43,536 nucleotides of DNA, from positions 1 to 43,536 of the forward strand of contig JAGWHU010000008.1 in assembly GCA_028866575.1 (NCBI GenBank), in the 5' to 3' direction. The first letter of the stretch is position 1; each line of letters starts with the position of its first letter. The notes under the pieces were generated by a model. It had not been told where the DNA came from. It was given only the letters and a program-made list of their open reading frames with translations, and ran no database searches. The stretch is from Candidatus Micrarchaeota archaeon (lineage in GTDB: Archaea > Micrarchaeota > Micrarchaeia > Micrarchaeales > Micrarchaeaceae). This document shows positions 1-43,536 of the stretch, one piece after another. The position numbers and the translations under genes are program-made.

Positions 1-1
1 G

Positions 2-940
2 CTATACAACGTGACAGGATCGAGGCAGCAGGGCTCCAACGTCCTTGTCTATGATTCCGCAACGCCCAACAGCGTCTCGTTCACCGCATATTCGCTGACT
101 AACGGCAACACGTTCATGTTCGAATCGGTATGCACCGATTCCTCACAACAGCACATTGTAACCGTGAGCAACCAAATGCCCGTTGTGGTGAATGCTGGGG
201 TGATTCAAACCAGCAAATCTCCCACAAGGGTGATGACCAACCTAGTCACATGGACAAACAGCAATGGATACTCATCGATACAGTGGCAGGACATAACAGA
301 GCTCGACGTTTTTCATCTTATGCCGAATTACGACGGCTCGCTTTCCAGCGACGGTACACTTTCCAATCTCGCCGCCATAATAAGCAACGCCCATTCCCAC
401 GACGTAAAGGCACTTGTTGCAATAGGCGGGTGGGGGGTAAGCACAGATGCGATAAACAGCACGATATCGAACCCAACATACAGGGACAATCTTGTCAACA
501 ACATAGTCAATGAGGTGCAGGCCAACGGCTACGATGGCGTGCAGATAGACTTCGAGGGCAGCTTCAACAGGGATGCATTCACCGCATTCATGCAGCAGCT
601 CTCCGCAGCGCTCTGGTCCAGGAACCCGAACTACGTAATAAACGTGGAATTCGCCAATTGGGACATATCCAGCTTCAACCTTCCTGCGCTTGCGCCTTAT
701 GCAACGCATTTCGACATGATGTTCAACCCCTCGATTAGCGAGCTGAACTACTATGCCGGACAGGTTGGCAAATCCAAGCTATCAGCAGGCTATGATCTAA
801 CGGATCCGAGCGGGGCGCAAAACATAGCCCAGAATCTGGTCACTGATGTACAAAACGGATACGGGATATTCTTCTGGCAGGCGCAGTTCATGAACTCTAC
901 AATATACAATGACATATCTGCAGCACTTGCCTCAAAATAA
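2..940 (+). CDS. Secreted GH18 (chitinase-like) protein, 5' end missing
   Basis: The frame is open from base 2, so the true start lies upstream; the GTG at 11 is only the first start-like codon. The first ~60 residues look like the second half of an Ig-like domain, like those in the large surface proteins at 28.6-39.8 kb. A GH18-type TIM barrel of about 240 residues follows. The catalytic strand reads YDGVQIDFEG: the GH18 signature DxxDxDxE keeps the first Asp, the last Asp and the catalytic Glu, but the middle Asp is Gln. GH18 enzymes cleave beta-1,4-GlcNAc polymers, and some members only bind them. NxS/NxT sites and the Ig-like part suggest an exported protein, although the signal peptide is not visible. 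The closest relative here is the cytosolic GH18 at 2277-3014, which shares the NLxTW, GYxSIxW and DGVQxDFE blocks. Fold call is strong; substrate is unknown. Confidence 0.8.
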   Translation, partial: LYNVTGSRQQGSNVLVYDSATPNSVSFTAYSLTNGNTFMFESVCTDSSQQHIVTVSNQMPVVVNAGVIQTSKSPTRVMTNLVTWTNSNGYSSIQWQDITELDVFHLMPNYDGSLSSDGTLSNLAAIISNAHSHDVKALVAIGGWGVSTDAINSTISNPTYRDNLVNNIVNEVQANGYDGVQIDFEGSFNRDAFTAFMQQLSAALWSRNPNYVINVEFANWDISSFNLPALAPYATHFDMMFNPSISELNYYAGQVGKSKLSAGYDLTDPSGAQNIAQNLVTDVQNGYGIFFWQAQFMNSTIYNDISAALASK

Positions 941-975
941 GCAGGAAAAGTTGACTGCACAAGATGGCCAGGAGC

Positions 976-1524
976 CTACCTCCATGCGTACAATGTACCG
1001 GATCTCTTGGACAATATTCCGTTCAGCGGCTTGTATGCCGTCTTGAAACCGTTGCTCTCAAGCATCGTCTTCATCGCATTCTCCGTGCCGTATACGCTTA
1101 TCATCAGCTTGTGTATTCCCGAGAGATCGCCGCTTTGCATGTTGCTGAAGAGCTTTTCCTCGCTTCCGCCTATGTCGCATCTCATTATGATGGGCCAGTG
1201 GAAGCTGGAATTATGCGTAAGGTAATGCCTTAGTGCTGTCGGATTTTCAGGCCTCAAGCCTACCGCAGTATTCTCTATTTTCCTGCCGTGTGCGTATCCC
1301 TCTATGCTCCTCTCGGCCCTTTTGTGGTCGTGGCCGAGGACATATACCCTTGATATGTTTTCGAATTTCGCCAGGTACATCGCGGAATTGGCAGCATCAG
1401 GCCCTATCTCTATCGCGACTGTATTGGGCTTGAGGTCCTTTGTAAGCCATAAGTACAGAGAGCCTATAGACTCCTGGTCTAAGGCTGCGTCTTCCCTTGT
1501 GCTGAAAATCTCTTTTAGTGCCAA
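976..1524 (-). CDS. FkbM-like SAM-dependent methyltransferase (putative)
   Basis: 182 aa with no signal peptide. VAIEIGPDAANSAMYLAK resembles the SAM-binding motif I (E/DxGxxxG) of class I methyltransferases. Near residue 115, RCDIGGSEEKLF resembles the FkbM-family strand KIDVEGAE. FkbM enzymes O-methylate sugars and related metabolites. The start is a TTG placed five bases after a strong GAGGGGGT ribosome site; no ATG fits. The gene is convergent with the upstream GH18 gene and divergent from the coiled-coil/GH18 pair, so a role in glycan modification fits the neighbourhood, but this is inference. The glycine motif is degenerate, and it could be an inactive or different Rossmann-fold protein. 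Confidence 0.5.
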   Translation of the reverse strand: MALKEIFSTREDAALDQESIGSLYLWLTKDLKPNTVAIEIGPDAANSAMYLAKFENISRVYVLGHDHKRAERSIEGYAHGRKIENTAVGLRPENPTALRHYLTHNSSFHWPIIMRCDIGGSEEKLFSNMQSGDLSGIHKLMISVYGTENAMKTMLESNGFKTAYKPLNGILSKRSGTLYAWR

Positions 1525-1526
1525 TT

Positions 1527-1610
1527 TTACCCCCTCATGGCCATGAGCCTTGGCATCGCCCTATGAACCATGTCCTTACCATATACTTGTTGTCAAAACC
1601 CCTATATATA
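1527..1610 (-). promoter_or_regulatory. Promoter and leader of the FkbM-like gene, with mini-ORF
   Basis: On the minus strand a TATA box (TATATATAGG, 1602-1610) predicts transcription from about 1580 and a leader of roughly 55 nt. The leader contains a perfect 14-bp palindrome, CTCATGGCCATGAG (1534-1547). That overlaps a five-codon mini-ORF, ATG GCC ATG AGG GGG TAA (1527-1544), which includes the ribosome site and ends two bases before the TTG start. Confidence 0.5.
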
Positions 1611-1672
1611 CTTTTCCCATTTGCGGCATAAACCCATGTTCTGCACCGGTAAACCAAACTAATGGGTCAGCC

Positions 1673-1715
1673 TTATAAACCTGTAATCTAATTGGTAAAT
1701 GCAATGGCGGTCTAA
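1673..1715 (+). promoter_or_regulatory. Promoter of the helix-protein/GH18 pair
   Basis: TTATAAAC at 1673-1680 is a good archaeal TATA box. Twenty-five bases downstream is ATG GCG GTC TAA (1704-1715), a three-codon ORF whose stop overlaps the ATG of the helix protein (TAATG). Transcription from this TATA would start at or next to the mini-ORF, making it effectively leaderless. GGCGGT within it could serve as ribosome site for the real gene. Confidence 0.55.
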
Positions 1716-2269
1716 TGTCGGAATACGACGAGCAGGAGGAGAAGCGCAGGAAGGCAAAGCAGAAGGAGCGCGAGCAGGCCGAAGCTGCGGCAAGGGCCGA
1801 GATGGAAAAACAGAAGAAAAGCGAGCTTGAGCTCAGGATGAAAAAGGAGGAGGAGCTCAAGAGGAAGGTCAAGGAGGACCTCCAGGTGCAGCAGGAGCTG
1901 GTGAAGAAAAGGCAGGATGAGGCCAAGCAGCAGCAGGAGGAAAGGCGGAAAAGGCACGAGGAGGACCTCAGGCGCAGGGAGGAGGAGCAGCGCAGGAGGA
2001 ACGAGCGTGAGATGACGAACCAGAAGCTTATGGGAATGATAATGAAGGAGAACGCCAAAAGGAAAAAACTGGAGGCGGAGAAGAGGATGAAGGAGGAAAT
2101 AGAGAAGAGAAGGCTGGAGGAGGAAGCGCGCATTAAAAAATACGAGGAGGAGAAAAAGAAGGCCGAAGAGCGCAGAAGGAAGCAGGAGGAGGAGGAAAAA
2201 AGAAGGCAGGAGGAGCAGAGAAGGGTAATGGAGGAGCAGGAAAGGAGGAGGCGAGAAGAAGAGAGGTAG
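1715..2269 (+). CDS. Highly charged single-alpha-helix / coiled-coil protein
   Basis: 184 aa made almost entirely of Glu, Lys, Arg and Gln, with no Cys, Pro, Gly-rich turns or membrane segment apart from a short MGMIMKEN break near residue 108. The alternating E and K/R blocks (for example EEKRRQEEQRR) are typical of stable single alpha helices or long coiled coils. There is no recognisable enzymatic domain. It has its own TATA box and start (TAATG overlap with a mini-ORF) and is followed after 7 nt by a cytosolic GH18 gene in the +1 frame. A one-base insertion or +1 shift in the A/G-rich end would fuse the two. It probably acts as a spacer or scaffold, possibly for the GH18 partner. Low complexity means homology searches will mislead. 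Confidence 0.7.
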   Translation: MSEYDEQEEKRRKAKQKEREQAEAAARAEMEKQKKSELELRMKKEEELKRKVKEDLQVQQELVKKRQDEAKQQQEERRKRHEEDLRRREEEQRRRNEREMTNQKLMGMIMKENAKRKKLEAEKRMKEEIEKRRLEEEARIKKYEEEKKKAEERRRKQEEEEKRRQEEQRRVMEEQERRRREEER

Positions 2270-2276
2270 TTGCGGG

Positions 2277-3014
2277 ATGGGGGGCAATAGGCACGTAATG
2301 CTGAACCTCATAACGTGGAGCGCAGATAACGGATACGATTCCATAGACTGGAATGCCATAACCGAGCTGTCCGTATTCAGGATGGTGCCGGCCAAGGACG
2401 GATCCATACAATATGACGGCGATGCCGTGGATGTGAAAAAGGTAATAGGGAATGCGCACGACAACGGAGTCAAGGCAACGGTGGCCGTTGGCGGGGCAGG
2501 CATATTCCCGAACATCGTGAACGGCATACTCTCAAGCCAATCGTCAAGGGCGGCGCTGGTTGACAGCATAGCCAACGAGCTGGAAGAGAAAGGCTACGAT
2601 GGCGTGCAGATGGACTTTGAGAATACGAGTCCGGGCGATTTCGACAAGGAACAGTACGCTACACTTGTTAAGGAATTGCACGATGCGCTGAACCGATTGG
2701 GAAAGGACTACACGATCTCGGTAACGTTTGCAAGGTGGGAGGACAAAAGCATAGATCCAAAGCTGCTGGAGCCATACGCAAACCATCTTCTGCTGATGTT
2801 CGACCCCTCAGATAATGACATAATCAGCTATTCATCGAAGCTGAAGGACAAATCCAAGTTGTCCATAGGGTACCAGCTCTTCGAGGAAAAGCCAGCCGAG
2901 TTGTCGAAGAAACTGAGTAAAAACATGGGGGACGGATACGGGGCGTTCTTCTGGGAGGCAAGCGCATCATCCGGCGGGTTTTACGATGCGATAAAATCCG
3001 CTCTCGGAAAATGA
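2277..3014 (+). CDS. Cytosolic GH18-like protein
   Basis: 245 aa with no signal peptide. This is a GH18 TIM barrel paralogous to the protein ending at base 940. It shares NLITW, NGYDSIDW, VAVGG and the catalytic strand GYDGVQMDFEN, again with Gln in place of the middle Asp of DxxDxDxE while the terminal Asp and Glu are kept. GH18 proteins hydrolyse or bind GlcNAc polymers. ATG lies 7 nt after the stop of the helix protein, with AGAGAGG as ribosome site, so the two are probably translated together. The absence of any export signal is odd for a chitinase-type enzyme; N-glycan turnover or simple binding are alternatives. Confidence 0.78.
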   Translation: MGGNRHVMLNLITWSADNGYDSIDWNAITELSVFRMVPAKDGSIQYDGDAVDVKKVIGNAHDNGVKATVAVGGAGIFPNIVNGILSSQSSRAALVDSIANELEEKGYDGVQMDFENTSPGDFDKEQYATLVKELHDALNRLGKDYTISVTFARWEDKSIDPKLLEPYANHLLLMFDPSDNDIISYSSKLKDKSKLSIGYQLFEEKPAELSKKLSKNMGDGYGAFFWEASASSGGFYDAIKSALGK

Positions 3015-3065
3015 ATGCGCATTCCCGATGGGCAAAGTGCTTTAAGCAAATTGATGTTAATAAAT

Positions 3066-3911
3066 ATGGAGAAAATGAAAATGACGAAGAAGGGGAGCAT
3101 ACTCCTGGTCCTGTTGCTGGTTGCGTTCATAATATACGACATAAAGATACTGTCAAGCGCGCAGGTTTACGTCCTTTTCCTCATGGTTTCAATAGCGGTT
3201 TTCATATACGCCTCGTACAGCATATCTGAACTGTTCCACAATTACAAGAGGCTTGCAAATGAATACCAGGAGGAGGTGTTCTTTTCCTCTTTCGTGACAA
3301 ATTCCGAGATCTGGATATTCGTAAACGGGTTGCTGCTTGCGATAACCGCTGCGTTCATACTCGACATCCTCGGGTTCGCAATAGGTCTTCCTATACTGCT
3401 GTTCTCTTTCTTCATAGTTGACAGGCTCCCGAAGAGCGACACAGACCTTGAAAAGGCATACAAGGAGGAGATGCGCCACGAAAGCGGCCAAAGGCACGCA
3501 AACATGAAAAAGGAGGACAGGGGACTTGGGAAGAAAAGGGATCTTAACACGATAATAAAGGTGCTGCTTTTCATATTCGCGGTGCTTCTCATGTTCCTGT
3601 ACATCGTCAAGTCCGCCACAATCCCGGATTACGTGAAATACACGATTCTACTTTCGCTGGGGCTCGTAGGGGCATTGCTGTTTGAGGGCCTGCTGATCAA
3701 ATACACCAAGAAGATCAAGGCATTCTACATAATACTGTTCATAAGCTTCATAGTATTCGAGATACTGAGCCTAATAACGAGCTATGCAGCAAGAAACTAT
3801 TACATAACGCAGACAAACGACGCAGTGCTGTTCGGTTCCATACTGGTGTTTTTCGTAATAGTGTCATTGTATCTTTCAACTTATGTGCAAAATAATGATA
3901 AGGGTAACTAA
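3066..3911 (+). CDS. Multi-pass membrane protein, unknown function
   Basis: About 281 aa from the chosen ATG. In-frame starts also occur at 3015 (touching the previous stop), 3054, 3075 and 3081. I chose 3066 because the residues before it are not membrane-like and a KMKMTKK stretch directly precedes helix 1. About seven to eight hydrophobic segments are visible in two groups (roughly residues 10-120 and 165-280), separated by a charged cytoplasmic loop rich in Lys/Glu/Arg (residues 125-165). No transporter or enzyme motif is recognised. It follows the helix protein/GH18 pair on the same strand. The last four bases overlap the convergent gene at 3908-4132. Confidence 0.75.
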   Translation: MEKMKMTKKGSILLVLLLVAFIIYDIKILSSAQVYVLFLMVSIAVFIYASYSISELFHNYKRLANEYQEEVFFSSFVTNSEIWIFVNGLLLAITAAFILDILGFAIGLPILLFSFFIVDRLPKSDTDLEKAYKEEMRHESGQRHANMKKEDRGLGKKRDLNTIIKVLLFIFAVLLMFLYIVKSATIPDYVKYTILLSLGLVGALLFEGLLIKYTKKIKAFYIILFISFIVFEILSLITSYAARNYYITQTNDAVLFGSILVFFVIVSLYLSTYVQNNDKGN

Positions 3912-4132
3912 TCCTTGCGCATATGGTACTCGGAGTGGATAACTACACTGTCCCTATCTTGCCCTGCTGCATTGTAGCTCACTGTGCCGCTCCTGCCAAA
4001 ATCCATGCTAATTGCAGTTAGGTCATTCGCATCACAGTATCTAGCAAGCAAACGTGCCATCCTAGTAGCTTCCTTTACCGCCGCCTCGTATTTCTCAGGG
4101 TGTACATTCTCAGATGTTTTTGTTTTCAACAC
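3908..4132 (-). CDS. Small conserved-looking protein, unknown
   Basis: 74 aa, GTG start with GGTGAT three bases upstream. It has a helical first half (EKYEAAVKEATRMARLLARYC) followed by beta-like segments (LTAISMDFGRSGTVSYN). No family is recognised. A TATA box at 4150-4158 lies about 22-25 bp before the start, so the transcript is probably leaderless or nearly so. Its 3' end overlaps the convergent membrane-protein gene by 4 bp. Promoter, start and composition support a real gene. Confidence 0.6.
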   Translation of the reverse strand: MLKTKTSENVHPEKYEAAVKEATRMARLLARYCDANDLTAISMDFGRSGTVSYNAAGQDRDSVVIHSEYHMRKD

Positions 4133-4149
4133 ATTATCACCAGGAAAGA

Positions 4150-4158
4150 TATATTTAA
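4150..4158 (-). promoter_or_regulatory. TATA box of the 74-aa gene
   Basis: On the minus strand TTTAAATATA sits about 25 bp upstream of the GTG at 4132, the standard archaeal spacing for a very short leader. Confidence 0.55.
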
Positions 4159-4221
4159 ACCGAATGCTTTTAATTACAATGTACTGCTAACCTGAACAAG
4201 GATTCAAGCACCAAAATAATC

Positions 4222-4326
4222 CGGGCCTGGTGGGATTTGAACCCACGACCTTCACCTATCTTCTAATCCAAACCGCTTTGAGAAGTTTAGAAGGGTGCCG
4301 CTCTATCCAAGCTGAGCTACAGGCCC
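4222..4326 (-). tRNA. tRNA-Arg(UCU) with a 30-nt intron
   Basis: On the minus strand the gene runs GGGCCUG ... CAGGCCC plus discriminator G, a full 7-bp acceptor stem. The D arm is GCUC/GAGC. The T arm is GUGGG-UUCAAAU-CCCAC. The anticodon loop is CUUCUAA, giving anticodon UCU (plus-strand 4289-4291). The anticodon stem GCACC/GGUGA is interrupted after position 37 by an intron at 4258-4287. Intron AGAAG can pair with CUUCU next to the anticodon, as in a bulge-helix-bulge substrate of the archaeal splicing endonuclease. The mature length is 75 nt. UCU reads AGA/AGG, and AGG is the dominant Arg codon in these genes. TatD starts its stop codon 2 nt upstream of the tRNA 5' end. Confidence 0.9.
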
Positions 4327-4327
4327 A

Positions 4328-5068
4328 TCAAAAACGCATAAGCGCATCTTTTGCATATATGTTGAAGAACTTAACCGTATTATCGGCGAGCAATCCCGCG
4401 GCCTTGTTGAAGTCTATCCCTTTTGCCGCCGAAACTATCCTTATTGAGGTTTCTACGTCCTTGGGCGAGGATCCAACAACAGGCGCATCGCTCTCTGCCA
4501 TTATATTATCTATTGCTATCTCCTTTATAACCTTATTTCTTTTTGATGTTTGGACCGGCGGCACTGATATCATATACCCCTTTTTCTCCACTTCCTTGGC
4601 CTGCTGTGCATTCCCTTCGAAGAAATGTATGTGCACCATCCGCATTTTCTTGCTGTCCAGTATGTCAAGTATGTCGGAGATTGATCCCCTGGAATGTATG
4701 CTCACCGGCAAGTCCAGCTGCTTGGCTACGTCCAAAAACCTTCCAAACACCTCCTTCTGCCTTTCCACAGGAACGCTCTCCTTCACCCTTCCGTAGTCAA
4801 GCCCTATCTCGCCTATCCCGACTATCTTGTGCGCATGCTGCCTTATCATGCTGATGTTGAATTCTATCTCCTCGTCGGTGGCATCAGCATGCTCCGGGTC
4901 TATCCCGAGGAGCGCGAAGACGTGCCTGTTGTCCGCGAGCTCGACGCACCTGATGTTCGACTTGGTGTCGACCCCGTTGGTCATCATGAACTGCACGCCA
5001 TGGATTACAGATTCCCTTATTATGCCCTGGTCTTTTATCAAGTCAAGATGGCAGTGTGCATCCGCCAT
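4328..5068 (-). CDS. tatD: TatD-family metal-dependent nuclease
   Basis: A TIM-barrel hydrolase of the TatD DNase family. All metal-ligand motifs are visible: DAHCHLD at the N terminus (two His), GIGEIGLDY (Glu), SIHSRG (His), HIHFFEG (His) and ESDAP (Asp). Family members are 3'-5' exonucleases on DNA or RNA, and some act in tRNA or DNA quality control. I chose the ATG at 5068 because family members begin directly at this motif and the TATA box at 5133-5139 would place transcription after the more upstream ATG at 5122. A TTG at 5089 behind GGAGAGG is another option. The gene ends next to tRNA-Arg on the same strand, so read-through into the tRNA is likely. Confidence 0.88.
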   Translation of the reverse strand: MADAHCHLDLIKDQGIIRESVIHGVQFMMTNGVDTKSNIRCVELADNRHVFALLGIDPEHADATDEEIEFNISMIRQHAHKIVGIGEIGLDYGRVKESVPVERQKEVFGRFLDVAKQLDLPVSIHSRGSISDILDILDSKKMRMVHIHFFEGNAQQAKEVEKKGYMISVPPVQTSKRNKVIKEIAIDNIMAESDAPVVGSSPKDVETSIRIVSAAKGIDFNKAAGLLADNTVKFFNIYAKDALMRF

Positions 5069-5132
5069 CTTTGCGCTCTGCTTGTACAAGCGCCTCTCCT
5101 TGACAACCTGCGCAGTTCTCATAAAAGAAACC

Positions 5133-5162
5133 TATATACTTTTGTTGCAAAAGATTAAATAC
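5133..5162. promoter_or_regulatory. Divergent promoters of tatD and the DUF929 gene
   Basis: Minus-strand TATATAGG (5133-5139) serves tatD. Plus-strand GATTAAATAC (5153-5162) serves the DUF929 operon, predicting transcription from about 5183. The two boxes are only about 20 bp apart, so the pre-initiation complexes would compete. Confidence 0.5.
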
Positions 5163-5195
5163 GTAAATTGCGATATTAGGAGCGCATGTGGTTCA

Positions 5196-6197
5196 ATGGC
5201 AAGAATGAAGCAGATCATACAGCGGCTTGAGGTTATAATAGCGCTCCTGGTTGTTGTTGTGGCAGCCCTTGCGGTGTATATCGCATACCCGTCAATAAAG
5301 CTGTACACGCAAGGGCAGCCCTTCGGAAAAAGGCTTACCGGAATAAACTCGCCCCTTAACAGCCAGCAGCTTTCGGTGATAAACTCCGCCCCTGACAGCA
5401 ATTACGAAATAGCCGGGGAGAAGCTGCTCAATTTGTCAATACCCGGGGAGCAGGGCCAGAACAACACGTACGTTGGGCCGCTGTTCCAGGTCTCGCTCAA
5501 CCGTCCACCTCAATACAATTCCCTTGTCATAGACGGCAAGCCCAGCGTGGTCTACATAGGCGCCATATCCTGCATATACTGCGCCGAGAACAGGTGGGCT
5601 ATGGCTCTCGCGCTCTCTAGGTTCGGATCCTTCGGCAACCTGTACGTTGGATACAGCTCGATGGGCGACGGCGACGTCCCAACCCTGTACTGGTACCCGC
5701 AGAACTACACTTCAAACGCGTCGGTTATTTACGGTAACGACTATCACAGCAACTACATAAACTTCTTCAGCGCGGAATACGATTCCCCTATAAGCGCAGG
5801 ATTCGAGTTCCCCACGCTGCAGGACCCGATATCGTATTTCGTTGAAGGTGCAAGCAACCAGAGCTACAAGGCAGCCATGCAGTTCATGGACGCCAAGCAC
5901 ATATTCCAGGGCACCCCGTACACGTTCTGGGGCACCTCCGCAAACATAGGCGCGGATGCGGTGGTATTCGGGAACGGCACCAGCCAGTCAGCAATATCAA
6001 ATTACCCCCCACTGACGTACATGACGCACAGCCAGATACTGGGCCTGCTCAAGCAGGCAAACAGCACTTTCGCATACGAGGAGTATGCGGCCGCGGACGT
6101 ATACATTGCAGAGACATGCCCATCAATAAACAACAGCGCGCCAATATGCTCTCTTCCCGCAATAGCCGCGATGGAAAGAAGGATGGGGCTCGCATGA
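5196..6197 (+). CDS. DUF929-family membrane-anchored thioredoxin-fold protein
   Basis: 333 aa from the ATG at 5196 (another at 5205). There is one N-terminal membrane segment (residues ~10-35, IIALLVVVVAALAVYIAY), then an exported domain. The block YIGAISCIYCAENRWAMALALSRFGSF matches the DUF929 family signature, which has a thioredoxin-like fold with a CxxC site (here CIYC) in archaea. The partner and substrate are not known for the family. A thiol-disulfide role outside the membrane is inferred from the CxxC. It is followed, with a 4-bp ATGA overlap, by a small membrane protein with a CGC motif, then V4R and secY genes, which suggests one transcript. The reading frame is open far upstream, but nothing before 5196 looks like protein. 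Confidence 0.75.
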   Translation: MARMKQIIQRLEVIIALLVVVVAALAVYIAYPSIKLYTQGQPFGKRLTGINSPLNSQQLSVINSAPDSNYEIAGEKLLNLSIPGEQGQNNTYVGPLFQVSLNRPPQYNSLVIDGKPSVVYIGAISCIYCAENRWAMALALSRFGSFGNLYVGYSSMGDGDVPTLYWYPQNYTSNASVIYGNDYHSNYINFFSAEYDSPISAGFEFPTLQDPISYFVEGASNQSYKAAMQFMDAKHIFQGTPYTFWGTSANIGADAVVFGNGTSQSAISNYPPLTYMTHSQILGLLKQANSTFAYEEYAAADVYIAETCPSINNSAPICSLPAIAAMERRMGLA

Positions 6198-6679
6198 ACT
6201 TTGCAAAATCCCTGAGAAGCATATACGGGCCAAAGTACATAGCAGCAAATGTCGCCATAGCAGTAGCATACTACTACCTGATAGAATACCTGCTTTCGGT
6301 GCAGCAGAGGGGCATCCCGGTAACATCCGTGCCTGTGTATCTGATATACGCCCTGGTAATAACGTCATCCATCACCTTTACTATAGCGATCTATTCCATA
6401 AGCAACACCAGGAAGAACTATGCAAGGGTTTCTGCTTCGTCCGTAAGCGCTATTACCGCGGTTGCCGGCGGCATACTATCGGGCTGCGGATGCCAGGCGG
6501 CAATCCTGTTCAACGTGCTTTCCATATCGATTGGCACCGGGGAGGCGACAATGATAAATACAATAGCATCGGAGAACGCGCCGATAATTTTCGGTGCGAT
6601 GATAATAATAAATCTCTTTGTTTCTGGATATTATCTTGAAAAGCTGTCCAGCGACTCATGCAAAATAAAAAGGGCCTGA
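6194..6679 (+). CDS. Small four-helix membrane protein with CGC motif
   Basis: 161 aa, ATG overlapping the DUF929 stop (ATGA). Four hydrophobic helices are visible at about residues 16-33, 45-68, 85-112 and 131-150. Between helices 2 and 3 is a basic loop (NTRKNYAR). GGILSGCGCQAAIL places a CxC pair near a membrane face, and one more Cys lies at the C-terminal tail. I do not recognise the family. The overlap with a CxxC thioredoxin-fold protein suggests that the pair works together, with the CxC passing electrons to or from the exported domain in the manner of DsbB/VKOR or CcdA systems. That role is inference, as none of those families' signatures is visible. Confidence 0.72.
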   Translation: MNFAKSLRSIYGPKYIAANVAIAVAYYYLIEYLLSVQQRGIPVTSVPVYLIYALVITSSITFTIAIYSISNTRKNYARVSASSVSAITAVAGGILSGCGCQAAILFNVLSISIGTGEATMINTIASENAPIIFGAMIIINLFVSGYYLEKLSSDSCKIKRA

Positions 6680-7705
6680 ATGGTTCATATGAAAGCAAAA
6701 AAGAAAACAAGAAAGGCGCCAAGATCAAGCCGCAGGGCAAGGCCGGCGCAAAAGCCCGGAATTGCGCGCTATGAAATTCCCATAGGGGAAAGGGAGCTCC
6801 TCACCAGCATAATATCCAAAAAGGCAAGGGGCCGCACCACTGAATACCCGCTTCTGCTCGCATCGGTGCTCTCAACAGTCACACCAGGGCTGAGGAGCCT
6901 GTACTACAAGAGCGGTATATCCGCAGGCCGCGCCCTGTACGACATACGCAACAGCGAGAGGCACTACATATGGTACGAGGAAGGCGTTTCGGACCTTGTC
7001 TCGTTCCTGCAAAATGCTGGATACAAGGGAATAACCTACAACATCTTCAATGACAGGATAGACATAAGGCTCAGCAGGGCCGAGGCACTGGACCTTAGCA
7101 TACCGATTCATGTGTTCGAGGCCGGGCTCATGTGCGGGTTCCTCACGGCGGCGCGGCAGCAGCACGTCAGGGTCGAGGAGGAAAAATGCATCTGCAATGG
7201 TTCCCAGTCATGCAATTTCACCACCTCGAACGTGCTTCCCCTGCACCAGCACGGCGGCAAGGAGGTCCTTGACAGGTTCGCGTCATCGATAAAGGAGCGC
7301 ATGGGCGCCAAGCAGCGCATGCAGGGAAACTTCCCCGAGGAGTACTACGCGCTGTCGTCCTCGATATTGCTTAGCGGCGAATATTCGGAGCACATGGGGA
7401 GTATAGTGTATTACCTTGGCAACCAAATAGGCTCAATGGTATACGTGCCAGATCAGAGGCGCCTCAGAAAGGCAACGGAAAGGCTCTACTCCATTCTAGG
7501 CCTGGGATCCATCAGGTTCATCTCATCGAAGCCCATGAAAATCGAGATTAGGTTTGACAGGACAAAGGCTAAAAAGGAGTTTGTTGATATATCTATCGCC
7601 TTCCTGAAAGGCCTGATGAAGGACAGGCTCAAGAACGGCCTTTCGGTGAACGTTTCAAAGAGGGGCGGCTCGTATATAGCACGCATAGTTGAATCCGGCG
7701 TTTGA
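6680..7705 (+). CDS. V4R-domain protein
   Basis: 341 aa; ATG directly after the preceding stop (TGAATG), with a second ATG at 6689. The N terminus is very basic (KAKKKTRKAPRSSRRARP). The segment at about residues 146-181, FEAGLMCGFLTAA...EEEKCICNGSQSCNF, matches the 4-vinyl-reductase (V4R) domain, whose conserved Cys residues follow E..C...G...C.F. V4R domains bind small hydrophobic molecules or metals and are often sensory parts of regulators. The C-terminal ~150 residues show no motif I recognise. TGATG coupling to secY places it in the secY transcript. Ligand and output are unknown. Confidence 0.7.
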   Translation: MVHMKAKKKTRKAPRSSRRARPAQKPGIARYEIPIGERELLTSIISKKARGRTTEYPLLLASVLSTVTPGLRSLYYKSGISAGRALYDIRNSERHYIWYEEGVSDLVSFLQNAGYKGITYNIFNDRIDIRLSRAEALDLSIPIHVFEAGLMCGFLTAARQQHVRVEEEKCICNGSQSCNFTTSNVLPLHQHGGKEVLDRFASSIKERMGAKQRMQGNFPEEYYALSSSILLSGEYSEHMGSIVYYLGNQIGSMVYVPDQRRLRKATERLYSILGLGSIRFISSKPMKIEIRFDRTKAKKEFVDISIAFLKGLMKDRLKNGLSVNVSKRGGSYIARIVESGV

Positions 7706-9183
7706 TGGTCCTTATGGCTCTTGAATTTGTAGATGCGATAGAGCAGTTCATACCCAGCATAAGCCAGCCCTCCAAGCCGCTATCGCTCAAGGAAAAGATG
7801 TACTGGACCGGAGCCATACTTATCGTATATTTCATGCTTTACAACATATACGCCATAGGCGTGAACTCGCAGTCGGTGCAGCAGCCCTTCCTCCAGCTCA
7901 TAAGCATAATATTCGCGGCAAAGATAGGGAGCCTTATAACTGTAGGGATAGGGCCCATAGTGCTCGCAAGCATAATACTCCAATTGGTCTCCGGCTCCGG
8001 GCTCATAAACATAGACCAGAACGATCCCGTCCAAAAGGGGCGCCTGCAGACCCTGCAGAAGGTGTCTGCAATAGGAATAGCGGTAGTTGAGTCGTTCATA
8101 TTCGTATATACCGGATACGTGCCGGTATCATCCCCTGCGCTCATAGGAATAGTGGTGGCGCAGATGGCCGTTGGCGCAATAGTGATAATATACCTCGACG
8201 AGATGATGACGAAATACGGCATCACCTCCGGGATAAACATGTTCATAGCAGCTGGCGTGTCATACGCGATAGTCGCGGGAACACTGAGCATACTGCTCCC
8301 TGAGGCCATAACCGCGCTGCAGGCTGGCGGCGCCGCAGCCATATCCAACGCGCTAATAGCCTTCGGCCCTCTGTTCTTCGCCATAGTGGTATTCCTGGCG
8401 AGCATATATGCATATGAGATGAAGGTTGAGCTGCCGCTGAGCTTTGAGCAGTTCAGGGGAGTCGGAGGAAGGTTGCCAATACCCTTCCTTTACGTGAGCG
8501 TATTGCCGGTAATACTCGCATCCTCGCTTGAGCTGAGCTTCACCGTGTGGTTCAGGTTCATAGCCAATGTGAAGGGATCGCTGGCCAATTTCGCCCACTT
8601 CATAGCATATTACCAGCCTGTCGCATCAACCGGGGGTGCGTCATCTCTCCAGCTGACAGGCGGCATAACATATCTCATATCCCCTACTTTCCCGCTTCCC
8701 TATTCCGCAAACTACGGAGGCATAGGAGGCTATGGCACATACTTCACATACCTGGTTAGCCATACCACTTCGCTTTTCCTGCCATGGGGCGGTGTGGTGC
8801 AGGTCCCCGAGTGGATACACGTCATCGTATACACCGTGGTGCTGATAATCCTGTGCGTGATATTCGGGAAGTTCTGGGTTGAATTGACGGGCCAGAACCC
8901 AAGGGCGCTGGCTGAGCAGCTCGGGGAAACCGGGTGGCAGATACCGGGGTTCAGGAGGGATCCGAGGATAGTCGAGAACGTGCTAAACAAGTACATACCG
9001 ACGCTTACGGTGCTTGGGAGCATATTCGTAGGGCTGCTTGCCGCGTTGGCAACCCTTACCGGGGCCATAGGCACCGGCATGGGGATACTGCTTACTGTTG
9101 GGATAATCTACATGCTCTACCAGCAGCTGGAGCAGGAGCGGCTCTACGAAACATATCCGTTCCTCGAGAAGATTGCCAAGTGA
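7705..9183 (+). CDS. secY: Protein translocase subunit SecY
   Basis: The central channel subunit of the archaeal Sec61/SecYEG translocon, which exports and inserts proteins through the membrane. About 490 aa with ten hydrophobic helices; the C-terminal part carries the cytosolic FRRDPRIVENVLNKYIPTLTVLGS segment typical of archaeal SecY. An enlarged luminal loop rich in Gly, Ser and Pro lies near residues 300-360. The ATG at 7705 overlaps the V4R stop by one base (TGATG); another ATG is at 7714. In most archaea secY sits in the ribosomal-protein operon (after L15). Here it is with a DUF929 redox protein, a CGC membrane protein and a V4R protein. Confidence 0.95.
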   Translation: MVLMALEFVDAIEQFIPSISQPSKPLSLKEKMYWTGAILIVYFMLYNIYAIGVNSQSVQQPFLQLISIIFAAKIGSLITVGIGPIVLASIILQLVSGSGLINIDQNDPVQKGRLQTLQKVSAIGIAVVESFIFVYTGYVPVSSPALIGIVVAQMAVGAIVIIYLDEMMTKYGITSGINMFIAAGVSYAIVAGTLSILLPEAITALQAGGAAAISNALIAFGPLFFAIVVFLASIYAYEMKVELPLSFEQFRGVGGRLPIPFLYVSVLPVILASSLELSFTVWFRFIANVKGSLANFAHFIAYYQPVASTGGASSLQLTGGITYLISPTFPLPYSANYGGIGGYGTYFTYLVSHTTSLFLPWGGVVQVPEWIHVIVYTVVLIILCVIFGKFWVELTGQNPRALAEQLGETGWQIPGFRRDPRIVENVLNKYIPTLTVLGSIFVGLLAALATLTGAIGTGMGILLTVGIIYMLYQQLEQERLYETYPFLEKIAK

Positions 9184-9203
9184 TTCCGATTACAAGGGAT
9201 TCG

Positions 9204-9773
9204 ATGCACATCTATGACAGGATAAAGCCAACGCTGCACGTGCACAAGACGGTATACAGGCCGATGGAGGATGCGCGGATGCTGGGAAGGTGCGTCGAGC
9301 AATACGCGTTCGGCAAGATGCTCGACATGGGCACCGGAACCGGAATACAGGGAATAATAGGCGCGATGAAAGGATGCGAAGTCACATTTGCGGACGTGAA
9401 TCCCAATGCCGTTGAGTGCGCCAGGGAAAACGCCGCAACCAATGGAGTATCCGGAAAGTTCGTTGTATCAGACCTGTTCTCCAACATAAAGGGGAGATTC
9501 AACACGATATCCTTCGATCCGCCGTACCTGAGGTCAAGGACGCTGATTACCGGTAAGACAAACCCGTCAACGGACGGCGGGCTCAGGGGGAGAGAGGTGA
9601 TAGACCCGTTCCTTAGGGCGTACAAGAGGCACGTGATGAAAGATCACGTAATACTGATGGTGGAAAGCTGGTGGAACGATTTCAAGGAGGACATGGAAAG
9701 GCTAGATGCCGAAATAGTTGCAAGGCAGCATTATCCTCTTCTGGGCGACATAGTGGTAATGAAATTCGAATAA
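9204..9773 (+). CDS. HemK/Mtq2-like N5-glutamine methyltransferase
   Basis: 189 aa from ATG 9204; a GTG at 9180 overlapping the secY stop (GTGA) is an alternative start. SAM motif I is MLDMGTGTGIQGI, and the catalytic motif is SFDPPYLR, equivalent to NPPY of HemK-family enzymes. The short N terminus VYRPMEDARML matches the Mtq2/archaeal subgroup (VYxPxEDS/T..L), which lacks the long N-terminal domain of bacterial PrmC. Such enzymes methylate the Gln of the GGQ motif in release factor aRF1. NPPY to DPPY is a conservative change also seen in other adenine and glutamine methyltransferases. It probably lies in the same transcript as secY. Confidence 0.75.
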   Translation: MHIYDRIKPTLHVHKTVYRPMEDARMLGRCVEQYAFGKMLDMGTGTGIQGIIGAMKGCEVTFADVNPNAVECARENAATNGVSGKFVVSDLFSNIKGRFNTISFDPPYLRSRTLITGKTNPSTDGGLRGREVIDPFLRAYKRHVMKDHVILMVESWWNDFKEDMERLDAEIVARQHYPLLGDIVVMKFE

Positions 9774-9847
9774 AATAAGTTCGCCCTCGCCGGAAGCCTG
9801 TCATAAGGAGTGAATCTCAGATGATATAAATGATAATAAATGAAATA

Positions 9848-10378
9848 CTATCTAAATAATGTGTATTTTCTAATCGTCTTGAATCGTCCAGTAGGAGTTT
9901 CTTCAACTATATAAATGGAATTTAATCTATGTACTTTTTTGATATTTTTAGAACTTACTTCGTTAAATGCATTATGAAATTTGCTCTTTTGCACTTTATT
10001 TCCAACTGCAATGTGTGGAACCCATAATCTAGGTTTATAATCATTTGCAAGTTTCTTACCATAAGATTTAAGGATATTGTTTATTATCCGATTTAGGCTA
10101 GCCAATTCACTTGTTTTCTTAATTTTGTAGTATATCCACTCTTTTGACCAATTGGTTAGCCTGGTAATTTCTATTTTGATTGGCTTTTTTTCAGAACTTA
10201 TTTTTTTAAGCTCTTTTTCGATTTTTTGTAGATTTTTCGTTTCTCCGCTTTGAAAAGTTATATGGGGATAATTGTCTGAAACATTTTGGACTCCATTGTA
10301 CTTCCTCTCGAAATCTTTGAATAGTTTTGTAAGCTTTTTATCGTCATTTATAATAGATAATATAAAGATTTTTGGCAT
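9848..10378 (-). CDS. 2H phosphoesterase / 2'-5' RNA ligase-like protein
   Basis: 176 aa, Lys/Ile/Asn-rich. Two His motifs are spaced as in the 2H phosphoesterase (LigT/CPDase) superfamily: YPHITF near residue 42 and VPHIAVG near residue 122. The first is a proper HxT; the second is HxA, lacking the usual Thr/Ser. Such proteins act on 2',3'-cyclic or 2'-5' phosphodiester bonds in RNA. ATG lies one base after the stop of the methyltransferase gene, with AAGGGA as ribosome site, so the two form an operon. Codon choice and base composition are strongly AT-rich compared with genes on either side, suggesting recent gain. Confidence 0.65.
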   Translation of the reverse strand: MPKIFILSIINDDKKLTKLFKDFERKYNGVQNVSDNYPHITFQSGETKNLQKIEKELKKISSEKKPIKIEITRLTNWSKEWIYYKIKKTSELASLNRIINNILKSYGKKLANDYKPRLWVPHIAVGNKVQKSKFHNAFNEVSSKNIKKVHRLNSIYIVEETPTGRFKTIRKYTLFR

Positions 10379-10379
10379 T

Positions 10380-11117
10380 TTATTCCCTTTTTAATCCACT
10401 AACTAAATAATAAATTCTCATTAAAGACGGGCGTTCGACTCTTAGGTTATTAAATCCTTTATCGTCCATCATTGCTTTGATATATTCTTCACTACGCGGT
10501 ACTCCCAACCTGCTTTTTTCGGTTGGATTTTTTAGGTTTCCAGAAACAAGTAGTTTGAATCTCTCGATCGTAAGTTCTTTTGTTGTTAGATTAAATGGTC
10601 CTGAAGTACCATGAAATAATCCGATTGGGTTCCTGTAATTTGGAATCTGGAATACTATAGCACCATCTTGCTTAAGAATTCTATGAGTTTCTTCTATATA
10701 CCTATTTAAGGCTTTATTATCAACAAAACCAAAAGTCCCATACGAATAAACTAAATCAAAACTCTTATCAGGATAGTTTAGGGTTCCATCTCCCGTAACT
10801 TTCTGTATTGTTATATTCTTTAGATAATTTAAATTCCTAATTGCTATACTTACCATTTCTTCGGATACATCTAATCCAATTGCCCTCTCGTATAATGGTG
10901 CAAAATGTTGAACCAATCTACCTACTCCACAACCAATTTCGAGTATTGATTCTCCACGTGTTGGTATTTTACCTGCTTTCATAAAGTTGAGCAGTTCCTT
11001 TACAGGTGTAAAACCAGAGGTAAAGAATGTAAGTTCATCCCCTGCGAAGTTACCAGAAAGCGAACTCAAACATATCTCCTGTTTTCTTGGCTCGTTTCTG
11101 GTAATCCGTCTCTGCAA
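10380..11117 (-). CDS. Class I SAM-dependent methyltransferase
   Basis: Up to 245 aa. SILEIGCGVGRLVQHF is motif I. IGLDVSEEMV gives the acidic residue that binds the ribose, and FDLVYSYGTFGF and LKQDGAIVFQIPN are motifs IV-VI of small-molecule or sugar methyltransferases. The 5' end is unclear: TTG at 11117 is the most upstream possible start, has no good ribosome site and overlaps by 68 bp a 59-aa ORF in another frame that has a clear promoter. The gene may start within the overlap, or the two may be one frameshifted gene. It is AT-rich like the following 2H gene. Confidence 0.7.
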   Translation of the reverse strand: MQRRITRNEPRKQEICLSSLSGNFAGDELTFFTSGFTPVKELLNFMKAGKIPTRGESILEIGCGVGRLVQHFAPLYERAIGLDVSEEMVSIAIRNLNYLKNITIQKVTGDGTLNYPDKSFDLVYSYGTFGFVDNKALNRYIEETHRILKQDGAIVFQIPNYRNPIGLFHGTSGPFNLTTKELTIERFKLLVSGNLKNPTEKSRLGVPRSEEYIKAMMDDKGFNNLRVERPSLMRIYYLVSGLKRE

Positions 11118-11229
11118 TGCCCAAATCTTTAATCAAATCTGCAAAGCATTCATTAAAGAACTGGTGGGTAGTTTTCGCCTTAGAATAATTACGTTTAATT
11201 ATCCCATAAAATGGCTCTGGTATATCCAT
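11050..11229 (-). CDS. 59-aa ORF with leaderless promoter, possible broken N terminus
   Basis: ATG at 11229 lies about 25 bp after a TATA box (11250-11259), which fits a leaderless mRNA. It encodes MDIPEPFYGIIKRNYSKAKT, then an acidic/basic helix (ADLIKDLGIAETDYQKRAKK), and ends in FEFAFW at a TAA. The last 68 bases overlap the methyltransferase frame. No family is recognised. Either it is a separate small protein first in the operon, or it is the N-terminal part of the methyltransferase split by a one-base shift near the TTTCTGGTAA sequence, since the methyltransferase lacks a convincing start. Confidence 0.5.
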   Translation of the reverse strand: MDIPEPFYGIIKRNYSKAKTTHQFFNECFADLIKDLGIAETDYQKRAKKTGDMFEFAFW

Positions 11230-11249
11230 AAAAGCGATGGGAAGCCAAA

Positions 11250-11259
11250 TTATTTAAAG
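11250..11259 (-). promoter_or_regulatory. TATA box of the AT-rich methyltransferase/2H operon
   Basis: Minus-strand CTTTAAATAA, centred about 25 bp upstream of the ATG at 11229. It is the only good TATA box for the three minus-strand ORFs down to 9848. Confidence 0.55.
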
Positions 11260-11281
11260 CAACCGAATGCGACAGATTAGT

Positions 11282-11428
11282 CTAACAACCGATTATGCGA
11301 CAATACCGAAAAACAAGGAGATGCAAAGCTAAGCTTACAGCTCTCCTACCCTGAGTCTCTGCGCCCTCTTCAATCGCTTTCTTCGCTTCTTCAGCCATTT
11401 CCAGCGCATTCTTCCCTTCTTTTTCCAT
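11282..11428 (-). other. Short ORF (48 aa) in the 11.23-11.55 kb gap, possible gene remnant
   Basis: The ~320-bp gap between the AT-rich operon and the next gene holds one noteworthy minus-strand ORF. It has ATG at 11428, an amphipathic Glu/Lys/Ala-rich first 27 residues ([20 protein letters not shown]) and then an unrelated-looking tail. No ribosome site is evident. It could be a truncated coiled-coil gene left at the edge of the island. The rest of the gap is AT-rich promoter-like DNA (ATAAATATTTAA near 11500) for the gene at 11549. Confidence 0.3.
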
Positions 11429-11548
11429 TTCCTAGGTATGCTTCCCAGATTAGCACCAAATAAAAGTCTAATACAGACTAGACATTAGATTAATAATAGA
11501 TAAATATTTAACCTGAATTAATAAATAGATACCAGTAACGGTGCATTG

Positions 11549-12643
11549 ATGAATAAAGCTATCATAATCTATGTCGTGGCGCTCGTGGCCGTAATAGCGG
11601 TGACGTACGGACTTACGGGATTCAGGTTCCTGGGCCCTACAAAAGGCACAACCTCAACCATAGCAATACCCGTTGCAAATACATCAACCTCGACAGTTTC
11701 ACAATCCTCAACACCCTCTACTTCGATAAACTACACGCAACCAACAGAGCAGGAGTGCTCCAGTATACAGATCAGCGAGCTGGCCTTCAACGCAACGTAC
11801 ACCGAGCAGTGCAGGTCAACCGGTGGGCTGCTTGGCCTGTGGGTTGCGGCAGGAAACAGCGGCAGCGCATCCGTAAAAATCGTCGGCACCGACGGGAAAA
11901 CGTACCTCAACAGGAGCTCGGCATACAAGTGCATGGAATTCCTGCAGAACTTCACGCTTCCTGCGCAGTCTTATAACGTGACTTTCAGGACAGGCCCTGG
12001 CGGCGGCTTCTGCGGCACACCAAAAATGGCGATAAACACGACAACCACGCCATCAATATTGGTTTACGACTTCATCTACAACGGGAATTTCAGCGACGGA
12101 ACCTATATCGGATGGAACGTGACGAACCCCGGATTCGGCAGGGCGCCGCTCAACATAACATACGCTGATTCGAAGCTGTGCTACCAGGGAATACCATGGA
12201 ACAACTACGCCGGCGATTACTTCGCAACCACGTACAACTGCGGAATCAGCGTCGCCCCGGGCAACATAACCTCCTCATTCTTCACCGTAAGCCCGTCGAA
12301 GCCCTTCCTCAATTTCAGGCTCATAAGCCCGCAGTCCAACAACCTGTACATAGAGATCCTCAGGGCCAACTTCAGGACCGTAAACGGAAGGAGCGTATAT
12401 GTGAACAGCACCGTAGTAGCTATTGCTCACTACAACACATATAACATCTCGATAACGCCCAATTCGGGGGCAACGTTCGCGAATGTCACTCTGCCGCTAA
12501 CGGAGTACATACTGAATACGGTGCAGGTTAGGGTTGTCGCGGCAGATACGTCGAACAAATACATGGCTGCAGGGGACTTCAACATGTCGAGCAGGCCAAG
12601 GCAGGACAAATGGGCCTCAGCGAACATAACCACTTCCGGCTGA
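11549..12643 (+). CDS. Membrane-anchored secreted protein, unknown
   Basis: 364 aa. Residues 1-22 form one N-terminal hydrophobic segment (KAIIIYVVALVAVIAVTYGL). A Ser/Thr-rich linker (residues ~33-62) follows, then an exported domain with six or more Cys, several NxS/T sites and beta-strand-like pattern. The second half (from about residue 175) begins DFIYNGNFSDGTYIGW, a pattern seen at the start of jelly-roll carbohydrate-binding-like modules; this is a weak resemblance. ATG at 11549 follows GGTG with correct spacing; a TTG immediately precedes it. No enzyme motif is recognised. Composition returns to that of the main genome here, so it is not part of the AT-rich island. Confidence 0.75.
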   Translation: MNKAIIIYVVALVAVIAVTYGLTGFRFLGPTKGTTSTIAIPVANTSTSTVSQSSTPSTSINYTQPTEQECSSIQISELAFNATYTEQCRSTGGLLGLWVAAGNSGSASVKIVGTDGKTYLNRSSAYKCMEFLQNFTLPAQSYNVTFRTGPGGGFCGTPKMAINTTTTPSILVYDFIYNGNFSDGTYIGWNVTNPGFGRAPLNITYADSKLCYQGIPWNNYAGDYFATTYNCGISVAPGNITSSFFTVSPSKPFLNFRLISPQSNNLYIEILRANFRTVNGRSVYVNSTVVAIAHYNTYNISITPNSGATFANVTLPLTEYILNTVQVRVVAADTSNKYMAAGDFNMSSRPRQDKWASANITTSG

Positions 12644-12674
12644 TAAGCTGCATACTGATATTCGGTGCAATGCA

Positions 12675-14120
12675 TTGGAGATATACAATACCTTAACGCA
12701 CAAGAAGGAAAGGTTCAGGAGCATCACCAAGGGAAAAGTTGGGATGTACAGCTGCGGCCCGACGGTATACAACTTCGCCCATATAGGAAACCTAAGGCCC
12801 TACATATTCTCCGACATACTGAAAAGGATGCTCATGCGCGACGGCTATTCCGTGACGCATGTCATGAACATAACGGATGTCGGCCACCTTGTAAGCGATG
12901 CCAACCTCGGAGAAGACAAGATACGCCTTACTGCGGAGCACGAGCACAAGAGCGCGCACGAGGTTGCCGAGTTCTACACAAAGGAGTTCGTCAAGGACAT
13001 AAGGAGGCTCAACCTCATGATGCCTGACGTCATGCCAAAGGCCACGGCGCACATAAAGGAGATGCTTGGGCTCATAGCAACGCTTGAGGAAAAGGGATAC
13101 CTTTACAACGTCAGGACTGGCGTGTATTACGACACGTCCAAATTCAAGGATTACGGGCAACTCATGGGCCTGACGTTCGACAAGCTTAACGATTACCTTA
13201 TAGCCGGCGCAAGGGTCGAAAGGGCGGCAGGGATAAGGAACACTACAGATTTCGCCGTATGGAGGTTCGCGAAGGGCGATGAGAAGGAAATGGTGTGGGA
13301 AACAAAGTACGGCAGGGGATTTCCAGGCTGGCACATAGAGTGCAGCGCCATGAGCATGAGATACCTCGGGGAGCATTTCGACATACATACCGGGGGAGTG
13401 GACCACCTGCCAATACACCATACGAACGAGATAGCGCAATCGGAGGCCGCAACAGGCATGAAATTCGTGAATTTCTGGATCCATGTCGAGCATTTGCAGG
13501 TAAACGGGAAGAAGATGTCAAAATCCCTAGGCAACGTATACACGCTCCAGCACCTGGTAGACAAGGGCTATTCCGTCAACGCCTACAAATACCTCATAAT
13601 ATCCGGATACTACAGGAGCCAGATGAATTTCACTTTCGAGGCCCTCGAGAATGCCACCAATACGCTGAACGGCATATACTCATTCATAGAAAAGGTGTCC
13701 GAGGCTTCAAGGAAGGGGCATGGCAACGGCAATAGCGAATTCACCGGTACGATTGAAGGGATAAGGGACGCATTCTTCTCCGCCCTCAACAACGATCTAA
13801 ATACCCCGCTTGCGCTCTCAAAGCTGCACATGCTGATAAGCGAGACCAACAGGGCATACGAGGCAGGGTTGAGCAAATCCGGCGCGAAGAAGGCCCTGGA
13901 TGCGCTGCTGGAGTTTGACGAAATACTTGGGCTGGATTTCGGCAAATACACCAAGAAGAAGGAGCTGCCTGAAGGCGCAAAGGACCTAATCGACGAAAGG
14001 AACAGGCTCAGGTCCGAGAAAAAATTCAAGGAAGCGGACAGGATAAGGGAAAAACTGAGGAATGAGTACAGGATAGATATCGAAGATACCGAAGGCGGCA
14101 CTGCATGGCATAATATATGA
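12675..14120 (+). CDS. cysS: Cysteinyl-tRNA synthetase
   Basis: 481 aa, class I synthetase that charges tRNA-Cys. The catalytic signatures are FAHIGNLR (HIGH motif, residues ~35-41) and KKMSKSLGN (KMSKS, ~279-287). The zinc ligands are visible: Cys in MYSCGPTV, Cys in HIECSAMS and His in the HHTNEIAQSE segment. The C-terminal region (GAKDLIDERNRLRSEKKFKEADRIREKL) is the usual helical end of CysRS. The start is TTG with GGTG seven bases upstream; EIYNTLTHKKE is the canonical family start, and the nearby ATG at 12670 is out of frame. Confidence 0.97.
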   Translation: MEIYNTLTHKKERFRSITKGKVGMYSCGPTVYNFAHIGNLRPYIFSDILKRMLMRDGYSVTHVMNITDVGHLVSDANLGEDKIRLTAEHEHKSAHEVAEFYTKEFVKDIRRLNLMMPDVMPKATAHIKEMLGLIATLEEKGYLYNVRTGVYYDTSKFKDYGQLMGLTFDKLNDYLIAGARVERAAGIRNTTDFAVWRFAKGDEKEMVWETKYGRGFPGWHIECSAMSMRYLGEHFDIHTGGVDHLPIHHTNEIAQSEAATGMKFVNFWIHVEHLQVNGKKMSKSLGNVYTLQHLVDKGYSVNAYKYLIISGYYRSQMNFTFEALENATNTLNGIYSFIEKVSEASRKGHGNGNSEFTGTIEGIRDAFFSALNNDLNTPLALSKLHMLISETNRAYEAGLSKSGAKKALDALLEFDEILGLDFGKYTKKKELPEGAKDLIDERNRLRSEKKFKEADRIREKLRNEYRIDIEDTEGGTAWHNI

Positions 14121-14151
14121 CAAAGCCCTAATACGAATAGGAACTTGACGT

Positions 14152-14652
14152 ATGGACATGTCAAATTTGCAAAAGGTAATAATCGGAATAACTATCGGTT
14201 TTGTAGTTAGTATTATTTTAGCCGTCACAATTTTTATGTCACATTTCTTTTATACATACTCTCCTAATTGCATAATACAAAATTCCTCAGCAATCCTTTA
14301 TGAATATTCCCTATTTTCTATTCTTATAGCTTCTTTAGTAGGTAGCTTTATAGCTGGATTTATATCGAATAAATTAAGTTCAAGTGTAATTTCAAGTATA
14401 TCTATTGGTATTATAAATCGTATTTTCATGTTTGATATTCTTTTAGTTATTTTTTTACACGCTAACACTAACTTAAATTCTACAGGACTGCCCAAATGCG
14501 TTGCAAGTATTAGTTTTCCCTTAATAGCATCATTACAACAATATTTTTCATTTTCTCCCATCGGTTTGATTTTATTTTGTTTCGTGTGTGCTATTAGTGG
14601 TATTATCGGTGGTGGCATTAGCAACTTAATAAACCGAAAGCTACCTCAATGA
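14152..14652 (+). CDS. AT-rich four-helix membrane protein, unknown
   Basis: 166 aa, starting at ATG 14152 or 14158. Four hydrophobic helices are visible (about residues 10-30, 55-75, 85-105 and 135-158). The last contains GLILFCFVCAISGIIGGGISN with a Gly-zipper-like run. No family is recognised. The DNA is much more AT-rich than cysS before it and the gene after it, and codon choice differs (TTA, ATT, AAT against CTC, ATA, AAC). This suggests acquired DNA, similar to the 9.8-11.3 kb island. Confidence 0.65.
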   Translation: MDMSNLQKVIIGITIGFVVSIILAVTIFMSHFFYTYSPNCIIQNSSAILYEYSLFSILIASLVGSFIAGFISNKLSSSVISSISIGIINRIFMFDILLVIFLHANTNLNSTGLPKCVASISFPLIASLQQYFSFSPIGLILFCFVCAISGIIGGGISNLINRKLPQ

Positions 14653-14781
14653 CTGATTTATAGGGTGTGAAATGGCCATCGGCGATAAATATGTAAATGT
14701 CAAAGCCCAAATATGAAACATACCGATAAGTCTATATTCTTTTAATTCGTTAATTATTGATAGGCAATAGGAGTGGTAAAC

Positions 14782-15318
14782 ATGACAAGCAAAAACAGCA
14801 ACATGAACAGTGTCAAGGTCCAGACGGAGAACTGGATCAAGGAGATAACGTCTCCAAGGCCATTGTACATGCCGCAACCTATCGACAACGCCACCAGGGA
14901 AACCCTTGAAAAGTGCGCAAGCGTTTTCAAGGGCAAGTTGGAGGAGCCTGACGTGAAGCTCTATCTCGGGTCCATATTCAACCTCACGGACAACAGCAGG
15001 GAGGCGATTATGGAGTCTGCCGAGACCCTGAGCACGGTAGGCAAGAACGACGCCAGGAGCGCAAAGGAGATAGGCGGCCACCTCGCCGGCATAGCAAGCG
15101 AGAGCAGGAATCCCGACGTGGTGAAGGAGGCGGCGCGCAACGTGGCCTCAAAGTACATGGCCGCGGAAATGTCCGGGAAGAACGTGGCATCCGAAGAGGC
15201 GGTAAGCGAAGCAAAGAGCATATACGAGTGGCTCAAGGCAAAGAATGAAGGCATAAGGTCTGACCTCAAGGAGAGGATGCAGAAGAACACGGACATAGAC
15301 GGATTTATAAGGTACTGA
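14782..15318 (+). CDS. Helical soluble protein, unknown
   Basis: 178 aa from ATG 14782, with GGAG eight bases upstream; a GTG at 14773 is in frame but lies on the ribosome site. The sequence looks fully alpha-helical and soluble, rich in Ala, Glu and Lys (ARSAKEIGGHLAGIASESR, VVKEAARNVASKYMAAEM). There is no signal peptide, Cys motif or known domain. Repeated 30-40-residue helix pairs suggest a HEAT-like or helical-bundle fold, which is only an impression. It is a single gene followed by a terminator-like hairpin. Confidence 0.7.
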   Translation: MTSKNSNMNSVKVQTENWIKEITSPRPLYMPQPIDNATRETLEKCASVFKGKLEEPDVKLYLGSIFNLTDNSREAIMESAETLSTVGKNDARSAKEIGGHLAGIASESRNPDVVKEAARNVASKYMAAEMSGKNVASEEAVSEAKSIYEWLKAKNEGIRSDLKERMQKNTDIDGFIRY

Positions 15319-15335
15319 CAGGAACAAGCTGCTAT

Positions 15336-15388
15336 TCGTGCGGTTTGCACCCGACTGCAGTGTCGGGCCAGTTGCACGAGTCTTTTTT
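15336..15388 (+). terminator. Nested hairpin followed by T6 tract
   Basis: The outer arms TCGTGC (15336-15341) and GCACGA (15374-15379) enclose an inner perfect stem CCCGAC (15350-15355) and GTCGGG (15362-15367). TTTTTT follows at 15383-15388. It lies between the end of the plus-strand gene at 15318 and the end of the convergent thermopsin-like gene, whose stop overlaps the T tract. Archaeal termination mainly needs the T tract; the strong stem is extra. Confidence 0.55.
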
Positions 15389-16535
15389 ATTTTCCTAGAT
15401 ATACGTACTTCTGGGGACCTGAAACGACCTGCTCCAGGCCGTTGCTGTAGTTCGTGTTTATGCCCCCTGCTGATTCCGCTGTATCGAACCCGAAGTTGTA
15501 ATACGACGGAAAGGCCATATAGCTGCCGGATGAAAGGTTATAGTAATTCAGGGACAGAGTGGCATTGATGCTGCCGAATGTGGTCTCTGTTCCGGAGCCC
15601 ACGCCACCGAATACGAGCTCGGCATCCTGCGCAACCAGTGTATTCCTTGATTTTATGTAATCGTTTCCATCCACTGTGAAGTATGCAGTGCTTACGTTTG
15701 TGTCGTTTATGGTGAAGCTGTCGTTTCCTGAAACCTTCGAGTATGCGCTGTACGGAGTTACGTACTCTGCATCCTTGCCCGTGGTTGTCCCAACGTATAC
15801 GAGCACGCCCTTTCCGGGAACTACGAAATCAGCCATGTACAAGTCTGCCGACAGCGGAAGGTGCATTCTTGTGGCACCAGAAGTGCAGACAACGTATCCG
15901 GAATCCTGCTTGCAGTAGCTTCCGGAGTTGTTGATTATCAATATGCTGCTTACGTTGCCGGTAAGGTTCGTTATGGATCCCAAGGACGTGAAAGTGCCCG
16001 TATTGCCTATGAATTCAATTCCGTGCTGTATCCAGTATTCCTTTGTGGTGCCGTCCTTGTCATGCACCACAAGCACCCCGTTGAGCTGCAGGCTGGACGA
16101 GTTCTGCGGTGCCATGCCCTGCTGGTTATAGGAGCCAATCCTGCTTATGCTCACGCTGCCCAGCAGTATGGTGGTATCTATGGTGTATGTCTTGGGATTG
16201 GCGTCGCCGTATATCCCGTAGGATGCAAGCCCTATGGGTGCGCAGCCGTTGGAAGGGCTGCCGGGGCCGCCGCAGCTCGATATCTCGTAATACGGGTTTA
16301 TGTGGTTGCCCATGTACTGCAGCTTGGGAAACGCAGGCTCCATCGCCTTGAGTATGATGCCGATTCCTGAATTGTTGTTTGCAGAAGGGCCTCCGAAAGA
16401 TAGCGACACCAGGAACGGCAGCATGAACAGGCTTATTATGCCAAGCGCCACCGGCCATATCACCCTGTTGCCCTTCGGGTGCGCCTGCTCCCCATTCCTG
16501 GTAGGCCCTAGCGCATGCGTAAGCGTATCGTCCAT
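15387..16535 (-). CDS. Thermopsin-like acid protease (family A5), membrane-anchored
   Basis: 382 aa. The first ~25 residues are hydrophilic, followed by one membrane segment (VIWPVALGIISLFMLPFLVSL) and a large exported domain with many NxS/T sites. Thermopsin signatures are present in order: NPYYEISS, CAPIGLASYGI (family PAPMGIADYG), SLQLNGVLVVHDKDG, KEYWIQHGIEF (YWVQNV) and, near the C terminus, AELVFGGVGSGTETTF and YNFGFDTAES. Thermopsins are secreted acid proteases of acidophilic archaea and are not pepsin relatives. A Cys pair (CGGPGSPSNGC) near residue 95 may form a disulfide. There is a leader of about 60 nt and a GTGAT ribosome site. Family call is strong; protease activity is inferred. 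Confidence 0.85.
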   Translation of the reverse strand: MDDTLTHALGPTRNGEQAHPKGNRVIWPVALGIISLFMLPFLVSLSFGGPSANNNSGIGIILKAMEPAFPKLQYMGNHINPYYEISSCGGPGSPSNGCAPIGLASYGIYGDANPKTYTIDTTILLGSVSISRIGSYNQQGMAPQNSSSLQLNGVLVVHDKDGTTKEYWIQHGIEFIGNTGTFTSLGSITNLTGNVSSILIINNSGSYCKQDSGYVVCTSGATRMHLPLSADLYMADFVVPGKGVLVYVGTTTGKDAEYVTPYSAYSKVSGNDSFTINDTNVSTAYFTVDGNDYIKSRNTLVAQDAELVFGGVGSGTETTFGSINATLSLNYYNLSSGSYMAFPSYYNFGFDTAESAGGINTNYSNGLEQVVSGPQKYVYLGK

Positions 16536-16623
16536 TTTATCACTCGGTTAAGGCTGTTCCGCAAAGTACTGAATCCTGCAATCGTTCGGTGCTTTGCTCT
16601 ATCATTCGCTTACGAGCCCTGAG

Positions 16624-16632
16624 ATATAAATA
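16624..16632 (-). promoter_or_regulatory. TATA box of the thermopsin-like gene
   Basis: Minus-strand TATTTATATC about 90 bp before the ATG, implying a leader of about 60 nt. Read on the plus strand, the same site (ATAAATAGG) could also act as a TATA box for an unrecognised transcript. Confidence 0.45.
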
Positions 16633-16655
16633 GGTTCTTCCCTGTGTACGCCAAT

Positions 16656-16702
16656 CGGCGTTGTCATGCAAAACTATATATATTAGGAAACGCTCAACGC
16701 CG
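16656..16702. repeat. 9-bp inverted repeat around a second TATA-like element
   Basis: TCGGCGTTG (16655-16663) and CAACGCCGA (16695-16703) are exact reverse complements 31 bp apart. They flank CTATATATATTAGG. They could be an operator pair or an RNA hairpin. The plus-strand ORF starting at 16709 runs antisense to the next gene and does not look real. Confidence 0.45.
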
Positions 16703-16753
16703 ACAATCATGGGAAAAACAATGCAAAACAGCTGTAACAAGATTGTTGCACGA

Positions 16754-17260
16754 TCAAGGATTTGCTTCATCCTTCTTTTCAAGCAGCTTTTTTCCTGTCT
16801 CTGTCCTGTTCTCCAGCTGCGTCCTGATGTTCTCTATGTCCTCTGGCTTGAGCACCTTCTCGAGTATGTACTTTGAATAGTCTACCGATATCTGCGACAG
16901 GTCCATCAGCATCGCCTGCAGCTCGAATATCTTGAAAGACATCGTGTTGCTCGGCTTGAGTATCTCTATCCCTGCAGGCGCGTACCTGAACGCGACGCCG
17001 ACCAGCGGCTGGAACTTGTCGAACAGCATCGTCACCATCGCGCTTGTTATGTATGTGCCCTCCTTTTCCAGCGGCTCCTCTACCGAGCCGTAGCAGTACA
17101 CAACCCCCGGCTCCTTCATCAGCCTCTCGTTTATCAGATCGACGAGCAGCGGCTGCAGCTTGTCCTTCTCCTTGTGCTGCATGTCGAAATACAGCTTTAC
17201 AAGCACACCTCCCTTTGCTATCTTCTCTTCAGTTACCTTCTCAACGTCTGATTTTGCCAT
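16754..17260 (-). CDS. Conserved-looking soluble protein downstream of hisS, unknown
   Basis: 168 aa, ATG directly after the hisS stop (TAGATG), so it is co-transcribed and coupled. An alpha/beta N-terminal half (GGVLVKLYFDMQHKEKDKLQ) is followed by a helical C terminus with a charged tail (LENRTETGKKLLEKKDEANP). Single Cys and no metal or nucleotide motif. I do not recognise the family. Its position in a thioredoxin-HisRS operon gives no clear hint of function. Confidence 0.75.
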   Translation of the reverse strand: MAKSDVEKVTEEKIAKGGVLVKLYFDMQHKEKDKLQPLLVDLINERLMKEPGVVYCYGSVEEPLEKEGTYITSAMVTMLFDKFQPLVGVAFRYAPAGIEILKPSNTMSFKIFELQAMLMDLSQISVDYSKYILEKVLKPEDIENIRTQLENRTETGKKLLEKKDEANP

Positions 17261-18529
17261 CTATTCGCCTTTAACTATCTTAACAGCATCATCCACGGAA
17301 ACGGTTTCCTCGTTCCCGTCAACAAGGTTCCTTAGCTTGAGCTTGCCCATCTTCTCCTCGCTGTCTCCAACTATCGCAACGTATTTTGTTTTTATCGCAT
17401 TCGCATATGCCAGCTGGTTGGAGAGGTTCCTCGAAGCCATATTCATGTCGACCGCAACGCCCTTCGCCCTGAATGCAGAGGCAATACTTATGGCATATTT
17501 GTAATTGCCCTCCTTGACGTTGGCTATGAAAACCTTTGCATACGTGTATTCTATGGAAGAGGAAAAGTCAAGCGCCTCAAGTATCCTGTCAATCCCAAGG
17601 GCGACACCTACGGCCGTCATCGGCTTCGTGCTGAATATCCCTATAAGGTTGTCGTACCTGCCTCCCCCGCCCAAGGATGCGTCGCGCATCTCCATTTTCC
17701 TGTACTCGAATACTATCCCAGTGTAATAATCAAGTCCCCTGACCGTTGAAAAGTCCACCGACGGCTCGCCCCTGATCCCATAGCCCTTAAGCAGCTCAAG
17801 CGTTGTCTTCAGGTCCTTAGTCGCGTCCTCCCCTACCAGCTTTTCTACGTAGGACATCCTGTCCTCGTTGGTGCCTTCCTGGCCTACGAATTCCATTATC
17901 TGGTCCACAGCCGCGCTCTCTATTCCGAGCTCGTTCAGCGCCTTGACAACCCCGTCCTCGCCTATCTTCTCGAACTTGTCCAGCGCCCTCATCACCCCGA
18001 TAACCTTGTCCTTCCCTACTCCGAACTTCTCTATAACTCTGTCCATGAGCTGCCTGTCGTTTATGCATATCTCGTACTTTATGCCTATGCTGTCGAGCAC
18101 CGCGCCAGCGGCAGCAATGACCTCCGCATCCGCCATCGCCCTGTTGCCGCCTATTATGTCCGCATCCGCCTGGGTTATCTCCCTGTACCTAAGCCGCTGC
18201 GGCTCCTCCCTCCTCCAGCTCTTCCCTATGTAATACCGCTTGAACGGCATCGGGAGCTCCTGGTGCATGGCGATGTACCTTGCAAGCGACATCGTGTTGT
18301 CGTACCTCAGCCCGAGCTGCTCGTCCTTCATCTCGTATATCAGCTTCGTGTCGGCGCCTATCGCGTCCTTGGCCTTGAGCACCTTCAGCGACTCGAACGA
18401 CGGTGTGTCTATCGTCAGGAAGCCGAACAGCCTGAAGACGTTCTCCACTTTCCTGAGCAGCTCGTTCCTGAAAAGAGCCTCGTTGGGCAGGAGGTCCCTC
18501 ACTCCTCTTGGAAATGGGATGTCTGTCAT
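17261..18529 (-). CDS. hisS: Histidyl-tRNA synthetase
   Basis: 422 aa from ATG 18529 (family start MTDIPFPRGVRDLLP); an in-frame TTG at 18541 is less likely. A class II synthetase that charges tRNA-His. Motif 2 is visible at residues ~98-124 (RYYIGKSWRREEPQRLRYRE), the HisRS-specific GLDYYTGIVFEY at ~265-276, GGGGRYDNLIG next, and motif 3 VGVALGIDRILEAL at ~307-320. The C-terminal anticodon-binding domain is present (YAISIASAFRAKGVAVDMN). It sits between thioredoxin and an orphan gene in one minus-strand operon. Confidence 0.97.
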   Translation of the reverse strand: MTDIPFPRGVRDLLPNEALFRNELLRKVENVFRLFGFLTIDTPSFESLKVLKAKDAIGADTKLIYEMKDEQLGLRYDNTMSLARYIAMHQELPMPFKRYYIGKSWRREEPQRLRYREITQADADIIGGNRAMADAEVIAAAGAVLDSIGIKYEICINDRQLMDRVIEKFGVGKDKVIGVMRALDKFEKIGEDGVVKALNELGIESAAVDQIMEFVGQEGTNEDRMSYVEKLVGEDATKDLKTTLELLKGYGIRGEPSVDFSTVRGLDYYTGIVFEYRKMEMRDASLGGGGRYDNLIGIFSTKPMTAVGVALGIDRILEALDFSSSIEYTYAKVFIANVKEGNYKYAISIASAFRAKGVAVDMNMASRNLSNQLAYANAIKTKYVAIVGDSEEKMGKLKLRNLVDGNEETVSVDDAVKIVKGE

Positions 18530-18547
18530 TTTAATACACAAAAAAGA

Positions 18548-18868
18548 TTACATGTTCTTGTCTATCCACTTCTTGAGCGTCTCCTTTGGAACGGCGCCAA
18601 CGCTCATGGCCTTGAGCTGCCCGTCCTTTATGAGCAGCGTAGTCGGTATGCTGCTGACGTTGAATTTTGTAACTGTAAGCTCGTTCTCATCGGCGTTCAC
18701 CTTCACGAACTTCAACTTTCCTTCGTATTCCTTTGCAACATCGTCTATTACCGGGCTGTACATCCTGCACGGGCCGCACCACGGCGCCCATATGTCGACT
18801 ATTACCGGGGTTTTTGACTTTATGACCTCATCATCAAAATTAGGGTCTCCTACTTCTGTTACGCTCAT
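18548..18868 (-). CDS. trxA: Thioredoxin
   Basis: 106 aa, full length, with no signal peptide, so cytosolic. The active site WAPWCGPC is at residues 27-34 and the cis-proline in SSIPTT near residue 75. It reduces protein disulfides using electrons from a thioredoxin reductase, which is not in this window. ATG is preceded by GGTGT and a TATA box at 18897-18906. It is first in the trxA-hisS-orphan operon; hisS begins 18 nt after its stop. Confidence 0.95.
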   Translation of the reverse strand: MSVTEVGDPNFDDEVIKSKTPVIVDIWAPWCGPCRMYSPVIDDVAKEYEGKLKFVKVNADENELTVTKFNVSSIPTTLLIKDGQLKAMSVGAVPKETLKKWIDKNM

Positions 18869-18896
18869 TTTTACACCATATAATTATCTGTATCAG

Positions 18897-18906
18897 CTAT
18901 AAATAG
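18897..18906 (-). promoter_or_regulatory. TATA box of trxA operon
   Basis: CTATTTATAG on the minus strand, about 33 bp upstream of the trxA ATG, predicting an 8-10 nt leader carrying GGTG. Confidence 0.55.
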
Positions 18907-18955
18907 ATTTGCGGTGGGCGCCGCAGAAAGGCGTAAAAGATGGAAAACAATCAGG

Positions 18956-18978
18956 TTTTTATATTAGGCAGTGCCTAA
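18956..18978 (+). promoter_or_regulatory. TATA box overlapped by a perfect palindromic operator
   Basis: TTTTTATATT (18956-18965) is a TATA box for the gene at 19005. The 15-bp palindrome TTAGGCA-G-TGCCTAA (18964-18978) begins in the TATA box and covers the region between TATA and the predicted start of transcription near 18986. This is the usual place for an archaeal repressor site. The TTAGG half-site resembles those bound by DtxR/IdeR-type metal-dependent repressors; which regulator binds here is not known. Confidence 0.6.
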
Positions 18979-19004
18979 AATATCTGAATCATACAAGTGA
19001 TAAA

Positions 19005-19400
19005 ATGATTACTAAGGAGGGTTCTATAGCAAGCTCCTCGGTCTGCCTCGGAAAGGGCTACCTGCAGGTAGAGACCTGGTACAGGGGCTCAAGCCTCAAG
19101 TCAACCGCCAAATACACAGTAAGGTTCAGCTCCAACAACGGGATGGTTGACGAGATGATGGACTTCGTGAAGGATTTTTCCAGGGCCAACAACTTTTCAG
19201 TGCCTGCAATGGATACGCGCCAGGTTTCCGATTCCGGGAATGGAAAAACGGTGGACCTTCTCCTCAGCATCACCACCAATGACAGGCATTCGACCGATCT
19301 CATAGAGCAGCAGATGTCGAGGATAGGGAAGGCGCTTGAAAAGGAATACTTCTCGCCATCCTCGCAGATGAGCCTGCAGTTCGCAATGCTCAGGGACTAA
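19005..19400 (+). CDS. Small soluble protein behind a palindromic operator, unknown
   Basis: 131 aa from ATG 19005, with GTGAT seven bases upstream. The sequence appears alpha/beta: CLGKGYLQVETWYRG and STAKYTVRFSSNNG look like strands, and MVDEMMDFVKDFSRANN and DLIEQQMSRIGKALEKEY like helices. One Cys, no known domain. Its own promoter carries a 15-bp palindrome, so expression is probably switched by a repressor. It is divergent from trxA. The stop overlaps the convergent methyltransferase gene. Confidence 0.7.
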   Translation: MITKEGSIASSSVCLGKGYLQVETWYRGSSLKSTAKYTVRFSSNNGMVDEMMDFVKDFSRANNFSVPAMDTRQVSDSGNGKTVDLLLSITTNDRHSTDLIEQQMSRIGKALEKEYFSPSSQMSLQFAMLRD

Positions 19401-19987
19401 CCAGCCAGCGATACCCTTATGAAGCCGTCCTTTCTGGCTATTCCCTTTACCTTCATCCCTGTTTTCCTGGCTATGCCGCGCATCTCCCTTTCCGATACGG
19501 AATGGGGTGAAACGAGGCCTCTACCCATGCCCTTTGCGCCATCCCTGTCGAATTCGTATATCCTTATCTCGCCGCCCTTCTTGAGGAAGCCGCTCAGGTA
19601 CCTGAGGGATGATTCCCTGTTCTTCCAGTGATGGAAGGAAAGAGTTGATATTATAAGGCCGAATTTTCTCCTGAACGGGATCTTCCTGCTCGATCCTGTC
19701 GTGAAGATTATCCTAGGATTCTTGTTCCTGATCCTGGCTATACTTACCATGTACTTTGAAGGGTCTACAGCCCCTATGTGGCTGAAGCCTCCGGCCTCCA
19801 TGAGCATCGTGGGTATGTAGCCAGGGCCGGTCCCGACGTCAAGCACATCCGAGAATCCAGAACCCTTAACGTCATCAATCACGAAGCCGTAGAATCTCCT
19901 TACCTGCGGCATTTTCGAGGCGAGCCAGTATCCGAGCGAAAGCAGGAACCCGAACCTCTCCTCGCCCCTCAGGTAATAATCATCCAT
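19397..19987 (-). CDS. Class I SAM-dependent methyltransferase
   Basis: 196 aa from ATG 19987, which has GGTG just upstream. ATG 20014 (205 aa) lies about 25 bp after a TATA-like AAATAAATATG and could be a leaderless start. Motif I is VLDVGTGPGYIPTMLMEAG, the acidic motif II is IGAVDPSKYMV, and motif IV is LIISTLSFHHWKN, matching UbiE/small-molecule methyltransferases. The C terminus carries a KGIARKDGFIRV hairpin end. The substrate is unknown. It is divergent from the histone gene and overlaps the convergent gene by 4 bp. Confidence 0.85.
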   Translation of the reverse strand: MDDYYLRGEERFGFLLSLGYWLASKMPQVRRFYGFVIDDVKGSGFSDVLDVGTGPGYIPTMLMEAGGFSHIGAVDPSKYMVSIARIRNKNPRIIFTTGSSRKIPFRRKFGLIISTLSFHHWKNRESSLRYLSGFLKKGGEIRIYEFDRDGAKGMGRGLVSPHSVSEREMRGIARKTGMKVKGIARKDGFIRVSLAG

Positions 19988-20136
19988 CGCACCACGCAGA
20001 ACAATGCAAAACATGCCTAATATAACACCATAGCAACATATTTATTTGTTGGAAGGGATATGATACTCAAGCGTGATGATTTACAAGTCCGAGCACTTTG
20101 CTATGAGGAGGATCTTGAGTGCTGAAAGGTGCACAT

Positions 20137-20355
20137 ATGCGCAACATATCAAAAGCAACAATAAAGAAGATAGTGAAGAACGGCTCAAACCCGAACGTCA
20201 TAATCAGCGACAAGGCCGCCGAGGCCATAGCGCGCATACTGGAGAGCAAGGCCAAGCGGATAGCAAAGTATGCAGTCAAGAGGGCAAAGGCGAAGAAGAG
20301 GAATACAATAACGGAAGACGACATAGACACCTATACAATAATGCACGGGGATTGA
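20137..20355 (+). CDS. Archaeal histone
   Basis: 72 aa, a single histone fold: helix 1 ISKATIKKIVKNG, a short loop, the long helix 2 ISDKAAEAIARILESKAKRIAKYAVKRAKAKKR, then TITEDDIDTY leading into helix 3. It is close to the usual 66-69 aa of HMf-type histones, which wrap DNA as dimers and larger oligomers. The start at ATG 20137 was chosen because AAAGGTG lies five bases before it; an in-frame GTG at 20119 is possible. The leader is about 70 nt if the TATA box is at 20039-20046. The zinc-ribbon gene starts immediately after its stop (TGAATG). Confidence 0.93.
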   Translation: MRNISKATIKKIVKNGSNPNVIISDKAAEAIARILESKAKRIAKYAVKRAKAKKRNTITEDDIDTYTIMHGD

Positions 20356-20907
20356 ATGAAAGAAGGTAAGGCCCTGATATCGAACAACGGGAAAGGCAAC
20401 ATAAGGCTCGAATACGGGAATGGGATTGAACGCAGGATAAAGCTGTGGGAGGCCCGCAAGGATGCGGCTCTGGAAACCACGTTTGACGGAAACGGCTATG
20501 TCCTGAACCAGGTCCTCATAAAGCCGGATGCCGATACGATAAAGCAGCGGGTTGCGCTTGCGCTCAGCGAGGCAGGCATAAAGGAAACGGATGAAACGGA
20601 ATACTCGGAAGTAAGGATAAACAAGCCCTGCCCTAAATGCGGGCAGTTCAGGCTTTCAAGGTATGTCGAGGCGTTCTCTAGCAGGAAGGACGTGCCGGTG
20701 ATGCCGATTTACCACTGCGGCAACTGCGCCTCAAAGAGCTACTATCTTACGAAGGACTACCTAGAGCACCTGGTCCTTGAGAACAGGTCCCTGTTCTCGG
20801 AATCCGAAATTTCAGAGCTTGAGGGCGACAAACAGGCCGTGATGGGCGAACTGGAGGGTTACATAATAAGAATCTTTGCATCCAAACAGATTATGTGTAT
20901 TAAGTAG
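20356..20907 (+). CDS. Zinc-ribbon protein co-transcribed with the histone, unknown
   Basis: 183 aa, ATG directly after the histone stop. An N-terminal alpha/beta part is followed by CPKCGQFRLS...YHCGNC (residues ~93-119), a four-Cys zinc ribbon, and a C-terminal helical segment rich in Glu. No family is recognised. Tight coupling to the histone gene and a nucleic-acid-type zinc ribbon suggest a chromatin or RNA-related role; that is inference. Confidence 0.75.
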   Translation: MKEGKALISNNGKGNIRLEYGNGIERRIKLWEARKDAALETTFDGNGYVLNQVLIKPDADTIKQRVALALSEAGIKETDETEYSEVRINKPCPKCGQFRLSRYVEAFSSRKDVPVMPIYHCGNCASKSYYLTKDYLEHLVLENRSLFSESEISELEGDKQAVMGELEGYIIRIFASKQIMCIK

Positions 20908-20921
20908 AGAACGTGATGATT

Positions 20922-21182
20922 ATGGTTGACACTCTTTTGCTTTCAGAGCTTTACGGCAAGCAGATAATAAGCAATACCGGGAGCATACTTGGATCCGTTG
21001 AGGACATAGTGGTTGATTTCGATGAGGGGAGGATAGCGAGCATGCTTCTCATGAGGTCCGAGCAGCTCATAAGGAGCGACCACACCACAAGGGACTTCGC
21101 AAAGAACAGCGTGCGGTACGAAAGGGTCAAGAGCGTGGCGGAGACCATAATAGTCGGCGCAGAGCAACAGCAGAAGAAGTGA
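20922..21182 (+). CDS. PRC-barrel domain protein
   Basis: 86 aa from ATG 20922, with GTGAT upstream as ribosome site; ATG 20916 and GTG 20913 are in-frame alternatives. The pattern LLLSELYGKQIISNTGSILGSVEDIVVDFDEGRIASMLL is the PRC-barrel fold: a Gly-rich turn, then a conserved VxDxxxG strand pair. Small stand-alone archaeal PRC-barrel proteins are common; one (CdpB) takes part in ESCRT/FtsZ-linked division, others act in RNA metabolism. Which applies here cannot be told. It follows the zinc-ribbon gene by about 14 nt. Confidence 0.75.
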   Translation: MVDTLLLSELYGKQIISNTGSILGSVEDIVVDFDEGRIASMLLMRSEQLIRSDHTTRDFAKNSVRYERVKSVAETIIVGAEQQQKK

Positions 21183-21193
21183 CGGCGCAGCAA

Positions 21194-21832
21194 TCATCCT
21201 TCCGTGATTATCCTTATTTTATCCTTTTCAAACCCGAACCTCCTCAATTGCCGTATCACCGGGCGCATTGAATTGCCTTCCTCCTGGTAATTGTCAACCA
21301 CGATGGCGGATTTTGAGGAGCTGCGCCTCAGGAACTCGCGGTCATGACTGCTTATGAGCAGCTTGCCCTTGAAGCCGTTGATGTAGTGCATGCTGTTCGA
21401 AAATCCAACGAAAGCAAAACCTGCCGACCTTTTCCCAAGGTACTGCTGCACAGCTGCGCCGCCGACGATTCCCGTGGTCATTATAGGTATTACGACGTGG
21501 TACCCATCTGGCACCTGCCTCACAAGCCTTTCCAGGCTGCCCTCCGGGCCGCGTATCATGCTCCTGTTCATCCTCAAATCGAGGTTGAATATCCAGGAAT
21601 AGTTGACGTAATTCAGGTCGCTTTTCACGAACACGTCGAATATGCCCCTAAGCGCCTCGCGGCTCGTATCCACGCTTGTTTCCGTGGAATGCGGGCTGAA
21701 CATGTTGTCCCATATGGCCGAGGTGGTGTCCTTTATCTTCTCTATGACCCCGTCATCCCTCCTAAGGATGTTGGATATGGCCCTCGCGCTGCTTGCCGCG
21801 TACTGGTGCCTCTCTTTTGCATCGCTGATCAT
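21194..21832 (-). CDS. Phosphoribosyltransferase-like protein at the end of the exosome operon
   Basis: 212 aa. The C-terminal half resembles type I phosphoribosyltransferases: YHVVIPIMTTGIVGGAAVQQYLG is like the strand and loop before the active site, and SAIVVDNYQEEGNSM like the PRPP-binding motif (IVVDDxxxTG), with Asn for the second Asp and Glu-Gly for Thr-Gly. The N-terminal ~75 residues are helical and not recognised. The changed PRPP loop makes catalysis doubtful; it may be a regulatory or structural member. It lies 50 nt after rpoP, on the same strand as the whole superoperon. Confidence 0.6.
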   Translation of the reverse strand: MISDAKERHQYAASSARAISNILRRDDGVIEKIKDTTSAIWDNMFSPHSTETSVDTSREALRGIFDVFVKSDLNYVNYSWIFNLDLRMNRSMIRGPEGSLERLVRQVPDGYHVVIPIMTTGIVGGAAVQQYLGKRSAGFAFVGFSNSMHYINGFKGKLLISSHDREFLRRSSSKSAIVVDNYQEEGNSMRPVIRQLRRFGFEKDKIRIITEG

Positions 21833-21882
21833 GGGATCAACAGGATTAGTCTAGTTACCATATAAGGTTTTCCTGCAACGCA

Positions 21883-22011
21883 TCAGTCAGTGCTTATCTC
21901 CCTTGACAGGTTGGGCCTGCTCTTGGCGATCATCCTAGAGCCGCAGTAGCTGCACCTGACGTTGTTGTCGAGCTTGTTCTTTTTCCCGCATTTCGCGCAA
22001 ATGTATGCCAT
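21883..22011 (-). CDS. rpoP: DNA-directed RNA polymerase subunit P (Rpo12)
   Basis: 42 aa, too short for most ORF cut-offs. It begins MAYICAKCGKKN and contains a second Cys pair in RCSYCGSRM, then AKSRPNLSREI. This is the four-Cys zinc ribbon plus basic RP tail of archaeal Rpo12, homologous to eukaryotic Rpb12, which helps assemble the polymerase core. ATG follows GTGAT and lies 9 nt after the stop of the 118-aa gene. Its position after rpl37ae matches the usual archaeal exosome superoperon. Confidence 0.93.
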   Translation of the reverse strand: MAYICAKCGKKNKLDNNVRCSYCGSRMIAKSRPNLSREISTD

Positions 22012-22020
22012 CTTATCACA

Positions 22021-22377
22021 TTATCTTTTGTTTTTCAACCATTTAATCATTTCCATATGGAGCGGCGAACTGGACGTGTCTATCACCTTTATGTGCATAG
22101 TGGCCTTGTACTGCTCGTCGCTCAGCTCGACAACGGGCTCGTATTTCTTCATGTCGCAGTAATGCACCTCCATCCAGTGTATGGTGCCGTCAAGATAGTC
22201 CTTTATGACGTCCCTTGTCATCGGCATGGAGTTGAAGCTGAAAAGTATGCCGTTGCACCAGTACAGCGGCATGTTGCCTGCCGGCGTTATCCTGCTCATG
22301 AGCAGGTCCTCGTACCTTACCATAACGGTCTCGTGCACCACTATCTCCTTTATGGGCGAATATGTTATCTTGACCAT
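22021..22377 (-). CDS. 118-aa protein between rpl37ae and rpoP, unknown
   Basis: ATG lies 6 nt after the L37Ae stop, with GTGA as ribosome site, and rpoP follows by 9 nt, so it is firmly in the operon. The sequence is alpha/beta with an unusual share of Met, Tyr, His and Trp (VIKDYLDGTIHWMEVHYCDMKKYEP). It has two Cys, not in a zinc-ribbon arrangement. It does not resemble the KEOPS subunit Pcc1, prefoldin or Brix proteins found nearby in other archaea. A role in RNA processing or translation is suggested only by position. Confidence 0.8.
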   Translation of the reverse strand: MVKITYSPIKEIVVHETVMVRYEDLLMSRITPAGNMPLYWCNGILFSFNSMPMTRDVIKDYLDGTIHWMEVHYCDMKKYEPVVELSDEQYKATMHIKVIDTSSSPLHMEMIKWLKNKR

Positions 22378-22383
22378 CGCAGC

Positions 22384-22617
22384 TCACTTCATTTCCTCTA
22401 TGAACCTCTTGGCGCCCTGGCCTGCAGGGGTTGTCATTGTGTACGCGCCGCCAGCATATGTCGTGCCGCAGTGCCTGCACCTCCATATCCCTGTGCCTAT
22501 CCTTTTCACAGAGGTCTTGCCGCACATGTCGCACACGTACCTCGCGGTCTTCTCGTGCTTTATCTTGTTGTAGCGCTTCCTTATGCTCGCCCCGTATCTT
22601 ATGCTAGAATTTGCCAC
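22384..22617 (-). CDS. rpl37ae: 50S ribosomal protein L37Ae (eL43)
   Basis: 77 aa. Basic N terminus (RYGASIRKRYNKIKHEK), then a zinc ribbon with CDMCGK and CRHCGTT, and YAGGAYTMTTPAG as in eL43 proteins, which bind 23S rRNA. The ATG follows the rrp42 stop by 4 nt. Complete and typical in length. Confidence 0.96.
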   Translation of the reverse strand: MANSSIRYGASIRKRYNKIKHEKTARYVCDMCGKTSVKRIGTGIWRCRHCGTTYAGGAYTMTTPAGQGAKRFIEEMK

Positions 22618-22621
22618 TTCA

Positions 22622-23407
22622 TCATCTCTGGCTCTTTTTGATTTTATTACTTAGCTCCCCGTGCTTATTAAATGCTACGTCTATGAGCTCCTCAATCTCG
22701 CTTACGGACAATCCGCCGCTCATGCCCTTCTGCATCGCCCTGACGTTTTCCTTGTCAACCGCTATTGTCAGCCTGGAATCCGCGGCCTTCTCCTCGTTTC
22801 CGGTAGGGTCAAGTATTATGCTGCTGCCTACCTTGGCGAAAGTCGTGGAAGTGACCATGTTGTCTATCTTCAGCTTCGTAGGCCTCTCCTCCCTTATGAC
22901 CTTGCCGTCCTCGTACTTCGGTATCCCGGTATCGAGCAGAGCGCTCATCGCGGCTATCCCCCCAGCATCGAACAGGTTGCCGCTGTAATTGAGCACGTAA
23001 AGGTCAACGTACACGCTCCATGCCTTGCCCTCCTCCACAAAAAGGCTCTCGAGGTCCACGCAGTTGCCCGCGCGTATTCCCCTGTCGACCACACGCGCGA
23101 ACTCTATCGCTTCGGGGCTGGGTGGCCCGGTCTCGTAGGATGCGGATGCAAGCGGCAGCAGCTCTGCCGAGCATATGAGGTTGCCCTGGTTCGGGGTGTC
23201 GTCCATGGGCTCGTCAAGCGAGAGCTTGACCCCTGCAAGCACCCTTGTCGCGCCAAGATCCACCTGCGCCGATCCTTCCGCATTCTTTATCAATCCGGTC
23301 TCTATGTCTATCTTCCTGAACGCCAGCAAATCCCTTGCATCCTCACGCTCGCCCCTTTCAAGCAGCTCCTTTATGTAGCTTGCCTTTACAATGTCTATAG
23401 CTTCCAT
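22622..23407 (-). CDS. rrp42: Exosome complex component Rrp42
   Basis: 261 aa from ATG 23407 (GGTG upstream); the open frame extends 29 codons further but those lie over the rrp41 end. RNase PH fold: an N-terminal helix pair, FRKIDIETGLIKNAEGSAQVDLGATRVLAGVKL, a central VVDRGIRAGNCVDLESL and a C-terminal helix. Rrp42 is the non-catalytic partner that with Rrp41 forms the hexameric ring of the archaeal 3'-5' exosome. Its stop lies 4 nt before rpl37ae. Confidence 0.96.
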   Translation of the reverse strand: MEAIDIVKASYIKELLERGEREDARDLLAFRKIDIETGLIKNAEGSAQVDLGATRVLAGVKLSLDEPMDDTPNQGNLICSAELLPLASASYETGPPSPEAIEFARVVDRGIRAGNCVDLESLFVEEGKAWSVYVDLYVLNYSGNLFDAGGIAAMSALLDTGIPKYEDGKVIREERPTKLKIDNMVTSTTFAKVGSSIILDPTGNEEKAADSRLTIAVDKENVRAMQKGMSGGLSVSEIEELIDVAFNKHGELSNKIKKSQR

Positions 23408-23417
23408 TATAACACCA

Positions 23418-24152
23418 TCAATTCTTCGGCTCCGAGGCATACGCCTTCCTGAGCGCCTCCTTCTGAACCTCGCTAACCTTTTTCCCAGATTCAAGCACCA
23501 TACTGAGCGCCTTTGACATCTGGTCCTTTGTCATTCCGCCATCCATCTGCAGCAATAGTATCTCGTTGTTGCGCGGCGCAACCGCAATTGGCATGTCGCT
23601 GTCAGAGTAGTTGTCCTCTATCATGTTGAAGTCAATCGCAAGCTTGTCGTCTATCCTGCCCACGGATATCGCATAAGGGAGATCCCTCATGTGTATGCCT
23701 GCGCTCGCAAGTGCCACCGATGCGGCAGTAATCCCCGCGGCCCTAGTGCCCCCGTCGCCCTGCAGCACCTCTATGAATATCGCTATCTCGCTGCCGGGGA
23801 AGTCGTTGACCATGACAACGTTCTCGAATACCTCCTTTATGACCTTGGATATCTCTATTGCCCTCCTGTTAGGGCCTGTCCTCCCGTGCTCCGAAAGGCT
23901 CGAGAAGGGCGCCATCGCGTACCTGCACTTTATGATCGCCTTCGTCGAATCGGAGAGGTGCCTCGGCGTGGCTTCCCTCGGCCCGTATACGGCTGCAAGT
24001 ATCTTGTTGTTGCCCCACTCTATGTATGCGGAGCCGTCGGCGTTCTTGAGCGGGGATGCCACTATCTTTATCTCCCTTGCCTCGTCAAAATCCCTGCCGT
24101 CCACCCTCTTGCCGTCTATTATCAGTTTCGGTTTGTTCAATGATGATGCCAT
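23418..24152 (-). CDS. rrp41: Exosome complex exonuclease Rrp41
   Basis: 244 aa RNase PH-fold phosphorolytic subunit. Family blocks are GKRVDGRDFDEAREIKI, the phosphate-binding LQGDGGTRAAGITAASVAL (residues ~130-148) and the active-site region IEDNYSDSDMPIAVAP with the conserved acidic residues. It degrades RNA 3' to 5' using phosphate and can add A-rich tails. It lies between rrp4 (4 nt upstream) and rrp42 (10 nt downstream), the invariant archaeal order. Confidence 0.97.
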   Translation of the reverse strand: MASSLNKPKLIIDGKRVDGRDFDEAREIKIVASPLKNADGSAYIEWGNNKILAAVYGPREATPRHLSDSTKAIIKCRYAMAPFSSLSEHGRTGPNRRAIEISKVIKEVFENVVMVNDFPGSEIAIFIEVLQGDGGTRAAGITAASVALASAGIHMRDLPYAISVGRIDDKLAIDFNMIEDNYSDSDMPIAVAPRNNEILLLQMDGGMTKDQMSKALSMVLESGKKVSEVQKEALRKAYASEPKN

Positions 24153-24156
24153 TCTC

Positions 24157-24759
24157 TCACTTGTTCTGCTCTAAAAATATCTTAATAGCCTCGGTAAGCC
24201 CCTGCATGTGCGCCTCCCTCTCGATTTTCAGCAGCGCCTTCACCGCAAGGGCGGTGTTGCCACCGTTGAGCCACACGAGCCCGTTCATTCCCACGACTAT
24301 GTGCGTGCCGGTAATATCCGCTATCTGCTTTATCATCGTGCTCTTCTTGCCTATTACCCTTGGTATCTTCTTGGGTCTTATGTTGAGGAGCGTGCCCCCC
24401 TTCAGCGGCTGCGGCTCCTTGAGTATTATGGTCCTCCTTCCCTCCACGTCCTTTATTATCGCGCTGAGCATGTCCCCCTCCCTTAACTCGTAATTGTCGT
24501 ACTTGCTGGGTATGAGCAGCGCCTTGCCGAAATACGACAGTTCTATTATGTATACCTTGGCCTTCACTTCCGAGACTATGCCGACTACTGAATCGTCAAT
24601 GCGCGGGCTCCATGAGCCTGCAAGCGGTATGACGTCGTTTGCGGCGCTGTCCTTCATACCGAGAACCTTGGAGTAGGTCTTGCCGTTGCTTATGTAAGTG
24701 TTTTGGGACCTTACGGGCGTCTCCCATACAATCTCCCCTGGCGCTACTATCTCTCTCAT
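24157..24759 (-). CDS. rrp4: Exosome RNA-binding subunit Rrp4
   Basis: 200 aa from ATG 24759, preceded by GGTG. Domain order is: N-terminal beta domain beginning IVAPGEIVWET, an S1 domain (residues ~65-125, DDSVVGIVSEVKAKVYIIEL), and a KH domain with RVIGKKSTMIKQIADITGTHIVVGMNGLVWL. It forms the trimeric cap that feeds RNA into the Rrp41/Rrp42 ring. The longer open frame upstream overlaps SBDS and is not used. Confidence 0.95.
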   Translation of the reverse strand: MREIVAPGEIVWETPVRSQNTYISNGKTYSKVLGMKDSAANDVIPLAGSWSPRIDDSVVGIVSEVKAKVYIIELSYFGKALLIPSKYDNYELREGDMLSAIIKDVEGRRTIILKEPQPLKGGTLLNIRPKKIPRVIGKKSTMIKQIADITGTHIVVGMNGLVWLNGGNTALAVKALLKIEREAHMQGLTEAIKIFLEQNK

Positions 24760-24761
24760 GC

Positions 24762-25445
24762 TCACAACACCTTCACTGTTGCCTTGCCCTGCGTGGCGCT
24801 GTTTATCCTGTCGAAGAACTCCGTCTGCATGCCAGCAGGGAATTCGAGCGATGCCTGCAGGCTTCCGTTGGGAAGCCACTGCTCCGACTTCAGGCCGTAC
24901 TTCTTAAGCGTTCCGTACGACCTGTTTGCATATTCGGCCGGAACAACGACTTCCATCTTCACCGTGGCGAACTTTATCGGCATTATGATGTTTATCTTCT
25001 TTACTATGTCGTCTATCTGCTCCGTTGCGCTCCTGAACGGGTCTACGGAGGCCTTGGCCTCCCTCATCGCGTTCTCTATCCTCAGCGGCGGGTTCGGGGC
25101 GTTGGTCCTCGGGTCTATGGAATTCCTCGCTATTATGTCTATTACCTGCTTCCTCTTCTCCTCTATGAGCCTGTTCCTCTGCTCAGTCGTTATCGGCACC
25201 TCGCCGCTCTTCAGCATTATCTCCGCTATCTTCGCGATGTCGTTGGTTCCGAAAGCCTTTTTTATCTTGTCCTCGCTCTGCCTCTCGCCCTTGCGCGCGT
25301 CCTTGAAAACCTCCTCCGCCTCAAGAACCGTGAGCGCATCGCTCCTCTTGCCGGTTATGTAATCATAAGCGAGGTCGGAATTCACGAATATCTCGAACTC
25401 ATTCCCGTCTCTGTGCAATTTCACGATTACCGTCTTTGAAGACAT
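24762..25445 (-). CDS. SBDS ribosome maturation factor
   Basis: 227 aa, homologue of the Shwachman-Bodian-Diamond protein. The N-terminal FYSH domain (KLHRDGNEFEIFVN, then the VLEAEEVFKDARKG segment), a central helical domain (RNRLIEEKRKQVIDIIARNSIDPRTNAPNPP) and a C-terminal ferredoxin-like domain are all present. SBDS with EF-2 (or EFL1 in eukaryotes) releases aIF6 from the large subunit. It is typically the first gene of the exosome block in archaea, as here; rrp4 follows by 2 nt. Confidence 0.95.
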   Translation of the reverse strand: MSSKTVIVKLHRDGNEFEIFVNSDLAYDYITGKRSDALTVLEAEEVFKDARKGERQSEDKIKKAFGTNDIAKIAEIMLKSGEVPITTEQRNRLIEEKRKQVIDIIARNSIDPRTNAPNPPLRIENAMREAKASVDPFRSATEQIDDIVKKINIIMPIKFATVKMEVVVPAEYANRSYGTLKKYGLKSEQWLPNGSLQASLEFPAGMQTEFFDRINSATQGKATVKVL

Positions 25446-25471
25446 GACATCACAATGAAGCTAAGAAGAGA

Positions 25472-26167
25472 CTACAGGTACTTTGCTACCTTGTCAGTCT
25501 GGAATATCTCGAATCCTATGTCCTTCTTTATTGTTGAAATATCAATATTGTTTTCGTTCAGCTTGCCCTCGTTGACCTTCCTTATTATGCTGACGCCAAG
25601 GTTTATGCCGTCTTCTACGCTCATGTCCTCCTTCCAGTTCTTGACCAGCATGTCCTCCGCAACCTTCTTTCCAGAGCCTATCGCATCCGCCTTGTATCCA
25701 AGGTACGAGGCTCCGGGCTCTATCTCGAAAAGCTTCGGGCCCTTGTCTATACCTCCTATCAGCAGCGATATCGCGTATGGCCTTATGCCGCCGTACTGCG
25801 TCGCCATCTGCATCTCCTCGGATATCTCCCTTGCTATCGTTTCAACGGATTCCGTCTCGTTGTATATCATCCTGTGGGTTTGGGTCTTCCCCCTCATTAT
25901 GTTTATCACGTGGAGGCCGTCGGACACGAGGCCGCTGTAGGTTGCCCCTATGTAGGAATCGACGCGGAATATCTTCTGTATGGTGCTCGGAACCGCAAGC
26001 GGCTCAAGCACGTTCTTGTGCGCCACCAGAACCACGCCGTCCTTTACTATTATTCCTATGGATGTCGCCCCCCTCCTGACCGCTTCCTTGGCGTATTCCA
26101 CCTGGAAAAGCCTTCCGTCAGGGCTGAACATCACTCCTCTATCATATGCTTGTACGTTCGGATACAT
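25472..26167 (-). CDS. psmA: Proteasome subunit alpha
   Basis: 231 aa. It opens with the H0 helix and gate residues (YDRGVMFSPDGRLFQVEYAKEAVRRG), the signature of alpha subunits, and has no N-terminal catalytic Thr. Alpha rings gate the 20S proteasome and dock ATPases such as PAN; the conserved Lys in LVAHKN forms part of the docking pocket. GGTGA lies five bases before ATG. No beta subunit is in this window. Confidence 0.97.
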   Translation of the reverse strand: MYPNVQAYDRGVMFSPDGRLFQVEYAKEAVRRGATSIGIIVKDGVVLVAHKNVLEPLAVPSTIQKIFRVDSYIGATYSGLVSDGLHVINIMRGKTQTHRMIYNETESVETIAREISEEMQMATQYGGIRPYAISLLIGGIDKGPKLFEIEPGASYLGYKADAIGSGKKVAEDMLVKNWKEDMSVEDGINLGVSIIRKVNEGKLNENNIDISTIKKDIGFEIFQTDKVAKYL

Positions 26168-26405
26168 TATTTCACCATTTGAGTACTACTATCAATTTAG
26201 GATCTTAGAACAAAGAGAACCCAACAATCTAGTAAGATAATATTGAGAATAGAACATTTATAACCTTTTCTCCGCAAACCAGGGCGGTGCTGCAACACTC
26301 TGCTTCGGCAGCCACGCTAGGTTTTAATGCCATGCCCCTCACAAGTATTCTGCCGCTGCCTTTGGAAGCATCATATCTGCTGTTATTGCCTCCACATGTA
26401 TCCCT
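26168..26405. other. Gap between rnp2 and psmA: promoter and small hairpin
   Basis: No ORF with a plausible start was found. Minus-strand TTATAAAT at 26256-26263 is a TATA box that could drive psmA with a ~65-nt leader; a weaker CTAAATTG nearer the ATG is possible. CTGC-TTCG-GCAG at 26300-26311 is a stable tetraloop hairpin within a GC-rich patch (26283-26317). It could mark a small RNA or the 3' end of the orc1/rnp3/rnp2 transcript. Confidence 0.4.
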
Positions 26406-26711
26406 TCACTTCATCAGCGCCCTTATGGTCCCCGAAGACTTCAGCGTGTAGAATCCTACTTCCCTCCCGGAAATCCTCTTTATGAACGTAAGCGCTATTA
26501 TGGTCTCGCCGTATTTTGCAAGGTTGCATTTCATTATGAAATTGCAGCTATCAAGGTACTTCACTATCTTCGGGTTTGACCTGAAGTAGGAGTATTCACC
26601 TATGCTACGCAGCATTTCCCTGTAAAGCTCCTGCTCGAAATCCCTCCTTTGCATGTCCTGGATGCCCATCGTGGACCTTACGAGCAGGTACCTCCTTTTC
26701 TCCCTCATCAT
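26406..26711 (-). CDS. rnp2: RNase P protein component 2 (Pop5)
   Basis: 101 aa. MREKRRYLLVRS is the characteristic start of archaeal Pop5/Rpp14 proteins, followed by an RRM-like alpha/beta fold and a strand IMKCNLAKYGETIIALTFIKRISG. Pop5 pairs with Rpp30 to activate the catalytic RNase P RNA in tRNA 5' maturation. Two tandem ATGs (26711 and 26708) overlap the rnp3 stop (ATGATGA). Slightly shorter than the usual 110-140 aa. Confidence 0.88.
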   Translation of the reverse strand: MMREKRRYLLVRSTMGIQDMQRRDFEQELYREMLRSIGEYSYFRSNPKIVKYLDSCNFIMKCNLAKYGETIIALTFIKRISGREVGFYTLKSSGTIRALMK

Positions 26712-27235
26712 TTTACCACCAGCGAGCCGTTCACCCTGCCTATGCTGTCCCTAGCGTCTTTCTCCCCGGATCCTATGAGCTTGGCGATCTCCACCAATTG
26801 CATGTAGGAGCACAGGTGCGCCGCGCTTCGTGCGAGCGTTACAATAGACACATCAAGCCCAGCCTTCCGCGCGTATTCCAGAAGTTTCCTTGCCATGTAC
26901 ATGTTCCTTGATCTCTGCAGCCCGTAGGAGGATGTTATTATGCTCGCAGGTATGCACAGAGCAATGCCCTTGTCGCGCATCTGCTCTATCGCCTTCTTGT
27001 TTATCCTGAAATCAGAGAATGCCACAGCAGCCGGGGACATGCTAAGTATGCCGAACAGGTTGCTCCTTCCCGCATCCATGAATATGCTGCCCTCGACATC
27101 CTTGTTCCTGTAGCTGCTCCCGTCAACAACGTTGAGGTCCTTTCCGGCTATTAATATCTTCCTGTAGCCCAGGGACTTCTCCAAATCGCCGCCAATGCCG
27201 CATGTGTCATACGCAACGTCGTAGTAATCCAGCAA
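26708..27235 (-). CDS. rnp3: RNase P protein component 3 (Rpp30)
   Basis: 175 aa with a PHP-type TIM-barrel character. The family-diagnostic run of strands and helices is AVAFSDFRINKKAIEQMRDKGIALCIPASIITSSYGLQRSRNMYMARKL, ending in LVEIAKLIGSGEKDARDSI. It is shorter than most archaeal Rpp30 (over 200 aa), mainly in the N-terminal part, which may reflect a reduced genome. It partners Pop5 in RNase P and overlaps rnp2 by 4 bp. It follows orc1 by 13 nt, and the start is ATG at 27235. Confidence 0.88.
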   Translation of the reverse strand: MLDYYDVAYDTCGIGGDLEKSLGYRKILIAGKDLNVVDGSSYRNKDVEGSIFMDAGRSNLFGILSMSPAAVAFSDFRINKKAIEQMRDKGIALCIPASIITSSYGLQRSRNMYMARKLLEYARKAGLDVSIVTLARSAAHLCSYMQLVEIAKLIGSGEKDARDSIGRVNGSLVVK

Positions 27236-27248
27236 AACACCTTTTGGT

Positions 27249-28463
27249 TTACTTGTGCACGGGATTCTGCCCGAAAAGCTCGGTCTCCAAAACCTCCTTG
27301 GTCTTTTGCGGGGGATACATCAGCTTTATCAGCTTTGTGTGGCCCCTTATCCCCTTGCCCGATTCGAACGATGCAACAAGCCCCTGCATCTCCAGCTCAG
27401 AAAGGTACTTCCTGTACCACCGCTCGCTCTTCGGCTCCCTGTGTAGGCCCTCCGCTATGCTCTTGTACCTGTTGTATACTTCGCCGCTGAATAGGTACGT
27501 ATCAATTCCGTCGGTAAGCTTCTTGTAGGAGCCGCCGCTCTGCGTAAGCATGGCTATCGAGTAAAGGACAAGCTTGTGGTGCTCCGGAAGAGTGCCTATG
27601 AGCTCGTACACTATGTCGTTGTCCGCAAGCTTGGACGCCTCCTCCGCCTCCTTCATCGTTATCCTTTCCGATTCCTTCTCCTCCGCCAGCTCCCCGGCCT
27701 TGGAGAGTATCTTGAGCGACAGCCTTGCATCGCCCCCTTCCCTTGCGGCTGTCGCGGCGATGAAGTGGAGAACCTCGTCGCCTATTATGCTGCTCTTGAA
27801 TCCCTTTGCGGCCCTTTCCCTGATTATCTCGTAAAGCTCTGTTGCGTAATACGGCGGGAATACGAGCTCGGACTCATACAAAGTTGACAGGCTCCTGGGA
27901 TCTAGCGATTCCTTGAAAGAAACGCGGTTGGATATGCCTATTATGGTCACGCCGCCCGCCTTTATGTCGCTGTTTATCCTAGTAAGCGTGTATATCAGGT
28001 CGTCAAGGTCCTTCACTACGTCGACCTCATCGAGTATCACAACCAGTATCTTGTTGTCCTCCTCTATCCAGCTGGTCAGCTTCTCGTAAAGATCCACTGT
28101 CCCATAGCCGCGCTTTGCGTACGTGGGGAGATGGTCGCTGACTACCTTGTTGAGCACCCTGTATCGCGAGTTGTATATCTTGCAGTTTATGTAGCTTATC
28201 TTGGCCTTTGTGTTAGGTATGGCCTTTACCTCATCAAGGACGTACTTCGTGCACGAGGTCTTTCCGGTGCCTGTTTTCCCGTATACGAAAAGGTTGCGCC
28301 CGCGCTCCCCCTTCAGCGACGGTGCAAGCGCACGCTCTATCCCGTTTATCTCCCTGCTCCTTGATATCAGCTTCTTCGGTATGTAATGAGGGGAAAGAAC
28401 CTCTCGGTTAGCAAAAATCCTTGATTCAGAGAGCATTTCGTTAAGAGATTGCACGTACCCCAC
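27249..28463 (-). CDS. orc1: Orc1/Cdc6 replication initiator
   Basis: 404 aa AAA+ origin-binding protein. Walker A is VYGKTGTGKTS (residues ~60-70), Walker B VVILDEVDVV (~141-150), sensor 1 TIIGISNRV. A C-terminal winged helix follows (VLYSIAMLTQSGGSYKKLTDGIDTYL). It binds replication origins and helps load MCM. The start is GTG at 28463, leaderless after a TATA box at 28492-28499; GTG 28454 behind GGTGGGG is as good, and loses three residues. It is the first gene of a minus-strand run that includes rnp3 and rnp2. Confidence 0.95.
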   Translation of the reverse strand: MGYVQSLNEMLSESRIFANREVLSPHYIPKKLISRSREINGIERALAPSLKGERGRNLFVYGKTGTGKTSCTKYVLDEVKAIPNTKAKISYINCKIYNSRYRVLNKVVSDHLPTYAKRGYGTVDLYEKLTSWIEEDNKILVVILDEVDVVKDLDDLIYTLTRINSDIKAGGVTIIGISNRVSFKESLDPRSLSTLYESELVFPPYYATELYEIIRERAAKGFKSSIIGDEVLHFIAATAAREGGDARLSLKILSKAGELAEEKESERITMKEAEEASKLADNDIVYELIGTLPEHHKLVLYSIAMLTQSGGSYKKLTDGIDTYLFSGEVYNRYKSIAEGLHREPKSERWYRKYLSELEMQGLVASFESGKGIRGHTKLIKLMYPPQKTKEVLETELFGQNPVHK

Positions 28464-28609
28464 CAGACGTCCAGTATATATTGATGTGCTGATTTAAAAC
28501 CTTTTCTTTATTGCACAAGCAGAAATCTGCAAATTCCGATGATAATCATTATTAACAAAGGTTTAAATTTCTGACATACAAAGTAATTAGAACGCGTAGA
28601 AGGTATTAG
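28464..28609. other. Divergent intergenic region; possible replication origin
   Basis: AT-rich DNA between orc1 and the giant surface-protein gene. It holds the orc1 TATA box (minus, 28492-28499) and the surface-gene TATA box (plus GGTTTAAAT, 28560-28568). Between them are two short palindromes, GCAGAAATCTGC (28519-28530) and ATGATAATCAT (about 28539-28549). Archaeal origins often sit beside orc1/cdc6, and short inverted repeats with AT-rich DNA fit, but no recognised ORB consensus is visible. Confidence 0.4.
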
Positions 28610-28621
28610 ATGCGGGCTAGA
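28557..28621 (+). promoter_or_regulatory. Shared surface-gene promoter/leader cassette, copy A
   Basis: The TATA box AAAGGTTTAAAT, 12 differing bases, then AAGTAATTAGAACGCGTAGA, AGGTATTAG, and the start ATGCGGGCTAGA. It matches copies B (37246) and C (39919) except for the stretch between TATA and leader. The ribosome site is AAGGT, seven bases before ATG. Confidence 0.85.
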
Positions 28622-31600
28622 TTTTGGAATGTGCTGTTGCTAATTGCCGTAATGCTAATAGTCGCAGCCACGGCGCTGCCGCACGGGCAGGCGGTCACGC
28701 TTACGCCCACAAATACAGTACTTGATTCTGGCCAGACTGAAAAGCTGATGGCTTCGCTTTCAGGCGGCACAGGGGCATTCACCGTAAACTTCTACAACGT
28801 AAGCTCGGGAACCACAAGGAATTCCCTTTCAACCCTTGCCGTTGGCTGGTCGAATTCAACCCCTTACTTCTCAAACGTGCCATACAAGGGCGTGGTGGGC
28901 GAGCCATGCGTAATGGACGCGAGCAACAACATATACTGCATAGGTGGGGACAACAATAATACTGCGTTTTACGCCCCGACCAGCAGTTCAGGCATAGGCA
29001 ACTGGATAAGCACCAACAGCTATCCATTGTTGAAATGGTCAAACGGGGGAATTGTCGGGGGCTACATGGGCTGCTCCCTGTACAGCGGCTACATATACTG
29101 CATAGGCGGCCATTTCACCGCCGCAGGCTCGGTAGGCACGAACGACGTCTATTATGCACCGGTCCTCGCTGGAGGCGGAATAGGTGCATGGTCATTCACG
29201 TCCAACTATCCTGCAAACGTTTACGACCTGTCATGCCCCACATACAACGGCTACATCTACTGCGTAGGAGGGGCCAGCACGGTGGCGAATTCCATTTACT
29301 ATGCGAGCGTAAGCGGCTCTGGCATAGGCACGTGGGCCGCGACAACGCCATACCCGGATGTGATGACATCTGGCGCCGGAACCAAGCACGGCGCAATCGA
29401 TCCTAAATGCGTGATATACAACGGCTACATCTACTGCCTTGGCGGGTTGAACGTTGATACAACTTCAAATGTGTTCTATGCACAGGTATCGTCATCCGGT
29501 GTCGGCTCTTGGTCAATTACTAGCAACTATCCTGTAACGATATACGACAACACCTGCGCCGTTTCCGGGAATTATCTTATATGCTCTGGGGGCAAGGTTA
29601 CCGGAGTGGCATCCCCGTACAGCGGGACATACTTCACGTCGCTAAGCTCAACAGGGGTAAGCGCATGGCTTCCTGCGGCAAACTACATACTCCCGTTCTA
29701 CTCTGGCGGCTGTGCGACGTCCAATTCCTTCATATATTGTGTCGGCGGCGGCAAAAACGGATTTCCTTCAGTTACGACAAATACCACATATGCGCGCGTA
29801 CTGTCCAACGGGATAATATCTGCGCCCATCGTTACAAACACGTTCGTGGTGAGCTCCCAAACAAACGGCAACACGTTCACGTACAACATCATAGCATTGG
29901 ATACCGGGACATCCACAACGTTCAACAGCATACCAAACACGATAACGGTGAACCAAAAATTGGGCACGCCAACGCTCTCAACTGTAGGCATAGCGGATGC
30001 GGGCCAGACAACAACATTCACTGCGAACCTGCCTCCTTCGCAAACAGGAACAAGCCCATACACGTATAATTACGTGTTATCGGGTTTCCTGACAACCAAT
30101 GAACTGTACAAGGGGGTATCCAGCACAACAAACACCCTTGTAGTTACAATCAACTCGCTGGTAAATGCCGCGAACGTCACTGCGAGCGTCAAGATAAACG
30201 ACAGCGCAAGCACCGCAAGCACCGCAAATTCTGTTACATCGCACACGTATGTGTATACCGCGCCAATCGCCTCGATAAGCTCCAACAACCCCTCATACAC
30301 TACGGGCCAGCAGGAAAACATCAACGTGATAATCACTAACGGCGCAGGCCCATACTCTGCAAATTTCGTATACAGCAACGGGATAGTCGCAAACACCGTG
30401 TCAAACCTTGGCCAGATATGGACTCTTGATTCGAACAGCTATCCTGGCGATATATTTTTACAAAGCTGCACGCCGCAAAACGGCTACATCTATTGCGTAG
30501 GAGGGGAAAACGGCTTCAACTCCGATTCGTCCAACAGCGTCTACTATTCGAAGGTGCAGTCCGACAATTCAGTTGGCGCGTGGTCAATTACTAGCAATTA
30601 CCCGCAGCAGCTGCAGGAGATGCCGTGCGTATCAACAAGCACAGACGTCTACTGCATAGGCGGATACAACGTATTCAATTTCTACGACGTGAACAGCGTC
30701 TACTATTCGCCGATACAGCCTGATAATTCCCTAGGCGCATGGCAGACGACGAACAGCTACCCGATGCTGATAAACGAGCAGAGCTGCATAACCTCTAACA
30801 ACTACGTATACTGCATGGCAGGGGTAAACCAGTCGACCAACTTCGTATCGTTCAACGACGTTTACTACTCGCCGATATTGTCCGACGGGTCCCTTGGAGC
30901 CTGGGCAGCAACAAACAGCTACCCAGCAAACGTTGAAGGGCTTAGCTGCGTTACCTCCAATTCCGTGGTATACTGCATTGGAGGAGACCGGTATTTCAGC
31001 TCAGACTACGGAACAAATGTGGTGGCATACGCAAACGTGCTCGGGGCAGGGGGCCTGAGCGCATGGACGATAAGCCCCAACTACTACCCGATAAACATGC
31101 CGTTCGCACCATCGTGCGTTACCAATACCGGATACATCTACTGCGCAGGTGGCGCATATTACGGTAACAGCGTAAAGCTGAACAACGCTTACTATGCAAA
31201 GATACTGGGCGGCGGCGCTGGAATGGGCGGCTGGAACGCAACTACATCGTACCCGATTCTCGGGGTTGATTCAGGAGGCCTGGACTCAACCGCAACGCAT
31301 CCGTGCGTCGCTTCAGGAAGCTACGACTACTGTGTAGGGAACGACGCAACGAACGTCATCTACCACGCGAAAATGTCGAGCTACGGGATCGCGGATCTGG
31401 CAAACTATACGTTTACAACTTCGCAAAGCTCATATACGTTTAATGCAGTGGTGACAGACACGGGAACCACAAGCCCATTCGTATTCAGCTCTCCGTCAAA
31501 CACCATAAGCTCTGGATCATCCCCTTCAGGGCCATTGACCGCAACGCCCAACCCGACATCCATAACCAACGCAACAATACCGATTGGCAAGACCTCATAC

Positions 31601-34600
31601 GCGAACACCGTAATAAGCGGGGGCACAGGATCATACAAAGGTGAATGGACATGGGTGAGCACAAATACAACGGAGCAGTACCTTGGCAAAATAAACCTAC
31701 TTCCAAGCGAGCCGGAAGACGGTGCATTGAACCCTGCAGGCACGATGCTGTACGTGCCAAATTACGCCGGCGCAGGAGTCAGCATCATAAACACTGCAAC
31801 AAACACGCTGGCCAATACAATACTTATTGGCGATTACAACGAGCCGTTCGGCATCGCTTTCGATCCTACCGGGAGCTTCGCATACCTTACAAATTCCCTG
31901 GGCGCGATAAGCGTCATTGACACATCAACAAACACAATAGTGAAGACCATACCCAATGCCTGCGGCAGCAGCCACATAATAATGAATCCTGCCGGAACAT
32001 ATGCGTATTGCATAGACGGCTCAACAATGAACGTGATAAGCCTGTCTACGAATGCCGTGACAGGTATTATTCCATTGCCGGGTGGCGCAAACAACTATTT
32101 TGCCATAAACCCCTCTGGGACGCTGTTATATGCTGTGACTTCTGGCTCGAATACCGTTGAAGTGCTAGACCTTTCGACCAACAAATTAGTAAACCACATA
32201 CAAATAGACGGGATAGGGACTACGGTAGCGGGCAATACCGGAGGAGTTGCATTCAACCCCGCAGGAACGCTGGCTTACGTAACCTCATGGTATACTGGTA
32301 CAAAGAACTACGGAAGCGCAAACGTGGTCGTGATAGACGTCGCATCCAATTCCATAGTGAATACAATAAACCTTGGCGCTGCAGGATACACCGGGGACAT
32401 AGCCATAAACCCCGCAGGTACGATGCTCTACGTGCCGCTGAACAACAACGGCACCGTGGAGGTAATGGATCTTGCCACAAACACCGTTGTGAAAAACATC
32501 CCTACCGGGGTCATAAACCCCTGGCAGATCGTAATCAATTCCGCAGGAACCGTTGGGTATGTGATAGGCGGCGCATATGGCATGAACGGGACAGTGGCTG
32601 TCATGAACCTTGTCACGAATTCGGTTGCATACACGTTCCCGACCCAAATACTGGGTGCGGATGACGTGGTATTCGGGCCTTCAGGGCAGTATGCATATGT
32701 AACAAGCAACGGGAACGACACTAGAACCGGCGCCTCGTACAAATCGCCTGGAATACTTAACATACTCGATGCATCATCAAACACCATAGCGCACCAGGTA
32801 TTTGTCAGCAACAACCCCGAGGGCGTAGCAATAAACCCCGCGGGAACGCTGGCTTACGTGATGAGCAACCCTACTTCTACCCCTTCAGCTGCAAGCACGA
32901 TAAGCGTTGTGGATCTTGGCACTAGCACGGTAATTGCAACGATAAGCACGGTTGTACAGGGAATACACGTGGAATTCACGCCTAACGGCAATCTAGCATA
33001 CGCAAGCAACGGCGTAAGGACCGACGTGATAAACGTCGCAACCAATTCCGTGATCAACTCCATAAGCACAGGAGGCGCCGTGGCATTCACCCCGGACGGC
33101 ACGTTCGGGTATACCAGCGACGGCACCGTAATAAACGTGGCCCAGAATGCGATAGTGAACACGATAAGCGGCTTCACCGGATACTATTGGGGGAGGAGCA
33201 TAGCAATAAACCCGCAAGGCACGTTCGCATATGCTGTCGGTGGCTCCGGCTCGACCAGCTACCTCAAGGTGGTGAATCTTGCGACGAATTCAATAGTAAA
33301 CACCATCTACGCGCCCGCGCTTGGCGGAACAACTCCCTGGGCCATTGCCATATCTCCATCAGGAGTATTGGGATACATAACGTATGGCGACAACGATTCG
33401 CTTGGCGTTGTGGACCTCATTACAAATACCCCAATAGGCGCTCCGATAGCGGGGCAAAGGGGCAACATAGCGTTCAACCCCAAGGGCAATTACGCTTATG
33501 TCGTGCAACTTGCAGGGGCATTCGACAACGGCGGCGTGATGATAGTGCCGGCTCCTGAAACCAACGTCCAAAGTATTCCTGCAAACGGCATGCTCTCACT
33601 GACCGTAACAGCTACATCCAGCACCAGCGTAGGATTCAACTTAGGCGGCACTAATTATGTTGACGTGCCTTCATTATCCCCCCACACGACATTCGGCAAG
33701 TACTTCATCTATGGATCCGTACAGGACACAGGGACTAATGCATTGGTAATCCAAACAACGTGCAATCTTACAATTGTTTCTACAGGAAGCGTGCAGAGCT
33801 GCGGGACCACAACTACTACAACAACCACCTCAACGACAACCACAACAACCACGTCAACAACGGCTACTACAACCACAGTGCCCGTGGTTTCAACAGGCGG
33901 CGGAGGAGGCGGAACAGGGGGCAGCTGCACGCCAACCGTGACGCAGGAGCCGAACAGCTGCGTGCTCATAACCTGCTTCACCAACCCCCAAACAGTCAGG
34001 TTCGTAATCAACGGGCAGCAGTTCAATATAACCGACAACTACATTACCTCGAATTACACTGCCGTTGTAGTGAACAATGTGTGCTACATACTCTATCCCG
34101 GGATACCGCAAACGCTGGTCAGCATGACGCTTGGAGGAAACAGCACGGCTTCGCCGTACTGCGCACCGGTATCAAGCACGCAGACTACAACGTCCGCTAC
34201 TACATCAGTTACCTACACTACAACGACATCGTCATCAACAACATCCACAACGAGCTCGTCAACAACATCCACAACCAGCACCGTATACACAACATCGTCC
34301 ACAACGCTAACAACTACATCCACATCTATACCACCGACATCCTCATCGTCCACAACATCCTCCACTACCATACTGAGCGTGTCAACGACATCCATACCGT
34401 ACAGCTACTTCACGCTTACGGCGGACAACAGCAGCAAAACACCTGCATATATTCCAGACGTTTCGCCGTTCAAGGCTTGCGCAACAATAGAAAGCCCCAA
34501 TGGCACGGTGAACCCGCCATTATGCGTTAATACGAGCAGGGGCGGCGTGACCATTCCGATGCTTCCTGGCAGCAAGCTGACGTATCTGTGCGCGACATCT

Positions 34601-37153
34601 TACGGAAAGCCAGGGTCATGGGTTGAGTGGTACCAGTGGGTTGGCTCAACGCTGAACCCAGGGGGCACTTACGCCAGGTGGTTCAACAGCTCCGCGCTTG
34701 TACCCGGATCAAACATCACCACACAAACAGGATCTACAGTAATGTTCCAATCCACGCTGGTGTCGTTCACTGCATACATACAGACGGAAACCTCCTGCTG
34801 GTTTGGACTTGAAGGCATATGCATATTCTACAACACAGTTCCGAAGCCCGCGACAAACCCGAACGCCACGATAGCAAACTGCCCGCCCACGGCAAACGGC
34901 GGCACTACAGTTTCAACGACAATCCCTGCAACCGCATCGACCACAATCCCGGTCACGGGGCAGTCCACAGTATCAACCACGGCCCAAACAACGGTACCCA
35001 CAACGCCGCAGACAACAGTAACCCCGACAACTACAATAACCCAGAAGGTCTTCACCACAGGAAACTACCTGTACTGTGTCTCGCCAATAAATGATTCCGC
35101 ACTGACATTCTACTCAACGCTGTCAAACAACGGCATAAGCAACTGGACGCAGACGACAAGCATGCCTCAATTCAAAAATGACGGAGGCCTGGAATGCTTC
35201 TCCAGCGGCACCTATCTTTACTGCATGAACGAGGGCATATACGGGTCCAACACCCTTGGAAACCCGGTGTCCTTCTACACGAATCTTACAACAACAGGGG
35301 TGGCTGGCTGGAGCTCCACAACCCCATACCCGACAAATGCAACGCTCCAGTCCTGCATAGTGCAGAACGGATACGTATACTGCGTTGGAGGATTCAGCAA
35401 CACCAATGCAGCATGCAACAACTGCGTTGATTCGCCCAAGGTGTACTACGCCAACCTATCCGGCACGGGTATAGGATCATGGGTGCGAACAACAAAATAC
35501 CCGAGAAACGTTACCGATACAACGTGCTCAACCAGCAACGGCTACATATATTGCGTAGGGGGCCTGATGGACCCGCTTGTTGGAAGCGAGCCCGGCATAA
35601 TATCCAGCCTGGCCTATTATGCTCCAATATCTTCAAGCGGAGTTGGCGCATGGGTGCGCACAACGAATTATCCTCTTAACGTATCGCTTGCGCAGTGCGG
35701 CATCAACGACAGCTACATATACTGCACCACAGGGCAGAAATTCAGCGTTTCATATTCGGCATCCTACTATGCACCGATATCCAGCTCGGGCATAGGCCAG
35801 TGGCTCCCGACTACGCGCTATCCGGTAACGCTGGAATCAGCAACGAACCTCACAAGCAAGTACTACGACCCGACGTGCTACGTAATGTTCGGATACATAT
35901 ACTGCTCGGAAAGCCCGTTGAACAAGGCATCAAACGTGAGCAGCTACTACGCCCCATTGTCAAAGGCAGGCATAGGGAAATGGATGCCGACCGCACCGTC
36001 ATATTATCCAATATACTACTCGCCAGGAAACCCAGGATTCAGGGCCTGCACGCCAGCAACAGGGAAATCGGCGATTACCGTAACTACGACAATACCATCA
36101 ACTACGTCCTCCACATCGATCGCAACTACAACCTCTGTCGCCACGACCACGTCATCCCCAACAACCTCAACAATACTGACAACATCGACACCAACGACTT
36201 CTTTGGCCACAACCACGATACAGCAGAAGACGTATAATCCAATGGGTCCTAACTTCGTTGCATTCACCCCATCAGGAAACGCGGCATATGTTACTGACCT
36301 ATACAGCAACACCGTAAGCATAATAGACGTTCAGACAAACACAGTTACTGGATACATACCTGTGGGGCTTTCGCCCGGCGGAATAGCGGTGAATCCCCAG
36401 GGCAACCTTGCGTATTCGGTTAACTTCGGAAGCGGAAATGTAAGCGTAATAGACACCGCGACAAACAAGGTTATCAAAAGCATAAACGTGGGCACGAACC
36501 CATCGAGCGTGGCATTCAGCCCTTCAGGAAAGGTAGCATACGTGCCGAACAGGGGCAGCGGCACCGTAAGCGTAATCAACGTTTCAACGAACACGGTAAC
36601 AAGCTCGATAGGCGTTGGATCTGCACCAGACTTCGTGGCATTCGACCCCTCTGGTGCCATAGCATACGTAACAAGCGGCCTTAACAGCAACGTGATCGTG
36701 ATAGACGTATCTACCGGATCAGTTCTCAAGAAGACGTACGTACCTTACGGCAATCTTGGCGCTGAGCCAGAGGGCGTGGCATTCAGCCCATCAGGCTCTT
36801 TCGCATATGTTGCGGACATGTACTCTAGCCAATTTAGCGTGATAAGCACGTCGACAGACACCGTTACAAAGACGATAAGCCTGTATCCACCTACAACTCA
36901 CTCAGAGTTCGTGGCATTCAATCCATCCGGAACCCTAGCGTATCTTACCGGCGGGGGATTCTTCGGAAACGTAACTGTAGTAAACGCAGCAACCGATGCA
37001 ATAGAATACAACATACCTGTAGGCAAATACCCCGCGGGCCTTGCATTCCATCCTTCAGGATCATTCGCCTATGTTACTAATGAGGAAAGCAACACAATCA
37101 GTGTCATAGAAGTTGCAACTGGGAAGCTTGCGAGGACCATACAGATCCAATAA
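28610..37153 (+). CDS. Giant surface protein with six beta-propellers and nested Ig-like domains
   Basis: 2847 aa. Signal peptide at residues 1-30 (WNVLLLIAVMLIVAATALP). An Ig-like domain begins at ~35 and is interrupted by a six-blade Kelch-like propeller (~75-400), then resumes (~400-450). A whole Ig-like domain follows (450-550), then a second interrupted Ig with another six-blade Kelch propeller (~600-930). Next are 14 YVTN repeats (~1025-1650; blade pattern NPAGTLAYVT..VxVIDxATNTV), enough for two seven-blade propellers. Thr-rich linkers (~1730-1765, 1857-1930, 2096-2145) separate two Cys-bearing domains. A third Kelch propeller (~2146-2483), another Thr linker and seven more YVTN repeats (~2543-2847) end the protein. 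Most Kelch blades carry a Cys pair (C..NGYIYCVGG). There are many NxS/T sites and no C-terminal anchor. Likely an adhesin or cell-contact protein; function is inferred only from architecture. Confidence 0.9.
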   Translation: MRARFWNVLLLIAVMLIVAATALPHGQAVTLTPTNTVLDSGQTEKLMASLSGGTGAFTVNFYNVSSGTTRNSLSTLAVGWSNSTPYFSNVPYKGVVGEPCVMDASNNIYCIGGDNNNTAFYAPTSSSGIGNWISTNSYPLLKWSNGGIVGGYMGCSLYSGYIYCIGGHFTAAGSVGTNDVYYAPVLAGGGIGAWSFTSNYPANVYDLSCPTYNGYIYCVGGASTVANSIYYASVSGSGIGTWAATTPYPDVMTSGAGTKHGAIDPKCVIYNGYIYCLGGLNVDTTSNVFYAQVSSSGVGSWSITSNYPVTIYDNTCAVSGNYLICSGGKVTGVASPYSGTYFTSLSSTGVSAWLPAANYILPFYSGGCATSNSFIYCVGGGKNGFPSVTTNTTYARVLSNGIISAPIVTNTFVVSSQTNGNTFTYNIIALDTGTSTTFNSIPNTITVNQKLGTPTLSTVGIADAGQTTTFTANLPPSQTGTSPYTYNYVLSGFLTTNELYKGVSSTTNTLVVTINSLVNAANVTASVKINDSASTASTANSVTSHTYVYTAPIASISSNNPSYTTGQQENINVIITNGAGPYSANFVYSNGIVANTVSNLGQIWTLDSNSYPGDIFLQSCTPQNGYIYCVGGENGFNSDSSNSVYYSKVQSDNSVGAWSITSNYPQQLQEMPCVSTSTDVYCIGGYNVFNFYDVNSVYYSPIQPDNSLGAWQTTNSYPMLINEQSCITSNNYVYCMAGVNQSTNFVSFNDVYYSPILSDGSLGAWAATNSYPANVEGLSCVTSNSVVYCIGGDRYFSSDYGTNVVAYANVLGAGGLSAWTISPNYYPINMPFAPSCVTNTGYIYCAGGAYYGNSVKLNNAYYAKILGGGAGMGGWNATTSYPILGVDSGGLDSTATHPCVASGSYDYCVGNDATNVIYHAKMSSYGIADLANYTFTTSQSSYTFNAVVTDTGTTSPFVFSSPSNTISSGSSPSGPLTATPNPTSITNATIPIGKTSYANTVISGGTGSYKGEWTWVSTNTTEQYLGKINLLPSEPEDGALNPAGTMLYVPNYAGAGVSIINTATNTLANTILIGDYNEPFGIAFDPTGSFAYLTNSLGAISVIDTSTNTIVKTIPNACGSSHIIMNPAGTYAYCIDGSTMNVISLSTNAVTGIIPLPGGANNYFAINPSGTLLYAVTSGSNTVEVLDLSTNKLVNHIQIDGIGTTVAGNTGGVAFNPAGTLAYVTSWYTGTKNYGSANVVVIDVASNSIVNTINLGAAGYTGDIAINPAGTMLYVPLNNNGTVEVMDLATNTVVKNIPTGVINPWQIVINSAGTVGYVIGGAYGMNGTVAVMNLVTNSVAYTFPTQILGADDVVFGPSGQYAYVTSNGNDTRTGASYKSPGILNILDASSNTIAHQVFVSNNPEGVAINPAGTLAYVMSNPTSTPSAASTISVVDLGTSTVIATISTVVQGIHVEFTPNGNLAYASNGVRTDVINVATNSVINSISTGGAVAFTPDGTFGYTSDGTVINVAQNAIVNTISGFTGYYWGRSIAINPQGTFAYAVGGSGSTSYLKVVNLATNSIVNTIYAPALGGTTPWAIAISPSGVLGYITYGDNDSLGVVDLITNTPIGAPIAGQRGNIAFNPKGNYAYVVQLAGAFDNGGVMIVPAPETNVQSIPANGMLSLTVTATSSTSVGFNLGGTNYVDVPSLSPHTTFGKYFIYGSVQDTGTNALVIQTTCNLTIVSTGSVQSCGTTTTTTTTSTTTTTTTSTTATTTTVPVVSTGGGGGGTGGSCTPTVTQEPNSCVLITCFTNPQTVRFVINGQQFNITDNYITSNYTAVVVNNVCYILYPGIPQTLVSMTLGGNSTASPYCAPVSSTQTTTSATTSVTYTTTTSSSTTSTTSSSTTSTTSTVYTTSSTTLTTTSTSIPPTSSSSTTSSTTILSVSTTSIPYSYFTLTADNSSKTPAYIPDVSPFKACATIESPNGTVNPPLCVNTSRGGVTIPMLPGSKLTYLCATSYGKPGSWVEWYQWVGSTLNPGGTYARWFNSSALVPGSNITTQTGSTVMFQSTLVSFTAYIQTETSCWFGLEGICIFYNTVPKPATNPNATIANCPPTANGGTTVSTTIPATASTTIPVTGQSTVSTTAQTTVPTTPQTTVTPTTTITQKVFTTGNYLYCVSPINDSALTFYSTLSNNGISNWTQTTSMPQFKNDGGLECFSSGTYLYCMNEGIYGSNTLGNPVSFYTNLTTTGVAGWSSTTPYPTNATLQSCIVQNGYVYCVGGFSNTNAACNNCVDSPKVYYANLSGTGIGSWVRTTKYPRNVTDTTCSTSNGYIYCVGGLMDPLVGSEPGIISSLAYYAPISSSGVGAWVRTTNYPLNVSLAQCGINDSYIYCTTGQKFSVSYSASYYAPISSSGIGQWLPTTRYPVTLESATNLTSKYYDPTCYVMFGYIYCSESPLNKASNVSSYYAPLSKAGIGKWMPTAPSYYPIYYSPGNPGFRACTPATGKSAITVTTTIPSTTSSTSIATTTSVATTTSSPTTSTILTTSTPTTSLATTTIQQKTYNPMGPNFVAFTPSGNAAYVTDLYSNTVSIIDVQTNTVTGYIPVGLSPGGIAVNPQGNLAYSVNFGSGNVSVIDTATNKVIKSINVGTNPSSVAFSPSGKVAYVPNRGSGTVSVINVSTNTVTSSIGVGSAPDFVAFDPSGAIAYVTSGLNSNVIVIDVSTGSVLKKTYVPYGNLGAEPEGVAFSPSGSFAYVADMYSSQFSVISTSTDTVTKTISLYPPTTHSEFVAFNPSGTLAYLTGGGFFGNVTVVNAATDAIEYNIPVGKYPAGLAFHPSGSFAYVTNEESNTISVIEVATGKLARTIQIQ

Positions 37154-37245
37154 CAGCCCTGTTCTATATAATATAAACAATACCTGCCTGTTTTCCATGT
37201 ATGAACTTTTGCCGCAAACAGCAGTTCTGCGATACCAAAAAGATG

Positions 37246-37315
37246 AAACTAAAGGTTTAAATTAATGCCTTGCCAAGTAATTAGAACGCGTAGAAGGTAT
37301 TAGATGCGGGCTAGA
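37246..37315 (+). promoter_or_regulatory. Shared surface-gene promoter/leader cassette, copy B
   Basis: Seventy bases identical to copy C at 39919-39988, covering TATA (AAAGGTTTAAATT), leader, AAGGT ribosome site, ATG at 37304 and the next four codons. The predicted transcript start is about 25 nt before ATG. Confidence 0.9.
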
Positions 37316-39757
37316 ACGAAATTTGCATTGTCTCTAATCGTAGCTGTGGCTCTGGTGCTCCTGCTGCATAACAGCGGCGTAATAAAACTATTGCCCGCAG
37401 CCAACGCAAACTCCGGCTCGGCAAACCTCCAGCTCCAAACTTTCGATGCACCGGCAAACAACACTTATCTGTTTTGCGTAGGCGGAGGATACGGCGGGCC
37501 TACATCATATTACGCGCCTCTAACGGCAAACGGGATAGGCAACTGGAGCTCCACAACGCCCGTGCCCCAAGGATTCAACACATATGGTGGATATCTTCAG
37601 ACAACCTGCACCACCAACGGCAACTTCATATACTGCATCAACGACAGCGACTTCACCCCAAGCTCTTCCTACTATGCACAGCTTTCCACAAATGGCGGCA
37701 TAACCAACTGGCAGTCCAGTTCCCCATTCCCGTACAACGACGTTGACATACCAGGCTGCGTGCAGTACAACAACTACATGTACTGCGTGGGCAGCGGCGC
37801 CGACAGTTACGGCACGGGGGCCTCATGCGGCTTTACGTACAAGTTCGACTGCGCATTCATAAAGCAGGTCTATTATTCGCCGCTCACTTCGGGTGGGATG
37901 ACTGGCTGGAGCGCGACCACGCCATATCCAAGGGACGTATGGGGCACCGAGTGCGTTGCGGATTACGGGAACATATACTGCATAGGCGGAACCTTCGATC
38001 CTGTAGTTGTCAACAATTGCGGCTCCGGATGCCAAACTGGAGGCACGATTGTATCCAACCTTGCATATTATGCGCCCATATCAGGCTCAGGCGTCGGAAC
38101 ATGGTCCAGGACTACTAGCTATCCTATAAACGTTACGGAGAGCCTATACTGCGGCATCAACGACAGCTACGTATACTGCACCCAGGGCCAGAACATAGGG
38201 GTAACTTATACTGCATCCTACTATGCACCGATATCCTCGGGCGGAATAGGCCAATGGCTTCCCACAACAAGCTACCCCGTTAACGCGATAGGGGACGGTT
38301 GCTACATAAACGGCGGCTACATCTACTGCCTTCAAACGCCCGGAACTTTCGGAATCCAGAGCTACTATGCCCCATTGTCAAAGGCAGGAATAGGCAAATG
38401 GAAGCCGACTAACAACTATCCAGCTTCGGGCCTGATGCCTGCATGCATAGTCGCAACCCCGCAATACGTATCGACGCTTAAGGTTACCGTGACGCCTGCA
38501 AGCGCACTCATAAACAGCGGCCAGACAGCGCCTCAGTTCACGGCATTCGCAAGCGGCGGCAAACCCCCCTACTCGTATTCATGGTCTGTAGGATCAAACC
38601 TTGCGGTAGTCAGCGGCTGCACGACCGGCTCGACGACATGCACAGTATCAGGCACAAATACCGGCGCATCAGCAATATCATCGCTTGTAACCGTAACCGC
38701 AAAGGACAGCGTGCCTTCCACGGCAACGGCATCAGCAGTAGTCACGATAAATCCCCCGTTGCCACTTAAGGTGGTGATAACCCCTACTAGCGCAACCGTC
38801 AACAACGGACAGACAGCGCCTCAGTTCACAGCAACGGCATCTGGAGGAACAACCCCGTATTCGTATTCATGGTCGATAGGGTCCAACCTTACGGTAGTCA
38901 GCGGCTGCACCACAGGATCTACGACATGCACAGTATCGGGGACAAACCTGGGCACTTCGGCGATTTCCACGAAAGTCACCGTAACCGCAACCGACAGCGC
39001 ATCCCATACCGCATCCGCATCCGCAACCATAACGATAAACCCTCAGCCGCAATTGGTTGTCACGATAAGCCCGACAAGCGCGACCATCAACAGCGGCCAG
39101 ACAGCGCCGCAGTTCACAGCTACTGCAAGCGGCGGATCCCCTCCCTATTCCTATAAGTGGGTACTGGGGTCCGGCCTGGCAATAGTGAGCGGCTGCACTA
39201 CATCTTCAACTACGTGCACCGTATCAGGAACAAACATAGGCACCGCTCCGGTTTCCTCCATTTTGACCGTGACCGCAATAGACAGCGCATCGCGCACCGC
39301 ATCCGCATCTGCAACCATAAGAATAAACCAGTCAACGACAACCACCTCCACTACATCATCCACGACAACATCAACCACCTCATCCACTACCTCCTCCTCG
39401 ACATCAACATCAACCTCAATCACTACAACCACATCGGTTACCACATCCACCACCAGCACTTCAACCATAATAACTTTCACAACAACCTCAACGTCCTCGA
39501 TATACACTACATCCTATACAACAACATCCATCTGCCCGCCAGGATACACGTCAACACTGTACCCTGTAACCACAAGCGCTAACCCGACGACAGCAACGAC
39601 AACGGCATTCCCATCGCCCCAATCAACCACGTCAACCATATCCTCAACGACAAGCTCCACAACAACTTCCGTATCCATTCCTACTACAACTTCGATATCA
39701 ACTTCAACAACATCCTCAACCACAACCACCACAACAAGCACGACAACATCCATATAG
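37304..39757 (+). CDS. Surface protein: Kelch-like propeller, three Ig repeats, Ser/Thr tail
   Basis: 817 aa. Signal peptide at residues 1-36 (FALSLIVAVALVLLLH...PAANA). One six-blade Kelch-like propeller (~50-385) is closely related to the third propeller of the preceding giant protein (both have CGINDSYxYCT and ASYYAPISS). The first blade has only the second Cys (YLFCVGG), and a lone Cys closes the domain (MPACIVATP), consistent with ring closure by a disulfide. Three near-identical ~95-residue Ig-like repeats follow (~390-675, starting VTxxPTSATINSGQTAPQF), each with an internal Cys pair (SGCTTGSTTCTV). The last ~140 residues are almost only Ser and Thr, with one ICPPG motif, ending without a membrane anchor. 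Likely an O-glycosylated surface stalk protein. Confidence 0.88.
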   Translation: MRARTKFALSLIVAVALVLLLHNSGVIKLLPAANANSGSANLQLQTFDAPANNTYLFCVGGGYGGPTSYYAPLTANGIGNWSSTTPVPQGFNTYGGYLQTTCTTNGNFIYCINDSDFTPSSSYYAQLSTNGGITNWQSSSPFPYNDVDIPGCVQYNNYMYCVGSGADSYGTGASCGFTYKFDCAFIKQVYYSPLTSGGMTGWSATTPYPRDVWGTECVADYGNIYCIGGTFDPVVVNNCGSGCQTGGTIVSNLAYYAPISGSGVGTWSRTTSYPINVTESLYCGINDSYVYCTQGQNIGVTYTASYYAPISSGGIGQWLPTTSYPVNAIGDGCYINGGYIYCLQTPGTFGIQSYYAPLSKAGIGKWKPTNNYPASGLMPACIVATPQYVSTLKVTVTPASALINSGQTAPQFTAFASGGKPPYSYSWSVGSNLAVVSGCTTGSTTCTVSGTNTGASAISSLVTVTAKDSVPSTATASAVVTINPPLPLKVVITPTSATVNNGQTAPQFTATASGGTTPYSYSWSIGSNLTVVSGCTTGSTTCTVSGTNLGTSAISTKVTVTATDSASHTASASATITINPQPQLVVTISPTSATINSGQTAPQFTATASGGSPPYSYKWVLGSGLAIVSGCTTSSTTCTVSGTNIGTAPVSSILTVTAIDSASRTASASATIRINQSTTTTSTTSSTTTSTTSSTTSSSTSTSTSITTTTSVTTSTTSTSTIITFTTTSTSSIYTTSYTTTSICPPGYTSTLYPVTTSANPTTATTTAFPSPQSTTSTISSTTSSTTTSVSIPTTTSISTSTTSSTTTTTTSTTTSI
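38477..39330 (+). repeat. Three tandem Ig-like repeats within the 817-aa protein
   Basis: Units begin at about 38477, 38765 and 39053, each ~288 bp. Nucleotide similarity is high, with shared runs such as GGCCAGACAGCGCC and CAGTTCAC, indicating recent duplication or gene conversion. Confidence 0.85.
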
Positions 39758-39918
39758 CGCATAATGCTCGAACGCACGTGAAATACTGCATTTTTCGGGT
39801 TTTCAGCGCCAGGCCGCAAAGAAAAGCATTGATTGGCCGTTTTGATATCCAAATTCATGAAAATTCAGTGTATAAAATACTTTTTATATAAAAACGCATT
39901 TTGCGACACAAAACCGCA

Positions 39919-39988
39919 AAACTAAAGGTTTAAATTAATGCCTTGCCAAGTAATTAGAACGCGTAGAAGGTATTAGATGCGGGCTAGA
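39919..39988 (+). promoter_or_regulatory. Shared surface-gene promoter/leader cassette, copy C
   Basis: Identical over 70 bp to copy B; similarity continues into the signal peptide (CTAATCGTAGCT then TGGCTCT in both). ATG is at 39977. Confidence 0.9.
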
Positions 39989-42900
39989 TTGTGGAATGTA
40001 GCGTTGCTAATCGTAGCTATGGCTCTAGCGGCACCACTGATCGCATCGCATATATACTCCGCATCTGCTACTCCGATAATCAACAATCCTGCGATGGTGG
40101 GAGCATCAGGATCTTCGGTACACAGGATAAACTCCTCCTTCTTCGGCATGAGCATAAACGGCGCTAATCCCCCATACAGCAACATAGGAACTCTGGGGAA
40201 GCAACCAGGGCTCAACTGGTACTACAGGGAGCCAAGCAAGAACGTTTACTCTTGGAGCGCAATGGACCAGCAGGTAGTGCAGGCGGAAAGCGCAAACGAA
40301 ACGATAATCGGTTACATAGACGGCCCGCCGCAATGGGCATCATCGCAGCCCAATTCCGCATGCCCCGGAGGCATAACCGGATACTGCTATCCTCCAAATA
40401 TGACCGATTACGTTAATTACCTAACAAATATGAGCACGCGCTACAGGGGCAAGATAAAATACTACGTAATCTGGATAGAGCCGGACAACAAGGCGAAGTG
40501 GAACGGCAGCGTGTCGCAGATGGTAAACATAACAAAGTCAGCATACGATACAATAAAGCTAAACGATCCCAGTGCTCAGATCATAATGCCTGCAGTTTCC
40601 GGATCCGGCGGAGTGCCTTACTTCCAGTCCTGCGGCAGATTCTGCTGGCTTTACTCATTCCTGCAGGCAGGCGGCGGCAAGTACATCGATGCGATATCCT
40701 TCCACGGGTATCTGGATAACTGCTCGTACTCGTATGAGCAGGTTCCGTGCTCGTATGGCCTAGGTTGTAGCGACGCGATTACCTGCGCAGGGCAGCCGCT
40801 AATAACCCAGATAAGCGACATACTTTCATACGAGAACAAATTCGGGATAAACAAGCCGATAATAGACGAGGAAGGCGGATGGGGCATAAACAAGGAGCTT
40901 TCCAACCCCAAGCTTGAGGCAGCATACATATCGCGATGGTACATAATTCAGGCAAGCGCCGGGGTGCGGACAGCCGTATGGTATTTCTGGAACCCGCAGA
41001 ACGCCAATACTAGCTGGGACTACGGGAGCAACGTGTCAGAGGCCCTGCCCCTTCAGGCTTACAAGCAGACTTACAAATGGCTTGTAGGGTCTACGATGAC
41101 CGGCACATGCTCCTTGTCCGCATCGCTATGGTCATGTCCAATGAGCCTAGGTTCCGGGCAGAATGCGCTTATCCTGTTTGCTAATTCCAACTCCTCCTCA
41201 AAAACATATTCCGTTCCAAGCGGCTATACTGCAATCCAGTATCTCAACGGGACGTCATCAAGTGTAAGCCCGGGCAGCCAGATAACTGTAACATACGCGC
41301 CTGTGGTTCTTGCCGCATCGTCAACCGCATTCGGCACACAACAGGCGAAACAGACAATTCAGTCATCAACCGCATCAACTACAGTTACCAGCACTGTTAC
41401 GATAGCTGCCACAACCGGCTCAAACATACTGTACAACATACAGGTAACGGGGATACTCTACACCCCGATACAGAAGTCGGTTTCCATACTCATATGCCCG
41501 ATATCAACTACGGGCTCAACTACCACAACAACAATACCTGGTGGAATATGCCTGCCTACATCAACATCCACTTCATCAACCACATCTACAACGTCATCCA
41601 CCACTACGACGATATGTCCTAATGGCATAGCATGCAGGCCTACGACTACAACAGCCTCATCCACATCCACGTCAACCACGACAATACCAACTACGTCCAT
41701 ATGCCCGACAGGGACCATATGCGTATCGTCAAGCACATCAACTACCAGCACAACAACAATATCGTCTACGTCACTTACCACAACAACCATATGCCCGTCA
41801 GGATTCAGCTGCACCCCATCAAGCACCTCAACATCCACAACCACAAGCTCAACAGCAACCACCACATCCACGATCTGCCCGCCGGGCATAACCTGCAACC
41901 CATCAACTACATCCACATCGTCCACAACATCAACCACAAGCACGTCCACCACTACAACAATCTGCCCGTCAGGGTTCAGCTGCACGCCGTCAAGCACCTC
42001 AACCACTGCAACAACGACCTCCATATGTCCGTCAGGGTTCTCATGCATATCAACATCCTATTCCACAACAACCATATGCCCGACAGGGTTCACCTGCACC
42101 CCATCAAGCACCTCAACATCCACGACCGGATCGACAACATCAAGCACTACTACGACAATATGTCCGAAGGGAAGCGCATGCAACTCCACGTCAACCACAT
42201 CATCCTCAACAACATCATCAACTACAACCATACCTACATCGTCCATCTGCCCGACAGGGACCACGTGCACCACATCCTCAACATCAACAACAACCACAAC
42301 GATACCCACGACTACCTCGCTCACAACCACGACAATCTGCCCGTCAGGATTCACATGCACGCCTTCAACCACATCCACATCCTCGACATCCTCATCCACC
42401 TCAATAACTACTACAACAATATGTCCAACAGGGCTCACATGCCTGCCATCATCCACAACCACATTATCAACTACGTCATCCACCACATCAATACCCACAA
42501 CGTCCATCTGCCCAATAGGGACCACGTGCACCACATCCTCGACAAGCACCTTATCGACCACATCATCCTCTACCTCATCACTATCCACATCAACCTCAAC
42601 CAGTTCCACGTCGCTGACGACGCTCCCATCCACAACCACGATCTGCTTGTTCGAGAACGAACTGTCGGAAGGGTGCTCGCTATCCAGCACAACGATATCA
42701 TACACAACCACGACAATCTGCCCGTCAGGATTCACATGCAACCCGTCATCCACATCCACTTCAACGGTTCCAACCACGTCAACCACATCGACCATATGTC
42801 CTTCAGGAACAACATGCGCCCCGACAACATCCACAACAACAGTCCAGACTACGACAACCGTGCCAACTACGTCCATCTGCCCGGCCAACTTCAACTGCAT

Positions 42901-43536
42901 ATCCTCAACCACAATACCCTCCACATCCACGTCAGTGAGTACAACATCCTACACAACAACCACGATCTGCCCAACGGGCAGCACATGCAACCCATCCACA
43001 ACATCCACCTCATCATCATCAACGGCGCCAACCACGGCAACAACCACAATCTGCCCGGCAGGATTCACATGCCTGCCAACTACATCATCAACCACAACCA
43101 CTACGTCCACAACCTCAACACCCACGACATCCATCTGCCCATCAGGAACCACATGCATACCATCAACAACGATCCCGGCAACCACAACCATACCAACAAC
43201 AACATCCTACACCACCACAACGATCTGCCCGTCAGGGTTCATATGCACGCCATCAACCACTACAACTTCATCAACAACATCAACGCTCTCAACAACAACC
43301 ACGATATGCCCAACAGGATTCACATGCAACCCGTCAACCACCTCAACAATACCAATTACGTACACGACAACGACAATACCGACAACATCCATCTGCCCGC
43401 AGGGCACTACATGCCTGCCATCCACTACATCCACTTCCATACCTACGACCTCGACTGTGCCCACAACTACAACAATATGTCCTTCAGGCAGCAGCTGCAA
43501 CCCATCCTCAACCTCATCCACGACGTCCGTGACATC
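39977..43536 (+). CDS. Clan GH-A-like glycosidase with long Cys-repeat stalk, 3' end missing
   Basis: At least 1186 codons with no stop before the window ends. Signal peptide at residues 1-30 (WNVALLIVAMALAAPLIAS). The catalytic domain spans ~35-450 and resembles clan GH-A TIM barrels such as GH39/GH5. Acid/base candidate Glu168 lies in YYVIWIEPDNK (usual form WNEP, here Ile replaces Asn). His243 lies in ISFHGY, and the nucleophile candidate is Glu298/299 in KPIIDEEGGWG. A small beta domain follows (~370-455). From ~residue 490 onward a stalk alternates Ser/Thr runs with at least 22 ICPxGxxC units and one variant. Probably a cell-surface glycoside hydrolase displayed on an O-glycosylated, disulfide-knotted stalk. 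The substrate is unknown, and the Asn loss makes activity less certain. Confidence 0.85.
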   Translation, partial: MRARLWNVALLIVAMALAAPLIASHIYSASATPIINNPAMVGASGSSVHRINSSFFGMSINGANPPYSNIGTLGKQPGLNWYYREPSKNVYSWSAMDQQVVQAESANETIIGYIDGPPQWASSQPNSACPGGITGYCYPPNMTDYVNYLTNMSTRYRGKIKYYVIWIEPDNKAKWNGSVSQMVNITKSAYDTIKLNDPSAQIIMPAVSGSGGVPYFQSCGRFCWLYSFLQAGGGKYIDAISFHGYLDNCSYSYEQVPCSYGLGCSDAITCAGQPLITQISDILSYENKFGINKPIIDEEGGWGINKELSNPKLEAAYISRWYIIQASAGVRTAVWYFWNPQNANTSWDYGSNVSEALPLQAYKQTYKWLVGSTMTGTCSLSASLWSCPMSLGSGQNALILFANSNSSSKTYSVPSGYTAIQYLNGTSSSVSPGSQITVTYAPVVLAASSTAFGTQQAKQTIQSSTASTTVTSTVTIAATTGSNILYNIQVTGILYTPIQKSVSILICPISTTGSTTTTTIPGGICLPTSTSTSSTTSTTSSTTTTICPNGIACRPTTTTASSTSTSTTTIPTTSICPTGTICVSSSTSTTSTTTISSTSLTTTTICPSGFSCTPSSTSTSTTTSSTATTTSTICPPGITCNPSTTSTSSTTSTTSTSTTTTICPSGFSCTPSSTSTTATTTSICPSGFSCISTSYSTTTICPTGFTCTPSSTSTSTTGSTTSSTTTTICPKGSACNSTSTTSSSTTSSTTTIPTSSICPTGTTCTTSSTSTTTTTIPTTTSLTTTTICPSGFTCTPSTTSTSSTSSSTSITTTTICPTGLTCLPSSTTTLSTTSSTTSIPTTSICPIGTTCTTSSTSTLSTTSSSTSSLSTSTSTSSTSLTTLPSTTTICLFENELSEGCSLSSTTISYTTTTICPSGFTCNPSSTSTSTVPTTSTTSTICPSGTTCAPTTSTTTVQTTTTVPTTSICPANFNCISSTTIPSTSTSVSTTSYTTTTICPTGSTCNPSTTSTSSSSTAPTTATTTICPAGFTCLPTTSSTTTTTSTTSTPTTSICPSGTTCIPSTTIPATTTIPTTTSYTTTTICPSGFICTPSTTTTSSTTSTLSTTTTICPTGFTCNPSTTSTIPITYTTTTIPTTSICPQGTTCLPSTTSTSIPTTSTVPTTTTICPSGSSCNPSSTSSTTSVT
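41612..43493 (+). repeat. Array of ICPxGxxC units in Ser/Thr linkers
   Basis: At least 22 units of eight residues (ICPSGFTC, ICPTGTTC and similar) separated by 10-30 Ser/Thr-rich residues, plus one variant with a longer Cys loop (ICLFENELSEGC, about 42650). Linkers are rich in ACA/ACC/TCA/TCC codons. Spacing is irregular, so it is a protein repeat, not a nucleotide-level tandem array. It continues beyond the window. Confidence 0.9.

Follow-up and report, generated by a model that had tools for sequence, protein, structure and literature searches.

The giant open reading frame at 28610-37153 on the + strand of the window (the whole 43,536-nucleotide stretch that was analysed), which has an ATG start, is open over its whole length and specifies 2847 amino acids, probably encodes a secreted surface protein in which three propeller units are carried in the C-E loops of Ig-like domains, with permuted Kelch rings, cysteine-stapled blades and a likely adhesion or binding role (a probability of roughly 0.7 is attached to this reading). 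Ig-like domains would alternate with beta-propellers from the N-terminus of the predicted cell-surface protein, and at three places the Ig loop that links strands C and E would house a propeller unit, with the halves of the host, one on each side of the ring, expected to fold together around its stem. In a permuted Kelch ring the chain would enter on the outer strand d and leave on the neighbouring strand c and, these being adjacent, the side-by-side ends that an insertion requires would be provided. The cysteine pair of each blade would staple strand a to strand b, and two chain connections would hold each ring to the stalk. The proposed layout, with one neighbour, is as follows.

28610..28693, + strand: signal peptide or N-terminal anchor, residues 1-28 (hydrophobic start, MRARFWNVLLLIAVMLIVAATALPHGQA)
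28691..28813, + strand: Ig-like domain 1, N-terminal half, residues 28-68 (contiguous-Ig profile 7-64, E 2e-14; alignment)
28835..29818, + strand: Kelch-like ring 1, six blades, nested, d-first/c-last, residues 76-403 (blade HMM, AF2, Foldseek)
29819..29959, + strand: Ig-like domain 1, C-terminal half, residues 404-450 (profile 63-110 of 111, E 3e-10)
29966..30265, + strand: uninterrupted Ig-like domain, residues 453-552 (full-length profile match, E 4.5e-17 and 1e-15 in two runs)
30263..30385, + strand: Ig-like domain 3, N-terminal half, residues 552-592 (profile 3-54, E 5e-9)
30413..31393, + strand: Kelch-like ring 2, six blades, nested, d-first/c-last, residues 602-928 (blade HMM; Pfam Kelch_1, E 1.4e-6)
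31397..31513, + strand: Ig-like domain 3, C-terminal half, residues 930-968 (profile 63-107 of 111, E 3e-7)
31532..31663, + strand: QW-subtype Ig-like domain, N-terminal half, residues 975-1018 (profile 2-46, E 5e-12)
31676..33553, + strand: 14 YVTN repeats plus a leading d strand, nested in the QW Ig, residues 1023-1648 (TIGR02276)
33566..33769, + strand: QW-subtype Ig-like domain, C-terminal half, residues 1653-1720 (profile E 2e-3, clean run)
33806..35038, + strand: Ser/Thr-rich linkers with Cys-containing segments between them, residues 1733-2143 (sequence)
35054..36064, + strand: Kelch-like ring 3, six blades, free, b-first/a-last, residues 2149-2485 (blade HMM)
36242..37150, + strand: C-terminal YVTN ring, 7 repeats, free, residues 2545-2847 (repeat matches)
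37304..39757, + strand: neighbouring secreted protein, with free Kelch ring R45, then three contiguous Ig domains and a Ser/Thr tail

The repeat counts of the earlier, sequence-only reading stand, with three six-blade Kelch-like rings (six matches to a blade HMM in each of rings 1, 2 and 3) and YVTN repeats numbering 14 at residues 1039-1648 and 7 at residues 2550-2846, the latter family being identified by above-cut-off matches to the NCBIfam YVTN repeat, TIGR02276. With Pfam, ring 1 exceeds the cut-off of Kelch_6 (28.8 versus 25.3 bits) and ring 2 that of Kelch_1 (28.1 versus 20.1 bits); ring 3 is below the cut-offs of both. A Foldseek search with the model of ring 1 has as its top matches six-bladed Kelch designs (SAKe6) and the Kelch domains of KLHL proteins, with E about 1e-12. 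The suggestion that the rings are displayed on a rigid rod is not supported: residues 28-1720 are without a long linker, yet the later domains are separated by Ser/Thr-rich linkers. The Cys-containing segments that lie between these linkers are exemplified by VRFVINGQQFNITDNY and WYQWVGSTLNPGGTYARW. Downstream of the giant frame are two more secreted-looking open reading frames, the listed neighbour and one at 39977-43534, the third of the cluster, that specifies a Ser/Thr-rich stalk with repeated CPxGxxC motifs and is without a match in Pfam or NCBIfam at the thresholds applied.

Central to the proposal are Ig profiles trained without any ring-adjacent sequences and without the giant protein itself (the clean run). 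They match a first half before, and a second half after, each of Kelch rings 1 and 2, as had been read from the sequence by eye, and the joined flanks outscore either half alone (E 2e-24 for unit 1 and 1e-11 for unit 2). An addition to what had been noticed earlier is a third interrupted Ig-like domain, here of the QW subtype, which is divided by the 14 YVTN repeats and whose C-terminal half is recognised with E 2e-3 in the clean run and with 7e-15 and 2.3e-6 in other runs; the last value is from a profile search of the genome that places QW Ig matches on both sides of the YVTN stretch. The insert is in each case flanked by complementary halves of one host domain, the arrangement by which domain insertion is recognised. 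The intact Ig-like domain has no Pfam match, and against PDB profiles it has weak matches, the best (E 0.011) being to a decoration protein. At the level of sequence comparison, the homology of the halves can be regarded as established, as can the constant position of the insert in general Ig hosts and the permutation dealt with below.

Structure modelling with AF2 gives a confident Kelch ring, the ring blocks being mostly at pLDDT 75-93. In a first model, from an alignment without contiguous-Ig rows, the Ig halves were at pLDDT 30-50. A second model, for which such rows were included, places strands A, A', B, C and C' before the ring and E, F and G after it, with the strands of the Ig halves at a moderate pLDDT of about 60-76. 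Its alignment was restricted to nested units and contiguous Ig domains because mixed alignments of free rings and contiguous Ig domains misplaced the Ig halves, and its Ig rows favour the nested answer; the second model supports nesting, short of being decisive. We infer, with moderate support from the modelling, that the halves of each host Ig would fold together around the ring.

The suggestion that the plan is general in this genome is borne out for the source genome (archaeal, 1.13 Mb in 53 contigs) and for its order, though not by the example originally offered: in the GH18 frame at 2-940 the Ig domain that precedes the enzyme domain is uninterrupted (profile 38-102), and its one cut is made by the start of the contig. 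About 35 ring insertions, in three host domain types, are found across the source genome and relatives. Kelch rings occupy general Ig hosts (R0, R1, R7-R10, R13, R14, R17 and R18), GLP-type hosts (R3, R11 and R15) and QW-Ig hosts (R52 and R53), and three further nested Kelch rings come from newly fetched genomes; YVTN rings are mostly in QW Ig, with R61 in a general Ig. In the clean run R3, R11 and R52 each lack one half call, R67 is cut by a contig start, and the GLP cases rest mainly on other runs, the GLP profile having kept one training sequence after clean-up. At loci L024, L027 and L028 Kelch rings split a non-Ig domain with the motif FxExGLPxGTxWxVxY, and later rings there are free and b-first. 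In general-Ig hosts the first half stops near profile position 35-70 and the second starts near 49-76, of 111, and since these boundaries fall in one region the insertion site is constant in that host type. In QW hosts the break falls in the equivalent region, from C to E; for the site in the GLP-type host there are three or four cases only, with a thin profile. When species genomes of bacteria and archaea were scanned, all confirmed relatives of the giant frame came from Candidatus Micrarchaeota, and the Kelch-ring family is present in 81 of the 295 genomes of a phylum sample, the matches listed all being in the window's own order. When viral contigs were scanned, neither the nested units nor the Ig alignment had a confirmed relative; YVTN relatives were found. 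Two IMG/VR viral contigs (L119 and L120) have N-terminal YVTN rings followed by domains that are PKD-like by eye.

Nested and free Kelch rings are closed differently. Free rings mostly run b-c-d, then five times a-b-c-d, then a; nested rings run d, five times a-b-c-d, then a-b-c. With classes read by eye, seven rings left out as uncertain or truncated and counts that are partly dependent (rings of one protein being related), all 15 nested rings are d-first and c-last and 30 of 32 intact free rings are b-first and a-last (Fisher p 2e-10). An HMM-based parse has 14/14 nested rings of the first set d-first, its end calls including one 'd' and one 'a', and at the new loci 3/3 nested rings are d-first and 11/11 intact free rings b-first. 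To judge from these sequence parses, circular permutation goes with the nesting of Kelch rings. Nested YVTN rings, too, have a d-like strand first and c last, and the giant protein's C-terminal free ring runs from a to d. The ring tree does not support nesting that arose once and was never lost: the nested label requires seven changes on it, of which well-supported branches force at least two.

The cysteines of the Kelch blades are regularly spaced, with pairs in ring 1 at 100/110, 155/164, 209/218, 267/276, 316/325 and 368/377, in ring 2 from 620/629 to 899/908 and in ring 3 from 2196/2205 to 2423/2432. A pair is present in 268/268 scored blades, a count biased by the training of the blade HMM on Cys-paired blades. 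The two cysteines of a pair face each other, in the first AF2 model, across hairpins with two-residue turns, a placement that would suit cross-strand disulfides. Free rings are closed by a lone Cys, and R41 is without both its first-b Cys and its closing Cys, as would be expected if those two pair. The source genome encodes a VKOR-family protein, which is compatible with disulfide formation; a Thioredoxin_4 match is absent from it.

The 14 YVTN repeats are likely two separate seven-blade rings, with no seven-repeat periodicity being seen. Another genome has, at L081 (L081_p2_766), a QW Ig domain that contains 14 YVTN repeats (residues 96-678), and there, as in the giant protein, a single unpaired d starts the stretch and a c ends it. 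A tentative, and on balance doubtful, extension is a Micrarchaeota plug-in rule by which various propeller families would be accommodated at one Ig loop with their ends at the d/c edge and, in the giant protein and L081, a seven-blade YVTN ring would itself be nested within a YVTN ring nested in an Ig. The ring-within-ring part comes from strand counting only: one leading d, 13 complete repeats and a last repeat without its d.

How else might the flanks of the rings be accounted for? If the layout were sequential, the halves would be remnants of decayed Ig domains, or short beta modules in their own right, and the rings ordinary tandem domains. The low confidence of the Ig halves in the first AF2 model fits this, and relatives have real examples of such an order, such as the rings between complete Ig domains at L049. 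It is nevertheless quite unlikely for the units considered here, given that the paired halves complement each other and every general-Ig host is broken in the same region, that two more host types are also split, and that the termini of nested and free rings differ. Far less probable still is a compositional artefact in which Thr/Ser/Val-rich surface sequence lets Ig profiles match anything near a ring. The flanks are indeed Thr/Ser-rich, and there are some weak matches beside free rings. However, all ten contiguous Ig domains aligned to nested units split around ring 1 and none of 100 shuffled copies did so, free Kelch rings are without a complementary pair of half matches, and the halves are in the right order with strong E-values when ring-adjacent training domains are removed.

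A different type of alternative accepts the nesting and questions the role, with the rings being enzymes, lactonase- or mutarotase-like, instead of binding modules. An above-cut-off match to the lactonase-type propeller PF10282 and a weak one to N-acetylneuraminate epimerase point in that direction, but the lactonase and YVTN matches are repeat-level and several curated enzyme models are far below their cut-offs, making this reading improbable. For the nested surface protein the most likely, though putative, role is that of an adhesin or binding protein for a partner cell or surface. The hydrophobic N-terminus, the Ser/Thr-rich linkers and the published Micrarchaeota surface proteins that have PKD, Kelch and YVTN domains (PMC5498576) suggest it.

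The giant protein's YVTN repeats have a sequence relative in the Methanosarcina surface-layer protein 1L0Q (E 5e-49), and its Kelch ring has the six-blade fold in common with KLHL/KEAP1 Kelch domains and the SAKe6 designs; unlike these and 1L0Q, its nested rings start with strand d. None of the propellers of 1L0Q, KLHL/KEAP1 and SAKe6 is known to sit inside an Ig domain. Other proteins do have nested Ig domains, and others nested propellers. In the integrin beta hybrid domain an I-like domain is inserted in an Ig-like domain whose halves flank it, the insert being an alpha/beta domain as opposed to the propeller of the giant protein. Prolyl oligopeptidase and DPP-IV have a beta-propeller inserted within another domain, with the host there being an alpha/beta hydrolase and the protein an enzyme. 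Searches of open-access literature yielded no account of the ring permutation or of propellers set into Ig domains in this way. Closest in content are the surface-layer proteins of the micrarchaeon Mia14, where, like the giant protein a secreted Micrarchaeota combination, PKD-type domains are combined with Kelch and YVTN propellers and a CARDB-like module is also described (PMC5498576). The Kelch, YVTN and PKD-type content of Micrarchaeota surface proteins is already reported there; its passages on domain content do not mention nesting, permutation or Cys pairs, all features of the giant protein's family.

What is suggested for these organisms is a reusable device for fixing binding rings to a stalk at the surface. 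It would come with a sequence-testable rule, by which the closure of a propeller is linked to its attachment, that spans the Kelch family and YVTN rings as well as several host domains. The units may also serve as a natural template for putting propellers into other scaffolds, and they provide a concrete surface architecture for testing in DPANN archaea.
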